Below are positions 1-64,000 of a stretch of 64,000 nucleotides of DNA, piece after piece. The stretch comes from Cryomorphaceae bacterium BACL29 MAG-121220-bin8 (GTDB taxonomy: Bacteria > Bacteroidota > Bacteroidia > Flavobacteriales > Flavobacteriaceae). The notes beneath the pieces were generated by a model. It did not search any database. It was not told the origin of the DNA and saw only the letters and a list, made by a program, of their open reading frames with translations. The stretch spans positions 248,001 to 312,000 of the forward strand of contig CAJIYP010000001.1 in the NCBI GenBank assembly GCA_905181705.1. The letters are read 5' to 3'. Both the position numbers and the translations under genes were made by a program. Position 1 is the stretch's first letter, and each line of letters starts with the position of its first letter.

Positions 1-810
1 ATCAAGTACTTCCAAAGTATGATAGAAATTATCTTTGTGTTTCTGCCCCTCAATTTCCTCAATACCTTTTAAAGACGTTAGTTCTGGTAAAATTATTTCT
101 AAAATTCCAGTTTGATAAAGAATTTTAAAACCTGTTGATGGTGTTTTAGTCATCAATATTTTATTTAATTCTTCGGAAATTCTTTCTCCAGAAATTATTT
201 TAATTCTATTTTTTTCTAATGAGATAGTTTTTAGACACTTTGGATCAATTAAAAATCCAAGTTGACATGAAAATCTAATTGCCCTTAACATTCTTAGAGG
301 ATCATCAGAAAAAGTTTTAATTGGATCTAAGGGTGTTATTATTAGTTTTTTAGAAATATCATTTAAACCATTAAAATTATCTAAAATTTTACCCCAATTT
401 TTTGAATTTAAACATATACCAATACTATTAATAGTGAAATCTCTTCTGTTTATGTCATCTTGCAAAGTTCCTATTTCTACTTCTGGATTTCGACTTGAAG
501 ATATATAACTTTCTTTTCTGGAACCTACAAACTCTAAATCTATATTTTTATATTTAAAAGCTGCTGTTCTAAAATTTTTATAAATTTTTACTTTTGTTAA
601 AGGAGTTAGTTTTTTACAAACTTTTTTAGCTATTTCAATTCCATCTCCTACCACTAAAATATCTACATCTTTTGGTTCATATTTACCCATAACTAAGTCT
701 CTAACATATCCACCAATTATAAAACACTCTAGATTACTTTCATCGGCAATTTGAGAAATAACTTTAAATAACTTAATATTTATATTTTTTTTTATTAAAC
801 TTTCAAACAT
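1..810 (-). CDS. cca: CCA tRNA nucleotidyltransferase, N-terminal part (runs off the window)
   Basis: This enzyme adds or repairs the 3' CCA end of tRNAs. The gene is cut by the left edge of the window: 270 codons from the ATG at 810 are present and the C-terminus lies outside. Visible motifs are GGYVRD near residue 30, the metal-binding DVDIL, RRDFTINSIG, and DDPLRMLRAIRFSCQLGF of the nucleotide- and tRNA-binding head. The last visible stretch, GQKHKDNFYHTLEVLD, looks like the start of the HD domain found in the bacterial HD-type CCA/poly(A) polymerase family. The start lies one base beyond the stop of the upstream Sua5-type gene, so dapD, the Sua5 gene and cca probably form a minus-strand operon. 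Poly(A) polymerase is an alternative, but the Bacteroidota members of this family are CCA enzymes. Confidence 0.93.
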   Translation of the reverse strand, partial: MFESLIKKNINIKLFKVISQIADESNLECFIIGGYVRDLVMGKYEPKDVDILVVGDGIEIAKKVCKKLTPLTKVKIYKNFRTAAFKYKNIDLEFVGSRKESYISSSRNPEVEIGTLQDDINRRDFTINSIGICLNSKNWGKILDNFNGLNDISKKLIITPLDPIKTFSDDPLRMLRAIRFSCQLGFLIDPKCLKTISLEKNRIKIISGERISEELNKILMTKTPSTGFKILYQTGILEIILPELTSLKGIEEIEGQKHKDNFYHTLEVLD

Positions 811-811
811 T

Positions 812-1357
812 TCAAGATCTTAAAGTTGTTATAGAACCATCTTTATTTATTTTAATAATTTTTGAAGCTTTATCTAGTTTTTGATTTCTTTTTAAATTAA
901 CAGCATAATCTACCTTTTCCAAGATAGTATTATTTATATCTTTAAAATAAATAGGAAATTTTTCACCTGAAATATTAACAGATGTAGAAATTATTGGTTT
1001 TTTAAATTCTTTTAACAAATTATTGCAAAATGGATCTTTTGGAATTCTAATTCCAATTGAATCAGAGTAAGTTTCAAGGTTTTTTACTTCCTCATAAATT
1101 ACTGTTATAGGTTTTTCTAGAACACTCAAAACATCAATAATTGATTGATTTATATTAGTATATTTTTTTATCATTTTATAATTACTCATTAAACAAATTA
1201 ATGGTAAAGATTTACATCTTTTTTTTAATTTATAAATTCTATTAATTGAGTTCTGGTTAGTAGCATCACATCCTATTGCCCAAATGGTATCACTTGGATA
1301 AATAATTATACCTCCGTTGTTAAGATATTTAACAGTTTTTTCAATTTCTAAAACCAT
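812..1357 (-). CDS. L-threonylcarbamoyladenylate synthase (Sua5/YciO/YrdC family)
   Basis: This is a short, single-domain YrdC-type protein of 181 residues. The family makes threonylcarbamoyl-AMP from threonine, bicarbonate and ATP, the first step of t6A modification at tRNA position 37. The N-terminal GGIIIYPSDTIWAIGCDA is the characteristic substrate-binding strand-turn, followed by KKRCKSLPLICLM and, near residue 120, KPIISTSVNISGE, both typical of the family. There is no C-terminal Sua5 domain, so it is of the TsaC/YrdC length class. It sits 14 bases downstream of dapD and one base before the CCA-enzyme gene, which links two tRNA-processing genes. YciO-type paralogues of unknown role look similar, so the exact activity is inferred. 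Confidence 0.9.
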   Translation of the reverse strand: MVLEIEKTVKYLNNGGIIIYPSDTIWAIGCDATNQNSINRIYKLKKRCKSLPLICLMSNYKMIKKYTNINQSIIDVLSVLEKPITVIYEEVKNLETYSDSIGIRIPKDPFCNNLLKEFKKPIISTSVNISGEKFPIYFKDINNTILEKVDYAVNLKRNQKLDKASKIIKINKDGSITTLRS

Positions 1358-1371
1358 TGATTTAGCAATAT

Positions 1372-2178
1372 TTAAGCAGATACACTATACTCTCTTAATG
1401 CATTATTTAAAGAAGTCTTTTTATCTGTACTTTCCTTTCTTTTACCAATTATTAATGCACATGGAACTTGAAATTCACCAGCTTTGAATCTTTTTGTATA
1501 AGAGCCAGGAATTACAACAGATCTTGCAGGGACTTCACCTTTAGATTCTATTGGTTGATCTCCCGTAACATCAATAATTTTTGTAGATGCGGTAAGAACG
1601 ACATTTGCGCCTAATACAGCCTCTTTACAAACTCTAACTCCCTCAACAACTATACACCTAGATCCAATAAACGCATTATCCTCAATAATAACAGGTGATG
1701 CTTGTAGTGGTTCTAAAACTCCTCCAATTCCAACTCCACCACTTAAATGAACATTTTTACCTATCTGTGCACAGCTTCCAACTGTTGCCCAAGTATCTAC
1801 CATAGTTCCTTGATCAACATAAGAACCAATATTCACATAAGAAGGCATTAAAATTACACCCTTACTAATATACGCACCATGTCTAGCTATTGCGAGAGGA
1901 ACTACCCTAATACCTTTTTCTGCATAATTTTTTTTCAATGGAATTTTGTCATGAAATTCTAAGGGACCAATTTCTATAGTTTTCATTTTTTGAATTGGAA
2001 AATACATTATCACGGCTTTTTTTATCCATTCATTAATAATCCATCCATTTTTGGAGGGCTCAGCAACTCTAATTTCTCCATTATCTAAACTGTTAATTAC
2101 AGAATATATAGCTTGCTTTGTATCTTCGTTTGTCAATAAGGACTGATTTTCCCATGCAGATTCAATAATTTTTTTCAC
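1372..2178 (-). CDS. dapD: 2,3,4,5-tetrahydropyridine-2,6-dicarboxylate N-succinyltransferase
   Basis: DapD transfers succinyl from succinyl-CoA to tetrahydrodipicolinate in the succinylase branch of the diaminopimelate/lysine pathway, in the cytoplasm. The 268-residue length is normal. The central part shows left-handed beta-helix hexapeptide repeats (ARHGAYISKGVILMPSYVN, GSYVDQGTMVDTWATVGSC, IGKNVHLSGGVGIGGVLEP), and GSRCIVVEGVRV is also typical of the family. The N-terminal helical domain is present. The start codon is GTG at 2178, which fits the N-terminus of relatives. The gene diverges from ruvX and leads the dapD - Sua5-type - cca group. A -7-like TATATTTG box lies on the minus strand at 2193-2200. 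Confidence 0.96.
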   Translation of the reverse strand: MKKIIESAWENQSLLTNEDTKQAIYSVINSLDNGEIRVAEPSKNGWIINEWIKKAVIMYFPIQKMKTIEIGPLEFHDKIPLKKNYAEKGIRVVPLAIARHGAYISKGVILMPSYVNIGSYVDQGTMVDTWATVGSCAQIGKNVHLSGGVGIGGVLEPLQASPVIIEDNAFIGSRCIVVEGVRVCKEAVLGANVVLTASTKIIDVTGDQPIESKGEVPARSVVIPGSYTKRFKAGEFQVPCALIIGKRKESTDKKTSLNNALREYSVSA

Positions 2179-2260
2179 TTTTATTTTTTTTTCAAATATA
2201 CATCCTAATTAATACTTTCATATATTTTAACCTTAATAATTAATGATTTAACTTTGATAA

Positions 2261-2671
2261 ATGTCTAAAATTATTGCTATTGATTATGGTTTAAAAAGAA
2301 TTGGAATTGCAATATCAGATGAATCTAGGATATTAGCATTTGGACTGACAACGGTATCTAATTCTGAAATAAACTCTTATCTAAATCAACTTCTTAAAAA
2401 AGAGAAGGTGGATACTTTTGTAATTGGAAAGCCTTTACAAAAAAATCACTCTCCATCTCAAATAGAAGATGCAATTTTGTTTTTCATAAAAAAAATTAAT
2501 AAGTTATTTCCTCATGTTATTATTGAAAGATATGATGAAAGGTTTACATCTATAATTGCAAAAAAAACAATATTAGATAGTGGAGTTAATAAAAAAAAAA
2601 GAAGAAATAAGGATTTAGTTGATAAAATTAGTGCAACTATCATACTACAGTCATACCTTGAAAATAAATAA
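2261..2671 (+). CDS. ruvX: Holliday junction resolvase-like nuclease YqgF/RuvX
   Basis: This is a 136-residue protein of the YqgF family with an RNase H-like fold. Members process the 5' end of pre-16S rRNA, and a Holliday junction resolvase role has also been proposed. The first acidic residue is in IIAIDYGLKRIG (Asp8). Further family motifs are FVIGKPLQKNHS and the ERYDERFTS block. The length matches the family (about 135-140). A TAACTTTG box ends only five bases before the ATG, so the transcript may be nearly leaderless. The gene is two bases upstream of def and likely co-transcribed with def and mazG. Confidence 0.93.
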   Translation: MSKIIAIDYGLKRIGIAISDESRILAFGLTTVSNSEINSYLNQLLKKEKVDTFVIGKPLQKNHSPSQIEDAILFFIKKINKLFPHVIIERYDERFTSIIAKKTILDSGVNKKKRRNKDLVDKISATIILQSYLENK

Positions 2672-2673
2672 TT

Positions 2674-3249
2674 ATGATATTACCAATTATGGCTTTTGGA
2701 AGCCCTATTTTAAAAACTAAATGTCATGAAATTAATAGTGACTTTAAAGATTTAAATATTTTAATCCAAAATATGTGGGAAACAATGTATGCTGCAAGTG
2801 GAGTAGGGCTAGCAGCACCTCAAATTGGTAAAGAAATTCGTTTGTTTATTGTCGATGCTTCCCCTTTTGCTGTAGATAAAGAGTTGAGTCTAACAGAAAG
2901 AAGTCAACTGAAAAATTTTAAAAAAATTTTTATTAACCCACAGATAGTCTGGTCTTCTTCAAATTCATGCAATTTTAATGAAGGATGCCTTAGTATTCCG
3001 GATATTCGTGAAGATATAAAAAGAGATGATCAAATTGAGATTCATTATCAAGATGAGAAATTTAAAAATAAAGTTTTAAAATTAGATGGACTTTGCGCTA
3101 GGGTTGTCCAACATGAATATGATCATATTGAAGGAGTACTATTTACCGATAAGCTAAGTTCTTTTAAAAAAAAATTACTTAAAAAGAAATTAAAAAATAT
3201 TTCTTTAGGAAAAGTTAATTGTGACTACCCAATGTCTTTTTTCAATTAA
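2674..3249 (+). CDS. def: Peptide deformylase
   Basis: Peptide deformylase removes the N-formyl group from new proteins and is an essential cytoplasmic metalloenzyme. All three family motifs are present: GVGLAAPQ (residues 43-50), EGCLSIP with metal ligand Cys105, and QHEYDH with His147, catalytic Glu148 and His151. The 191-residue length is normal for Bacteroidota. It follows ruvX by two bases and precedes mazG by six, a compact three-gene operon. Nothing is missing or unusual. Confidence 0.97.
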   Translation: MILPIMAFGSPILKTKCHEINSDFKDLNILIQNMWETMYAASGVGLAAPQIGKEIRLFIVDASPFAVDKELSLTERSQLKNFKKIFINPQIVWSSSNSCNFNEGCLSIPDIREDIKRDDQIEIHYQDEKFKNKVLKLDGLCARVVQHEYDHIEGVLFTDKLSSFKKKLLKKKLKNISLGKVNCDYPMSFFN

Positions 3250-3255
3250 ACCCCT

Positions 3256-4029
3256 ATGTCAAAAGAAAAACAAATTAATTCTATTAAACGCTTATTGTTA
3301 ATAATGGATGAATTAAGAGAAAAATGTCCTTGGGATAAGAAACAGACTTTTGATTCTCTAAAACCATTAACTATTGAGGAAACATATGAGCTTGTTGATG
3401 CAATTTCAGAAAATAACATTGATGAAATTAAGAATGAGTTAGGAGATTTACTCTTACATGTTATTTTTTATTCAAAAATTGCAAGTGAAACTAATAAGTT
3501 CGATATTTCTGATGTAGCTGATAGTATTTCTGAAAAATTAATATATAGACATCCTCATGTTTATAAAAATCAAACTAAAATCTCTGAACAAGAGGTTAAA
3601 TTGAATTGGGAAAAATTAAAGCTTAAAGATGGAAATAATAGTGTTTTACAAGGGGTTCCTAAAACACTTCCACCAATTTTAAAATCCATGAGAATACAAC
3701 AAAAGGTATCAAATATTGGTTTCAAGTGGATAGAAAATAAAAATGTAAAGGAAAAAGTTCTAGAAGAACTAGAAGAATTTTTAGAAGAAACAAATTTAAA
3801 TAATTCACAAAAAATTCAAGATGAGTTTGGGGATCTTTTATTTTCTCTAATTAATTATGGTAGATTTATAGGCATAGACCCAAATAGTTCATTGGAAAAA
3901 ACTAATAAAAAATTTATTAAAAGATTCATGAGTTTAGAAAGTAAAATAAATTTAGAGAAAAAAAATTTTCAAAGTTACAGCAAAAAAGAATTGATTAGAC
4001 TTTGGAATTTGGCCAAAAAAAATGATTAA
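3256..4029 (+). CDS. mazG: Nucleoside triphosphate pyrophosphohydrolase MazG
   Basis: MazG hydrolyses NTPs and dNTPs to monophosphates and pyrophosphate, and is linked to removal of aberrant nucleotides and to (p)ppGpp-related stress control. Two MazG-like all-alpha domains are visible. The N-terminal one has CPWDKKQT (from Cys24), EETYELVDAI and ELGDLLLHVIF; the C-terminal one has LEELEEFLEE and DEFGDLLFSL, giving the ExxE...ExxD Mg-binding pattern. The length of 257 residues fits the two-domain form. It is the last gene of the ruvX-def-mazG set. Its end overlaps by four bases the convergent end of the DUF349 gene. Confidence 0.94.
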   Translation: MSKEKQINSIKRLLLIMDELREKCPWDKKQTFDSLKPLTIEETYELVDAISENNIDEIKNELGDLLLHVIFYSKIASETNKFDISDVADSISEKLIYRHPHVYKNQTKISEQEVKLNWEKLKLKDGNNSVLQGVPKTLPPILKSMRIQQKVSNIGFKWIENKNVKEKVLEELEEFLEETNLNNSQKIQDEFGDLLFSLINYGRFIGIDPNSSLEKTNKKFIKRFMSLESKINLEKKNFQSYSKKELIRLWNLAKKND

Positions 4030-5435
4030 GTTTTTAGAATTTTTTTTTGCAAATTAATTCTATCAATTCGTTTTTTATTCTTTTCAATATCACTGTAAAC
4101 TTTATTCAAAAGCTTATTCTCTTTTGATTTTTCGTTAAAAAAAGAAAGATTATTTTCCAAAGTAGACATTTCTTTTTTTAATAATTCTTGTTCTTTGTTT
4201 AAAATAATTATTTTTTTATTTTTTTCGTTATCGTCCATTGTTTGAATTTTAGTTTCAAACAGTTTTATTTTTGAATCTTCAATATTTAGTCCATTGGACT
4301 TAAAAATTTCAAGTATAGTTTCTTCAAATTTAAGTTCTATCTCTCGACTTTTAAGTCCTAAATCTGCCCATTGTTTAAACAAATCATCTGTATTTAAATC
4401 AGAGTTTTTAACTGTAATCTTTTTTAAAAATTTAATTTGAGATTCTAGGTTTTTTTGTGTTTCTTTAATTTTGTTCAGTTTATCTTCATCCATCTTATTA
4501 AAAAAGTAATTACACAGTGTTTTAAACTGTTGCCAATTTTTTTCATTAATTTTATAAGGAACAGGATTAATATTTTTCCAGTTTTTTTGAAGATTTATAA
4601 TTTCTTTTTTACTTTTTTCTAAATCACTATTTTCTTTTAAATTTTTTGCTTTAGTGATTAGTTCTTCCTGTTTACAGATATTTTCTTTATACAGTTTTTT
4701 TAAATTTTTATAAAAAAGATTTTTTAAAAAATAATAATTTTTAATTTTTTCTTTATATTTTTTCCAAAACTCATTTTTTTTGTTTGAGGGAATTGGCCCT
4801 GTAGTTTCTAATATCCTCTTGATGTCCTCAAATTCTTTAATTTTTTTTTGCCACTCTTTTGTAGTATTACTTTTATGTGATATTAGTTTTTCCATTTCAA
4901 TTAATAGACCCTCTTTCTTTTTTAGGTTATCTTTTAAAATAGAATCTTTATTTTTGTCAAATTCTTTCTTATTTGAATGTATATGTTCACCTATTTCTGA
5001 AAACTTTTTATCTAAATCTTTATCATTTTCTTTTTTTATAGGTCCAATTTCATATTTCCATTTTTTATTTAGTCTTTCAAAATATTTATAAGCCTTTTGC
5101 TTGTCTTCAATTTTAGTTAATTCCGAGGCTTGTTTTATTAAAGATTCTTTTTCTCTTAAGTTATATTCTATGTCTATTTCTTTGAACTTTCTATTTAAAT
5201 GTAGATAATCGTAAAAGTTCTTCACATGGTGTTGGAAATTATTCCAAATTATCCCATCATTTGTTCTAGGAACTGGACCGATTTTAAACCAACTTTCTTG
5301 AATTGTTTTAAATTCTAAATATTTTTCACTCATCTTATTATCCAGAACTATAAGTTTTTTTAAACTTTCGATAAGTTTTTTCTTTTCATCTAAGTTTTTT
5401 TTTAGATTAATATTTCTATTCTTATCTGTTTTCAC
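4026..5435 (-). CDS. DUF349 domain-containing coiled-coil protein
   Basis: This is a very lysine-rich, largely helical 469-residue protein with repeated DUF349 units. Each unit has a W...IGPVP-like core: WFKIGPVPRTNDGIIWNNF near residue 50, WKYEIGPIKKENDKDLDKKF near 125, a TGPIPSNKKNEFWKKYKEK unit near 215, and WKNINPVPYKINEKNWQQF near 285. The C-terminal third is predicted coiled coil. There is no signal peptide. DUF349 proteins are common in Bacteroidota; their function is not established here. The gene lies 29 bases downstream of aroE, and this neighbourhood (DUF349, aroE, DUF368, TPR) is, as I recall, common in flavobacteria. The high AAA/Lys content reflects genome AT bias. Confidence 0.85.
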   Translation of the reverse strand: MKTDKNRNINLKKNLDEKKKLIESLKKLIVLDNKMSEKYLEFKTIQESWFKIGPVPRTNDGIIWNNFQHHVKNFYDYLHLNRKFKEIDIEYNLREKESLIKQASELTKIEDKQKAYKYFERLNKKWKYEIGPIKKENDKDLDKKFSEIGEHIHSNKKEFDKNKDSILKDNLKKKEGLLIEMEKLISHKSNTTKEWQKKIKEFEDIKRILETTGPIPSNKKNEFWKKYKEKIKNYYFLKNLFYKNLKKLYKENICKQEELITKAKNLKENSDLEKSKKEIINLQKNWKNINPVPYKINEKNWQQFKTLCNYFFNKMDEDKLNKIKETQKNLESQIKFLKKITVKNSDLNTDDLFKQWADLGLKSREIELKFEETILEIFKSNGLNIEDSKIKLFETKIQTMDDNEKNKKIIILNKEQELLKKEMSTLENNLSFFNEKSKENKLLNKVYSDIEKNKKRIDRINLQKKILKT

Positions 5436-5464
5436 TTTTTTTATTTAAGTATACTTTTTTTTTC

Positions 5465-6208
5465 TTAACTATTCCAAATTTTCCAACTCTCATCTGCTTG
5501 TATTTCCAACATTTCAATTCCATTTATCAATGTAGCTTTTTGTTTTTTGCATTTTTTTAAAAACTCAGTTTCAATTGGATTATAAATTAAATCATAGCAA
5601 ATATGTTTTTCATTAATATATTTATATGGTAAATCTGGATATTCTTTTATTTTAGGAAAAGTTCCTAATGGACTACAATTTATTATAATTTGACATTCTT
5701 TCATTGTTTTAGAATCTATTAAATTGTATGTTAAATCTCCCCTATAACTATTTCTTGAAACTACTAAGCATGAAATATTTATTTTCTTTAATGCATATAT
5801 TATAGCTTTTGAAGCTCCACCTGATCCTAATAACATTGCTTTTTTGTGTTCCCTTTTTATAAATGGTTTTATTGATTTTAAAAAACCTATATGATCTGTA
5901 TTATATCCTATTAATTTATTATTTATATCAAACTTTATAGTGTTTACTGCACCTATTTTTAGTGCTTCGTCATCCAACTTATCTAAAAATGGAATTATTT
6001 TTTCTTTATAAGGAATTGTTACATTTAGTCCATTAATAATATCATCTTTAATTATATTTTTGAATTCATTTATATCTGATAAATCAAAATTTTTATATAT
6101 ATTTTGATTTAATTTTGACGAAAGAAATTTTTCAGTAAAATATTTTTTTGAAAAAGAATAATTAATTTTTTTCCCTATAAGTCCATATATTTTTTTTTCT
6201 TGAGACAT
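5465..6208 (-). CDS. aroE: Shikimate dehydrogenase
   Basis: AroE reduces 3-dehydroshikimate to shikimate with NADPH in the aromatic amino acid pathway. The substrate domain shows GKKINYSFSKKYFTEKF (shikimate-binding Ser-x-Ser region), GLNVTIPYKEKI with the catalytic Lys, and GAVNTIKF. The nucleotide-binding part has GYNTDHIGFLKSI and the glycine-rich LLGSGGASKAI. GIEMLEIQADESWKIW closes the protein. At 247 residues it is the compact flavobacterial form. The start at 6208 overlaps the 3' end of the upstream DUF368 gene by 47 bases, but the conserved N-terminus supports this start. Confidence 0.94.
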   Translation of the reverse strand: MSQEKKIYGLIGKKINYSFSKKYFTEKFLSSKLNQNIYKNFDLSDINEFKNIIKDDIINGLNVTIPYKEKIIPFLDKLDDEALKIGAVNTIKFDINNKLIGYNTDHIGFLKSIKPFIKREHKKAMLLGSGGASKAIIYALKKINISCLVVSRNSYRGDLTYNLIDSKTMKECQIIINCSPLGTFPKIKEYPDLPYKYINEKHICYDLIYNPIETEFLKKCKKQKATLINGIEMLEIQADESWKIWNS

Positions 6209-7160
6209 ATTTTTCTACATATAATACAATAACTAGTCCGCTAATTACACATGCTAAAGCTATAATATCTTTGGTTTGACTAAGATCTGGTAAATATCTT
6301 AAATAATTATTTGAGATTTCTAAATTATTAAATTCCTCAATATATGATTTTTTCCATGGCCAAATCATTAATAATGATCCCGAAACAAATCCAATTATTA
6401 ACTGGTTAACCGTATTTTCATAATTATTTATTAACCAACTTAAAATATTTGACAATAAAATTAATCCAAATACTGAACCCAAAGAAAAAACAATTAATAT
6501 TCTTATTAAGTTAAAATCTATATCATTAAAGTTGTCCATATTGGTTATTATCCAAACTGACTCTATTAATGCATCAACTGAATCCACTAAAAGAAGTTTA
6601 TAGTTTCCAAGAAGTATTAAAAGAAAAGAACCAGAAATTCCAGGTATTATCATACCGCAAATACTTATCATTCCACAAAAAAAAACAAATAATAGATTTT
6701 GGTTTTCCGAAATAGGGTCTGATATACTTAAAATAAATCCTATTGAAAACCCAATGCAAAGATAAATTATGTCTTTCTTATTATTAACCTTATTTTGATT
6801 GATTAATATAAATAATGAAGCTATTATCATTCCAAAGAAAAAAGACCAAACATTTAATTCTGATATTTTAAAAAAAAAATCTAAAATTTTTGAAGTAGTA
6901 AAATAGCTTACTATTATTCCCAAAAGAACAATTACTAAAAAAAGTCCATTGTATTCTTTTTCAATTTTTTTGAAATTTCCTCGTAAAAGAGCTTTAATAG
7001 TTTTTATGTTTAATGATTTAAAAGTAATAACCATTTCATGATAAAAACCTGTAATTAATGCTACAAGCCCCCCAGATATTCCAGGCAATTTATTGGCAGT
7101 ACCCATTAGAACACTTTTAAAAAAAAGAATCAGTAAATCTTGTTTATTTCTTTTTTGCAT
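6162..7160 (-). CDS. DUF368 membrane protein (second of a tandem pair)
   Basis: This is a polytopic inner-membrane protein of 332 residues with about eight to ten predicted helices. The DUF368 signature GTANKLPGISGGLVALITGFYHE stands near residue 20, and a second inverted-like copy, CGMIIPGISGSFLLILLGNY, near residue 165. The paired PGxSG motifs are the hallmark of this family. Some DUF368 members have been implicated in flipping the undecaprenyl-phosphate lipid carrier (PopT/UptA work covers DUF368 and DedA proteins); whether this member does so is inference. It overlaps the upstream DUF368 gene by 17 bases and aroE by 47, so translation is probably coupled. It has diverged from its partner, with GTANK in place of GIADI. 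Confidence 0.88.
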   Translation of the reverse strand: MQKRNKQDLLILFFKSVLMGTANKLPGISGGLVALITGFYHEMVITFKSLNIKTIKALLRGNFKKIEKEYNGLFLVIVLLGIIVSYFTTSKILDFFFKISELNVWSFFFGMIIASLFILINQNKVNNKKDIIYLCIGFSIGFILSISDPISENQNLLFVFFCGMISICGMIIPGISGSFLLILLGNYKLLLVDSVDALIESVWIITNMDNFNDIDFNLIRILIVFSLGSVFGLILLSNILSWLINNYENTVNQLIIGFVSGSLLMIWPWKKSYIEEFNNLEISNNYLRYLPDLSQTKDIIALACVISGLVIVLYVEKYVSRKKNIWTYREKN

Positions 7161-8094
7161 TTTTTTTAGATAAATATTCTAAAACTAAAACTGATAGAAG
7201 CCCAATTAAAATAAAAAACATTCCAAATTTAAATTCACTATTTGTGAAATATCCCTTTGGAATATACAAATTTGAAATAAACAGTTCATTCGTCAAAGGT
7301 TTTATTTTCCATGGCCATAAAGAAGGTAGGGATCCGATCATAAATCCAACTAAGCAAGAGATTGTATTATTTTTATGGTTGTTATAAGACCACGTCAAAA
7401 ATTTAGAAAATAATTTAACACTTAATAATGCCCCTAATATAAATGATGCAAATTTTAAAAAATATTCAGAATTAAGTTTAATAACTTCTTTTAATATATT
7501 CAGTAATGCTTCATAAGCACCTAGTAGAACTAAAATGTAAGCTCCAGAAACACCTGGAAGCAGCATCGCAGTTATACTTATCATTCCACAAAAAAATAAA
7601 TAGATGTTATTTATTTCTCTAATTTCAGGGTTTAATGTTTGGACTATAATAGCTACTAATAACCCAAAAAGTATAAAATAAATTTGAGAGGGAATAAAAA
7701 ATTGTGAATTTTTAAAATTCCAATTTTTTATTTCTCTAAAAAGAAAGAATATTCCAGCCAATATTAGTCCAAAGAAAAAAGACCACAATGATATTGGATG
7801 CTTTCCAATCAAATAAGTTATATAATGACTTAAAATTACTATGCTGGATAATATTCCTAAAACTAGTGTGGACAAAAAACTTAGATTGTATTTGTTCCAT
7901 GCATTTCTAAATTTTCCTTTTATTATTAATTTAAATAATTTTATATCAATTTGATTCAAAGTTTTTAGGAATTCCTCATAAACTCCTGTTATAATGGCAA
8001 TTGTTCCGCCTGATACACCTGGGATTATATCAGCTATACCCATAGCCATTCCCTTTAGAAAAATTGAAAAACGTAAGAACGTATGTTTTTTCAT
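7144..8094 (-). CDS. DUF368 membrane protein (first of a tandem pair)
   Basis: This 316-residue polytopic membrane protein carries the canonical DUF368 motif GIADIIPGVSGGTIAIITGVYEE near residue 20 and the second repeat CGMISITAMLLPGVSGAYIL near residue 170. The PGVSGG and PGVSGA motifs and the internal pseudo-repeat match the family closely, more so than in the downstream paralogue. The likely role, from work on related proteins, is recycling of a polyprenyl-phosphate carrier across the inner membrane. It begins 31 bases after the end of the TPR-protein fragment and overlaps the next DUF368 gene. Confidence 0.88.
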   Translation of the reverse strand: MKKHTFLRFSIFLKGMAMGIADIIPGVSGGTIAIITGVYEEFLKTLNQIDIKLFKLIIKGKFRNAWNKYNLSFLSTLVLGILSSIVILSHYITYLIGKHPISLWSFFFGLILAGIFFLFREIKNWNFKNSQFFIPSQIYFILFGLLVAIIVQTLNPEIREINNIYLFFCGMISITAMLLPGVSGAYILVLLGAYEALLNILKEVIKLNSEYFLKFASFILGALLSVKLFSKFLTWSYNNHKNNTISCLVGFMIGSLPSLWPWKIKPLTNELFISNLYIPKGYFTNSEFKFGMFFILIGLLSVLVLEYLSKKNAKKK

Positions 8095-8124
8095 TTCGTT
8101 AAAATTAAGGTAATTAAACTTATT

Positions 8125-9514
8125 TTAGAATGTATGCATTTTTTTAAAAACTTGCAATTTTGGAATTAAGGGGAATAACTCTTTAAAATAGTCATATTTA
8201 GAAGGTTTATAAAAATATGCTTTTTTTAAGTGAGTTATTGCACTTTCTTTATCATGAATCCTAAAATAAATAGCCGATAATAAATAATTTATTTCATTTT
8301 CGGCAGATTTTGGAAATAAATCAATTGATTTCAAAAGTCTCAATAAATAGATTTTCGTTATGTGGAATTTTAATTAAAGTTTGAGTTAAAAAAATAAGAG
8401 TATTTATATCTAATTTACCTAGAGAGAGTATTTCTTTTATTCCAATTTCAACTTCTTCAAAAAGTTCTAGTTGGATGTTTATTTTAGTATATAACTCCCA
8501 ATATTTTATTTTTTCAGAATCGATTTCAAGAGCTTTAATTAAATTAGCTTTAGATTCAGTATAATTTTTTTTGTTGAAATAATGAAGGGCAATAGACATC
8601 CAAGCCTTATCATGTATAGGATCTTCTTCGGCAGTTTGAACAAAATAAGATAAAGCTATGTCATGATTCCCTAATTTATTATGACATCTCCCAATTCTAA
8701 ATAATGCGAATGAAGTAGGTTGATTAATTCCTATAGATATTTCATATTTTTCAATTGCTTCATTTATTCTATTTAATTTTTCGAGAATTTTGGCCATTTC
8801 TATATAAGCACCAATAAAAGAATCGTCTGAGATAATTGCAAAATCAAATGCGCTTAATGCTTCTTCATACATTTTATCTTTTGCATATTGCTTTCCCAAT
8901 TGATGCCATGCAATTTCACAATATGGATTTAATTCTAAAAAATCATTTAAATAGCTTACTGTACTTTGTGAATCTCCTATAGCATCAAAACAATAAAGTA
9001 TATTATTTAAAATAGAATAATCAAAGTTGTTTTGTTCCAAACATCTGATGAACATTTTTTTTGCTTTATGAAAATCATCTAAAAACAAATATTCTTTACC
9101 AATTAAAGATATCGCATCAAAGTACAAATCTGAATTTTCGTTAATTTGTTCTAGGAAATCAATTGCTTTAAGATGATTTTTTTTCTTAGAAAGGATTTTT
9201 GCTTTTTGAATTATAATATCTGGATTATAGGGGTCTATTTCATAAATATTTTCAGCAATTTTCTCTGCTTCGATCAACTCATTATTTAACAATAAAATTT
9301 CAATGTGCAAAAGTGAAAGTATAGTTGATTTAGGGTATTGTTTTAAAGCTAAAGAAACAGCCTTTTTTGCAAGTGAAGCATTGCCAATTTCTAAATAATA
9401 AACTATTATTTCTTCAAATTCATTTGAATCAAAAAACAAAAATGAATTTGTTTTTAGCATTGATTCAAATTTAAAAATAGATTGATTTTGAAATTCTTCA
9501 AATTCTTCTTCCAT
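8125..9514 (-). pseudogene. Tetratricopeptide repeat protein, interrupted by a frameshift
   Basis: The reading frame from 9514 gives 397 residues of TPR repeats, with no signal peptide, and stops at 8321. Within about 20 bases the next frame opens at a TTG (8343) and continues 72 residues of TPR-like sequence (INYLLSAIYFRIHDKESA, ITHLKKAYFYKPSKYDY) to 8125. The two frames together give the length expected of one TPR protein of about 465 residues. One extra base near 8340-8345 would explain the break. It may be a true mutation, an assembly error, or, less likely, two overlapping genes. TPR units such as ALSAFDFAIISDDSFIGAYIEMAKIL are clear. The gene precedes the DUF368 pair on the same strand. 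Confidence 0.75.
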
Positions 9515-9588
9515 TTATAATATATTTTTCATAAAAGTAGTAAGACTAAATAATTAGATATTAGTATTTAAATTATCTTTTTAACAAA

Positions 9589-10779
9589 CTAATTAACACT
9601 ATTGTTTATTTTATTCAAAACATCAAGTATTATTTTACAACCTAATTTTATTTCAGTTTTGCTAATAGTTAATGGAGGAGTTATCCTCACTGCTTTAGAC
9701 TCAAATAACAACCAAAACAATATTAAACCCTCATGTAAACATTTCTTTACCAAAGTATTTGCAATCGTTGTGTTTTTCATAATTAGCGCAAGCATTAGTC
9801 CTTTCCCTCTAACTTCTAGAATTAATTCATGACACAATAACTCTCTAATTAAATTTTCTTTTTGTGCTATTTTTTTCATTACACCCGAATTCAAAGTTTC
9901 TTTTAAATTTGCTAAAGCTGCTGCTGCTATCACAGGATGCCCACCAAAAGTAGTTATATGGCCAAGAGCGGGTTTTTCTTTAAATAATTTCATTTTTTCT
10001 TTACTTGAGCTCAATGCACCTATAGGAAACCCTCCTCCAAGTCCTTTTCCGTATACTAAAATATCTGGAACAATTTCATAATGCTCAAAAGCAAATAATT
10101 TCCCAGTTCTTCCCATTCCAGGTTGTATCTCATCTAAAATTAATAATGCATTTACTTCATTACATTTTTTTCTTATTTTTTTTAAATAATTATTTTTTGG
10201 TATTAGAAACCCAGCTCCTCCTTGAATAGTTTCTAGAACCACAGCAGCAGTTTGATAATCAATTTTTTCTATATCCTTTTCATTATTAAACTCAATAAAA
10301 TCTATATTTGGCAACAATGGTCTATATGCTCTTTTTCTCTCTTCAAAACCCATTATACTCATTGCACCTTGAGTATTACCATGATAACCATTCTTTGCTC
10401 CAATTATTTTACTTCTCCCAGTATCTCTTTTAGCTAACTTCATTGCTGCTTCTATAGCCTCTGTCCCTGAATTAGTCAGGTAAGTGTTTGATAAAGATTT
10501 AGGTAAATTTTCAGATAACAACTCACATAGTTTTACAGTTGGCTTTTGAACAAACTCTCCGTAAACCATAACATGCCAATATTTATCAATTTGTTTTTTT
10601 ACAGCTTTTTTTATTGCTTTATTTCTATGACCTAAATTTGATGCTGAAACACCCGAAACAAAATCCAAATATTTTTTTTTATTTGTGTCAAAAATATAAC
10701 TTCCTTTTGCATGAGAAACTTCTAATGCAATTGGGTGATTTGTTGTTTGAGCTTGATATTTTAAAAATTTATTTTTCAA
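9589..10779 (-). CDS. Class III PLP-dependent aminotransferase
   Basis: This 396-residue enzyme belongs to the class III (ornithine/acetylornithine-like) aminotransferases of fold type I. It shows DFVSGVSASNLGHRN near the N-terminus, TYLTNSGTEAIEAAMKLAKR for phosphate binding, ETIQGGAGF, ILDEIQPGMGRTGKLFAFE with the cofactor-ring Asp, and DILVYGKGLGGGFPIGAL, in which the Lys forms the Schiff base with PLP. HITTFGGHPVIAAAA is also conserved. The substrate cannot be read from the sequence; relatives are annotated as aspartate aminotransferase family protein. It ends 3 bases after the OstA-like gene in a minus-strand run. It is distinct from the rocD homologue at 18,499. Confidence 0.88.
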   Translation of the reverse strand: MKNKFLKYQAQTTNHPIALEVSHAKGSYIFDTNKKKYLDFVSGVSASNLGHRNKAIKKAVKKQIDKYWHVMVYGEFVQKPTVKLCELLSENLPKSLSNTYLTNSGTEAIEAAMKLAKRDTGRSKIIGAKNGYHGNTQGAMSIMGFEERKRAYRPLLPNIDFIEFNNEKDIEKIDYQTAAVVLETIQGGAGFLIPKNNYLKKIRKKCNEVNALLILDEIQPGMGRTGKLFAFEHYEIVPDILVYGKGLGGGFPIGALSSSKEKMKLFKEKPALGHITTFGGHPVIAAAALANLKETLNSGVMKKIAQKENLIRELLCHELILEVRGKGLMLALIMKNTTIANTLVKKCLHEGLILFWLLFESKAVRITPPLTISKTEIKLGCKIILDVLNKINNSVN

Positions 10780-10782
10780 AAC

Positions 10783-12357
10783 TTATTTAATAAAAAGTTC
10801 TTCCTTATTTTTAATTTTTTCAGAAATTCTCCAATTAAAACCATTTAATATTTTAAGGTTTAATTCCATTTCTTCCTCTGGAAATACTTCACCCTCAGGA
10901 TTAGTCGTAAAAATAATTTCTTTTATATTATTATTTTCAATTTCCATAAGAATAGAACTACAAATTGCCTTATCAATTCCAATCAAATCCTTAGTATTGT
11001 CATCATATAAATAATATATCATTTCAGTATTTTGAATTAATTCTATCGTTTTTAATTCATTTTTTTGAAATTTTCCAAATAAGTTGATTCCTTTAATTTG
11101 ATTAAAATTTTCAATTCCTAACGTATCTTTTTCAATTATAAAGGCATTGTTTAATATTTTTAAAGAATCTAAATTGTTTGTTTTAATATCTTGAGTTATA
11201 TGTATTTCATCCCCTGACATTTGACTATCTCCATTCCATATGATAGGGTTTTTTTTGGCTATTTCATTTGCTGTTAATATTTGCTTTTGTCTTTCACTTA
11301 ACTTATTTCTAAGAAGCTTTGTTAAACCACTTTTTTGATTAATAATAATTTTATCAGATTTTCCACTTAAATTTTGTTTAAATATTCTGACATTATATCG
11401 TCCTTTTATAATCCTATTTTCTGCTGGTCCAATTGCAAATAATGTATCAGCTTTAATGAATAATGAATCTCTATCTACCATTTTTATTACCATAGATTTT
11501 TTAGTAATCATAGCTGAATCAATAGCTTTAAATATTTCTGCATAATCACCTTTTATTATAGTCTTATTAAGTGTATCAGTTAAAGTAATATTTTTTGTTG
11601 CTGATGCAAATTGAGTTTTGTCATTGAAGCTTAGGCTATCTCCCTCAATTAATCTATTATTATAATTTATTTTTGATTTCCTTGTGAAATACCCATTTTG
11701 ATTTTTTGTATCGTAAAAACCTTTTTCACAATAAATATCATAATCCAAACCTTTTATTAGAGTTGGTCCATAAAAATATGCATGTTCAGATTTTGTGAAA
11801 TAGTCCAATTTATTTGACTGAATATTATATTTTGGGTTTTCTATTTCTACATTCTTAACAAATGAATATTTAGAATATTCTAAAAAATATTTACCTTCTA
11901 GACTCTTTATAGTTGTTGCACTATCTTTAATTACACCCCCCTTTTCAAAAAAAATTTCTTTAGCATCTCTGTCATGGAAAAGGTGATTCGTCTTTAGATT
12001 TGTATCGTTGTTATAGAAATCAACATCACCTTTAGCGATAACTTTTCTAATGTTACCATCATAATCCAAAGTGTTGCTGAATAATTCAATACTATCTCCT
12101 TGTTTTACAACTACGTTTCCTGATGCTTTAAATGTGTTATTTTTTTTAAAAAATAATGCATAGTCAGAGTAAATATTCATCCCATCGTGAAAAAGATGAA
12201 CTCTTATTTTATCATTTTTTTTTAAAATATTTGCGCCAGGATTAGTCTTTTCATTTCTATCAAATGAGCCAGCTTCTATTATTTCAATAATTTTTTTTTC
12301 TTGAGTAAAAATTAAATTGGTGAATACTAGAAATAGTATTGATATTTTTATTTTCAA
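10783..12357 (-). CDS. OstA-like outer-envelope protein (LptA/OstA family)
   Basis: This 524-residue exported protein has a cleavable signal peptide (hydrophobic core ISILFLVFTNLIF, cleavage before QEKK). Repeated beta-strand units of the form YSDYALFFKKNNTFKASGNV, VKQGDSIELFSNTLDYDG and RKVIAKGDVDFYNND are the OstA/LptA beta-jellyroll pattern, which transports or binds lipopolysaccharide. Bacteroidota have such long OstA-like proteins in addition to LptD, so a role in LPS transport is likely but the exact step is inferred. It lies 16 bases downstream of purA and just before the class III aminotransferase gene. Confidence 0.82.
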   Translation of the reverse strand: MKIKISILFLVFTNLIFTQEKKIIEIIEAGSFDRNEKTNPGANILKKNDKIRVHLFHDGMNIYSDYALFFKKNNTFKASGNVVVKQGDSIELFSNTLDYDGNIRKVIAKGDVDFYNNDTNLKTNHLFHDRDAKEIFFEKGGVIKDSATTIKSLEGKYFLEYSKYSFVKNVEIENPKYNIQSNKLDYFTKSEHAYFYGPTLIKGLDYDIYCEKGFYDTKNQNGYFTRKSKINYNNRLIEGDSLSFNDKTQFASATKNITLTDTLNKTIIKGDYAEIFKAIDSAMITKKSMVIKMVDRDSLFIKADTLFAIGPAENRIIKGRYNVRIFKQNLSGKSDKIIINQKSGLTKLLRNKLSERQKQILTANEIAKKNPIIWNGDSQMSGDEIHITQDIKTNNLDSLKILNNAFIIEKDTLGIENFNQIKGINLFGKFQKNELKTIELIQNTEMIYYLYDDNTKDLIGIDKAICSSILMEIENNNIKEIIFTTNPEGEVFPEEEMELNLKILNGFNWRISEKIKNKEELFIK

Positions 12358-12373
12358 TGTTTTGATAAATGAA

Positions 12374-13645
12374 TTAACGTATTATTGTTTGAGTTCGATC
12401 GGGACCAACTGATATTATTGAAATGGGAACCTCTAATTCTTTTTCTAAATACTTTATATATTCAAGAAATGTTTTAGGAAGCGAATTCTCATTATTAACT
12501 TTACTAATATCTTCTTTCCAACCTTTAAACTCAGTATATACAGGTTTTAATTCATCATTGTTTAAAGAATACGGGAAGTGTTTGATTGATTCCCCTTTGT
12601 ATTTATATTCAGTACAAACTTTTATTTTTTTAAACCCCGATAATACATCGCCTTTCATCATCATTAGACTTGTAACTCCATTAATTTTTACAGTATATTT
12701 TAGTGCAACTAAATCAAGCCATCCACATCGTCTTGGTCTTCCAGTTGTGGCTCCAAATTCATTTCCAACTTTGGCCATTCTTTCTCCATCTTCATCAAAC
12801 AATTCAGTTGGAAATGGACCACTTCCAACTCTTGTGGTATACGCTTTAAAAATACCAAAAACATCTTTGATTTTATTAGGTGGTACACCTAGCCCAGTAC
12901 AAGCTCCTGCTGCAGTAGTATTTGAAGAAGTTACATAAGGGTATGTTCCAAAATCTATATCTAATAGTGATCCTTGAGCACCTTCCGCAAGTATAGATTT
13001 ATTGTTGTCTAATTGATTAAAAATATAATTTTCACTATCTATAAATGGTATGTTTTTAAGTTTTTCTATTGAATTAAAAAAATCACTTTCCAATTCACCT
13101 AATTTATATTGAAGATCTACATTAAGATTTTTAATTAATAATTCGTGTTTATTGGCTAATTTTCGATATTTGTCTAACCATCCTTCAAGCTCTATATCTC
13201 CAACTCTAATTCCATTTCTTCCAGTTTTGTCCATATAAGTTGGTCCAATTCCTTTTAAAGTTGAACCAATTTTAGACTTGCCTTTTGAAAGCTCTGATGC
13301 AGCGTCAAGTAATCGATGAGTTGGCAATATAAGATGTGCCTTTCTTGAAATACAAAGTTTTGATTTGAAATCTATATTGAATGGTTCTAAGTTTTCAATT
13401 TCTTTTTGAAAAATCACAGGATCTATTACAACGCCGTTTCCTATTAAATTCATTGAATTTGCATGAAATATTCCTGATGGAATAGTATGTAAAACATGTT
13501 TAATTCCATCAAATTCTAAAGTGTGACCTGCATTAGGTCCGCCTTGAAATCTAGCGATTACATCATAATTTTTTGTTAATACATCTACAATTTTTCCTTT
13601 TCCTTCATCTCCCCATTGTAATCCTAGTAATAAATCAACCTTCAT
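12374..13645 (-). CDS. purA: Adenylosuccinate synthetase
   Basis: PurA joins IMP and aspartate with GTP hydrolysis to give adenylosuccinate in AMP synthesis. The GTP-binding loop QWGDEGKGK starts at residue 10, with catalytic Asp13. Further motifs are FQGGPNAGHTLEF (IMP/Asp site with His41-type residue), GSTLKGIGPTYMDKTGRNGIR, EGAQGSLLDIDFGTYPYVTSSN, ATTGRPRRCGWLD and ISVGPDRTQTI at the C-terminus. The length of 423 residues is normal for Bacteroidota. It follows the Fur-family gene by 6 bases, so the two may share a transcript. Confidence 0.97.
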   Translation of the reverse strand: MKVDLLLGLQWGDEGKGKIVDVLTKNYDVIARFQGGPNAGHTLEFDGIKHVLHTIPSGIFHANSMNLIGNGVVIDPVIFQKEIENLEPFNIDFKSKLCISRKAHLILPTHRLLDAASELSKGKSKIGSTLKGIGPTYMDKTGRNGIRVGDIELEGWLDKYRKLANKHELLIKNLNVDLQYKLGELESDFFNSIEKLKNIPFIDSENYIFNQLDNNKSILAEGAQGSLLDIDFGTYPYVTSSNTTAAGACTGLGVPPNKIKDVFGIFKAYTTRVGSGPFPTELFDEDGERMAKVGNEFGATTGRPRRCGWLDLVALKYTVKINGVTSLMMMKGDVLSGFKKIKVCTEYKYKGESIKHFPYSLNNDELKPVYTEFKGWKEDISKVNNENSLPKTFLEYIKYLEKELEVPISIISVGPDRTQTIIR

Positions 13646-13651
13646 ATATTC

Positions 13652-14098
13652 TTATTTAGTTTTATTTTTTGATGTAGCATAAAAATAAAGAGAATGATTA
13701 TGAATTTCCACTCCAAATATTTCTTCAATATTTTGTTTAATTGTCTGAATTCTTGGGTCACAAAATTCTTTTACTTCCCCAGAATCAGTTAAAATTATGT
13801 GATCATGTTGATGGTCAAAATAAGATTTCTCGTATTGAGCCTGATTTGATCCAAATTGGTGTTTTCTCACCAATTTACACTCCAATAAAAGTTCAATAGT
13901 ATTATATAAAGTAGCCCTACTAACTCTATAATTTTTATTTTTCATTTTAACATATAATGATTCTATATCAAAATGTTCAGAGGAGTCATATATTTCTTGT
14001 AGGATAGCAAATCTTTCAGGTGTTTTTCTGTGTGTTTTATTATCCAAAAATTTAGTGAAAACATCTTTAACAATTTCCTGATTTGTTTTTTTTTCCAT
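13652..14098 (-). CDS. Fur-family metal- or peroxide-responsive transcriptional regulator
   Basis: This 148-residue protein has a winged-helix DNA-binding domain with the typical [21 protein letters not shown] and [21 protein letters not shown] segments, followed by the dimerisation domain with the metal-site [19 protein letters not shown]. The C-terminal CxxC pairs of many Fur/Zur proteins are not present: only one Cys (in EFCD) is visible there, so a structural CxxC zinc site is absent. Whether it senses iron, zinc, manganese or peroxide cannot be decided. It lies between the RelA/SpoT gene and purA on the same strand. Confidence 0.88.
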
Positions 14099-14131
14099 AA
14101 CGTAAAATTAAGTTAAATAATGGTGAAAATA

Positions 14132-16336
14132 CTATTCTCTAATAACCTTTTCAATTCCATTAATTTTTTTTAATCTATCAATAAGTTTATCCAATATGCT
14201 TTTGGTTTTTACTTTTAATGTTATTTTTCCTGTAAATGTATTTTCTTCAGTATCAAAACTCATTTTTTTTATATCAATATTTAAACTGTTTGAAATTATT
14301 CTTGTTATCTCACTAACAATACCCAAATTATCTATTCCAGATATTTTTACTTTAGAATTAAAGTATTCTTGGCTAGAATCTATCCATTTAGATTTTATTA
14401 TCCGATAAGCAAATTTAGATTGTAAGCTGATAGAATTAGTACAAGTTTTTTTATGAATTTTGATTCCTTCTTTAATAGTTAAAAAACCAAATACAGTGTC
14501 ACCAGGAATTGGATTACAGCATTCAGCAAAAGTATAATCCAATTTTTCTTCTTCATTACCAAAAACAATTTGATCAAAATTATTTTTTACCTCAATATCG
14601 TTATGACTTATTTTTTTGTCTTTTTTTGAAATCCTATTTCTAAAAAAATTAATAAGTCTGTTGTTATTTGAAGCAGCAAATTTCTTTAAAGATAAGTTGT
14701 CTATTTTTCCAATTCCTACTCTGTAAAATAAATCTAAACTTGTTCTCAAATTAAAATAATTGGCTAAATTATTTATATTTCTTTCGTCAAAATTAATTTT
14801 TAACTGTTTCAATTTCCTTCTGAGTATTTCTTTTCCATCTTCCGCTAATAATTTTTTTTCCTCATTTAATGCAGATCTAATTTTTGATTTTGCTCTTGAT
14901 GTTTTAACATAATCTAACCAGTTTGCAGAAGGTTTGGTATTGTCAGATTTAATTATTTCAATTTGGTCTCCGCTATTAAGTTCGTAACTTAATGGAACAA
15001 TTTTACCATTTACTTTTATTCCTCTTGTTTTTAAACCCAAACCTGTGTGTACGGTAAATGCAAAATCTAAAGCACTTGATCCTTTTGGTAAAGACTTTAA
15101 TTCTCCTGTCGGAGTGAAAACAAAAATTTCAGTCGAATATAAATTTAATTTAAAGTCTTCTACGAAATCTAATGCGCTGGTTTCTGAATTCTCTAAAACT
15201 TCTTGCAGTCTGTTCAACCACTCTTCTAATCCATTTTCATCTTGTTTGCCTTGTTTGTACATAAAATGAGCTGCATATCCTTTTTCGGCAATTTCGTGCA
15301 TTCTTTCAGATCTTATTTGAACCTCTACCCATTTAGAACTAGGACCAACGACAGTAACATGTAGAGCTTCATAACCATTTGATCTTGGTGAAGTTATCCA
15401 ATCTCTTAGTCGTAGAGGGTTTGGTGTATAATGGTCAGTAATTATTGAGTAAATTTTCCAGGCAATAAATTTTTCTGTTTCTTGTGAAGATTTGTAAATT
15501 ATTCTTATTGCAAATTTGTCATATATTTCTTCGAATGAAATATTCTTTTTAATTATTTTATCTCTTATTGAATAAATTGACTTAGGTCTTCCGTTGATTT
15601 TAAAACCAAGATCTTCTTTTTTTAATTTTTCACTAATTCTTCTTGAAAAGTTCTTTATATACTTATCCTGTTCTTCTTTACTTTCTTCAATTTTATTTTT
15701 AATTTCATTAAAGACCTCGGGCTCAGTATATTTTAATCCTAGATCTTCTAATTCAGATTTTACATCATAAAGACCAATTCTATGAGCTATGGGAGCATAT
15801 ATATATAAAGTTTCAGAGGCAATTTTTATTTGTTTTTCAATTGGCATTGCTTCCAAAGTCTGCATATTGTGAAGTCTATCCGCAATTTTTATTAATATCA
15901 CCCTAACATCATCATTAAGAGTTAACAGCATTTTTCTAAAATTTTCTGCCTGAAGAGATACATCAGTTTCTTTTTTAAGTTTAGATATTTTTGTTAATCC
16001 CATAACTATCCTAGCTATAGTTCTTCCAAATAATTTTTGAATTTTTGATTCTGTGTAGTCGGTATCTTCAATAACATCATGTAATAGGGCTGACGCTATA
16101 CAAGTAGCATCTAAACCAATTTTAGAGGCAACAATTTTAGCAACTGCTATAGGATGAAATACATAAGGCTCTCCAGATCTTCTTCTTTGATTTTTATGAG
16201 CATCAACAGATGTATTAAAAGCTAACCTAATTAGTTTTCTATCTTCATTATTAAAAGATTGATAACTAATTTTGAGTAATTCTTTATATTCTTTAGCTAT
16301 TGAGCTATTCTCTTTTATAGAGTCTGTTAAGATCAT
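14132..16336 (-). CDS. Bifunctional (p)ppGpp synthetase/hydrolase (RelA/SpoT)
   Basis: This 734-residue enzyme makes and degrades the alarmone (p)ppGpp. The order is: an HD hydrolase domain with RRRSGEPYVFHP and LLHDVIEDTDYT (His86, Asp87, Glu90, Asp91); a synthetase domain with GRPKSIYSIRDKI and SPRSNGYEALHVTV; a TGS domain (EIFVFTPTGELKSLPKGSSALDFAF starts near 390, but given here only as a location); a zinc-finger-like segment with FAECCNPIPGD; and an ACT domain at the end. Both catalytic domains look intact, so it should be bifunctional (SpoT/Rel type). It is followed by the Fur-family gene 33 bases downstream. Confidence 0.95.
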   Translation of the reverse strand: MILTDSIKENSSIAKEYKELLKISYQSFNNEDRKLIRLAFNTSVDAHKNQRRRSGEPYVFHPIAVAKIVASKIGLDATCIASALLHDVIEDTDYTESKIQKLFGRTIARIVMGLTKISKLKKETDVSLQAENFRKMLLTLNDDVRVILIKIADRLHNMQTLEAMPIEKQIKIASETLYIYAPIAHRIGLYDVKSELEDLGLKYTEPEVFNEIKNKIEESKEEQDKYIKNFSRRISEKLKKEDLGFKINGRPKSIYSIRDKIIKKNISFEEIYDKFAIRIIYKSSQETEKFIAWKIYSIITDHYTPNPLRLRDWITSPRSNGYEALHVTVVGPSSKWVEVQIRSERMHEIAEKGYAAHFMYKQGKQDENGLEEWLNRLQEVLENSETSALDFVEDFKLNLYSTEIFVFTPTGELKSLPKGSSALDFAFTVHTGLGLKTRGIKVNGKIVPLSYELNSGDQIEIIKSDNTKPSANWLDYVKTSRAKSKIRSALNEEKKLLAEDGKEILRRKLKQLKINFDERNINNLANYFNLRTSLDLFYRVGIGKIDNLSLKKFAASNNNRLINFFRNRISKKDKKISHNDIEVKNNFDQIVFGNEEEKLDYTFAECCNPIPGDTVFGFLTIKEGIKIHKKTCTNSISLQSKFAYRIIKSKWIDSSQEYFNSKVKISGIDNLGIVSEITRIISNSLNIDIKKMSFDTEENTFTGKITLKVKTKSILDKLIDRLKKINGIEKVIRE

Positions 16337-16376
16337 CTATTAAAAATACTTAAAAAAAATAATATTTCTGTATGAT

Positions 16377-17609
16377 TTACAATCGAATAACTCTTTGTAA
16401 AAGAGTTGGATGAGAATAATGCCACCAAACATATTTTGGATGTGGAGTTAAATTACTTAGACTATCTTTTGATAATATTTTTAAAGCTTCTATCAAATAC
16501 TTTCCCTCATATGTATTTTTAGCAAATTCATCAGCCTCATATTCAAATTTTCTTGAAAACAAATTAAAAAATAATGAAATAATTTCTGAAAATGGGGTGA
16601 ATAAAATAGAAAAAGTAATAAGTCCAATATGAAAACTATGTAAATTAATGCCCAATGACTCTGAAAAAATTGGCATGTAAATAAAAAGAGAAAGTATATA
16701 AAGCATTATTCCAGTTTGAATCACAGAAAAAAATAAATTATAAATAATATGATTTTTTTTGTAATGTCCTATTTCATGAGCTATTACTGCAACAATTTGA
16801 TTTTTATTTAATTTATTAATTAAAGTATCAAATAATGTTACTCTTTTTTGTTTTCCAAATCCTGAAAAATATGCATTTGCTTTTGTAGACCTTTTAGATC
16901 CATCTATAACAAATATGTTACTCAAATCAAATCCTACTTTACTAGAATATTTTTCTATTTCAGATCTCAGTTCGCCTTCTTCTAACTTACTTTGTTTGTT
17001 AAAAAGCGGAACTATTATTTGAGCATAAAATCCGTTTAAAAGAACGGAAATTCCTGTAATAAAAACCCATGCAACAATCCAAAAATTATTACCAATTAGT
17101 TGTTCTTGATAAATAATAAAACTTAGTATACTTCCGCCAAACAAAATAGTCAAAACCCAAGATTTTAGTTTGTCAGAAGCGTAAGTTTTAATTGTAGTTT
17201 GATTAAACCCAAATTTTTCTTCTATTACAAAAGTAAAATATATAGAAAACGGTAAGGCTAATAGTTCGTTTCCAAAAAATAGTATTCCAAAAAAAGTTAG
17301 ACTAATTAATAGAGGAGACTCAAATAGTACTCTACAATAATCATCAAGTATTACAAAACCATCAAAATAAAAGAAACAAAGAATAATTAGGAGACTATAT
17401 GTTTTTAAGTATTTAGAAAAACTATATTGGATTTTTTTGTATTCAATAGATTTTAAATATTTTTCTTTATCGTAAACATCTGAAATTATTGAGGGTATTT
17501 TATTATTAAAATTTTTTGAATTCAAATAATCTAATAAAAAATCCTTAATAAAATTAAAGACTATCACTCCTATAATTAATAAAAAAATTGATTCTGAACT
17601 AATTTGCAT
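16377..17609 (-). CDS. M48 family zinc metallopeptidase (Ste24/CAAX-protease type)
   Basis: This is a 410-residue polytopic membrane protease. It has several transmembrane segments, then the zinc motif HEIGH at residues 278-282 (His278, Glu279, His282) and a downstream FEYEADEFAKN that supplies the third ligand Glu. LFDTLINKLNKNQIVAVIA precedes the motif as usual. SGFGKQKRVTLFD is the family's conserved strand. These are features of Ste24-like M48A peptidases. In bacteria the natural substrates are unclear; membrane protein quality control is a reasonable guess. The start overlaps the 3' end of the SpoU methyltransferase gene by 11 bases, so the two are probably coupled. Confidence 0.93.
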   Translation of the reverse strand: MQISSESIFLLIIGVIVFNFIKDFLLDYLNSKNFNNKIPSIISDVYDKEKYLKSIEYKKIQYSFSKYLKTYSLLIILCFFYFDGFVILDDYCRVLFESPLLISLTFFGILFFGNELLALPFSIYFTFVIEEKFGFNQTTIKTYASDKLKSWVLTILFGGSILSFIIYQEQLIGNNFWIVAWVFITGISVLLNGFYAQIIVPLFNKQSKLEEGELRSEIEKYSSKVGFDLSNIFVIDGSKRSTKANAYFSGFGKQKRVTLFDTLINKLNKNQIVAVIAHEIGHYKKNHIIYNLFFSVIQTGIMLYILSLFIYMPIFSESLGINLHSFHIGLITFSILFTPFSEIISLFFNLFSRKFEYEADEFAKNTYEGKYLIEALKILSKDSLSNLTPHPKYVWWHYSHPTLLQRVIRL

Positions 17610-18384
17610 TTCTTTGTTTTAAGGCTTCAAATATAACTATTGCAGCAGTAACAGATAAATTTAATGAGTCCATTTTTCCTTTCATTGGAATATTAATTAA
17701 TTTGTCAGAATTGTTTAACCATTCTTTTGTCAAAGATGAAGATTCGGTTCCTACAATTATAGCACAAGATTTAGTGTATTTTATTGAGCAATAATCAACA
17801 CTATTTTTTATTACAGTTGAAAATATTTTAATTTTATTTTTATTCAAAAAGTGAATAACCTCATTGGTTTTACCCATTCCTATTTGAGTAGTAAAGAGAC
17901 TGCCTAAACTAGACCTAATTATATTAGGGTTATATATTTCTGTTATTGGATTTGCGATAATAACTGCATCAATTCCTGCAGCATCTGCAGTTCTAAGAAT
18001 TGCTCCAATATTTCCAGGTTTCTCAGGAGATTCAGCTACTAATACAATAGGGTTTTTAGGTAACACTAATTTATCTAAATTGAATTCTTTTGATTTAATT
18101 AAAGCAAGAAAACCATCTCCTTTTTCTTTGTATGATAATTCTTTATAAAGATTCAGAGATAAGTCAATTGAATTGTATTTTTTGTAAAGATCGTTGTGTT
18201 TATCAAAATGAATTTCAGAACAAACATATAATTCAATAATTTCATATTTAGATTGTACACAAAGCGTTATCTCCTTTAAACCCTCAACAACAAAAGTTTT
18301 AGAATCTTTTCTTTTTTTGGATTTAAAAATTAGTTTTTTGATATTTTTAAAAACATCATTGTTTTTACTTTCTATATATTTCAA
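17599..18384 (-). CDS. SpoU/TrmH-family RNA 2'-O-methyltransferase
   Basis: This 261-residue protein has an N-terminal substrate-binding region (KKRKDSKTFVVEGLKEI, typical of the SpoU_sub_bind domain) and a C-terminal SPOUT domain with a trefoil knot. The three motifs are visible: VLVAESPEKPGNIGAILRTADAAG (motif 1), CAIIVGTESSSLTKEWL (motif 2) and INIPMKGKMDSLNLSVTAAIVIFEAL (motif 3), given here by their key words. It methylates a ribose 2'-OH of rRNA or tRNA using S-adenosylmethionine; the exact target is not evident. It is the first gene of a minus-strand unit with the M48 protease. Upstream (18,385-18,498) is a short intergenic region shared with the divergent rocD gene. Confidence 0.93.
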   Translation of the reverse strand: MKYIESKNNDVFKNIKKLIFKSKKRKDSKTFVVEGLKEITLCVQSKYEIIELYVCSEIHFDKHNDLYKKYNSIDLSLNLYKELSYKEKGDGFLALIKSKEFNLDKLVLPKNPIVLVAESPEKPGNIGAILRTADAAGIDAVIIANPITEIYNPNIIRSSLGSLFTTQIGMGKTNEVIHFLNKNKIKIFSTVIKNSVDYCSIKYTKSCAIIVGTESSSLTKEWLNNSDKLINIPMKGKMDSLNLSVTAAIVIFEALKQRNAN

Positions 18385-18498
18385 ACTGGTTATTTAATTT
18401 CAAATCTAATTAAAATCAATAATTATATATGTATTTTCATTTTAAATTGTTTAGTTTACTTAAGTATTATAATTTTATAAAAAAGTAAAATCTCTTTT

Positions 18499-19737
18499 AT
18501 GGAACAATCATTGTCAGAAAGATATATCAGTGTAGAAAATGAATTTGGAGCCCATAATTACGATCCTTTACCAGTCGTATTAAATAAAGGTAAAGGTGTT
18601 TATGTATGGGATGTTGAAGGAAAAAAATATTTTGATTTTCTATCTGCTTATTCGGCTGTTAATCAAGGTCATTGTCATCCTAAAATAGTTAAAGCTTTGA
18701 TAGATCAGGCCTCTGTTCTTACTTTAACATCAAGAGCATTTCACAATGATGTTTTGGGAGAATATGAAAAATTTGTAACCAATTTTTTTGGATACGATAG
18801 ATTACTTCCGATGAACACTGGCGTTGAAGGTGGAGAGACAGCTGTTAAATTAGCTAGAAAATGGTCATATGAAATAAAAGGAGTAGAAAAAAATAAGGCA
18901 AAAATTATTTTTGTTGAGGGAAATTTTTGGGGTAGAACTTTAGCAGCTATTTCTTCTTCTAACGATCCTTTAAGTAGAGATGGTTTTGGTCCTTATATGC
19001 CAGGGTATGAAATTATTCCTTATAACAACATCAAAGCTCTTAAAGATGCTTTAGTTGACCCAAATGTTGCAGCTTTTATGGTAGAGCCTATTCAAGGTGA
19101 AGCTGGTGTAGTTGTCCCGGATGATGATTATTTACTTCAAGCTTATAATCTATGTAAAAAATCAAATGTATTATTTATTGCGGACGAAGTGCAAACAGGT
19201 ATTGCTAGAACTGGAAAGATTTTGTGCTGTGATCATCATGGTTTTAAGCCTGATATTTTAATTTTAGGCAAAGCACTTTCAGGGGGAATATTCCCTGTTT
19301 CTGCTGTTTTATCCTCTAATGAAATTATGTTAACAATTAAGCCTGGTGAGCATGGGTCAACTTATGGTGGAAATCCGTTGGGATGTAAGGTTGCTATAGC
19401 AGCTTTAGAGGTAATTAGAGATGAAAATTTATGTGAAAATGCAGAAAAAATGGGGGTTTATTTCAGGAATAAAATAAATAATAGTACTAAAAAAAGTAAT
19501 TTAATACAGCTTGTTCGTGGAAAAGGCTTGCTTAATGCAATTGTTATTAATGATAGTGAAGATAGCGACACAGCTTGGAAAATATGTTTAAAGCTTAAAG
19601 AAAATGGCCTTTTAGCCAAGCCAACTCATGGTAATATAATTAGATTTGCTCCTCCTTTAACTATTTCAGAAAGTGAGATGAGTGAGGCCATTAATATTAT
19701 AATAAATTCTATTAAAGATTTTGAATTGTATGGATAA
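18499..19737 (+). CDS. rocD: Ornithine--oxo-acid transaminase
   Basis: This 412-residue class III aminotransferase transfers the delta-amino group of ornithine to 2-oxoglutarate, giving glutamate semialdehyde in arginine/ornithine breakdown. Diagnostic features are the start region [18 protein letters not shown], the substrate-binding [63 protein letters not shown] and the PLP-lysine region [28 protein letters not shown] and VRGKGLLNA follow. The match to ornithine aminotransferases is much closer than for the class III enzyme at 9,589. The stop overlaps the next gene by eight bases. Confidence 0.95.
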
Positions 19738-20881
19738 AATATACTTTGATAACGCAGCTACAACTAAAATTGATTCTTCAGTTTTAAGTACAATTAACAA
19801 TGTAATGCAGGAAAATTATGGTAATCCATCTTCAACTCATAGCTTTGGAAGAGCATCTAGAACTATAGTTGAGAAAGCTAGAAAATCTATTGCAGAACAA
19901 TTTAAAGTCACGGCAGGAGAGATATTTTTTACATCAGGCGGGACAGAATCCGATAATATGGTTCTTATTTCAGCTGTAAGAGATTTAAAAGTAGAAACAA
20001 TAATTACTTCTAAAATTGAACATCATGCAGTCTTAAATGTTGTTAAATATTTAGAAAAGAAATATTTAACAAAAGTAATCTATGTAGAAATTGATAAAAA
20101 CGGATGTATTGATTATCAACATTTAGAACAAATTTTAGACTCTAATAAATCTAAAACACTAGTTAGTTTAATGCATATTAATAATGAAATTGGGTCTGTT
20201 TTAGATATCAAACTAGTTGGTGAGATTTGTAAAAAATACAATGCAATTTTTCATTCTGATACGGTTCAAACTATTGGAAGGTATGACATGGATTTATCTT
20301 TAATTAACATTGATTTTATTGTTGGCTCAGCTCATAAATTTCACGGACCCAAAGGAATTGGATTTTTATATGTTAATAAAAAACTTAATATAGAACCTAT
20401 TGTTATTGGAGGGAGTCAAGAAAGGGGATTAAGAGCTGGAACAGAATCCGTTCACAATATATCTGGAATGGAAACAGCTTTATTGTTGGCCTATAATAAT
20501 TTAGAGAATGATAAAAAATACATTAAAGATTTAAAAAATCATTTCATAAAACAGTCTAAAGAATTAATTCCAAATATAAAGTTCAATGCAAATTGTGATG
20601 ACTATAAAACCAATTCTTACACTGTTTTAAATGTTTGTTTGCCTGTAGCTAAAGAAAAATCTATTTTACTTGAATTTAATTTAGATTTAAAGGGAATAGC
20701 ATGTTCTAGAGGAAGCGCTTGTCAATCGGGCAGCTCTAAAGGTTCACATGTATTGAATCATATCTTGGAAAAAGAGGATTTAGAAAAACCATCACTTAGA
20801 TTTTCTTTTTCTAAGTACAATACCATTCAAGAAGTAGATATAGTAGTGAATACTTTGAAACTTTTTATTGAATCTAATTAG
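19730..20881 (+). CDS. Cysteine desulfurase (NifS/IscS class V aminotransferase family)
   Basis: This PLP enzyme removes sulfur from cysteine as a protein persulfide for iron-sulfur cluster or tRNA thiolation pathways. The N-terminus [14 protein letters not shown] is canonical, and the ATG at 19,730 is preferred over an in-frame TTG at 19,721 because relatives begin here. Visible features are [23 protein letters not shown], the PLP-lysine [23 protein letters not shown], and the catalytic Cys in [11 protein letters not shown], in a short active-site loop. GSHVL follows. No scaffold gene (IscU/SufU) is near. It overlaps rocD by eight bases, suggesting coupled translation despite unrelated roles. 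The 3' end overlaps the convergent M23 peptidase gene by eight bases. Confidence 0.93.
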
Positions 20882-22547
20882 TTTTTTTGTAAAACGTACT
20901 TTTAAAAATTTGAATATTTCCAACCATATCCTCAACTAATATTTCTACTTCGTTTTTAGAACTTTTTTTGTAATATTCGTCAAACTTATATGATAATTCA
21001 TTTTTTTTGTACTCATATTCAAATAAAACCCAATTTCCATTAATTGTTCCTCTATATTTTTTAATTCCCGTTTCTTTATCTGTAATTTTGAATTTTATAG
21101 AACTTTTGTTTGAAATCCAATCTCCATTTTTAAAACTTAAACTTTTTATATTTGGGGCAATAGAATCATTTTTTATAAAAAAAGTACCTAATTTTTTTGT
21201 TTTTGCCTCAAAATTATTTTTTGAATTTAATTTTGATGTAATAAAATATTCATTTTTCTTTTGATCAAAATTTGCTAAATAATTTCCTTTTTCATCATTT
21301 AAATTTGGAAATGTTATTTTGATATTTTTAAAAACTGGTATATTTGAATTGATGATTTTTAAGGTATCAACTGATTCATTTATAAATAAATCTGTATCTT
21401 TTAAAAAAGTGTTTTTTGGGATATTTATTTTGTGATTTTCGAAATTTATATTATACTCTAAATCATTCCTAATTCTTTTATTGTAAATTATTTTCGATTT
21501 TTTATCAACCTTATTTTTTATTATATTTTTTCTACTGTTAATAGGAATTATTACATAAATATTATTTTTTTTTATATCACTGATTTGAATTTTGAATTCA
21601 GAATAATCCATCATTTTATTAATTAACCCATTACTACTGTTTTTATAAAAACTTAAGGAATTGCCTTGGGCCTTAAACAATTTTACAATTCTTTTTTTAT
21701 TATTCACATAATGTTTGTAATCAATGAGTGTATTAATTAGAATTGATTCTTCAAAAAGAAAACCATCAAAATTTATCGAATTAATTAGTTCATTATTGTA
21801 AAAAGTTGAAATTTTATATACTCCATTTTTATTATTTGCAAAATCTTGTTTGTCAAAAACATTTATTCCAAAACCAGCAGAATCTTTTATGTTTATTTCA
21901 TTAGTATTAAATATGCTATCGTTAATTTTTATTAGTTCTAATTTAATAGGGTCAACCGTATTTTCAATATCGTCATATAAGTATAATCCACTAATTTCAG
22001 GTCTTTTAGTATCTTTTACCTCCATTCCAAATAAAAGTGGGTTAAGTGGTTTTTGATTTGATGTTTTTCTAATTTCATAATGAAGATGAGGTCCTGAAGA
22101 ACTACCAGTATTTCCTGAATATGCAATTATCTCACTTTTAAAAACATTAATATTATTTTTATTTAAATAAATATCTATTTCATAAGACTGGTTTTTATAT
22201 TGAATTTTCTTTATATAGTTTTCAATTTTTTTATTAAATCCTTTCAGATGTCCATAAACTGTGGTGAAGTTATTTGGGTGATTTATGTAAAGCGCTTTTC
22301 CAAAACCACCGTGTGATATCTTAATTCTACTTATGTAGCCGTCTGCTGAATTAATAATATTTATTCCCTCTCTGGATTGTGTTTTTATGTCTAGTCCAGA
22401 GTGAAAGTGATTTGATCTTGATTCTCCAAAATTTCCACTTAATATTAGAGGGATTTCAACAGGATTTGAAAAATAATTTCCTGGAAACTTAGTTTGCGAA
22501 TTTATTATACATGGTATGATTAAAATAATGGCAAAAAATATTCTCAT
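20874..22547 (-). CDS. M23 family peptidoglycan-directed metallopeptidase
   Basis: This exported 557-residue protein has a signal peptide (hydrophobic IFFAIILIIPCII) followed within the first 170 residues by an M23 (LytM-like) domain: ESRSNHFHSGLDIKTQSREG contains the first zinc His/Asp, YINHPNNFTTVYGHLKGF follows, and SSGPHLHYEIRKT carries the HxH pair. These are all zinc and catalytic residues of active M23 endopeptidases. The remaining 380 residues form a beta-rich C-terminal region of unknown role, ending with an Ig-like stretch. It likely cuts peptidoglycan cross-links in the periplasm. It meets the tspO stop codon base to base upstream. Confidence 0.9.
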   Translation of the reverse strand: MRIFFAIILIIPCIINSQTKFPGNYFSNPVEIPLILSGNFGESRSNHFHSGLDIKTQSREGINIINSADGYISRIKISHGGFGKALYINHPNNFTTVYGHLKGFNKKIENYIKKIQYKNQSYEIDIYLNKNNINVFKSEIIAYSGNTGSSSGPHLHYEIRKTSNQKPLNPLLFGMEVKDTKRPEISGLYLYDDIENTVDPIKLELIKINDSIFNTNEINIKDSAGFGINVFDKQDFANNKNGVYKISTFYNNELINSINFDGFLFEESILINTLIDYKHYVNNKKRIVKLFKAQGNSLSFYKNSSNGLINKMMDYSEFKIQISDIKKNNIYVIIPINSRKNIIKNKVDKKSKIIYNKRIRNDLEYNINFENHKINIPKNTFLKDTDLFINESVDTLKIINSNIPVFKNIKITFPNLNDEKGNYLANFDQKKNEYFITSKLNSKNNFEAKTKKLGTFFIKNDSIAPNIKSLSFKNGDWISNKSSIKFKITDKETGIKKYRGTINGNWVLFEYEYKKNELSYKFDEYYKKSSKNEVEILVEDMVGNIQIFKSTFYKKTN

Positions 22548-23029
22548 TAATTATAAATTACAATATATAAATTTAACGAAGTTGCAATAAGTAACCACAT
22601 ACAATAGGGTATAATAAGAGCACTTTTAAATTTAATAAACGGAAAATATTTAAACAAAAAATAGAACATTAATATACTTAAAAGAAGAATATCAAATAAA
22701 GCAATTTCAATCATTTGTTTATTAAAAAATAGATAATTCCATGAAATATTTAAAATTAAATGAACTATATAAATTTTTACAAGATCTGATTTATAAAATA
22801 TAATATTTATTTTTTGTTTAATATTAAACAAAAAAGCCAAGTAGATAGAAAAGCATGTCATGACAATAGTCCAAGCAAATCCAAAAACCCAACCAGGGGG
22901 TTCCCAAAATGCCCTATTTAGGTTTTTGTACCAAAAAGAACTAGCTCCATCATTCATTAGTAAACTACCTATCGCTAACGCACCAAAGTTAATAATGGTA
23001 AATAGTAAAAAAAATTTAAAAATTTTCAT
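22547..23029 (-). CDS. TspO/MBR family tryptophan-rich sensory protein
   Basis: This is a 160-residue membrane protein with five predicted helices. The conserved tryptophan-rich stretch (SFWYKNLNRAFWEPPGWVFG) and AWTIVMTCFSIYLA are characteristic of TspO/MBR proteins, as is NISWNYLFF. The family binds porphyrins and related ligands and, in some bacteria, regulates photosynthesis or stress genes; the role here is not known. It shares one base with the downstream M23 gene. It diverges from the zapA unit, from which it is separated by 99 bases containing a good promoter for that unit. Confidence 0.92.
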   Translation of the reverse strand: MKIFKFFLLFTIINFGALAIGSLLMNDGASSFWYKNLNRAFWEPPGWVFGFAWTIVMTCFSIYLAFLFNIKQKINIIFYKSDLVKIYIVHLILNISWNYLFFNKQMIEIALFDILLLSILMFYFLFKYFPFIKFKSALIIPYCMWLLIATSLNLYIVIYN

Positions 23030-23077
23030 TTAATACATTAATTTCTAAAATTAATATATTTAAAATTATAACCATAC

Positions 23078-23108
23078 TTGTTTATCAATTTAACTAACAC
23101 TAAATTTG
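23078..23108 (+). promoter_or_regulatory. Bacteroidota-type promoter upstream of the zapA cluster
   Basis: The -33 element TTG (23,078-23,080) is followed after 20 bases by TAAATTTG (23,101-23,108), a perfect TAnnTTTG -7 box. Transcription would begin about 23,115, a short distance before the coiled-coil gene at 23,129. The match to the established Bacteroidota primary-sigma consensus is good, but no experiment is available. Confidence 0.55.
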
Positions 23109-23128
23109 AGTGAGATAGTATTATTTAA

Positions 23129-23416
23129 ATGTCAAAATCGATTGAGAATCTTATTTTGTTACAATCAAATATTGAGAAATTAAAATTGTTAATAATAGAA
23201 TTAAAAAATGAAAATTTAAATATTAACAACGTTTTAAATTCTAAAGATCAATTGTTGTTAAAACAAACTAACGACTTAAAGCAATGGAAGGAAAAATATC
23301 AATCGTTAAAAATGGCTAATACTTTCTTAGTTAGTAATGATAAATCATTAACTAAGTTGAAGATTAATAACATGATTAAAGATCTGGATAGGTGTATAAT
23401 GAATTTAAGTTCATAA
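23129..23416 (+). CDS. Small coiled-coil protein upstream of zapA (unknown function)
   Basis: This 95-residue protein is almost entirely a predicted coiled coil (NLILLQSNIEKLKLLIIELK, then KQTNDLKQWKEKYQSLKMAN), with a short basic C-terminal tail ending DLDRCIMNLSS. It has no signal peptide and no enzyme motif. In Bacteroidota a small coiled-coil gene commonly precedes zapA, so a cell-division partner role similar in spirit to ZapB is plausible but unproven. It is six bases upstream of zapA and shares its promoter. I cannot name it with certainty. Confidence 0.75.
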   Translation: MSKSIENLILLQSNIEKLKLLIIELKNENLNINNVLNSKDQLLLKQTNDLKQWKEKYQSLKMANTFLVSNDKSLTKLKINNMIKDLDRCIMNLSS

Positions 23417-23422
23417 TATTAG

Positions 23423-23707
23423 ATGCAAAAAATTAAATTAAAAATTGCTAATAGAGTCTACCCTCTTACTGCTCAAGCAGACCAAGAAGAAGGTTTTAGA
23501 ACAGCATCTAAAAAAATTGATATTATGATTAAACATTTCGAAGAAAAATATGCTGTAAAAGACAAGCAAGATGCTCTAGCAATGTGTGCTTTACAACTTG
23601 CGACTCAATCTGAACAAGAAAATATTTCTGAAGCTAAAGTTAATGAAGAGGTTAGTAAAAGGTTGGAGGATTTAAACGAATCTGTTCAACAAATTATTGA
23701 CTTATAA
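23423..23707 (+). CDS. zapA: Cell division protein ZapA
   Basis: ZapA binds FtsZ and stabilises the division ring in the cytoplasm. The 94-residue protein opens with KIKLKIANRVYPLTAQADQEE, the conserved beta-strand and turn of ZapA, followed by FRTASKKIDIMIKHFEEKY and a C-terminal coiled coil. The length is normal for Bacteroidota. It sits between the small coiled-coil gene and the 6S-like RNA. The order zapA - 6S RNA is also found in Escherichia coli (ygfE/zapA - ssrS), which supports both assignments. Confidence 0.92.
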   Translation: MQKIKLKIANRVYPLTAQADQEEGFRTASKKIDIMIKHFEEKYAVKDKQDALAMCALQLATQSEQENISEAKVNEEVSKRLEDLNESVQQIIDL

Positions 23708-23733
23708 TACGTTCATTTAAATAATTAATTTAC

Positions 23734-23898
23734 TGCCTGCATCAAATTTTTTGATAAACTCAACGCGAATTTTTTATAAAGGGTGAGTCAATACTGCTAA
23801 AGCATGCCTTGCCTTCTAAGGACCCTTGATCAGTGTGTTAGCCCTAATCTTGTAATAACAAGAGTTTATACAAACATTCATGGTGCAGGCATTTTTTT
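23734..23898 (+). ncRNA. ssrS: 6S RNA (ssrS-like) candidate
   Basis: A 203-base gap between zapA and rny contains a sequence closed by a perfect eight-base stem, TGCCTGCA (23,734-23,741) with TGCAGGCA (23,884-23,891), followed by a run of seven T. The interior is long and weakly paired, as expected for the large central bubble of 6S RNA, which mimics an open promoter and binds the RNA polymerase holoenzyme. Position (immediately after zapA), length (about 160 bases) and closing stem all fit the Bacteroidota 6S RNA; I recall zapA-6S-rny synteny in this phylum. A covariance-model search has not been run. Confidence 0.75.
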
Positions 23899-23910
23899 AA
23901 ACAATAAACT

Positions 23911-25485
23911 ATGACAACAGAAATCTTCACATTAACAAATATAATTATAACATTAGTTGGAATTTTAATTGGTTTTATAATTTCCAAAATCTTAGAAAAA
24001 TCATCTATTTCTAAAACACTTAGTAATGCTAAATCAGAAGCTCAAAGAGTTATTAAATCATCTGAAATTGAAGGTGAAAATTTAAAAAAAGATAAAATAT
24101 TCCAAGCTAAAGAAAGGTTTTTAGAATTAAAATCTGAACACGAAAAACATATTTTAAATAAAGAAAAGGATCTAGCGGAGGTTCAGAAAAGAATAAAAGA
24201 TAAAGAATCTCAAATTTCAAATGAACTTGCTGTAAACAAAAAAAATAACCAAAGTGTTACAGACAAAATCAATTCTTTGGATAAAAAAATTGAATTATTT
24301 GATAAGAAAAGTAATCAAGTTGAAAAAATGCACAAAGAGCAAATAGATAAACTTGAAGCAATATCTTCATTGTCTGCAACTGACGCGAAAAAAGAACTCT
24401 TAAAAACATTAACAGAAGAAACCAAAACAGAAGCTTTAGAATTAACTCAAAATATAATAGAAGAGGCTAAGTTATCTGCTCGACAGGACGCTAAAAAAAT
24501 TATTATTAATACAATTCAAAGAGTTGGAACTGAAGAAGCTATCGATAACTGTGTTTCTGTTTTTAATATTGAATCTGATGACTTGAAGGGTAAGATAATT
24601 GGTAGGGAGGGAAGGAATATTAGAGCAATTGAAGCTGCTACTGGTGTGGAAATTATTGTTGATGATACGCCTGAGGCAATAATATTATCTTGTTTTGACT
24701 CAGTGAGAAGAGAGATAGCAAGGTTATCCTTGCATAAACTTGTTACTGATGGAAGAATTCATCCAGCTAGAATTGAGGAAGTTGTTAAAAAAACTTCAAA
24801 AGAAATAGAAAATGAAATTATTGAAGTTGGTAAAAGAACAGTAATTGATCTTGGAATACATGGATTAAATCCAGCTCTTATTAAAGCTGTTGGAAGAATG
24901 AAATATAGATCTTCGTATGGACAAAACCTTTTACAACATTCTAGAGAAGTCGCTAAACTTTGTGGAATCATGTCATCTGAACTCGGTTTAAATTCTAAAC
25001 TAGCAAAAAGAGCTGGTTTATTACATGATATTGGTAAAGTTCCAGAAGAAGATATAGAAACTCCTCATGCTTTACTAGGAATGCAATGGGCTGAAAAATA
25101 TGGCGAAAAGCCAGATGTATGTAATGCTATTGGGGCTCACCATGATGAAATTGAAATGAATAATTTAATATCACCAATAGTTCAAGTTTGTGATGCAATT
25201 TCAGGAGCTAGACCGGGTGCTAGACGACAGGTTTTAGACAGTTATATTCAGAGATTAAAAGAAATGGAAGATGTAGCTTATGATTTTAAAGGGGTAAATA
25301 AAGCATATGCTATTCAAGCTGGACGTGAATTAAGAGTAATGGTGGAAAGTGAAAAGGTTTCTGATGATCAAGCTGCTAAGTTATCATTTCAAATTTCCCA
25401 AAAAATACAAACAGATATGACTTACCCTGGTCAGGTAAAAGTAACAGTTATAAGAGAAACTAGATCAGTGCACATAGCTACTTAA
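23911..25485 (+). CDS. rny: Ribonuclease Y
   Basis: This 524-residue membrane-anchored endoribonuclease initiates mRNA decay. The order is an N-terminal transmembrane helix (residues about 10-27), a long lysine/glutamate-rich coiled coil (about 30-190), a KH domain ([26 protein letters not shown], cited by its first 10 residues [10 protein letters not shown]), and an HD domain with the catalytic LLHDIGK and a second [10 protein letters not shown]. The C-terminus [15 protein letters not shown] is conserved. The length is normal. It lies 12 bases after the 6S-like RNA's T run. Its 3' end overlaps galT on the other strand by eight bases. Confidence 0.96.
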
Positions 25486-26515
25486 TCTGAGAAAAGTGAA
25501 TCTCGGAACAATTCCTTAGATTTTCAGCTGCAATTTCGGGTGAAATATCTCTTTGAGGATTTGCAAACATTTCATATCCGACCATGAATTTTTTTACATC
25601 GGCAGATCTTAATAAAGGAGGGTAGAATGACATATGCATATGCCATTCATCATTCTTATTTTTATTAGTTGGGGCTTGATGAATTCCCGCAGAGTAAGGA
25701 AAAGAAGTTTCAAAAAGATTGTCATATTTAGTTGTGATTTTTTTAAGTATTTCGGCGTAATCAATCAATTCTTGTTCTGACAACTCTAATATAGATTTGT
25801 GATGTTTTTTAGGAACAACCATAGTTTCATATGGCCATGTGGCCCAAAAAGGAATAAGAGCTACAAATGAATTATTTTGACAAATAATTCTTTCATTATT
25901 TTTCAGTTCTTGTTCTACATATTCAAGTAATAGACTCTTGTTTTTGTTTTTGAAAAATTCTTTTTGATGGTATTGTTTTTTTAGGGATTCTTGAGGAATG
26001 GATTGCTGTGCCCAAATTTGTCCATGTGGATGAGCATTTGAACAACCCATGATTTTTCCTTTGTTTTCAAAAATCTGAACATGGTTTATGGAACTTAAAG
26101 CACCTAATTTTTTGTATTCCTCTTGCCATAACTTAATAATTAAAACTATTTCATTTGTTTTCATTAAAGGCATTGTTAATGAATGATTTGGCGAGTAACA
26201 TATTACCTTACAAATACCAGATTCAGTCTGAGCTTCCAATAGACCATCATTAAAATTATTTACTTCTTTTAAATCTTGAAGTGCTGAAAAATCATTAACA
26301 AAACTATATGTGTTGTTGTATTTAGGAGTTATCTTATCATTTGCTCTTTTATTTCCTGGGCACAAATAGCAATTTGAATCATAATTAATATTTTCAATTT
26401 TATTGTTGACTTCTTTCTTTCCTTGCCATGGTCTTTTTGTTCTATTTGGAGAAACTAAAACCCATTCACCAGTTAAAATATTTTTCCTTCTATGTGAGTT
26501 TTGACTAAGTTTCAT
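25478..26515 (-). CDS. galT: Galactose-1-phosphate uridylyltransferase
   Basis: GalT exchanges UMP between UDP-glucose and galactose-1-phosphate in the Leloir pathway. The active-site HPHGQIW is present (in [13 protein letters not shown], nucleophile His), the zinc-binding motif CYLCPGN is visible, and [13 protein letters not shown] near the C-terminus supplies more conserved His residues. [16 protein letters not shown]-type N-terminus ([18 protein letters not shown]) is typical. Length is 345 residues. It is the last gene of galE-galK-galT and shares a single base with galK. Its presence next to a polysaccharide locus suggests galactose is a product. Confidence 0.96.
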
Positions 26516-27636
26516 TAATTGTTTTTTACCGTTACTCCACTGTCAATATTAACATGAATCGCATCCAATTTAATATTAAATTTATTTGAATATGCTTTGG
26601 AAACTAATTTTATAAAATCTTCAACAAAATCTTCTTTTATTAAATTGATGGTACATCCCCCAAATCCGCCACCCATCATTCTAGAACCTATTATTTCTTT
26701 GTAATCAATTGTGAAATCAACTAGAAAATCTAATTCTTTACAACTAACCTCATATAAGTTCTTTAAGCCAAAATGTGATTTGTACATCAACTTCCCAAAA
26801 TCTTTTAATTTAGATTCACTTATTTTATTGGCAGAATCAAGAGTTCTTTTGTTTTCTTGAACTACAAAGAGCGCTCTATTAAAAACTTTTTCTTTCAAAG
26901 TGTTTTTAAATTCATTTAAGACTTCTTCTTCTACATCGACCAGGTAATTATATTTTTTATAATCTTTATTGATAATATTCAATGCTTCATTACATTCTTT
27001 AACTCTTTGGTTATATGATGAATTAGCTAAATTATGTTCCACATTGGTATTGATTAATACTATTTTATATGGACTGAAGTTGGAATTTATATATTGAAAA
27101 CTCCTGTTTTGACAATTTAAAAGTATCAATTTATTTTTTTTGCCATTAACAATTGTAAACTGATCCATTATTCCTCCCATTAGCCCAATAAAATTATGTT
27201 CTACGTCACTAACAATGTCGACAATTTCATTGTGATCTAATTTTAAATTATTGAGGTAATTAAACCCACTTATTAGCCCGCATATTAAAGACGAGGAGGA
27301 GCTTATTCCTGCTCCAATTGGAAGGTTACTTTTAATAGTACAGTTAAACGCTTTTATTTTAAATTTTCTTGTTATAATTAGGTTATACAGTACTCCAATG
27401 ATATAATTTTCCCATTGTATTTTACTTTTAGATATTTTTTTAAGATTTAATGAAAAGGATTTCTTTACAGTTTTGGATTCAATATAACACTCGTTTCCAG
27501 AGAGGGTATTGAACTCAATAATTATTTTTTTATTAATTGAAGCCGGAAGAACAAACCCTCCATTATAATCAACATGTTCTCCAATTAAATTAATTCTTCC
27601 AGGAGATTCAACAGTTATATTTGTCTCTGTTTTCAA
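26515..27636 (-). CDS. galK: Galactokinase
   Basis: GalK phosphorylates galactose at C1 with ATP, the first step of the Leloir pathway. The galactokinase signature GRINLIGEHVDYNGGFVLP is at the N-terminus (near residue 13), the ATP-binding GHMP motif LPIGAGISSSSSL near 105, and GSRMMGGGFGGCTINL near the C-terminus. MGGIMDQFTI contains the catalytic Asp region. Length (373) is normal. It sits one base after galE's stop and overlaps galT by one base, so galE-galK-galT is a tight operon. Confidence 0.96.
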   Translation of the reverse strand: MKTETNITVESPGRINLIGEHVDYNGGFVLPASINKKIIIEFNTLSGNECYIESKTVKKSFSLNLKKISKSKIQWENYIIGVLYNLIITRKFKIKAFNCTIKSNLPIGAGISSSSSLICGLISGFNYLNNLKLDHNEIVDIVSDVEHNFIGLMGGIMDQFTIVNGKKNKLILLNCQNRSFQYINSNFSPYKIVLINTNVEHNLANSSYNQRVKECNEALNIINKDYKKYNYLVDVEEEVLNEFKNTLKEKVFNRALFVVQENKRTLDSANKISESKLKDFGKLMYKSHFGLKNLYEVSCKELDFLVDFTIDYKEIIGSRMMGGGFGGCTINLIKEDFVEDFIKLVSKAYSNKFNIKLDAIHVNIDSGVTVKNN

Positions 27637-27637
27637 A

Positions 27638-28666
27638 TCATTGTATTTTTTGTTGCCATTTCCAAGCGGAGTTAACAGCTTGATCTAAACTCAGTTTAGC
27701 TTCCCAATTAAGAATTGAATTTGCTTTCTTTGTATTTGCATAAGCTTCGATAATATCTCCTTTTCTTCTAGATCCAATTTTATAATTCAATTTTTGATTA
27801 GATACTTTTTCAAAGCTTTTTATTACTTCTAAAACACTACTTCCTTTCCCGGTTCCTATATTAAATACATCATAATTAGAACTATTTTTATTGTCTAATA
27901 ATCTGTTTAATGATTTTATATGAGCTTTTGCTAAATCTACTACATGAATATAATCTCTAATACATGTTCCATCACTTGTGGGATAATTATCCCCAAAAAC
28001 AATTAATTCTTTATATTTTCCTACAGCTGTTTGAGTAATAAATGGAACTAAATTTTGTGGTTTTCCAATTGGAAGTTCTCCAATTTCATTAGATGAATGG
28101 GCGCCAATTGGATTAAAGTATCTAAGTGAAATAGCTTTAAATGAATCAGAAGAATTACTAAAATCTTCTATTATTTCTTCCCCAATTTGTTTTGTATTTC
28201 CATATGGAGATTCAGCCTTTTTAATAGTTTCCTTCTCAGTAATAGGTAGATTATTTGCCTCTCCATATACCGTACATGAAGAGCTAAAAATAAAGCTAAT
28301 AGAATTTTTTAATTTTTCAACTTCTTGAAGGATATTGATTAATGAAATTAAATTGTTTTCGTAGTACTTAAGAGGATCTTGTACGCTTTCTCCTACTGCT
28401 TTAGATGCAGCAAAATGAATAATTCCTTTAATGTCAACATGCTTTTCGAATAATTCTTTTACGGATTTTTTATTCTTTAAATCAATTTTTTCAAAAATTA
28501 GATTAGATTTAGTGATGTTTTTCAAACCCTTTAAAACATCAATAGAAGAATTCGATAAATCATCAACTATAATTACTTCAAAACCTTTAAAGTAAAGTTC
28601 AACAGCTGTGTGACTACCAATAAAACCAAGTCCTCCAGTTACTATGATTTTTGTTTTTATTGGCAT
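27638..28666 (-). CDS. galE: UDP-glucose 4-epimerase
   Basis: GalE interconverts UDP-galactose and UDP-glucose using bound NAD. It is an extended short-chain dehydrogenase: the Rossmann motif GGLGFIGSHTAVEL is at residues 11-24, then DDLSNSS, HFAASKAVGES, the catalytic SSSCTVYG and the YGNTK Tyr/Lys pair. RYFNPIGAH and GDGTCIRDYIHV-type DGTCIRDYIHVVDLA follow. The length of 342 is normal. It opens the galE-galK-galT operon, whose upstream neighbour is a frameshifted sulfatase on the same strand. Confidence 0.96.
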   Translation of the reverse strand: MPIKTKIIVTGGLGFIGSHTAVELYFKGFEVIIVDDLSNSSIDVLKGLKNITKSNLIFEKIDLKNKKSVKELFEKHVDIKGIIHFAASKAVGESVQDPLKYYENNLISLINILQEVEKLKNSISFIFSSSCTVYGEANNLPITEKETIKKAESPYGNTKQIGEEIIEDFSNSSDSFKAISLRYFNPIGAHSSNEIGELPIGKPQNLVPFITQTAVGKYKELIVFGDNYPTSDGTCIRDYIHVVDLAKAHIKSLNRLLDNKNSSNYDVFNIGTGKGSSVLEVIKSFEKVSNQKLNYKIGSRRKGDIIEAYANTKKANSILNWEAKLSLDQAVNSAWKWQQKIQ

Positions 28667-28721
28667 TATTGATTTTCAATAAAGATAATAGTATTAAAAC
28701 TAAATAGAATTAAAAAATCGA

Positions 28722-30273
28722 TTATTCTAAAAATAAGTTTTCGATATTTGAAAATTTATTTCCTCTTATTTTAATGAAACTTGATACCATTTCTTTTAGT
28801 TTCTCAGGCTCTTTTTCCGCAAGATTATTTTGCTGTGAGGGGTCATCTTTGATGTTGTAAAGTTGAAACTCTTTTGAGTTACCCACTTCTATATTAACAG
28901 TAACAAGTAATTCGGGACCATTGTATGGAGGAATCATTGTCCAATCTCCATTTCTGTAAGCAGTTCTAGTTGTAGCTTCCAAAATAAGGTCCTTTCTCCC
29001 ATTTCCCTCGTTATATAAAATTAAATTTGATAAATCCTTTCCGTCGGAGGATTTAATATCACTTCCCACGATAGTAGAAATAGAATTAAGTAAATCTAAT
29101 TGAGATATGACTTTTTCAGAAACATTCGGTTTTATTTTCCCTTTCCAATAAGCCATAAAAGGAACTTTTGCACCCGCTTCAAACAAGCTGTATTTACCTC
29201 CTCTCAAGTTTCCAGATGGAGTATGATCACCAATTTTTTCAACGGCATCGTCATAGTATCCATCATTTAAAACAGGACCATTGTCACTGGAGAAAATTAT
29301 CAATGTATTGTCAAGAATACCTTCGGATTCTAGAGTTTTATAGAATTCACCAACACACCAATCTGCTTCTAAAATCACATCTCCTCTTGGACCCATTCCT
29401 GATTTTCCTTCAAATCTAGGATGTGGAGTTCTTGGAACATGAGGTTGTTGAAGTGAATAGTATAAAAAGAAAGGATTTTCTTTATTTTCTTTAATATATT
29501 CTTTGGCCTTTATTAAAAAATGATCTGCCATATCAATATCACTCCATCTTGCTTTTTCTCCACCTTTCATAAAGCCTATTCTTGGCACTCCGTTTATTAT
29601 TGAACCATTGTGTCCGTGATGCCATTTCATTGTGGTTTGTTCAGGGTTCTTTAAACCAGTTGGAAGACCATAATTCTTTCTTTCTTTATTCATAGAGAAG
29701 TTAACCTCAATAGGATCGTTAGAGTCAAGATTTACAACGTCCCCATTTTCAATATAAACCGCAGGTACTCTGTCCTGAGTGTCTGCCATGATATGTGAGT
29801 AATCAAATCCAACTTGGTTGGGTCCTGGTGAAATAGTTAGTATTGTAATCAATTTTACCTGATCCTAATCCCAAATGCCATTTACCTACAATTCCAGTTT
29901 TATAACCTTTAGTTTTCAATAATTTAGGTATTGTCATTTCGGTTGTATCGATGATAAGAGATCCTCCTGTAATTATTTTTGCTCTCGAATTTCTCCAAGG
30001 ATACGTTCCAGTTAAAAGGGCATATCTGCTAGGACTACATGTTGCTGAGGATGCATATCCATTAGTGAACCTAACTCCCTCATTTGCAAGTTTATCCATA
30101 TTAGGAGTTTGTAAAATTCCTTTTTCATATGCACTGACGTCCCCATAACCAAGATCATCTAAGTATATAATTACAATATTTGGTTTTTGTTTCTTATTTT
30201 GGCTATCAGAACAACCAATGAATATAAAAGAAACTATTAAAAACGATAATTTTAAGAACAATATATTTTTCAT
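28722..30273 (-). pseudogene. Sulfatase lipoprotein, interrupted by a frameshift
   Basis: From the ATG at 30,273 an S1-family sulfatase runs through a lipobox (FIFIGC, Cys21), the metal-binding IYLDDLGYGDV, and the maturation motif CSPSR (Cys79, the future formylglycine) to GKWHLGLGSGKIDYNTN. The frame then fails. One base removed near 29,835 restores TNISPGPNQVGFDYSHI and the remaining 370 residues to 28,722, including SSDNGPV and PHVPRTPHP. The joined protein would be about 515 residues, a normal length. Either a recent inactivation or a sequencing/assembly error. The catalytic residues are all still present, so the damage looks young. It lies upstream of galE on the same strand. Confidence 0.85.
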
Positions 30274-30332
30274 ATATATAAATATATTAATTGTAAACCC
30301 CTAAAACTAGGTTTTTTTAATCATAAACTGGG

Positions 30333-30344
30333 TTATAACAACCA
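30333..30344 (+). promoter_or_regulatory. 12-base motif shared with the GH2 upstream region (copy 1)
   Basis: TTATAACAACCA lies 62 bases before the start of the sulfatase at 30,407. The same 12 bases recur at 35,286-35,297 upstream of the beta-galactosidase gene. It is a candidate binding site for the local hybrid two-component regulator; this is inference from sharing alone. Confidence 0.35.
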
Positions 30345-30358
30345 ATCTTATAAATAAA

Positions 30359-30381
30359 TACTTTTTAATTTTTAAAAAGTA
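30359..30381. repeat. Inverted repeat in the divergent sulfatase promoter region
   Basis: TACTTTTTAA and TTAAAAAGTA form perfect ten-base arms around TTT, 25 bases before the sulfatase start at 30,407 and within the divergent intergenic region 30,274-30,406. It could be an operator or a 5'-UTR hairpin. In sequence this AT-rich, chance pairing is possible. Confidence 0.3.
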
Positions 30382-30406
30382 GTATCTTAAAATAAAATCT
30401 ATATAA

Positions 30407-31828
30407 ATGTATTTAAAAATCATATTATTATTAATATCCTTCAACTTTTTAAGTTGTGATAACAATGAAATTAAAAAAAAACAAAAGCCAAATATTATTC
30501 TTGTTTTGGCAGATGATTTAGGTTATGCTGATGTTGGTTTTAATGGATCTAAAGACATTAAAACCCCTAATATTGATGGTATTGCTATAAATGGAGTTAG
30601 GTTCACTGAAGGCTACGTTTCTTATCCTGTATGCGGGCCAAGTAGAGCTGGTCTAATTACTGGTAGATACCAAGACACCTTTGGATTTGGAAAAAACCCA
30701 TTATTTGCTCCTAAAGATCCAAATATGGGACTGCCAATTTCAGAGCAAACTATTGCTGATATGTTGAAATTATCTAATTATAAAACTTTGGCTGTTGGAA
30801 AATGGCACCTTGGGGCTCACGAAACCTTAAGACCATTAAAAAGAGGATTTGATGAGTTTTTTGGATTTTTAACAGGAGGACATAGGTATTTTCCACATGA
30901 GTGGGATTTAGAAGATGAAACTAAAGTTACAAATCAGGGATCTGCTTATCGAACTAAGCTATTGAGAAATGAAAAGAGAATTGATGAAAAAGAATATTTA
31001 ACTGATGCACTTTCTAGAGAAAGTGTTGATTTTATAGATAGAAATGCAGATAATCCTTTTTTTATTTATTTAGCCTATAATGCTCCACATGGTCCACTAC
31101 AAGCAACTGAAAAATACCTAAAAAGATATAGTCACATTGAAGAGGAAAATAGAAGAACTTATGCTGCAATGGTTAGTGCGGTTGATGATGGGGTTGGTAA
31201 TATTATTTCAAAGCTAAAGGAAAAAGGAATTTATGATAATACCATTATATATTTTTTATCAGACAACGGAGGAAGATTAAAAGGAGATTCTGATAATGGG
31301 GAATTAAGAGGTAAAAAAGGAAATTTATTTGAGGGAGGGATTAGAGTTCCATTTGCAATGCAATGGCCAAAAGAAATTAAAGGAGGTCAAGTATTTGATA
31401 AACCTATAATTTCACTTGATATTTTTGCTACATCAAAAGCATTAACTTCACCAAATATTCCATCTAAAAACGAATTGCACGGAGTCAATCTAATTCCATT
31501 TTTAAAGGGTGATAATTTGGAAGCTCCCCATGAGTTTTTATTTTGGAGAAATAATTTAATGCAAAAAGAGAAAGAGAATAGGGTAGAAGCTTCTGCTGTA
31601 AGATCAGAAAAATTTAAGTTTGTAAAAAACAAACAGGTAGATGCTCTTTATAATTTAAAAAATGATATTTCTGAAAAAACCGATTTAAAAAATCTAGATA
31701 TTGATAATTACAACAAACTTGTTAATGAACATAAAAAGTGGTTAGAAACTCTAAAGGCTCCAATTTTCCTAGGTTTATTGGCTAATAAAGAATACAATAA
31801 GTTAAATCCTGATAGATTCAAAAATTAA
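30407..31828 (+). CDS. Sulfatase lipoprotein (S1 family, CGPSR motif)
   Basis: This 473-residue arylsulfatase-type enzyme hydrolyses sulfate esters from a glycan. It has a lipoprotein signal (NFLSC, Cys17), the calcium-binding [12 protein letters not shown] (Asp36, Asp37), the formylglycine motif CGPSR (Cys76), [20 protein letters not shown] and [10 protein letters not shown]. The CGPSR variant and [15 protein letters not shown] resemble N-acetylgalactosamine-6-sulfatase-like members; the exact linkage cannot be told. It is alone on the plus strand between minus-strand sulfatases, with its own upstream region containing a 12-base motif shared with the GH2 gene. It ends one base before the convergent sulfatase. 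Confidence 0.93.
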
Positions 31829-31829
31829 T

Positions 31830-33332
31830 TTAGAAAGGGTTTTTGTCATCCATTGTTTGATTTTTATTCACTTTACCACTAATTTTTTTGTTCTTGATCA
31901 GAAAGTTTAAACTATCCACAAATTTCTGATTGTAATTAGGATTTTTCATTGATGGAATGGGAGCATTATTTTCTTTTCTCCACTTTTCTAAATCATCAAA
32001 AAGTTCTTTTGTTTTTTCTATGTTTATTTCACTTAAATTTTTTGATTCTGACACATCCTCCTCAATATCATAAAGCTCTATTTTATTATCCTCAAAATAA
32101 TGATGAAGTTTCCAATTATTTTTTATCAATACTGATCCTGGTCTTGTTCTAAATAAAGGATCAGTACCATCATCTTTGTGAACGTTATAGGGTTCTAAAT
32201 AAATGGGGAAGTGAAAGAACAATGCTCTTTCTTCAATTTTATTTCCTTCAAAAATCGGATTTAGGTCTAGGCCATCTAGATTTAAGTTGTCATTTTCATA
32301 TCCTAAAATGTTTTTTATTGTTGGAAAAAAATCAATATTACTAACTCTTTCAAATGATTCGCTATTTTCTTTTATTTTACCTTTCCAAGAAAAAATTAAA
32401 GGTACTTTGATCCCTCCTTCATAGTAAGATCCTTTACCAGCTCTAAGAGGAAACTGATTAGAAATAGATTTAATTCCTCCGTTATCAGATGTAAAAATAA
32501 TTAAGGTCTTTTTTGATAATCCAGATTGCTCAATTTTATTTAAAATTTTTCCTATATTTTCATCAAGCGATTGAATCATTCCAGCATAATCTGCTCTGTT
32601 ATGATTTTCATCTCCAATTTTATTAGAATATTTTTCTTGAATTAATTTTTTAGATTGAATTGGGGTATGAACAGAGTAAAAAGGGACGTAAGCAAAAAAA
32701 GTTTCCTCTTTATTAAAATCTATAAACTTAACTACTTCATCTCCCATTCTATCGGTTAAATACTCTTTATCATTCTCATTTTCTATATCTACTTTCAAAT
32801 AGGGGGGAAAATAACTACCTGGTCCTCCATGATGATTTCCGCCTATATTTACATCAAACCCCATTTGCTTAGGATAATATCCTTTAGGCCCCATGTGCCA
32901 TTTTCCGAAATGTCCTGTACTATATCCCTCAGCTTTTAGCATTTCAGGAAGAATAAAATATTCTAATTCTAGTTTAGTTTTCGTTTTTATTGGAATAATT
33001 TTTCTTGTTTTTTCATTTCCTCTGTCCGAGTTTCTGACAGTATAAATTCCATGAAAGGGGTGGTACTTTCCAGTAAGCATGCTGGCTCTACTTGGAGCGC
33101 AGTTTGCTGAAGAGGCATATCCATTATAAAAAGTCATTCCGCTTTTTGAAAGCCTATCTATATTAGGGGTTTCATAATATTTTGAACCCATAAAAGATAA
33201 ATCGGACCAACCTAAATCATCAGCAACTATTAAGACTATATTAGGCTTTTCTTTATTTAAATTTTTATTTTGACATGAATAAAAACTAACTATTAAAAAC
33301 AGAGTTAATAATATTTTTATTGTTCTATTCAT
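31830..33332 (-). CDS. Sulfatase lipoprotein (S1 family, CAPSR motif)
   Basis: This 500-residue sulfatase begins with a lipoprotein signal (SFYSC, Cys20). It shows LIVADDLGWSDLSF for metal binding, the formylglycine motif CAPSR (Cys78), TGHFGKWHMG, YVPFYSVHTPIQ and FTSDNGG, all conserved active-site segments. GKGSYYEGGIKVPL is typical of arylsulfatase A-like family members. It is the second gene of a minus-strand pair: its start overlaps the end of the upstream sulfatase (33,325-35,205) by eight bases. The protein is related to the sulfatase at 49,357 (shared WSDL/WNDL, YSGS/FMGS and VHTPIQ segments), so the two may be paralogues for similar sulfate positions. Confidence 0.93.
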   Translation of the reverse strand: MNRTIKILLTLFLIVSFYSCQNKNLNKEKPNIVLIVADDLGWSDLSFMGSKYYETPNIDRLSKSGMTFYNGYASSANCAPSRASMLTGKYHPFHGIYTVRNSDRGNEKTRKIIPIKTKTKLELEYFILPEMLKAEGYSTGHFGKWHMGPKGYYPKQMGFDVNIGGNHHGGPGSYFPPYLKVDIENENDKEYLTDRMGDEVVKFIDFNKEETFFAYVPFYSVHTPIQSKKLIQEKYSNKIGDENHNRADYAGMIQSLDENIGKILNKIEQSGLSKKTLIIFTSDNGGIKSISNQFPLRAGKGSYYEGGIKVPLIFSWKGKIKENSESFERVSNIDFFPTIKNILGYENDNLNLDGLDLNPIFEGNKIEERALFFHFPIYLEPYNVHKDDGTDPLFRTRPGSVLIKNNWKLHHYFEDNKIELYDIEEDVSESKNLSEINIEKTKELFDDLEKWRKENNAPIPSMKNPNYNQKFVDSLNFLIKNKKISGKVNKNQTMDDKNPF

Positions 33333-35205
33333 TATTTGTTAAGTAATTCATTCTTCTGTTGACAAGTGCATTATCAGACCTAATTGGAGGAAGCCAATCC
33401 TTGGGGAAGACCTCTTTTTTTAAATCTAATTTATAAGTAGGTTGTTGGGTTTTTATTAGCGCTAAAGTATTAAGCATAAGATTAGCTTCAGATTCTGAAT
33501 TAGCCCCTTTTAATAAATCACTAATTTTTGAAGAATCGATTTTATAATTATTTAGTAAAAGATATTCTGCAGCTCTAATTTTAACTAAATTTTCAAAATC
33601 ATTATCAAAAATTATATTTATTTTATCGAGGTGCTCAGAAGCTTCTTTTCCAAATGATGAACATACTATTAAACCCCAATATCTTATCCAAGCGTTTTCA
33701 CTATTTAGCGCTTCTAAAATCTCGCTACGAACTTCATTGTATGGAGAAAGATTAAGGTTGGCTGTTTGTACAAGACTTTTGATTAATTCTTTATTTTTCT
33801 GACCAAAATCTACACCATTTTCCAATCCATTTTCTAAAAAATAAGGTTCTGGTAAAAAACTTAAATCGGGTTGTGAGATTACGTGGCTATTTAAAGATTC
33901 TCTTAGTTCTAATAATGTTTTTTTATGCTCATTAAGAGAAGCTAAGTTATTAGTTTCATATGGGTCTTTTTCTATATCGAAAAGTGACTCAGGAAGTCTG
34001 GGTTTAAAAAATTGACTTTGAATATCATTTAATTTCCCTTCATTAAATAGCTTGTACCATTCTTTATAGGCTAACATTTTATATCGGTAAAAATTATAAA
34101 TCCCATCTACATTAAATGGTTGGTAATTTCTTATGTATTTGTATTTCCCTTTTCTTACTGAGCGAACCAAATCGTATTTTTCATCGAACCTGTCAGCATA
34201 TCCAAAAGTAATATCTTGTTGTTCAATTTTACTTTTGTCTAAATTCTTTCCTAAAAAAGGAGTGCCATCAGCACCCTTGGGAATTTCTATTCCAGCTAAA
34301 GATAAAACAGTAGGTACTAAATCTACAAAATCAACAAATGCTGAGGTTCTTGATCCAATTTTAAATGGATTTAAATGTTTCCATTTTTCTGGGACATAGA
34401 CTACCATGGGTACGTTTAATCCAGTTTCATACAAATAACCTTTACTTCTAGGTAATACCCCACCGTGATCACCATAATAGAAAATAATAGTATTTTCCAT
34501 CAATCCTTCATTTTTTAAATCTTCAATAAATTCCCCCATTTCTTTATCTACATCCTTATGATGATTGTGATATAATGACTGCGTGTATCTAAAAGTTGGC
34601 GTGTCAGGATGATATGGAAAGGGAGAAATACTATCTAATTCATTGCTAAGTAATGCATCAGCTAATTGTTTAGAATTAAAATGAAGTTGCCCCTCGTGGG
34701 TGTTGTGAAAGTTTTGAACATGAAAAAAGGGTTGTCCTTTCATTCTGTTCTTATATGTTGCTTTTTTAGAAGATTCATCCCATACTTTGTTTTCTTTTAT
34801 AAAGTTATAATCCTCTTTGGCATTGTTGGTTGTGTAATACCCGGCTTCGTTTAAATATGTTGGCAAAGGTTTTATGTTATTAGGTAGTTTAACCATAGAC
34901 ATTTTTCTGTGGTATTGAGTTCCTATTCTTGGAGCATAGGCCCCAGTAATTATTGTACTTCTAGCAACTGAGCATACCGGAGCATTTGAAAAGGCATTAT
35001 CAAATACTACTCCTTTACTAGCTAAAGAAGATATTGCGGGCATTTCCGCACCTCCTTTTGTGTATAAGTTCATGTAATGAATGGAATTGTCTTCAGATAC
35101 TAGCCATAAAATATTGGGTTTTTCATTATTGTTTTGATTCTGAAAATCACAATTAATTAGAAAAAAAGAGAGTATTAACAGCGAAAAAAGTTTTATTGAT
35201 TTCAT
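33325..35205 (-). CDS. Sulfatase lipoprotein (sulfamidase-like, CSVAR motif, C-terminal helical region)
   Basis: This 626-residue protein is longer than its neighbours. The N-terminal part has a lipobox (FLINC, Cys19), LWLVSEDNSIHYMN in place of the usual DD metal site, and APVCSVARSTIITGAY, in which the predicted formylglycine Cys78 is followed by S-V-A-R rather than the usual x-P-x-R. FYYGDHGGVLPRSKG and YETGLNVPMVVY follow. The overall pattern resembles the heparan N-sulfatase (SGSH)-like group. The last ~130 residues look like HEAT-type helical repeats (NAWIRYWGLIVCSS, LVKIRAAEYLL). It leads a two-gene minus-strand sulfatase unit. The Val in the maturation motif is atypical, so maturation should be tested. 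Confidence 0.88.
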   Translation of the reverse strand: MKSIKLFSLLILSFFLINCDFQNQNNNEKPNILWLVSEDNSIHYMNLYTKGGAEMPAISSLASKGVVFDNAFSNAPVCSVARSTIITGAYAPRIGTQYHRKMSMVKLPNNIKPLPTYLNEAGYYTTNNAKEDYNFIKENKVWDESSKKATYKNRMKGQPFFHVQNFHNTHEGQLHFNSKQLADALLSNELDSISPFPYHPDTPTFRYTQSLYHNHHKDVDKEMGEFIEDLKNEGLMENTIIFYYGDHGGVLPRSKGYLYETGLNVPMVVYVPEKWKHLNPFKIGSRTSAFVDFVDLVPTVLSLAGIEIPKGADGTPFLGKNLDKSKIEQQDITFGYADRFDEKYDLVRSVRKGKYKYIRNYQPFNVDGIYNFYRYKMLAYKEWYKLFNEGKLNDIQSQFFKPRLPESLFDIEKDPYETNNLASLNEHKKTLLELRESLNSHVISQPDLSFLPEPYFLENGLENGVDFGQKNKELIKSLVQTANLNLSPYNEVRSEILEALNSENAWIRYWGLIVCSSFGKEASEHLDKINIIFDNDFENLVKIRAAEYLLLNNYKIDSSKISDLLKGANSESEANLMLNTLALIKTQQPTYKLDLKKEVFPKDWLPPIRSDNALVNRRMNYLTNNE

Positions 35206-35285
35206 TCTTGATTTTTAATAAAAATAGATAATTATTTAATAAAAATAATTTTCAATGAGTCAAAAGATATGGCTTAATAATTCAT

Positions 35286-35297
35286 TTATAACAACCA
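35286..35297 (+). promoter_or_regulatory. 12-base motif shared with the sulfatase upstream region (copy 2)
   Basis: TTATAACAACCA lies 50 bases before the ATG of the beta-galactosidase at 35,348, in the region that diverges from the minus-strand sulfatase at 35,205. It is identical to the copy at 30,333-30,344. A TATGTTTA box resembling a -7 element follows at 35,323-35,330. Confidence 0.35.
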
Positions 35298-35305
35298 TTC
35301 ATTAA

Positions 35306-42627
<7,322 letters not shown>

Positions 42628-42697
42628 TATTATCTCAAGATGACGTTTTAGGCACATTTCGTGACTTATTTGCATCCATTATAATATTTTTTTTTAT

Positions 42698-42705
42698 TAT
42701 GTTTG
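42698..42705 (+). promoter_or_regulatory. Candidate -7 box before susC
   Basis: TATGTTTG fits TAnnTTTG and lies 35 bases before the ATG of susC, in the 113-base gap after the regulator gene. A TTTG upstream is 25 bases away, longer than the usual 19-21, so the -33 element is not convincing. An activator such as the HTCS could compensate. Confidence 0.4.
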
Positions 42706-42740
42706 AACAAACAAACAATTAAACAAACCAAATAACAATT

Positions 42741-45700
42741 ATGAAAAAATTTAAATTTTTATCCTTTCTAGTGTCTTTTGCACTTGGATTAGGTTCTGTT
42801 TTTGCTCAGCAAACTGTTTCAGGTACTGTAACAGCAAACGGAATGCCTATTCCCGGGGTTTCAGTGATTGAGCAAGGAACTGCTAATGGAGTAACCTCTG
42901 ATTTTGACGGTAATTTCTCAATTAACCTTAAAAACGAGAACTCTCAATTGGTTTTTAGTTACTTAGGTTACTTAACTCAAACACTTGCTGCTTCTGCAAC
43001 TATGAACGTTGTTATGAACGAAGATGTCGCTCAATTAGAGGAAGTAGTTGTAACTGGATATGGGTCACAATCTAAAAAATCTTTAACAGGTTCTATTGGA
43101 ACTATTTCTTCAGAAAGTTTAACTCTAAAACCTGCGGCAAACACTACGCAACTTTTAGTAGGACAAGTAGCTGGTTTGTCATCAAGAAGTATTGGGGGAT
43201 TACCTGGAGCTAACCAAGCAAATTTAAGTATCAGAAATTTTGGTTCTGCTCTTGTTTTGGTAGATGGTGTGGAGTCTTTTATCGGACAAATTGATCCCAA
43301 CGACATTCAATCTATTTCCATTCTTAAAGATGCTTCTGCTTCAGTATATGGGGCAAGAGCTGGTAATGGGGTTATTCTTATTACTACTAAAAGAGGATCT
43401 GATGCTGCTGAAGGTGCCAAATTTACCTATCACGGTACAACTAGTTATGAATCTTTAATCACAATGCCAAAGACTGTTAATGCTCATCAGTTTGCAGAAT
43501 TAATGGAGGAAAATGGTCTTGGAGCTGAAAATGAGATGCCAGAATATTTAGATTATGATACAACTAGAAAAAGAGTATTTAACAGAATTACAGGTGAAGA
43601 TTTTGATGGTGTGGATTGGTATAGAGCTATTTATAAAGATAATAATGCTCAAAAACAACATAATTTAAGTGCTAGAGGAAGAAGTGAGAAAATGGGTTAT
43701 TTTGTTTCACTAGGTTTTACTGATACCGAAAGTGCATTTAGAGATGCTGATTTCACTCAACAGAGGTATAACATTAGATCTAATTTAGATGCAAAATTTA
43801 ATGATAATTTGAGTGCTCAATTTGACTTTAGTTACCGTCAAACTACCTTAGATAGAGCGAATTTTGGTATTTCAGAGATGTATAATAGACTTGGGACAGG
43901 TAAACCAACAAACTTACCTCTTTTTCCTGATGAGTCATATGCCTCTCATACTGGAGCTGCTACCCCGTATTCTCCAATTTACATGACAAGAAAAGCGTCC
44001 TCAGGAACAAGAGTAGATCGTGATAATACCTTAGCGGCTAGAATTAGTTTAACTTATGACGTTCCCTTTATAAATGGATTGACAGCTACTGCAAGTTTAA
44101 ATATGGAAACTCAAACTGAGTGGAATAAACAAGTAAGTAAAAAATACAATCTTTATAGTTATGATCCATTGCAGGAAGACCCATATGTCTTTTTTGGAAC
44201 TCATTTAAGAGATTTTATACTTGTTAATTCTGATCGTGACATGGAGTTACTTCCAAAACTTACTTTAAATTATGAAACTCAATTTGATAACAGTGAATTA
44301 AAAGCAACTTTTGTAGCTGAGTCTACAACATTTGAAAGAGACTATTTAATGGGTTCTAGAACAGATCCATTATCTTTTGAGGCACCCTATTTAAATTATT
44401 CATCTAGAGCTGAGTTAAATAATGCTGAAATCTTTTCTCAATCTGCCAGACAAAGTTATGTTGGTAGGGTTAATTATAGTGTAGCTCAAACCTATTTCAT
44501 TGAAGCTACCATGAGAGCAGATGCTACTGCAAGATACTCTGTAGACGGTAGATGGGGTTATTTTCCAAGTCTTAGTTTTGGATGGAGAATTTCTGAAGAA
44601 GATTTCATGAAAGACAATTCTGCTTGGAATAACTTAAAGCTTAGAATGTCCTATGGTACAATGGGTAATGACGGAGTTTCTAATTATGATTTTTTAACTG
44701 GATATAATATTTCTGGAGGTTTTTACATGTTTGGTGGAAATCCTTATCCAATTATTTCCTCAGCCGGTCTAGCTAATGCGCTAATTACATGGGAAACCAT
44801 GAAAATAGCCAACGTTGGAATTGAAGGAACTTTATGGGATGGAGGTTTAGGATTTGAACTAGATGTTTTCTATAGATTAAGAGAAGATATTTTAGCTCTT
44901 CCAGATTCAGAAATTCCTTTTCATTTTGGAGCAGCTCTTCCTAGAACTAACTTAAATTCTAGAGACAATAGAGGATTTGATTTAATGTTGAAACACAAAG
45001 GGAAAATTGGAAATGTTTCCTACAGCATTTCTCCTATGGTTTCTTATTCTAGAGGAAAGTATGTTAGTTGGGAAGAAAACATTCTTCCAGAAACTGGCGA
45101 TGATGCTGCTGCAAATGCAGAGTACAACAGAAGATACGTGCTGACTGGAAATTGGGATGATCGTCAATGGGGATACCAAACAAATGGATTCTTTACCTCA
45201 CAAAGCCAGATTGATAACCATCCAGTTGATATTGACGGAGCTGGTAATCAAACAATGATTGTTGGAAATTTAATCAAAATTGATCAGAATGGAGATGGAT
45301 TGATAGATTGGAAAGATCAAATAGTAATTGGTCAAGGTGGATTACCTAAGTGGAACTACAGTACAAATATGAGCTTCAAACATAAAAATTGGAACCTTGA
45401 TATGTTATGGCAAGGGGCTGAAGGTTATACTATTACTTTTGGTGGTAGTGCAGGTCCATGGTCTCATTCAGGTCACCAAACCGTTGCTAAGAGTTTTGCT
45501 TATGAGAACAGATCTACTTTGGATGCTAATGGAGATGTTGATATTTTAAGAAAGTTTCCACCTGTATTTACAACTGGAGGAAGACCTGAAATTGATAACC
45601 CTGCCAATGATTTTGATAGATTGGATGCTATGTATCTAAGACTTAAAACTATAAGCCTAAGCTATGATGTTGGTAAAGACCTTGTTGATAAATTAGGATT

Positions 45701-45872
45701 GTCAAGTGTTCAGCTTTATTTAGCTGGATCTAATCTGTTAACAATTGATAATCTAGGTGTTTATTCTGGAAGTTATGATCCTGAAATAGTTTCAGGAACT
45801 GCTGGAGGAAATGTCGATAGGGCTTATCCAAATGTAAAATCAGTTACTACTGGACTTAAAATCGGATTTTAA
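42741..45872 (+). CDS. SusC-like TonB-dependent outer-membrane transporter
   Basis: This 1,043-residue beta-barrel imports oligosaccharides across the outer membrane with SusD. After a signal peptide ending near SVFAQ comes a carboxypeptidase-regulatory-like domain (VSGTVTANGMPIPGVSVIEQ, FSYLGYLTQ), the TonB-interacting segment (LEEVVVTGYGSQSKKSLTGS, TonB box region), the plug (LRIRNFGSALVLVDGVES-like, SISILKDASASVYGARAGNGVILITTKRG) and the 22-strand barrel. The SusC-specific C-terminus (YLRLKTISLSYDVGK, ending YPNVKSVTTGLKIGF) is present. It is 15 bases from the next gene's earliest start, the usual SusCD arrangement. Confidence 0.96.
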   Translation: MKKFKFLSFLVSFALGLGSVFAQQTVSGTVTANGMPIPGVSVIEQGTANGVTSDFDGNFSINLKNENSQLVFSYLGYLTQTLAASATMNVVMNEDVAQLEEVVVTGYGSQSKKSLTGSIGTISSESLTLKPAANTTQLLVGQVAGLSSRSIGGLPGANQANLSIRNFGSALVLVDGVESFIGQIDPNDIQSISILKDASASVYGARAGNGVILITTKRGSDAAEGAKFTYHGTTSYESLITMPKTVNAHQFAELMEENGLGAENEMPEYLDYDTTRKRVFNRITGEDFDGVDWYRAIYKDNNAQKQHNLSARGRSEKMGYFVSLGFTDTESAFRDADFTQQRYNIRSNLDAKFNDNLSAQFDFSYRQTTLDRANFGISEMYNRLGTGKPTNLPLFPDESYASHTGAATPYSPIYMTRKASSGTRVDRDNTLAARISLTYDVPFINGLTATASLNMETQTEWNKQVSKKYNLYSYDPLQEDPYVFFGTHLRDFILVNSDRDMELLPKLTLNYETQFDNSELKATFVAESTTFERDYLMGSRTDPLSFEAPYLNYSSRAELNNAEIFSQSARQSYVGRVNYSVAQTYFIEATMRADATARYSVDGRWGYFPSLSFGWRISEEDFMKDNSAWNNLKLRMSYGTMGNDGVSNYDFLTGYNISGGFYMFGGNPYPIISSAGLANALITWETMKIANVGIEGTLWDGGLGFELDVFYRLREDILALPDSEIPFHFGAALPRTNLNSRDNRGFDLMLKHKGKIGNVSYSISPMVSYSRGKYVSWEENILPETGDDAAANAEYNRRYVLTGNWDDRQWGYQTNGFFTSQSQIDNHPVDIDGAGNQTMIVGNLIKIDQNGDGLIDWKDQIVIGQGGLPKWNYSTNMSFKHKNWNLDMLWQGAEGYTITFGGSAGPWSHSGHQTVAKSFAYENRSTLDANGDVDILRKFPPVFTTGGRPEIDNPANDFDRLDAMYLRLKTISLSYDVGKDLVDKLGLSSVQLYLAGSNLLTIDNLGVYSGSYDPEIVSGTAGGNVDRAYPNVKSVTTGLKIGF

Positions 45873-45917
45873 ACCTTTTAATATAAAATGAATCAAATAA
45901 CAAATAAACTTAAACAA

Positions 45918-47639
45918 ATGAAAAACTTATCTTACTTATTAATTTTATTCTTAGCAGTTGGATGTGCGGATTTAGACCTTTCGCCAACAGATATGATCGC
46001 TGAGGATGCTGTAAAAAAAGATCCAAAATTAGTGGAAGCTTTTTTAACTAAAATTTATGCAAATGCAAATTTTGAACCTAATGAAGGTGTTGGATATCCT
46101 AGACAAGACCATTTTACCGATGGTGTAGTGGGAGCAGAGTACACGCTAATGGCACCATGGCAAAATGGAGTTAAAGCGTCGTATAATATTCCAACTGCTT
46201 CTGGAGGTCATTCCAGATTAGTTAAATGGCAATATCCAAATATTAGATCTTGTAATGAAGTTATTGAGATTTTAAATAATGCAACTTTTGATCCTGCCAT
46301 TATAAAAACACAAGTAGCAGAAGCAAAGTTTCTAAGAGCTTTTATGTATTTAGAAATGGCAAAAAGGTATGGAGGTGTTCCTCTTGAGTTAACACCTAAA
46401 TCTGTAGATTCTACACCCGAAGAACTTATGATTCCCAGAAATACTTTGCAAGAAACTTACGACCAAATTATATCTGATTTAACAGCAGCAGCAGCAGATT
46501 TACCTGGAACTGCTTTATATGGAAAGGCTACTAAATGGGCTGCTTTTGGATTAAAAAGTAGAGCGGCATTATACGCTGCGAGAATAGCAAAATACCACCC
46601 TCAGTCCTCAGATGGATTAACTTCTATTCCAGCTGGTTCTGCAAATAGTTATTACACTGCAGCACTTGCATCAGCAAGAGCTGTTATTGATGGTGGAAAA
46701 CACCCATTATATACTGGAGGAGCTAATATGGTTGATAGATTTGAAAAATTATTTTATGAAGATGAAAATTCTGAAATTATTTTTGCTGAAACCTATAGTT
46801 TAACTTTAGGAAAAACTCACAGTTACTCTATTTATGCTTTGCCTGATGGATTTAAATCAGGATGGGGTTCTAATATTCATATGTATACAGCTTCTGATGC
46901 TAGATTTGAGCACCAAGATGGGTCTCCTGGAGACAAGTACCATTCTAAGTTTGATAATAAAACTTGGTTCGATCTAGAAGAGGTTATTTACACGAAAGAC
47001 CCTAGATATTTAGCTACTCTTTTCACACCTGAAGAAATTTTTCAAGGTAGAGAGGTTTGGTTCCATGACAATAGTGTAGGCGCGGGAGATGTAAAAGGAA
47101 GAGCTGGAAACGCGGTTCCTCAAAGAGCACCAGGTAGAAACAGAAACAGAGGAGGAAGATTGGTTCAAAAAAGAACTAATCCTGCTATAGAATTTCCTGC
47201 TGGTGGAACTGACGAGGTTCCTTACATAGTGCTTAGAACTGGTGAGATGTATTTAAATGGTTCTGAAGCTGCTCATGAATTAAACTTACCTTTTCAAGCA
47301 AAAGGTTTATTGAATAAACTTAGAGATAGAGTGGGTATGCCTGCAAAAACAACTGTCACGTTAGATGACATCAAAAACGAAAGATTTGTTGAACTTTATG
47401 GTGAAAATCACAGGTATTGGGATTTAAGAACATGGAAAGATGCTGTAAAAGAATTACACCTTGTTACTAAGTTTGGTACTAAATGGTATAGAAGAAAGAG
47501 TGATGGAATGTATAAAGCTAAACAGTGGAAATGGAATTTTTCACAAAACACTCCATTTTTAGAGAAAATGTACTGGCTTCCTTTTGGAACAAATAAGTTA
47601 GCTCAAAATCCTAATTTAGTTGAAAATCCAGGATATTAA
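45918..47639 (+). CDS. SusD-like glycan-binding surface lipoprotein
   Basis: This lipoprotein is the lid partner of SusC and captures the glycan at the cell surface. The ATG at 45,918 gives a normal lipoprotein signal (LILFLAVGC, lipobox VGC); an in-frame ATG at 45,888 would add ten residues. SusD features: CADLDLSPTDMIAED near the N-terminus, RSCNEVIEILNN, VAEAKFLRAFMYLEMAKRYGGVPLE (TPR-like helices), the RagB/SusD C-terminal YIVLRTGEMYLNGSEAAHELN and ERFVELYGENHRYWDLRTWK, ending with QNPNLVENPGY. It is about 573 residues. A terminator-like hairpin (47,666-47,699) follows. Confidence 0.94.
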   Translation: MKNLSYLLILFLAVGCADLDLSPTDMIAEDAVKKDPKLVEAFLTKIYANANFEPNEGVGYPRQDHFTDGVVGAEYTLMAPWQNGVKASYNIPTASGGHSRLVKWQYPNIRSCNEVIEILNNATFDPAIIKTQVAEAKFLRAFMYLEMAKRYGGVPLELTPKSVDSTPEELMIPRNTLQETYDQIISDLTAAAADLPGTALYGKATKWAAFGLKSRAALYAARIAKYHPQSSDGLTSIPAGSANSYYTAALASARAVIDGGKHPLYTGGANMVDRFEKLFYEDENSEIIFAETYSLTLGKTHSYSIYALPDGFKSGWGSNIHMYTASDARFEHQDGSPGDKYHSKFDNKTWFDLEEVIYTKDPRYLATLFTPEEIFQGREVWFHDNSVGAGDVKGRAGNAVPQRAPGRNRNRGGRLVQKRTNPAIEFPAGGTDEVPYIVLRTGEMYLNGSEAAHELNLPFQAKGLLNKLRDRVGMPAKTTVTLDDIKNERFVELYGENHRYWDLRTWKDAVKELHLVTKFGTKWYRRKSDGMYKAKQWKWNFSQNTPFLEKMYWLPFGTNKLAQNPNLVENPGY

Positions 47640-47665
47640 AAATTAGTTTTTTCAATGTTTGAAAA

Positions 47666-47699
47666 GGGCTCAAATATGTTTCATGTTTGAGCCTTTTTT
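47666..47699 (+). terminator. Rho-independent terminator after susD
   Basis: GGCTCAAA (47,667-47,674) and TTTGAGCC (47,686-47,693) form an eight-base stem with an 11-base loop, followed by six T. It lies between susD and the PhoD-like gene and could end, or attenuate, the susCD transcript so that downstream genes are expressed at a lower level. Confidence 0.65.
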
Positions 47700-47714
47700 G
47701 TATCTATTTTTCAT

Positions 47715-49355
47715 ATGAAAAAAGAAAGAAGAAAATTTATAAAAGACGCGGCACTGATTGCAGGTGCCTCATTAATTCCACTTCATTATTCTTTCAATAA
47801 GGATTCTTCTAATTATGTTAATGCCCCTTTTGAAGATCTTGATACCTTTTGCGTGAATGATTGGTGGAATAGAGAAGACAATCAAATTATAAATTTAAAA
47901 GTAGAAAGAAGCAATATTATTGCTTTTGGCATCTATACGCTGTCTAATAATATTCTAAAGCTTTCGGCACAAACTTATCCCCTTTATCCAAATGAAAGTC
48001 GATTTATTTCTTTTCAAATTAAAACTAATGATAAATGGAAAGAAGTTTCTAAACAAAAAATAAATGATATTGGTTGGTCAACCTTATTTAGATTCCCAAA
48101 TTGGAATAGTAAAATTGACCAACAATACAGGTTGGTTCATGACAACGGTTCTGTTTTTAATGGAAAGATTAGAAAAGATCCCGTTGACAAAAAAATAATA
48201 AAACTTGCTGCTTTTTCATGTAATAGTAACAAGGATAGAGGAGATAGAAATAATTACATTAAAAATGTAAACCATCAAGACCCTGATATTCTTTTTTTTG
48301 GAGGGGATCAGTCTTATGATCACAAACAGCATACGGCGGCATGGCTAAAATTCGGTTTACAGTTTAAAGAACTTTTTAGAGAAAGACCGTGTATTACCAT
48401 CCCAGACGACCATGATATTGGTCAAGGTAATCTGTGGGGGGAAGGAGGTAAAAAGGCCTTGAGACGACAAGGTGATGATGGAGGATATTATTATCATCAC
48501 GAATATGTAAAAATGGTTGAAAGATGTCAAACATCACATTTACCAGATCCATTTGATCCCACACCAATCGAGCAGGGCATTAATGTGTATTATACTAATT
48601 TAAAATATGGTGAGATAGATTTTGCTATCATTGAGGATAGAAAATTTAAATCAGGCCCAAAAGACAAAATTCCATATCAAGGTCCTCGTCCTGATCATAT
48701 TTTAAATCCTGAATATAATTCAAAAGATATTGATATAAGTGGTTTAAAATTACTTGGAGACAGGCAGTTGGACTTTTTAAAATCGTGGTCAGTTAAATCA
48801 AAAAAAAATACAATGAAGGCTTTGCTTTCTGCAACCAGTTTCTGTGGAGCGGCTCATTTACATGGTAAACAAAGCAATAGGCTTCACGCGGATTTAGATT
48901 CTAATGGTTGGCCCCAGACTGGAAGAAATAAAGCTTTGAAAATTGTTAAAAAAGCCAATGCAGTACACATTGGAGGGGATCAACATTTAGCTTCAATTGT
49001 TCATCATGGGATTGATGATTTTGAAGATGGCCCGTTTCAATTTATAGTACCAGCACTGGTTAATAATTATTACAGCAGATGGTGGTGGCCAGAGGATGAA
49101 AAACCTGGTGAAAATTCTAATAAAAAACTACCCTGGACAGGAAGGTATTTAGATGGGTTCAGTAATAAAATTACAATGCATGCCTATGCTAATCCAGATT
49201 CGCCTTCCAGTGGAGCAGGATATGGTATGGTTCTTTTCAATAAAGAAAAAAACAACGTAACTTTCGAGTGCTGGCCAAGGTTTGGAGACGTTTCAAAAAA
49301 AGGAGCGAAACAATTTAAGGGTTGGCCCCATATAGTGGATTTAAATTTAACTTAA
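47715..49355 (+). CDS. PhoD-like alkaline phosphatase/phosphodiesterase, Tat-exported
   Basis: This 546-residue protein begins with a twin-arginine signal (ERRKFIKDAALIAGASL). The metallophosphatase motifs are visible: FFGGDQSYDH (Asp198), IPDDHDIGQGN (Asp231, Asp232, His233, Asp234) and HIGGDQHLASIVHHG (Asp422, His424). These match PhoD-like enzymes (Pfam PhoD), which hydrolyse phosphate mono- or diesters with bound metals. Its position between susD and two sulfatases suggests it acts on a phosphorylated or otherwise esterified glycan, but substrate and even phosphatase activity are inferred. It ends two bases before the next sulfatase gene. Confidence 0.85.
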   Translation: MKKERRKFIKDAALIAGASLIPLHYSFNKDSSNYVNAPFEDLDTFCVNDWWNREDNQIINLKVERSNIIAFGIYTLSNNILKLSAQTYPLYPNESRFISFQIKTNDKWKEVSKQKINDIGWSTLFRFPNWNSKIDQQYRLVHDNGSVFNGKIRKDPVDKKIIKLAAFSCNSNKDRGDRNNYIKNVNHQDPDILFFGGDQSYDHKQHTAAWLKFGLQFKELFRERPCITIPDDHDIGQGNLWGEGGKKALRRQGDDGGYYYHHEYVKMVERCQTSHLPDPFDPTPIEQGINVYYTNLKYGEIDFAIIEDRKFKSGPKDKIPYQGPRPDHILNPEYNSKDIDISGLKLLGDRQLDFLKSWSVKSKKNTMKALLSATSFCGAAHLHGKQSNRLHADLDSNGWPQTGRNKALKIVKKANAVHIGGDQHLASIVHHGIDDFEDGPFQFIVPALVNNYYSRWWWPEDEKPGENSNKKLPWTGRYLDGFSNKITMHAYANPDSPSSGAGYGMVLFNKEKNNVTFECWPRFGDVSKKGAKQFKGWPHIVDLNLT

Positions 49356-49356
49356 A

Positions 49357-50778
49357 ATGAAAAAAATATTAATATTATTTTTCTGTTTTTTGTTTTTTTC
49401 TTGTAATTCTAAGGAAAAAACTGATACCAAAAAACCAAATGTAATTTTTATCCTTGTTGATGATTTAGGTTGGAATGATTTGGGTTACAGCGGAAGCAAT
49501 TTTTACGAGAGTCCCAACATTGATTCTTTAAGTAAAGACAGTTATGAATTTTTAACAGCCTATGCTGCTAGTTCAGTTTGTTCACCCACAAGAGCGTCCA
49601 TAATGACAGGTAAACATCCAGCCAGAGTAAATATAACTGATTGGATACCTGGATTTGACCCTAAAAATAGACCGCTTTTAGGACCTACAGACCTTAATCA
49701 ACTTCCTTTGGAGGAAATAACTATTGCCGAAAAATTAAAGGAGTCAGGTTACAAGACTTTTTACTCTGGTAAATGGCATCTTGGTTCTGAAGGTTTTTAC
49801 CCAGAACAAAATGGTTTTGACATTAATATTGGAGGCTTTGAAAAGGGATCCCCAATTGGAGGTTATTATTCCCCTTGGAAAAATCCAAAATTAAACAACG
49901 GTCCTGATGGAGAATACTTAACAGATAGGTTAACAAATGAGTCTATTTCATTCATAGAAAATCATGATAGTGGTGAGCCATTCTTTTTATTTCTCTCTTT
50001 TTATAATGTGCACACCCCAATCCAACCTAACATTAAGCATGTTGATTATTTTAAAGATAAATTAATATCAAAAAAAGATAATAAGGTCAGAACCCGTCAA
50101 GAGGATCAGGCTATCAGTGTAATGAATCAGGTTAATGCCGATTACGCTTCTATGGTTTATGCCATGGATGAAAATATAGGAAGACTAATTACTAGCCTAA
50201 AACAAAATAATTTATATGAAGATGCGCTCATAATTTTTACTTCTGATAATGGTGGTCTTTCTACTCAAAGAAGAGTTGCTCCAACCTCTGTATTTCCCCT
50301 ACGCGGTGGAAAAGGATGGCTTTACGAGGGAGGTATTAGAATTCCTCAACTAATTAAACCACCTAATCATTCTCAAAATATTAAAATTGATGAAGTAACT
50401 GTTTCATATGATTTGTTTCCTACTATTTTAGATTATGCAGGATTGAGTAGTGATCAAATAATTGATGGAAAAAGTTTGATGCCAATATTTAAAGACGAAT
50501 CAAAATTAGATAGAGGTGATGTGTTTTGGCATTTTCCACATTACCATGGTAGTTTATGGAAGCCAGGAGCAGCTATTAGATCTGGTGATTGGAAGTTGAT
50601 TCAAAACTACGAATCAAATACGTTAGAATTATATAATTTGAAAGAAGACATAGGTGAAATGAACGATTTATCCTCTACTTATCCCAAAAAAACACAAGAT
50701 TTGCTTAAAAAATTATATACATTACAAAAAGAAAGTAATGCAAATTCTGTTTTAGTCAATAAAAATTTTAAAAAATAA
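49357..50778 (+). CDS. Sulfatase lipoprotein (S1 family, CSPTR motif)
   Basis: This 473-residue sulfatase has a lipobox (FFSC, Cys16), ILVDDLGWNDLGYSGSNFYESPN for metal binding, the formylglycine motif CSPTR (Cys75) within SVCSPTRASIMTGKHPAR, FYSGKWHLGSEGFYP, FLSFYNVHTPIQPN and FTSDNGGLSTQ. RGGKGWLYEGGIRIPQ is typical for arylsulfatase A-like enzymes. It resembles the sulfatase at 31,830-33,332. It is two bases after the PhoD-like gene and four before the next sulfatase, so these genes are one transcript. Confidence 0.94.
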   Translation: MKKILILFFCFLFFSCNSKEKTDTKKPNVIFILVDDLGWNDLGYSGSNFYESPNIDSLSKDSYEFLTAYAASSVCSPTRASIMTGKHPARVNITDWIPGFDPKNRPLLGPTDLNQLPLEEITIAEKLKESGYKTFYSGKWHLGSEGFYPEQNGFDINIGGFEKGSPIGGYYSPWKNPKLNNGPDGEYLTDRLTNESISFIENHDSGEPFFLFLSFYNVHTPIQPNIKHVDYFKDKLISKKDNKVRTRQEDQAISVMNQVNADYASMVYAMDENIGRLITSLKQNNLYEDALIIFTSDNGGLSTQRRVAPTSVFPLRGGKGWLYEGGIRIPQLIKPPNHSQNIKIDEVTVSYDLFPTILDYAGLSSDQIIDGKSLMPIFKDESKLDRGDVFWHFPHYHGSLWKPGAAIRSGDWKLIQNYESNTLELYNLKEDIGEMNDLSSTYPKKTQDLLKKLYTLQKESNANSVLVNKNFKK

Positions 50779-50781
50779 ATA

Positions 50782-52401
50782 ATGAAATATTTTTTCCTTT
50801 TACTAGCAACCTTTTTTATTTCTAGTTGTAATCAAAAACAACAGAATATTGAAAAACCCAATATATTATTCATAATGTCAGATGATCACGCTTATCAAGC
50901 CATTAGTGCTTATGATGATAGGTTAATACAGACTCCTAACATTGATAGAATTGCAAAGGAAGGAATGCTTTTTAATAATGCTTCTGTAACTAACTCTATA
51001 TGTGCTCCCTCAAGAGCTGTAATATTAACAGGAAAACATAGTCATTTAAATGGTAAAATAGACAATCATGCTAAATTTGATGATACCCAGATTACCTTTC
51101 CTCAACTTTTTCAAGATGCAGGTTATCAAACTGCCATGTTTGGAAAGCTACACTTTGGGAATAATCCTAAAGGAGTAGATGATTTTCTAATATTACCAGG
51201 TCAAGGTTCCTACATCAATCCTAAGTTTATTGGTCCTAAGGGTGACACGATAATTACTGGATATGTTACCGACGTAATAACTGATGTAACTTTAGATTGG
51301 CTAGATAAAAAACGAGATAAAGAAAAACCTTTTATGATGATGTATTTACACAAAGCTCCACATAGAGCTTGGTGGCCAAGTCCTGAAAAGTTTGCTGAGT
51401 TTTATGAAAAAGAATTTCCAGAACCAGCCTCTTTATTTGATGATTACTCAAACCGAGGAACTGCAGCTAAAACTGCTGAGATGAATATTTTAACTCACAT
51501 GCAGTACATGCACGATAGTAAGGTAAGACCTGAGACAATGAAAGAAATGGGTAAAGTAGAGCCTGAAATTGTTTATGTTAGGGGAGATGGTACTTTAATG
51601 CGTCCTACTGCACAAGGGTTTTATGGTCCTTTTGGAAGAGCTAATGAAGAGCAAAAGAAAAAATATGATGTAACATTGGATAAGATTAGTAAGGACTTTA
51701 AAGAAAATTGGCCTACAATGAACGATAAAGAGAAAATGCAATGGAAATTTCAGAGATACATGCAAGATTATTTAGCCACCATATCGTCTGTCGATGACAA
51801 TGTGGGAAGGGTACTGGATTACTTAGAGGAAACAGGCTTGGATGAAAATACTATTGTGGTTTATACATCTGATCAAGGTTTTTATTTAGGTGAACACGGA
51901 TGGTTTGATAAAAGATTTATTTATGATGAATCATTTAAAACTCCTTTAATGATAAAATGGCCAAATAAAATTATGCCTGGAACAACTAGCGAAGAAATGG
52001 TTCAGAATTTAGATTATGCTCAAACTTTTCTAGAAGCGGCCATGATTGATGCACCTGATGACATGCAAGGAGAAAGTTTAATACCACTTTTAACAGGTGA
52101 TTCTGATAGTTGGACCAGAGAAGCGGTTTATTACCATTATTATGAATACCCTTCTGTTCATATGGCTAAACGTCATTATGGGATAGTCAATAAAGAATTT
52201 AAACTAGCTCATTTCTATTACGATGTTGATGAGTGGGAGCTGTATGACCGTTTAAATGATCCGAACGAAATGAATAATGTTTATAATGATCCAAAATACA
52301 AAGAGGTTGTGGAAAGTTTAACTCAAGACTTGAATGATATGAGAGTTAAGTACAAAGATTCTGAGGAATTAGACAAAAAATTCATTTATAAGAATAAATA
52401 A
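50782..52401 (+). CDS. Sulfatase lipoprotein (GlcNAc-6-sulfatase-like, CAPSR motif)
   Basis: This 539-residue sulfatase has a lipoprotein signal (FISSC, Cys16), FIMSDDHAYQAISAY, the formylglycine motif CAPSR (Cys74) in SICAPSRAVILTGKHSHLNG, AMFGKLHFG, and YTSDQGFYLGEHGWFDKRF. The FYLGEHGWFDKR and ESFKTPLMIKWP segments are typical of the N-acetylglucosamine-6-sulfatase / iduronate-like branch rather than the arylsulfatase A-like branch of its neighbours. A long middle insertion (about residues 210-310, with ILTHMQYMHDSKVRPE) is also present. The exact substrate is unknown. It is followed after six bases by the esterase gene. Confidence 0.93.
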   Translation: MKYFFLLLATFFISSCNQKQQNIEKPNILFIMSDDHAYQAISAYDDRLIQTPNIDRIAKEGMLFNNASVTNSICAPSRAVILTGKHSHLNGKIDNHAKFDDTQITFPQLFQDAGYQTAMFGKLHFGNNPKGVDDFLILPGQGSYINPKFIGPKGDTIITGYVTDVITDVTLDWLDKKRDKEKPFMMMYLHKAPHRAWWPSPEKFAEFYEKEFPEPASLFDDYSNRGTAAKTAEMNILTHMQYMHDSKVRPETMKEMGKVEPEIVYVRGDGTLMRPTAQGFYGPFGRANEEQKKKYDVTLDKISKDFKENWPTMNDKEKMQWKFQRYMQDYLATISSVDDNVGRVLDYLEETGLDENTIVVYTSDQGFYLGEHGWFDKRFIYDESFKTPLMIKWPNKIMPGTTSEEMVQNLDYAQTFLEAAMIDAPDDMQGESLIPLLTGDSDSWTREAVYYHYYEYPSVHMAKRHYGIVNKEFKLAHFYYDVDEWELYDRLNDPNEMNNVYNDPKYKEVVESLTQDLNDMRVKYKDSEELDKKFIYKNK

Positions 52402-52407
52402 CAATAG

Positions 52408-53829
52408 TTGATTAGATTTTTAAATTTTATATTTTTATTTTTTGTTACTGGAATTAGTGCTCAAATTCAAATGGGTCCTCTCTTTTCTGATGACATGATT
52501 CTCCAGAGAGAATCTCAGGTTCCAATATGGGGATTAGCAAGTCCTAATGAAAAAGTTACTATACTATCGAGCTGGAATAATAGAACAGCTAGTACAAAAG
52601 CTGATAATCAAGGAAATTGGATTGTAAAAATAGAAACACCTCTAGCTGGAGGACCATATGAAATTAATATATCATCTGGAGATAGTGTATTAAATTATTC
52701 CAACGTTTTAATTGGAGAAGTTTGGATTGCTTCAGGCCAGTCAAATATGCAAATGGCTCTTTATGGCGGGGGCAAGGAACCTGTTTTTGGTTCCATAGAT
52801 ATGATAGCACAAGCTAATAATTCAAATATTCGCCTTTTTACTGTACGGCACAGAAGCAGTGAAACACCTAAAAAAGATTTAAATGGTAAATGGCTTGTGT
52901 CTAGTCCCTCAAATGTTTCGGGATTTAGCGCTGTGGCTTACTCTTTTGCTAATTATCTCAATAAAGTGCTTGATATTCCAATAGGAATAATCCATAGTTC
53001 GTGGGGAGGTTCACCTGCAGAGGCTTGGACAGATCAAAAAACACTAAATAACATTTTCGAAAAGTCTGAAATCAGAAATAGACATAAAGACAAAGCCATT
53101 CACCACAATCCCTCTGGGCTTTTTAACGCTATGATCAACCCTTTGATCCCTTTTAAAATTAGAGGAGCTATTTGGTATCAAGGAGAGTCTAATGTTGGTA
53201 GAGCTAACAATTATACCAAGCTTATGAATAATATGATAGATGGATGGAGATCACAATGGAATCAAGGTTCTTTTCCTTTTTATTTTGTTCAAATTGCTCC
53301 TAATGGTGCCGGAGGAAATACAAATAAGACAAGTCAAGCTTTTTTAAGAGAAGCTCAATTAATGACTATGTTACAGACCGAAAACACTGGAATGGTAGTA
53401 ACATTAGATATAGGAAGTGAATATACTGTTCATCCTCCTGAAAAAATACTGGTGGGTAAAAGACTTGCGTATTGGGCTTTAGTAAAGGATTATAAGTTGG
53501 GAGGTATTTCATTTTCTGGTCCAGTGTATAAATCTTTAGATATTAAGGGGCATAAGGTTATTGTTAATTTTGATTATGCCCAAAATGGAATCACTAGTTA
53601 TAATAAACCAATTGTTGGTTTTGAAATTGCAGGTTCTAATAAGGTCTTTTATAAAGCCAATGCTAAAGTCATAAGAGGCTACGGATTAAATAGATCTAAG
53701 CTAGAGGTTTCAAGTGATAGTGTTAAAAATCCAGAAGCAGTTAGATATGGATGGAAAAATTATCTTGAAGGAAACCTGTACAACTCACAAGGTTTACCAG
53801 CATCTTCATTCAGATCAGATAATTGGTAG
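52408..53829 (+). CDS. Sialate O-acetylesterase-type carbohydrate esterase (SGNH)
   Basis: This exported 473-residue esterase begins at a TTG (52,408), which is needed for its signal peptide (FLNFIFLFFVTGISA). The domain starts with GPLFSDDMILQRESQVPIWG, then the nucleophile block IASGQSNMQMAL, GIIHSSWGGSPAEAW, GAIWYQGESNV and YTVHPPEKILVGKRLA, which carries the catalytic His. These match the family annotated as sialate O-acetylesterase, whose members in polysaccharide loci often deacetylate other sugars such as xylose or galactose. It ends the plus-strand run from the PhoD-like gene, and its stop lies six bases before the convergent tetR stop. Confidence 0.9.
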   Translation: MIRFLNFIFLFFVTGISAQIQMGPLFSDDMILQRESQVPIWGLASPNEKVTILSSWNNRTASTKADNQGNWIVKIETPLAGGPYEINISSGDSVLNYSNVLIGEVWIASGQSNMQMALYGGGKEPVFGSIDMIAQANNSNIRLFTVRHRSSETPKKDLNGKWLVSSPSNVSGFSAVAYSFANYLNKVLDIPIGIIHSSWGGSPAEAWTDQKTLNNIFEKSEIRNRHKDKAIHHNPSGLFNAMINPLIPFKIRGAIWYQGESNVGRANNYTKLMNNMIDGWRSQWNQGSFPFYFVQIAPNGAGGNTNKTSQAFLREAQLMTMLQTENTGMVVTLDIGSEYTVHPPEKILVGKRLAYWALVKDYKLGGISFSGPVYKSLDIKGHKVIVNFDYAQNGITSYNKPIVGFEIAGSNKVFYKANAKVIRGYGLNRSKLEVSSDSVKNPEAVRYGWKNYLEGNLYNSQGLPASSFRSDNW

Positions 53830-53834
53830 GAAGT

Positions 53835-54440
53835 TTAACTAATACTTTTGATGTATTCTTTTACTGCCTTTAGGTAGTTATTAAAAAGCGCATCGTCTTC
53901 GTAAATTTTTCTTATTCCTCTTGCGCCTTCAAAGGAACATATTAAATAAGTAGCAGCAGAATTGGAATCTACACTAGCTTTAATTTCATTTTTCTCTTTA
54001 CCAATTTCAATTGTCTCAATCAAAGCATCTTTCCATCCATCCATTAGTTTTCTTAGAGGATCACGAAACGCAGTAATTGAACATCCAATTTCATTAATCA
54101 TGTTATTTGCAGGACATCCTAAGGCTTTTTCTTTTTCTGTAAAGTTTTCGATTCTTTCTGTAAAGACGTACAACAAAAGATCTGGAACTTTCCTTGTTTT
54201 ATTTTCTTTTAAAGGGGCTATAAATCCGTTGTAAATTCGTTTGGATAAAATATTTTCTATTACTTTTATTCCTATATCTTGTTTATTTTTGAAATGATGA
54301 TAAAAAGCTCCTTTTGTCAGATTTGTTTCCTCCATTATATCAGGAACACTTGTATTGTTAAACCCGTTATGGTAAAACATTTCAAAAGCAGTTTGAATAA
54401 TTAACTTTTGGGTTTCCTCCGATTTTAATTTTTGATTCAT
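53835..54440 (-). CDS. TetR/AcrR-family transcriptional regulator
   Basis: This 201-residue repressor has the TetR N-terminal helix-turn-helix: TAFEMFYHNGFNNTSVPDIMEETNLTKGAFYHHFKNKQDI, cited here by GAFYHHFKNK and TSVPDIMEE. The C-terminal ligand domain contains ALGCPANNMINEIG and AATYLICSFEGARGIRKIY, typical of many AcrR-like regulators for small molecules. It diverges from the secreted protein gene at 54,604 across 163 bases that contain a perfect 18-base palindrome. The same palindrome with one changed base stands before the gene at 59,276-60,415, so this protein is the likely local regulator of both. Confidence 0.92.
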   Translation of the reverse strand: MNQKLKSEETQKLIIQTAFEMFYHNGFNNTSVPDIMEETNLTKGAFYHHFKNKQDIGIKVIENILSKRIYNGFIAPLKENKTRKVPDLLLYVFTERIENFTEKEKALGCPANNMINEIGCSITAFRDPLRKLMDGWKDALIETIEIGKEKNEIKASVDSNSAATYLICSFEGARGIRKIYEDDALFNNYLKAVKEYIKSIS

Positions 54441-54523
54441 GGTAGTTTAACTTAAATACTATTTACTTATAACATTCTCATTTTCAATAGAATAAACTAA
54501 TATAGTGAATAAATAAATAACAT

Positions 54524-54541
54524 ACATACTTAAAAGTATGT
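54524..54541. promoter_or_regulatory. TetR-type operator palindrome (site 1)
   Basis: ACATACTTAAAAGTATGT is an 18-base perfect palindrome in the divergent tetR / secreted-protein intergenic region. Its 3' end is 17 bases before the -7 box TATATTTG (54,559-54,566), so it covers the -33 region. Half-site ACATAC is like the AcrR operator of enterobacteria. Confidence 0.65.
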
Positions 54542-54558
54542 TTTATTTAATGTTTGTC

Positions 54559-54566
54559 TATATTTG
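54559..54566 (+). promoter_or_regulatory. -7 box before the secreted protein gene
   Basis: TATATTTG matches the Bacteroidota TAnnTTTG element and lies 37 bases before the ATG at 54,604. The operator palindrome covers its -33 region, so binding would block transcription. Confidence 0.6.
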
Positions 54567-54603
54567 TGCTTATCAATAATCAATCTAACTTAAATTAACT
54601 AAT

Positions 54604-55410
54604 ATGAAAAAATTAATCTTAATACTTACTTTATTTATTTCTTTCTCTTCAGTGTCACAAGAAATACATTCTTTTTATACTTTGGATGTGCCAAGGTCCA
54701 AGGCCAATGATTTTGTCAAGATGCATAAAAAATTCATTGATATTTATTTGATGGGTTCTGAAGAAAATAAGATGGAATCTACATGGCTTTTTGCTCATAC
54801 TTATGGAAGCGACTATACTTTTAAAATTATAGAAGTTTATCCAAACATAATAGCCCAAGCAAGTGCTGTTAATTATGGAGGTGAAGTCAACAAGAATATA
54901 GATGCTATGGATATTTCATATGACGATAAAAAGATGTTAAAAGACGAATGGTCTACTTATTTTCAATTATTTATTGAAGGACACGACGATGAAATCAGAG
55001 TTACATTTGATAAACAAATATTTGTTACCGACAAAGAAATGGATTTTTCAAAAAAACATATCGTAGTTTTTAATAATAATGACCCCAAGTGGTCTGACCG
55101 TGGAGAATATATTTCTTTATGGAATCAGTTTACTAAACAACCTGCTGTTGATTTAGGGGAAGCTCTAGCTATAGTACCTACAGGACATTTTACTGGAAGC
55201 TCTTATTCTTTTCAAGCTGCTTTTTGGTACGACTCCTGGGAATCGTTTATAGCTAATCAAAAGGACTTAGAGAGTTCAGGTCCTATGTCAGATGATAGAA
55301 AAAGAATGTGGGATATTGGAGGAAGTCATAACGATGAGATTACTACTTTTTTAGGAAGCACAAGATCTAATGTAACAACATCTACTAAGATTTTTACAAT
55401 TGCTAAATAA
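54604..55410 (+). CDS. Secreted protein of unknown function, first target of the palindrome
   Basis: This 268-residue protein has a signal peptide (LILILTLFISFSSVS, then QEIH). I do not recognise a family. It appears to contain two related halves: HTYGSDYTFKIIEVYPN near residue 65 resembles HFTGSSYSFQAAFWYDSW near 200, each in a strand-helix pattern like the ferredoxin-like ABM fold; this is a sequence impression only. DIGGSHNDEITTF lies near the C-terminus. A strong promoter box and an operator precede it and a rho-independent terminator follows at 55,432, so it forms its own transcript under probable TetR-family control. Confidence 0.75.
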   Translation: MKKLILILTLFISFSSVSQEIHSFYTLDVPRSKANDFVKMHKKFIDIYLMGSEENKMESTWLFAHTYGSDYTFKIIEVYPNIIAQASAVNYGGEVNKNIDAMDISYDDKKMLKDEWSTYFQLFIEGHDDEIRVTFDKQIFVTDKEMDFSKKHIVVFNNNDPKWSDRGEYISLWNQFTKQPAVDLGEALAIVPTGHFTGSSYSFQAAFWYDSWESFIANQKDLESSGPMSDDRKRMWDIGGSHNDEITTFLGSTRSNVTTSTKIFTIAK

Positions 55411-55431
55411 TTTTTATATTTAAATGTAAGC

Positions 55432-55461
55432 AAAAACCCAAGTTTATACTTGGGTTTTTTT
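55432..55461 (+). terminator. Rho-independent terminator
   Basis: ACCCAAGT and ACTTGGGT form a stem with loop TTAT, flanked by A and T runs (seven T at the end). It ends the transcript of the secreted protein gene at 54,604. Confidence 0.85.
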
Positions 55462-55483
55462 ATTAACCAAAAAAATAAAAAAA

Positions 55484-55714
55484 ATGAATGCAGAAAAAAA
55501 TATAGTTAAAGTAAGAGCTCACGATGCTATATGCGGAGTATTATATCTCATTAGTGTTGGATTGACTTTTAATACAGGTAATTTAGACTTTTTATATATA
55601 GCTGTTGGTGTTGGAGCACTACAAGTTATTAGTCCTGTAACAAAGTTTTGTCCAGTATATTTTATTTTAAATAAAATCATGCCTGAAACGGATCCAATGC
55701 AAAATGGAAAGTAA
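55484..55714 (+). CDS. Small membrane protein, DUF2892 (YgaP-like transmembrane) type
   Basis: This 76-residue protein has two transmembrane helices. The pattern VRAHDAICGVLYLISVGLTF, then VGVGALQVISPVTKFCPVYFILNKIM with the FCPVY core, matches the DUF2892 (YgaP transmembrane) fold, whose helix-turn-helix ends in a conserved CPxY. No rhodanese domain is attached, as is usual for the small Bacteroidota forms. The role is not known; the family is sometimes linked to sulfur or stress metabolism. It lies nine bases upstream of the NTF2-like gene. Confidence 0.72.
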   Translation: MNAEKNIVKVRAHDAICGVLYLISVGLTFNTGNLDFLYIAVGVGALQVISPVTKFCPVYFILNKIMPETDPMQNGK

Positions 55715-55723
55715 AAAATAATA

Positions 55724-56182
55724 ATGTCCATTAAAAAAACTTGGATTAGTTTCCTGTCACTTTTCTTTCTTTTTCACTTGTTTTCTCAGGGTCCAATTTC
55801 TAAAATTGACTCATTAGACATAATGAAAGTTATGTCCTTTCAGGAAAAAGCTTGGAACAACGGAAATATTGATCTCTTTATGGAAGGTTATATTAAGTCT
55901 GAAGAATTAGTCTTTTCTGGTTCAGGGGGCCCAGTGTATGGTTGGAAAGCAACAAAAGACAGATACTTTAAATCGTACCCAGATTTAAAGACTATGGGTA
56001 AGTTAACTTTTAGAATTAGTAAAATAAAATCCCTTTCATCCAATACAGCTTATTTGATTGGGGAATACTATTTAAAACGAATAATTGATGACAGTTTTGG
56101 ACATTTCACCTTGCTATGGAAAAAAATAAATGGCAAATGGTTAATTGTTAGCGACCACACTTCTTCATCCGATAATAATTAG
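55724..56182 (+). CDS. Secreted NTF2-like (SnoaL/DUF4440-type) protein
   Basis: This 152-residue exported protein has a signal peptide (FLSLFFLFHLFSQG) and a single NTF2-like domain: SFQEKAWNNGNIDLFMEGYIKSEELVFSGSGGPVYG-type start (KAWNNGNIDLFMEGY), YPDLKTMGKLTFRIS and LLWKKINGKWLIVSDHTSS, which is the characteristic DUF4440 ending. NTF2-like proteins of this kind bind small hydrophobic or polar ligands or act as weak isomerases/cyclases; no catalytic residue can be assigned. Two more NTF2-like proteins lie nearby (59,276 and 60,581). Confidence 0.85.
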   Translation: MSIKKTWISFLSLFFLFHLFSQGPISKIDSLDIMKVMSFQEKAWNNGNIDLFMEGYIKSEELVFSGSGGPVYGWKATKDRYFKSYPDLKTMGKLTFRISKIKSLSSNTAYLIGEYYLKRIIDDSFGHFTLLWKKINGKWLIVSDHTSSSDNN

Positions 56183-56240
56183 AATTATTTATCGATTTAA
56201 ACTTGCCTATAGATTCAAAGTATTATAATTTTATGACTCA

Positions 56241-57362
56241 ATGAATTTATTAAATCAATCCGGTTTTCTTTTTACAAATTTTAAAGCAAAATCTCAAACT
56301 CCTTTTGAAAAACTTTTTGAAATTTTTAAAGAGTTGATAACTTATACCTCTGGAGATTTTGACGAAGCAATTGATTGGTTAAAAGAACTTGACAAGGAGT
56401 TTGTCCTAACTTCTGATGATTATACAATGGATGATTTTATTGAAGAATTACTCAATAAGGGATATATTAAAAAGGAAATTGATCCAAAAGGTAGTGGAGA
56501 AGGAATTGGTTTAACTGCTAAAACAGAAATGTTATTAAGACAACATGCGCTAAAACAGATTTTTGGAAAAATGAAGCGTATCGGAAATGGAAATCATAAT
56601 ACCAAACAGCCCGGCTTAGGAGAGAATGATTCAGGGGATTTAAAAGCTTATGAATTTGGAGATTCTATTGAGAAAATTGCAATTACTGAAAGTATTAAAA
56701 ATGCTCAAATTCAAGGTGGCTTAGAGGATTTTAAATTAACTAGAGAAGATCTAGTAGTTAACGACCAATTTCATCAAGCTCAGATGAGTACCGTACTTAT
56801 GATAGATATCAGTCACAGTATGATTCTGTATGGAGAAGACCGAATAACCCCTGCTAAAAAAGTAGCAATGGCATTATCTGAATTTATTACGACTAGATAT
56901 CCAAAAGACAAATTAGATATTATAGTTTTTGGAAATGATGCAAAACCTATTGCTGTCAAAGACTTGCCTTATCTAACAGTTGGGCCTTATCACACCAATA
57001 CAGTTGCTGGATTAGAGTTAGCAATGGATATTTTAAGAAGAAATAGAAATTCTAACAAGCAAATTTTTATGATAACAGATGGAAAACCTAGCTGTTTAAA
57101 GTTAAAAGACGGAACGTATTATAAAAACAGTAATGGATTAGACCCTCACATTGTAGATAAATGTTACAACATGGCACAGCAAGCTAGAAGATTAAATATA
57201 CCAATAACGACTTTTATGATTGCCCAAGATCCTTACTTAAAAAAGTTTGTTCAAGAATTTACTAAAGCCAATAAAGGAAAAGCGTTTTATACTGGCTTAA
57301 AAGGATTGGGTGAAATGATATTCGAAGATTATGAAACTAACAGAAAAAAAAGATTAAAATAG
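56241..57362 (+). CDS. von Willebrand factor A domain protein, partner of a MoxR-type ATPase
   Basis: This 373-residue cytoplasmic protein has an N-terminal helical region and a C-terminal VWA domain with a metal-ion-dependent adhesion site: Asp189, Ser191 and Ser193 in MIDISHSMI, then DILRRNRNSNKQIFMITDGKPSC. It resembles the BatA/CoxE- or magnesium-chelatase D-like VWA proteins that work with an AAA+ partner. The AAA+ gene follows after one base, which makes a functional pair very likely. The process they serve (protein assembly, cofactor insertion or transport) is unknown. Confidence 0.85.
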   Translation: MNLLNQSGFLFTNFKAKSQTPFEKLFEIFKELITYTSGDFDEAIDWLKELDKEFVLTSDDYTMDDFIEELLNKGYIKKEIDPKGSGEGIGLTAKTEMLLRQHALKQIFGKMKRIGNGNHNTKQPGLGENDSGDLKAYEFGDSIEKIAITESIKNAQIQGGLEDFKLTREDLVVNDQFHQAQMSTVLMIDISHSMILYGEDRITPAKKVAMALSEFITTRYPKDKLDIIVFGNDAKPIAVKDLPYLTVGPYHTNTVAGLELAMDILRRNRNSNKQIFMITDGKPSCLKLKDGTYYKNSNGLDPHIVDKCYNMAQQARRLNIPITTFMIAQDPYLKKFVQEFTKANKGKAFYTGLKGLGEMIFEDYETNRKKRLK

Positions 57363-57363
57363 A

Positions 57364-58815
57364 ATGATTAATAAAATTAAAACATTAAAAGACTTAAAAA
57401 AATCAGGTTACGTTTCTTTAAATATCAAAGAGGAAATGATAAAGAATTTAACATCAAACCTGTCTAAAGGTATTTCTACATTTGAAGGGATTCATGGATA
57501 TGAGGATTCAGTAATTCCTGATTTGGAACGTGCAATTTTATCGGGACACAATATAAATTTATTAGGACTAAGAGGACAAGCCAAAACTAGATTAGCTAGG
57601 CAGTTGACCAATCTTCTGGATGAATGGATTCCTATAGTTTCTGGATCAGAAATTAATGATGACCCATTAAATCCAATTTCTCATTTTGCCAAAAAAACAA
57701 TTAATGAACAAGGAGATAAAACACAAATCGATTGGATACATAAAGAGGATAGATTTTTCGAAAAATTAGCAACCCCTGACGTAACTGTAGCAGATTTAAT
57801 AGGCGATATAGATCCAATTAAAGCAGCAAGTTTAAAGCTTTCTTACTCGGACCCCAGAGTAATTCATTTCGGAATGATACCTAGAGCTCACAGGTGTATT
57901 TTCGTTCTAAATGAACTACCAGATCTCCAAGCAAGAATACAAGTTTCTTTGTTTTCTATACTTCAAGAAAAAGAAATTCAAATACGAGGTTTCAAACTAA
58001 GATTACCTATTAATGTTCAGTTTTTATTTACTGCTAATCCTGAGGATTATACAAACAGAGGAAGTATAGTAACTCCTTTAAAAGATAGAATTGGTTCTCA
58101 AATAATGACCCATTACCCGAAAACTGTTGAAACTGCAAAGATTATAACACACCAAGAAGCTAAAATAGATTTAGATAATGGTATTTATGTTCCCGAATTA
58201 GCAAAAGACCTTATTGAACAAATTAGTTTTGAAGCTAGAGAAAGTGTTTATGTTGATTCTAAAAGTGGGGTAAGTGCCAGGTTGAGTATTTCTGCCTTTG
58301 AAAACTTAATAAGTTCGGCAAAAAGAAGAATGCTTATTAACGGAGAAACAAAAACCAGTATTAGAATGACTGATTTCAATGCTGTGATTTCTGCTATTAA
58401 TGGAAAAATTGAATTAGTTTACGAAGGAGAGCAGGAGGGAGCAACTGAAATTTCAAGACTACTCATTGTTGAATCCGCAAAAGCTTTTTTTAATGATTTT
58501 TTTCCTAAAATTAAAAAGCTTACAAAAGAAGAAGATTTAGACCCTTATCAAAGTATTTTAGATTGGTTTAAGGATAAAGAACTTTTTATTGATGAAAATT
58601 TAGATAATAAGTCCTATCAAGATACTTTTAAGACAATAAAGGTTTTAAAACAATTTGTTAAGAAACAGATAAAAGACTTAAAACCTGAAGATGAAAATTT
58701 TATGTGTGAATTTTTACTTTGGGGACTTTCTTCATTTAAAAAAGTTACCGTAACTAGGACAACTAAAGGATTGTCTTTTAGTGACTCGTTTTCAGATTAT
58801 ATTAATGGGCTATAG
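57364..58815 (+). CDS. MoxR/magnesium-chelatase-like AAA+ ATPase
   Basis: This 483-residue AAA+ ATPase has a Walker A motif GLRGQAKT (residues 68-75, Lys74; final Gly replaced by Ala, as in this subfamily), a Walker B region RCIFVLNELPDLQ (with Asn in place of the usual Asp), and a sensor-1 region FTANPEDYTNRG. The C-terminal part is helical. It matches the magnesium-chelatase/MoxR clade found with VWA partners in Bacteroidota. The stop of the VWA gene is one base upstream, so they are translated together. In other systems such pairs remodel protein complexes or insert metal cofactors; the client here is not evident. Confidence 0.86.
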   Translation: MINKIKTLKDLKKSGYVSLNIKEEMIKNLTSNLSKGISTFEGIHGYEDSVIPDLERAILSGHNINLLGLRGQAKTRLARQLTNLLDEWIPIVSGSEINDDPLNPISHFAKKTINEQGDKTQIDWIHKEDRFFEKLATPDVTVADLIGDIDPIKAASLKLSYSDPRVIHFGMIPRAHRCIFVLNELPDLQARIQVSLFSILQEKEIQIRGFKLRLPINVQFLFTANPEDYTNRGSIVTPLKDRIGSQIMTHYPKTVETAKIITHQEAKIDLDNGIYVPELAKDLIEQISFEARESVYVDSKSGVSARLSISAFENLISSAKRRMLINGETKTSIRMTDFNAVISAINGKIELVYEGEQEGATEISRLLIVESAKAFFNDFFPKIKKLTKEEDLDPYQSILDWFKDKELFIDENLDNKSYQDTFKTIKVLKQFVKKQIKDLKPEDENFMCEFLLWGLSSFKKVTVTRTTKGLSFSDSFSDYINGL

Positions 58816-58863
58816 TAATAAATCACTTATTTTCATAAAAGATTAATCATTAAAAAATAAATT

Positions 58864-59208
58864 ATGAATTCGTTAAAAGCAAATATTTTAAATTCAATAT
58901 GTTTAATTGTTATAGGTCTTTGGGGTTATTTAGAGGCAACATCCTCAACTGCTTTAATTCCTGTGATTTTTGGATGGGCTTTGTTGTTTTGTTCACCTGG
59001 ACTTAAAAAAGAAAATAAAGTTATAGCCCACATTGCTGTATTATTAACTTTTGTATGCCTTTTAGGTTTGTTTATGCCTTTAAAAGGAACTATTGAAAGG
59101 GAAGAAACTATTGGTGTAGTCAGAGTTTCAGTAATGATTTTAACATCAATTACAGCTATGGTTTATTTTATTAAAAGTTTTATTGCAAATAGAAAAGCTA
59201 GAAAATAA
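58864..59208 (+). CDS. Small integral membrane protein of unknown function
   Basis: This 114-residue protein has about four transmembrane helices (SICLIVIGLWGYLEA, ALIPVIFGWALLFCS, HIAVLLTFVCLLGLFMPL, VMILTSITAMVYFIKSF) and no signal or enzyme motif. It resembles small Bacteroidota membrane proteins without assigned function. It is 48 bases after the AAA+ gene and may be in its transcript. A bidirectional terminator follows at 59,223. Confidence 0.75.
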   Translation: MNSLKANILNSICLIVIGLWGYLEATSSTALIPVIFGWALLFCSPGLKKENKVIAHIAVLLTFVCLLGLFMPLKGTIEREETIGVVRVSVMILTSITAMVYFIKSFIANRKARK

Positions 59209-59222
59209 TCTCAATTTTATTT

Positions 59223-59257
59223 AAAAAAAAACCTTCAATTGCTTGAAGGTTTTTTTA
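59223..59257. terminator. Bidirectional rho-independent terminator
   Basis: ACCTTCAA and TTGAAGGT form an eight-base stem around TTGC with A runs on the left and T runs on the right. It lies between two convergent genes (58,864-59,208 plus, 59,276-60,415 minus) and can end transcripts in both directions. Confidence 0.85.
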
Positions 59258-59275
59258 TTTTATATAATGTTTTTT

Positions 59276-60415
59276 TTACTGAGGAATTCCAGCTCCACCA
59301 AAAGGTGCCCAGTTAGCGTGAACCATTTTCCATCCAGAATCTGTTGCAATCCAAACCGCTGAAGCTCTTGTGCTGTAATCTACTTTTTCATTTGATTCAT
59401 TTAAAGTATAAGCACCACTAGCGTAAAATGTTAATATTGCCATGTTCATGTCAGGAGAAAAATTAACATCGATATCTCTTAGATCAAAACTGTCCCATGA
59501 GAAATTTCTTTTTTCTAAAAAAAGTTCATCAGTTTGCTCATAGAATTTTGTCAAACTAGAATCTCCAGTCATTAACTTCATGTCGTCCATAGTATAATTT
59601 TTCCAAACCTCAATATTTTGATTTTCAATAGCTTCTTGAACATCAATTTGAGCTTGTTTTAAATTCTTGACAACATTCTCTTTATTTAAGTTTCTAGAGT
59701 AGGTTCTTAATTTTGGTAAATATGGTGATGCAAAAGGAGCATAATCGAATGCTTTTAATTGACTATTCACAGCTTTTTCATAATCACCCTGCATAGCAGC
59801 GATTTCAGCTTCTGAGTCTAATGCATTTGGACCTTTATGTAATATCAAAGATTTTGCTATAGATTGGTAAGCACTATCAAAATCAGGTTCTTTACCATAA
59901 TCTCCTCTAGCATAAGCATACGCCATCATATTATATGCTGCTGATGAGTTTCTTGGAAATTTTTTTGAAAACTCTCTGAAAGATTCCCAATTACCAACAC
60001 TAGTTCCAAACCAATTTATTAATGGACTGTTTGGGTGCATACTTATAGCTTTTTCAACGGCTTTATTATAATTGTCATTTGAGGTAGAAAGCAGTATGTG
60101 CCAAGTTCTTTCTATTTCAGTTAAAGATTTCACATTTATGTTTTGAAGTTTTTCAGATCTAGATCCCCAGTCCGAGTTATTACTTGCTGCAGCTGCTATT
60201 ACTAATTTAGCACATTCACAATTTTCGTCTACTACTAAAGCTGCTTTTGCCATTCCAATAGCCATTAAATGCTCTAAGTTTGAAAGAGAAGTGATGGCCT
60301 CATTGACAATTTTTGAAGCATCCTTGTTACAAGAAGTTTTTTCAATCCACTGCTGAGCGTTTGCATTAATCAAAAAAGCAAAAGACATTAGTGAAGTAAG
60401 TAAAATTTTTTTCAT
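59276..60415 (-). CDS. Secreted TPR protein with C-terminal NTF2-like domain, second target of the palindrome
   Basis: This 379-residue exported protein has a signal peptide (LTSLMSFAFLINANAQ). Residues about 30-270 are helical TPR-like (NLEHLMAIGMAKAALVVDE, AAMQGDYEKAVNSQLKAFDYAP), and the last ~110 residues form an NTF2-like/DUF4440 domain that begins VQEAIENQNIEVWKNYTMDD and ends AVWIATDSGWKMVHANWAPF. The fusion of a sel1/TPR-type scaffold and an NTF2-like domain is uncommon in my experience. The upstream region holds a near copy of the TetR-type palindrome 17 bases before a TATATTTG box. No function can be assigned. Confidence 0.78.
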   Translation of the reverse strand: MKKILLTSLMSFAFLINANAQQWIEKTSCNKDASKIVNEAITSLSNLEHLMAIGMAKAALVVDENCECAKLVIAAAASNNSDWGSRSEKLQNINVKSLTEIERTWHILLSTSNDNYNKAVEKAISMHPNSPLINWFGTSVGNWESFREFSKKFPRNSSAAYNMMAYAYARGDYGKEPDFDSAYQSIAKSLILHKGPNALDSEAEIAAMQGDYEKAVNSQLKAFDYAPFASPYLPKLRTYSRNLNKENVVKNLKQAQIDVQEAIENQNIEVWKNYTMDDMKLMTGDSSLTKFYEQTDELFLEKRNFSWDSFDLRDIDVNFSPDMNMAILTFYASGAYTLNESNEKVDYSTRASAVWIATDSGWKMVHANWAPFGGAGIPQ

Positions 60416-60438
60416 ATTTATTTAATTTTTGTTTAATT

Positions 60439-60446
60439 CAAATATA
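60439..60446 (-). promoter_or_regulatory. -7 box before the TPR/NTF2 gene
   Basis: On the minus strand the sequence reads TATATTTG, an exact match to TAnnTTTG and identical to the box at 54,559. It lies 23 bases before the start codon at 60,415. Confidence 0.6.
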
Positions 60447-60463
60447 TAAAAAATAACAATCCT

Positions 60464-60481
60464 ACATTCTTAAAAGTATGT
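60464..60481. promoter_or_regulatory. TetR-type operator palindrome (site 2)
   Basis: ACATTCTTAAAAGTATGT is the palindrome of site 1 with one base changed (T for A at position 4). Reading the minus strand, its near end is 17 bases before the TATATTTG box, the same spacing as in site 1. This match of sequence and spacing is the evidence for common control. Confidence 0.65.
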
Positions 60482-60521
60482 TTTTATGAAATAGATGAAC
60501 ATTTAAAAAATAATTGATAAA

Positions 60522-60553
60522 TTAAAAAAAAACCCTCAAAAAATTTGAGGGTT
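60522..60553 (-). terminator. Rho-independent terminator of the NTF2-like lipoprotein gene
   Basis: CCCTCAAA and TTTGAGGG form an eight-base stem around AAA; on the minus strand it is followed by nine T. It lies 27 bases beyond the stop of the gene at 60,581-61,087. Confidence 0.85.
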
Positions 60554-60580
60554 TCGTAATTCAAAAGGAAATTTTAATAA

Positions 60581-61087
60581 TTATAAATTTTCTTTTCTAT
60601 AAACAATTATTCTTCTCATTTTGCCATCAACAATATATGCATCAGTAACATCTTGAACAATAACCTCTTTCCCATCAACTGTATCTTTAATCTCCATTCC
60701 AGAAATAACCCATTCCCCTTTTTGTCCATCGACTTTCATAGAGTAAGAAAAGAAAATATTCCATTCAGGATTTCCTTCATCATACCAAGCCTGTAATGCT
60801 TCAATGTGAGCATTATTTCCCTGGATGTTTCTTCCATCCCATGCATTAACAAGTATAGAATCGTTATTCATGCTTGCGATGGTTTCAAGGTCTTTATTGT
60901 TATGTGCATCAATGTATTTTTCCCATATTTCAAGATTAGCTGGATTAGCATCTCTTGCGGAAATTTTTTCTCCATTTGATATCATATAACCTGGAGCAGG
61001 ACCTTCCTCTTCAACAGTAACTTTTGTAGTATTGTCACAAGAAATCAAAATTGATGTGACAAAGAATAGTAATAAAATCTTTTTCAT
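60581..61087 (-). CDS. NTF2-like (SnoaL-type) lipoprotein
   Basis: This 168-residue lipoprotein has a short signal (LILISC, lipobox Cys17) and an NTF2-like domain: PANLEIWEKYIDAHNNKDLETIASMNND near residue 55, then WDGRNIQGNNAHIEALQAWYDEG and WVISGMEIKDTVDGKEV. It is the third NTF2-like protein within six kilobases. Ligand and function are unknown. It lies on the same strand as, and upstream of, the TPR/NTF2 gene but is separated from it by its own terminator and by the second TetR-type operator. Confidence 0.82.
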   Translation of the reverse strand: MKKILLLFFVTSILISCDNTTKVTVEEEGPAPGYMISNGEKISARDANPANLEIWEKYIDAHNNKDLETIASMNNDSILVNAWDGRNIQGNNAHIEALQAWYDEGNPEWNIFFSYSMKVDGQKGEWVISGMEIKDTVDGKEVIVQDVTDAYIVDGKMRRIIVYRKENL

Positions 61088-61143
61088 ATTTTTTTTTTTT
61101 TAAATATATAATAAAATACTTAAAACCAGATTAATAGATATTA

Positions 61144-61581
61144 CTATTGTAGCTTAATTTTTTTTAATGCTACTAGAATACTTTTTGGAATTGAAACGGA
61201 TTTATTTTCTTTTCTATTAACAAAAACATGGATGAATTCTCCATGGGCAGAAACTTTCTCTGCTCCTTTTTTAAAAACTCCTATTGCATAAGTAACTGAG
61301 CTATTTCCTATTTTGTCTACTCTTAAACCAATTTCAATTACGTCAGGAAATGAGAGTCCTGAAACATAATTACAATTGGAATGAACTACATATCCTACAA
61401 TTGGTGAATTATGAATATCTAAACCAGCATTTTCAATAAGATATTTATTTACTGCTGTATCAAAATAGGAATAGTAAGTGACATTGTTAATATGGCCATA
61501 AATATCGTTGTCCATCCATCTGGTAGACATGGGATAAAAAACTTTATAATCTTTACGTTTTATTTCTTTTTCTCTACTCAT
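61144..61581 (-). CDS. Acyl-CoA thioesterase (hot-dog fold, 4HBT/YbgC family)
   Basis: This 145-residue single-domain thioesterase hydrolyses acyl-CoA. The hot-dog motif TRWMDNDIYGHINNVTYYSYFDTAVNKYL carries the catalytic Asp (in DNDIYGHINN), and VVHSNCNYVSGLSFPDVIEIGLRV and VTYAIGVFKKGAEKVSAHGEFIHVFVN follow, all as in the 4-hydroxybenzoyl-CoA thioesterase-like family. The chain length of the substrate cannot be inferred. Immediately upstream lies the fragment of an aldehyde dehydrogenase gene. Confidence 0.9.
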   Translation of the reverse strand: MSREKEIKRKDYKVFYPMSTRWMDNDIYGHINNVTYYSYFDTAVNKYLIENAGLDIHNSPIVGYVVHSNCNYVSGLSFPDVIEIGLRVDKIGNSSVTYAIGVFKKGAEKVSAHGEFIHVFVNRKENKSVSIPKSILVALKKIKLQ

Positions 61582-61588
61582 AAGTCTT

Positions 61589-61714
61589 CTAAATTACATT
61601 ACTAAAACACATAAAGTTGATTTCAACATAATCCTCTATTCCATATTTTGATTCCTCTCTAACTTGACCTGAAGATTTTACTCCTCCAAAAGGAGCAACA
61701 GCCCTTGTTCTCAT
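61589..61714 (-). pseudogene. 3' remnant of an aldehyde dehydrogenase (succinate-semialdehyde dehydrogenase-like) gene
   Basis: Reading the minus strand from 61,714 gives 41 residues with the dehydrogenase C-terminal signature [19 protein letters not shown], followed by [12 protein letters not shown] and a stop. This is the end of succinate-semialdehyde dehydrogenase-type enzymes. The rest of the gene (about 430 residues) is absent upstream, where only AT-rich sequence is seen before the flavodoxin gene. The fragment has lost its start and is a deletion relic. It may instead be a very short expressed gene, but that seems unlikely. The neighbouring thioesterase starts eight bases away. Confidence 0.82.
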
Positions 61715-61853
61715 AATTAATGATTTAACTAAAAATAGCTTAATTATAACTTATAATCAATTGCATTGGTTATAAATAATTTTCATAAAATCCTTAAGAT
61801 TATTATTTAAAATTATTCTAAATAGCTTAATTTTGAAAATTATTATATTGAAA

Positions 61854-62372
61854 ATGTCTGAAAATAAAATTGCTATAATTTATGGGTCTGACACTGGAAT
61901 TACGGACTATATCACAACTTTATTGACTAATAAATTGAATTTAAAAAACTTGGATATTATTGAAGTTTTCACAATAAAACCTATTGATTTTTTGAAGTAC
62001 GATATAATATTAATTGGTGTGCCTACTTGGTATGTTGGTGATCTTCAAAGTGATTGGGAAGATTTTTTCCCTGATTTTCAAAAAATTGATTTCAATGGAA
62101 TTAAAGTTGCTTTTTTTGGTTTGGGAGATCAATATGGATATCCCGATAATTTTGTTGATGGAATAGGTATTTTAGGTAAAGTAGTCTTAAATAATGGGGG
62201 AGAGATATTTGGTTATTGGCCAAACGAAGGTTATGAGTTTAACGACTCATTGGGCTTGGCTCCAAATGGAATGTTTTATGGTTTGGCAATCGACGAGGAT
62301 AACCAACAAGAACATACCGAAGAACGGATAGATAAATGGGTGAAACAAATAAAAAATGAACTTGGTTTATAG
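61854..62372 (+). CDS. Flavodoxin
   Basis: This is a long-chain flavodoxin of 172 residues, a small FMN electron carrier that can replace ferredoxin under iron limitation. The FMN phosphate loop IYGSDTGITDYI is at residues 9-20, the isoalloxazine-binding VPTWYVGDLQSDWEDF near 60 and GLGDQYGYPDNFVDG near 90. The ATG at 61,854 is chosen over an upstream TTG at 61,833 because it gives the conserved MSENKIAIIYGS N-terminus. Long-chain insertion is present. The gene precedes the azurin gene on the same strand, giving two redox proteins in a row. Confidence 0.93.
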   Translation: MSENKIAIIYGSDTGITDYITTLLTNKLNLKNLDIIEVFTIKPIDFLKYDIILIGVPTWYVGDLQSDWEDFFPDFQKIDFNGIKVAFFGLGDQYGYPDNFVDGIGILGKVVLNNGGEIFGYWPNEGYEFNDSLGLAPNGMFYGLAIDEDNQQEHTEERIDKWVKQIKNELGL

Positions 62373-62443
62373 ACTATATTTTGTATCTATTATATGTTTT
62401 TTTTGAACAAACTTATTGTAAATTTGAACTTTAAAATTTAGAA

Positions 62444-62929
62444 ATGAATAAAATATTTTTACTATTGATATTGGTGTCTCTTGCTATTAGTTGTAATAGT
62501 TCTGTTCCTGCGAAAAAAGTAGAAACTCCAAATAAAATAACTGTTTCAAAAACAGAAAATGAAGTCCAGATTATTTTAAATTCTAACGATCAAATGCAGT
62601 TTGATAAAAAGGTTTTATCTGCTAGTCCTGGTCAGAAAGTTACCTTAACTTTAAATCATACAGGTAGGGGTAATAAGATGATTATGGGTCATAATTTTGT
62701 CTTATTAAAAAAGGATGTTGATGTAGATATTTTTGCTAGAAAAGCAGTAGAAGCAAGAAATAATGAATATATTCCTGAGGGAGATGAAATGATAGCTTAT
62801 ACTAAATTAATTGGAGGTGGAGAAAGTGTCACAATTACTTTTGATGCGCCAGCCCAAGGAATTTATAATTTTATTTGTAGTTTTCCTGCTCATTATCAAT
62901 TAATGAAAGGCCAACTTATTGTTAAATAA
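62444..62929 (+). CDS. Azurin-type blue copper lipoprotein
   Basis: This 161-residue cupredoxin carries electrons in the cell envelope. It has a lipoprotein signal (VSLAISC, Cys17) and the four copper ligands of azurin in the right order and spacing: His83 in MGHNFVL, then Cys145, His150 and Met154 in CSFPAHYQLM. The linker NEYIPEGDEMIAYTKLIGGGES is also azurin-like. A TAAATTTG -7-like box is at 62,419-62,426. Its redox partner is not identified; it may serve cytochrome oxidase or reductases. The stop lies seven bases before the convergent GH18 gene. Confidence 0.94.
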   Translation: MNKIFLLLILVSLAISCNSSVPAKKVETPNKITVSKTENEVQIILNSNDQMQFDKKVLSASPGQKVTLTLNHTGRGNKMIMGHNFVLLKKDVDVDIFARKAVEARNNEYIPEGDEMIAYTKLIGGGESVTITFDAPAQGIYNFICSFPAHYQLMKGQLIVK

Positions 62930-62936
62930 GGTTTAT

Positions 62937-63965
62937 TTAATCAATACAAAGATTGGTTGTTTTTACTCCTAATTTTGAATATTCTTTGTGAATAGTTTTT
63001 AGAAGTGAATACTCAGAAAATGAGTCGTATAATCCTGAATCTTGACCTAATTCCCAAATCATTACACCATTGACTTTATTGCTAGCCAATTTCACTTTTG
63101 ATCGAATTGTCGTTCTTCCGTTATAGAATTTTGAACCAACTTTATCTATATCTGCAAAAGAAGTATTGGATAAAACCATGCTTGAAAAGGTAAAGGCAGT
63201 TACATTTGATGAGTTTGTAAAATCATAACCATAAAAAGGAACTCCAAGGGTTAGTTTTTTTCCAGAAATGCCAACAGAATTCATCCAAAAATTTATAGAT
63301 TGTTCTGCATTAGAATATGAACTGTGTTGCCCCGCGTCTGTAGGTTTCCATGGACCTTTAAAATCGTAGGCCATTATATGAATAAAATCAAAGACCTGAA
63401 GAGCATTACTTGTTATATTAGTATATTTTGTTGTTCCTGGAAGAGCAGCTGTTATTATTTTTGAGTGTTTGTCTAACTCGTCGTTTAAATCAATAACAAA
63501 ATCACTATAACCAGAAGTTACATTTTCCCATTCCAAATCAACATCTACCCCGTCCAAATTATTTTTAAGTACGTATTCTACAGTCTTAGAAATAATATTT
63601 GTTCTATTTTCAGAACTTCCCATCAAATTAGACCAGTTTGTCGCTTGTTCAGTTGTTAAAGCTCCTCCGCCAATTGAAATACATATTTTAATATTTGGGT
63701 TGTCTTTTTTTGCTTTACTAACTACGCTAGAAATGTCTGGCATTATAAGATTTCCATTTGAGTCAGGGTTTGCAAAAGCTAAATTTAAATGAGTTATTTT
63801 ACAATATTCTATTTTTTCGTTTAAATCAAATCTCCATGAGGGTAAATAACCGACTACCAATGCGTTTTGTGAAAATAAATTATTGTTTTCCTCGGGTACT
63901 TGTTCGTCTTTGCTACAGGAAATTATTGTAATTAATATTAAGAAAATTAATATTATTTTTTTCAT
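62937..63965 (-). CDS. GH18 family lipoprotein (chitinase-like)
   Basis: This 342-residue lipoprotein (lipobox ISC, Cys17) is a complete GH18 TIM-barrel domain. VVGYLPSWRF is the first strand, IKICISIGGGALTTEQATN the third, and DGVDVDLEWE (Asp138-Glu145, with catalytic acid Glu145) the fourth; MAYDFKGPW and GVPFYGYDF follow, and the domain ends at GVMIWELGQDSG. The catalytic DxxDxDxE signature is intact, so it should hydrolyse chitin, GlcNAc-containing glycans or similar beta-1,4 GlcNAc polymers. No carbohydrate-binding module is attached. It lies outside the SusCD locus and runs convergently with the azurin gene. Confidence 0.93.
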   Translation of the reverse strand: MKKIILIFLILITIISCSKDEQVPEENNNLFSQNALVVGYLPSWRFDLNEKIEYCKITHLNLAFANPDSNGNLIMPDISSVVSKAKKDNPNIKICISIGGGALTTEQATNWSNLMGSSENRTNIISKTVEYVLKNNLDGVDVDLEWENVTSGYSDFVIDLNDELDKHSKIITAALPGTTKYTNITSNALQVFDFIHIMAYDFKGPWKPTDAGQHSSYSNAEQSINFWMNSVGISGKKLTLGVPFYGYDFTNSSNVTAFTFSSMVLSNTSFADIDKVGSKFYNGRTTIRSKVKLASNKVNGVMIWELGQDSGLYDSFSEYSLLKTIHKEYSKLGVKTTNLCID

Positions 63966-64000
63966 TAATTATTTTTAATACAACTATTTTAGGAGTTCTT

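Follow-up and report, generated by a model that had tools for sequence, protein, structure and literature searches.

A TetR-Family Regulator and Its Putative Operator Appear to Define a Regulon in a Marine Flavobacterial Genus

In the window (the whole 64-kb stretch of DNA that was analysed), two nearly identical inverted repeats stand before separate genes, and one of them also adjoins a divergent gene for a TetR-family regulator. Are these repeats operators of that regulator, and do they belong to a larger regulon? A preliminary description had proposed one regulon tying both genes to the divergent TetR, with a perfect 18-base palindrome, its near-copy, and a shared distance to a promoter box as the evidence.

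Inverted Repeats and Promoters in the Window

The following features are concerned.

53835-54440, minus strand: tetR, TetR-family regulator of 201 aa with TetR_N and TetR_C_13 domains (Pfam), proposed autoregulated repressor
54497-54504, minus strand: candidate -7 box TATATTAG of tetR, 19 nt from operator 1, presumed from reading the sequence
54524-54541, no strand assigned: putative operator 1, ACATACTTAAAAGTATGT, an 8-2-8 inverted repeat separating the divergent tetR and 54604 gene
54559-54566, plus strand: -7 box TATATTTG, 17 nt past operator 1
54604-55410, plus strand: gene for a 268-aa protein with a signal-peptide-like start and a predicted tandem dimeric alpha/beta barrel (AlphaFold2, Foldseek)
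55432-55459, no strand assigned: inverted repeat with a T-run, 3' of the 54604 gene, terminator-like on the plus strand by eye and placed on the minus strand by the scan
59276-60415, minus strand: gene for a 379-aa protein with a C-terminal DUF4440 (SnoaL-like) domain (Pfam, 3.9e-8) and a signal-peptide-like start
60439-60446, minus strand: -7 box TATATTTG, 17 nt past operator 2
60464-60481, no strand assigned: putative operator 2, ACATTCTTAAAAGTATGT, differing from operator 1 at one base

Both places are real and differ at a single base, but the repeat is not a perfect palindrome: in operator 1 two arms of 8 bases flank an asymmetric AA, and the reverse complement differs at 2 of the 18 positions. 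When up to 3 mismatches were allowed, the window contained four matches, which are the two places read on both strands; the mean was 0.34 in 100 shuffled sequences, none of which reached four. Perfect 8-2-8 repeats occur five times in the window and hence are not rare alone. With both strands counted, TATATTTG occurs 10 times and TAnnTTTG 114 times in the window, whose GC content is 29%. The 17-nt gap between the repeat and TATATTTG is exact at both sites, with the box starting at 54559 on the plus strand and at 60446 on the minus strand. The genes start 62 nt (54604, plus strand) and 48 nt (60415, minus strand) past the repeat.

The TetR Protein and the Motif Next to Its Orthologues

The window TetR is a member of the TetR family by its N-terminal TetR_N helix-turn-helix domain (PF00440, 5.5e-14, 52.1 bits against a cut-off of 24), and its C-terminal ligand domain (PF16925, 1.3e-11, 45.2 bits against a cut-off of 27) places it in the TetR_C_13 (LmrA/YxaF/AcuR-like) subgroup. 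Two proteins with TetR_N at E ≤ 0.001 were found in the source genome, which is 87% complete. Orthologues were defined by at least 35% identity over nearly the full length; 25 came from 74 loci, the other 49 loci standing outside the count. The stretch KGAFYHHFKNK, spanning the expected recognition helix, and a GCP motif are invariant across these 26 sequences, the window TetR included.

The motif ACATnC-n6-GnATGT was found within 400 nt upstream of all 25 orthologues, exact at all ten fixed bases in 19 and with one mismatch in six. Random 400-nt windows taken from other parts of these loci held an equally good motif in 27 of 3834 cases (0.7%). As far as sequence can tell, an inverted-repeat operator at the gene's own promoter, which is a trait of the TetR family, accompanies 25 of 25 orthologues. 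Within the genus, 30 TetR loci fetched out of 49 matches were compared, and the exact motif lies at 13 of 17 orthologues versus none of 13 other TetR genes. The motif also adjoins TetR orthologues outside the genus, in the cultured relatives Cellulophaga baltica, Maribacter, Neptunitalea, and Zunongwangia; in five loci from Flavobacterium, Cellulophaga, Neptunitalea, and Maribacter (L073-L076, L078), it is positioned 17-20 nt ahead of the tetR start codon.

Wider relatives were represented by nine TetR homologues (L046-L054), with tetR on the minus strand in six. A one-mismatch site lies 17 nt before tetR in L046 and L047, and an exact site lies 15-19 nt after tetR in L046, L048, L049, L053, and L054, the last four having it solely downstream and none upstream. 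L050-L052 (29-32% identity) lack any site matching nine or more fixed bases out of ten in the 600 nt to either side of tetR.

Distribution of the Motif and the Adjacent Gene Families

The preliminary description had suggested scanning the source genome and related genomes. The scan revealed 128 motif matches versus 13 for a reversed-pattern control in 22 genomes of the genus, and 64 versus 60 in 38 other relatives. The enrichment is about tenfold in the genus, the only place with genome-wide enrichment among the 60 genomes searched. Merging the 128 sites by flanking sequence left 127, one site of genome G021 lying at two contig ends; 103 of them adjoin a gene family recurring in at least two genomes, 24 do not, and six lie inside ORFs. 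The source genome contains eight sites, counted as matches to the pattern ACATNCNNNNNNGNATGT with looser matches left out, and all eight adjoin recurring families. This comparison of gene context covers the motif sites, the 13 reversed-control matches lying outside it. Three of the 22 genus genomes (G006, G008, and G015) contain 5, 2, and 11 sites and no TetR orthologue at E ≤ 1e-20; they are not decisive, because the mean completeness is 77% and about five absences are expected.

Gene families were defined as BLAST groups of ORFs with an ATG start at most 250 nt from a site. The recurring ones include tetR, two predicted tandem alpha/beta-barrel families, SnoaL/DUF4440, ExbB, a DUF5687 permease, and others. 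Due to this grouping of site-proximal ORFs, distant relatives fall in one group: the group of the 268-aa protein takes in paralogues at 24-29% identity, and to the 59276-60415 group genome G021 contributes just a shorter SnoaL-type relative. The proposal of one regulon linking both genes to the divergent TetR is supported by the genus enrichment, the recurring families at whose promoters the sites lie, the motif at TetR orthologues, and its absence from the 13 other TetR loci. The regulon appears to be wider than first proposed, with about eight places in the genome including tetR itself, mostly before secreted-looking proteins.

Promoter Geometry

The match of sequence, spacing, and box between the two window promoters had been considered far beyond chance; the shared 17-nt spacing is partly luck. 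Among 63 core promoters, chosen from seven exported or membrane families (other families were viewed by eye only), TAnnTTTG lies exactly 17 nt past the operator in three, two of which are the window pair. A strict rule of palindrome, 17 nt, and TAnnTTTG was therefore rejected. TATATT is present within 40 nt downstream in 40 of the 63 promoters, compared with a shuffled mean of 16.9, and 30 of 43 TATATT hits are positioned 13-18 nt past the operator. Operator and ATG are separated by a narrow range of distances: 39-48 nt in the double-SnoaL family and 40-53 nt in the 256-aa family. The operator lies about 0-13 nt before the box, where one is seen, in DUF5687 permease genes and 4-5 nt before it in DUF4440-type lipoprotein genes. 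In promoters inspected by eye, no clear TTTG -33 element was recognized besides the operator's own ATGT.

Proteins Encoded Behind the Putative Operators

The 268-aa protein had no Pfam or NCBIfam match at the E-value limits used; its AlphaFold2 model (mean pLDDT 76) has 2pgc as the best Foldseek match (E 1.7e-9). The protein has invariant histidines. A fold common to both barrel families is predicted from models with mean pLDDT of 76 and 81, whose best hits reach query-normalised TM-scores of 0.57 and 0.49. Profile comparison of the two families revealed nothing common but the signal-peptide-like start. The gene at 59276-60415 had been labelled TPR/NTF2-like; Pfam detected the SnoaL-like domain at its C-terminus and no TPR.

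Comparison with Known TetR-Family Systems

The operator had been likened to that of AcrR. The E. coli AcrR operator of acrAB is the 24-bp TACATACATTTGTGAATGTATGTA, with half-sites 10 bases apart (PMC10597343). AcrR, also of the TetR family, shares the ACATAC/GTATGT half-sites with the window motif, but the spacing in the latter is 6 rather than 10. The window TetR scores 45.3 bits with the AcrR equivalog model, under the cut-off of 271, and an RND pump is absent among the target families named here. Thus, the likeness holds for the half-site, which is found in CprB as well, and an AcrR-type reading was rejected on spacing and protein model.

The consensus of Streptomyces CprB is ACATACGGGAC*GCCCCGTTTAT (PMC4150764). 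The ACATAC half-site is common to the window motif and CprB/ScbR-type gamma-butyrolactone receptors, with a half-site spacing of 10 in CprB as against 6. Residues 2-62 of CprB align to residues 2-62 of the window TetR. CprB K43 and Y47, mutated as base-interacting residues (PMC4150764), correspond to K43 and Y47 of the window TetR, provided that the chain numbering follows the paper; CprB F48 is replaced by H48, and the CprB host is Streptomyces, not a flavobacterium. The ScbR-family model gives the best NCBIfam score of the window TetR, 76.3 bits, yet this is under the cut-off of 150, and membership in the gamma-butyrolactone receptors was rejected for that reason. A search for an AfsA-type signal synthase gave nothing in the 60 genomes and likewise nothing in the control genomes.

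A third likeness, by the protein alone, is to the AcuR/LmrA-YxaF/NemR group, whose ligand domain PF16925 is above the cut-off in the window TetR; the invariant GCP motif is a further point in common. NemR is among its solved-structure relatives, and the AcuR equivalog model gives 73.2 bits, under the cut-off of 247.

Proposed Mechanism and Alternatives

The inverted repeat is probably the operator of an autoregulating TetR repressor (53835-54440) that is relieved by a small molecule. The computation shows the motif, its enrichment, and its conservation beside tetR and beside recurring families; we infer TetR binding, repression over activation, the ligand, and export. A TetR dimer would bind ACATnC-n6-GnATGT. 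Occupying operator 1, it would silence the back-to-back promoters of the 54604 gene and of tetR itself; occupying operator 2, it would silence the gene at 59276-60415. Through six further sites it may control other genes in the source genome. The operator's outer ATGT would lie at about the position of the flavobacterial -33 element, mostly 13-18 nt before the TATATT box, where a bound dimer would keep the sigma factor off. With a small molecule bound in its TetR_C_13 domain, the repressor would let go of the DNA and so allow expression of exported barrel-fold proteins (tandem dimeric alpha/beta barrel, SnoaL-like) and membrane proteins, with a transporter in some species. The variable gap between operator and box, the 24 sites away from recurring families, and the wider homologues with a site only after tetR or with none speak against this reading.

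TetR could instead bind the same sites and mainly activate, replacing a poor -33 element from about -40, at least for the exported-protein genes. An activator at that place would look similar, the TATATT boxes gather at an activator-like distance, and no -33 element was clear apart from the operator's ATGT. The operator position, however, differs by family, as in the DUF5687 and DUF4440-type genes; its place just before the tetR start codon in L073-L076 and L078 fits blocking, and most TetR-family proteins act as repressors. Activation is thus considered unlikely.

Another regulator reading the motif, with tetR merely one of its targets, is less probable still. The three genus genomes in which no TetR orthologue was detected and the three of nine more distant homologues without a site on either side would agree with it, but the motif follows tetR orthologues into genera lacking genome-wide enrichment, the recognition-helix stretch is invariant, and related TetR proteins bind inverted repeats with an ACATAC half-site, as reported for AcrR and CprB (PMC10597343, PMC4150764). 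Nor is it at all credible that two similar AT-rich repeats fell near promoters by chance, with no common regulator: the window is AT-rich and has other perfect repeats and many TAnnTTTG matches, but neither the genus-wide excess over the control nor the recurrence of the same gene families would be expected from that.

Biological Significance

Among the matches listed from open-licence PMC papers, judged by title and the start of the abstract, no paper describing this regulon was found. The repressor reading may have a wider sense, which is offered as speculation and is probably not right as a whole: a local self-controlling TetR switch would have grown, in one small-genome marine flavobacterial genus, into the main regulator of the response to a diffusible compound. 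A hydrophobic or lactone-like compound would release lineage-specific exported tandem alpha/beta-barrel and SnoaL-like proteins, joined in some species by ABC transporter, carotenoid-isomerase-like, and PaaE-like redox genes, to capture, modify, or export the compound, with a logic comparable to the Streptomyces gamma-butyrolactone systems.

The analysis supplies a defined putative operator, together with a set of candidate target genes, for a regulator of marine flavobacteria that are represented here mostly by metagenome assemblies. One switch would group several families without a Pfam name, such as the predicted tandem alpha/beta-barrel proteins, which offers an entry point to what they do. 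A case of regulon growth is seen as well: the same operator stands beside tetR in Cellulophaga, Maribacter, Neptunitalea, and Zunongwangia, but of the 60 genomes searched those of this genus alone show genome-wide enrichment.

Putative Operators in the Window and in the Whole Genome

The two putative operators and their genes are arranged as follows (window coordinates).

54524-54541, operator 1, ACATACTTAAAAGTATGT, between the divergent tetR and 268-aa genes
53835-54440, minus strand, TetR-family gene (tetR)
54604-55410, plus strand, 268-aa gene
60464-60481, operator 2, the operator 1 sequence with one base changed, upstream of the 59276-60415 gene
59276-60415, minus strand, gene downstream of operator 2
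54497-54504, box TATATTAG, 19 nt from operator 1 on its minus side

Operator 1 was previously described as a perfect 18-base palindrome; it is instead a repeat of 8 + 2 + 8 bases. The one-base variant was confirmed at the second position, and the distance of 17 nt between repeat and TATATTTG was measured at both sites, each toward its own gene. The resemblance of the pair exceeds chance, as had been claimed: four matches with up to 3 mismatches (two places, both strands) were found in the window, against a mean of 0.34 in shuffled sequences. Because of the box TATATTAG on its minus side, operator 1 alone could serve both divergent promoters. A 76-aa membrane-like gene (55484-55714) follows the 268-aa gene; in four relatives, its relative faces tetR from the other side of the operator.

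Over the full genome (1.84 Mb in 4 contigs, 87% complete), ACATNCTTNNAAGNATGT was found at three places and its reversed control at none. The third place, C1:399570, is followed 47 nt later by a 307-aa gene whose product carries a SnoaL_2 domain. Eight sites are present in this genome, adjoining tetR/268-aa, 59276-60415, double-SnoaL, 256-aa, 172-aa, DUF805, ExbB and broken DUF5687 permease genes. The permease gene (L149:2-1485, minus strand; contig C3 near 730103) matches an intact relative piecewise in three frames, and is either a pseudogene or the product of assembly errors. Upstream of the 60581-61087 gene, ATCTGGTTTTAAGTATTT (61114-61131, minus strand) keeps about one half-site. Since an exact operator is located 35-36 nt before the orthologue of this gene in four relatives, ATCTGGTTTTAAGTATTT may be a decayed operator.

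The Putative Operator Beside tetR Orthologues

Among 74 loci, 25 TetR orthologues were retained (aligned over nearly their full length with 35% identity or more), leaving out 49 more distant or partial matches. Their best upstream match has the form ACATnC-n6-GnATGT. All ten fixed bases are matched in 19 of the 25 and one is missed in six, while 27 of 3834 random 400-nt windows from the same loci reach nine or ten. The stretch KGAFYHHFKNK is invariant in the window TetR and the 25 orthologues. Within the genus (30 loci fetched, from 49 matches), the exact motif accompanies 13/17 orthologue loci versus 0/13 other TetR loci.

Outside the genus, the 25 include loci titled Flavobacterium, Cellulophaga, Neptunitalea, Maribacter and Zunongwangia, in which tetR is preceded by an operator; some of the remaining loci come from genomes that were also scanned for the motif. 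A second operator, just past tetR and ahead of the next gene, was found in the Neptunitalea, Zunongwangia and both Maribacter loci.

L075:8623-8640, directly after tetR, before a HAD-hydrolase gene
L079:8600-8617, directly after tetR, next gene without Pfam match
L076:8620-8637, directly after tetR
L078:8617-8634, directly after tetR

In nine wider-relative TetR loci, a one-mismatch site precedes tetR in two (L046, L047), an exact site lies 15-19 nt after it in five (L046, L048, L049, L053, L054), and no site was found on either side in three (L050-L052). In the titled loci outside the genus, this placement before and after tetR is what a local switch would show.

The window TetR reaches no curated equivalog cut-off among those shown, and is therefore placed in the TetR family, with a TetR_C_13 ligand domain, but assigned to no named member of it. 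The suggested likeness to the AcrR operator holds for the half-site ACATAC, which the AcrR site includes, according to PMC10597343; it does not extend to the spacing, 10 bases there and 6 in the window motif. The CprB consensus, as given in PMC4150764, also includes ACATAC with half-sites 10 bases apart. The same paper reports K43, Y47 and F48 of CprB as mutated base-interacting residues, single mutations having little effect on binding; these residues correspond to K43, Y47 and H48 in the window TetR (residues 2-62 aligned to 2-62, provided that the chain follows the paper's numbering).

Promoter Geometry

In 63 promoters from seven families, TATATT occurs within 40 nt past the operator in 40, against 16.9 in shuffles, and starts 13-18 nt downstream of it in 30 of 43 matches. 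The geometry in the preliminary description, a palindrome 17 bases before TAnnTTTG, does not hold as a general rule: it was found in 3/63 promoters, two of them the window's own. Bacteroides and Flavobacterium promoters are described with TAnnTTTG/TTTG at -7/-33 in PMC2483708; with the TATATT spacing, this places the putative operator over about the -33 region. The operator is about 0-13 nt before the box in permease genes, where a box was seen, and 4-5 nt before it in lipoprotein-like genes. Its variable position and overlap with the promoter favor blocking over contact activation, making repression the inferred mode of regulation.

Predicted Target Proteins

The 268-aa and 256-aa proteins matched no Pfam or NCBIfam family, and relatedness between their sequences is undetectable beyond the N-terminus. 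Their models (mean pLDDT 76 and 81) each contain two beta-alpha-beta-beta-alpha-beta units, a fold which we take to be the dimeric alpha/beta barrel, and both proteins are predicted to be tandem barrels of this kind. The top Foldseek match for both is 2pgc, a marine metagenome protein, followed at lower ranks by putative monooxygenases, an anthrone-oxidase-like protein, chlorite dismutase/HemQ-type proteins and sulfur oxygenase reductase. The 268-aa family was found (E<=1e-10) in 14 of 22 genomes of the genus and in none of 38 others. The target proteins are probably exported, judging from their N-termini. Both window targets would thus fall into fold groups, dimeric alpha/beta barrel and SnoaL, whose members commonly bind small organic molecules or alter them.

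Distribution of the Putative Operator in the Genus

The motif ACATNCNNNNNNGNATGT was found 128 times in the 22 genus genomes, against 13 for the reversed pattern, and 64 times against 60 in 38 genomes of the family and order that lie outside this genus. Context was fetched for 127 genus sites (one duplicate merged); 6 are within an ORF by the rule applied, and 103 adjoin a gene family that has a neighboring site in two or more genomes.

Gene families adjoining an exact site (genomes of 22)
tetR: 13
double-SnoaL protein: 11
268-aa family of 54604, with paralogues: 11
59276-60415 family: 11, one (genome G021) merely a shorter SnoaL-type relative
256-aa family: 10
172-aa family, no Pfam match above cut-off: 9
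ExbB/MotA: 8
DUF5687 permease: 7
plastocyanin/azurin family: 7, six of them divergent from the 59276-60415 family
ABC ATPase: 6
238-aa family: 5
carotenoid-isomerase-like flavoprotein: 5
231-aa family: 4
lipoprotein-like family, orthologous to window 60581-61087: 4
PaaE-like reductase: 3
Further smaller families are also present.

No domain match at the limits used was obtained for the 60581 gene or for the families of 231 and 238 aa. In the window, the plastocyanin/azurin-family gene (62444-62929) is separated from the 59276-60415 gene by other genes; six relatives instead have its orthologue and the 59276-60415 family back to back, with the operator in between. The ExbB operator is 105-118 nt from the start codon in eight genomes, and what looks by eye like a tRNA gene lies on its far side (L007, L168, L183, L194, L209).

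Sites without a TetR orthologue at E<=1e-20 were found in genomes G006 (5 sites), G008 (2) and G015 (11). The 22 genomes average 77% completeness, at which about five such gaps are expected; a different protein may serve the sites in these three.

Since the operator is local to tetR outside the genus, the putative many-promoter regulon is, among the genomes searched, a property specific to this genus.
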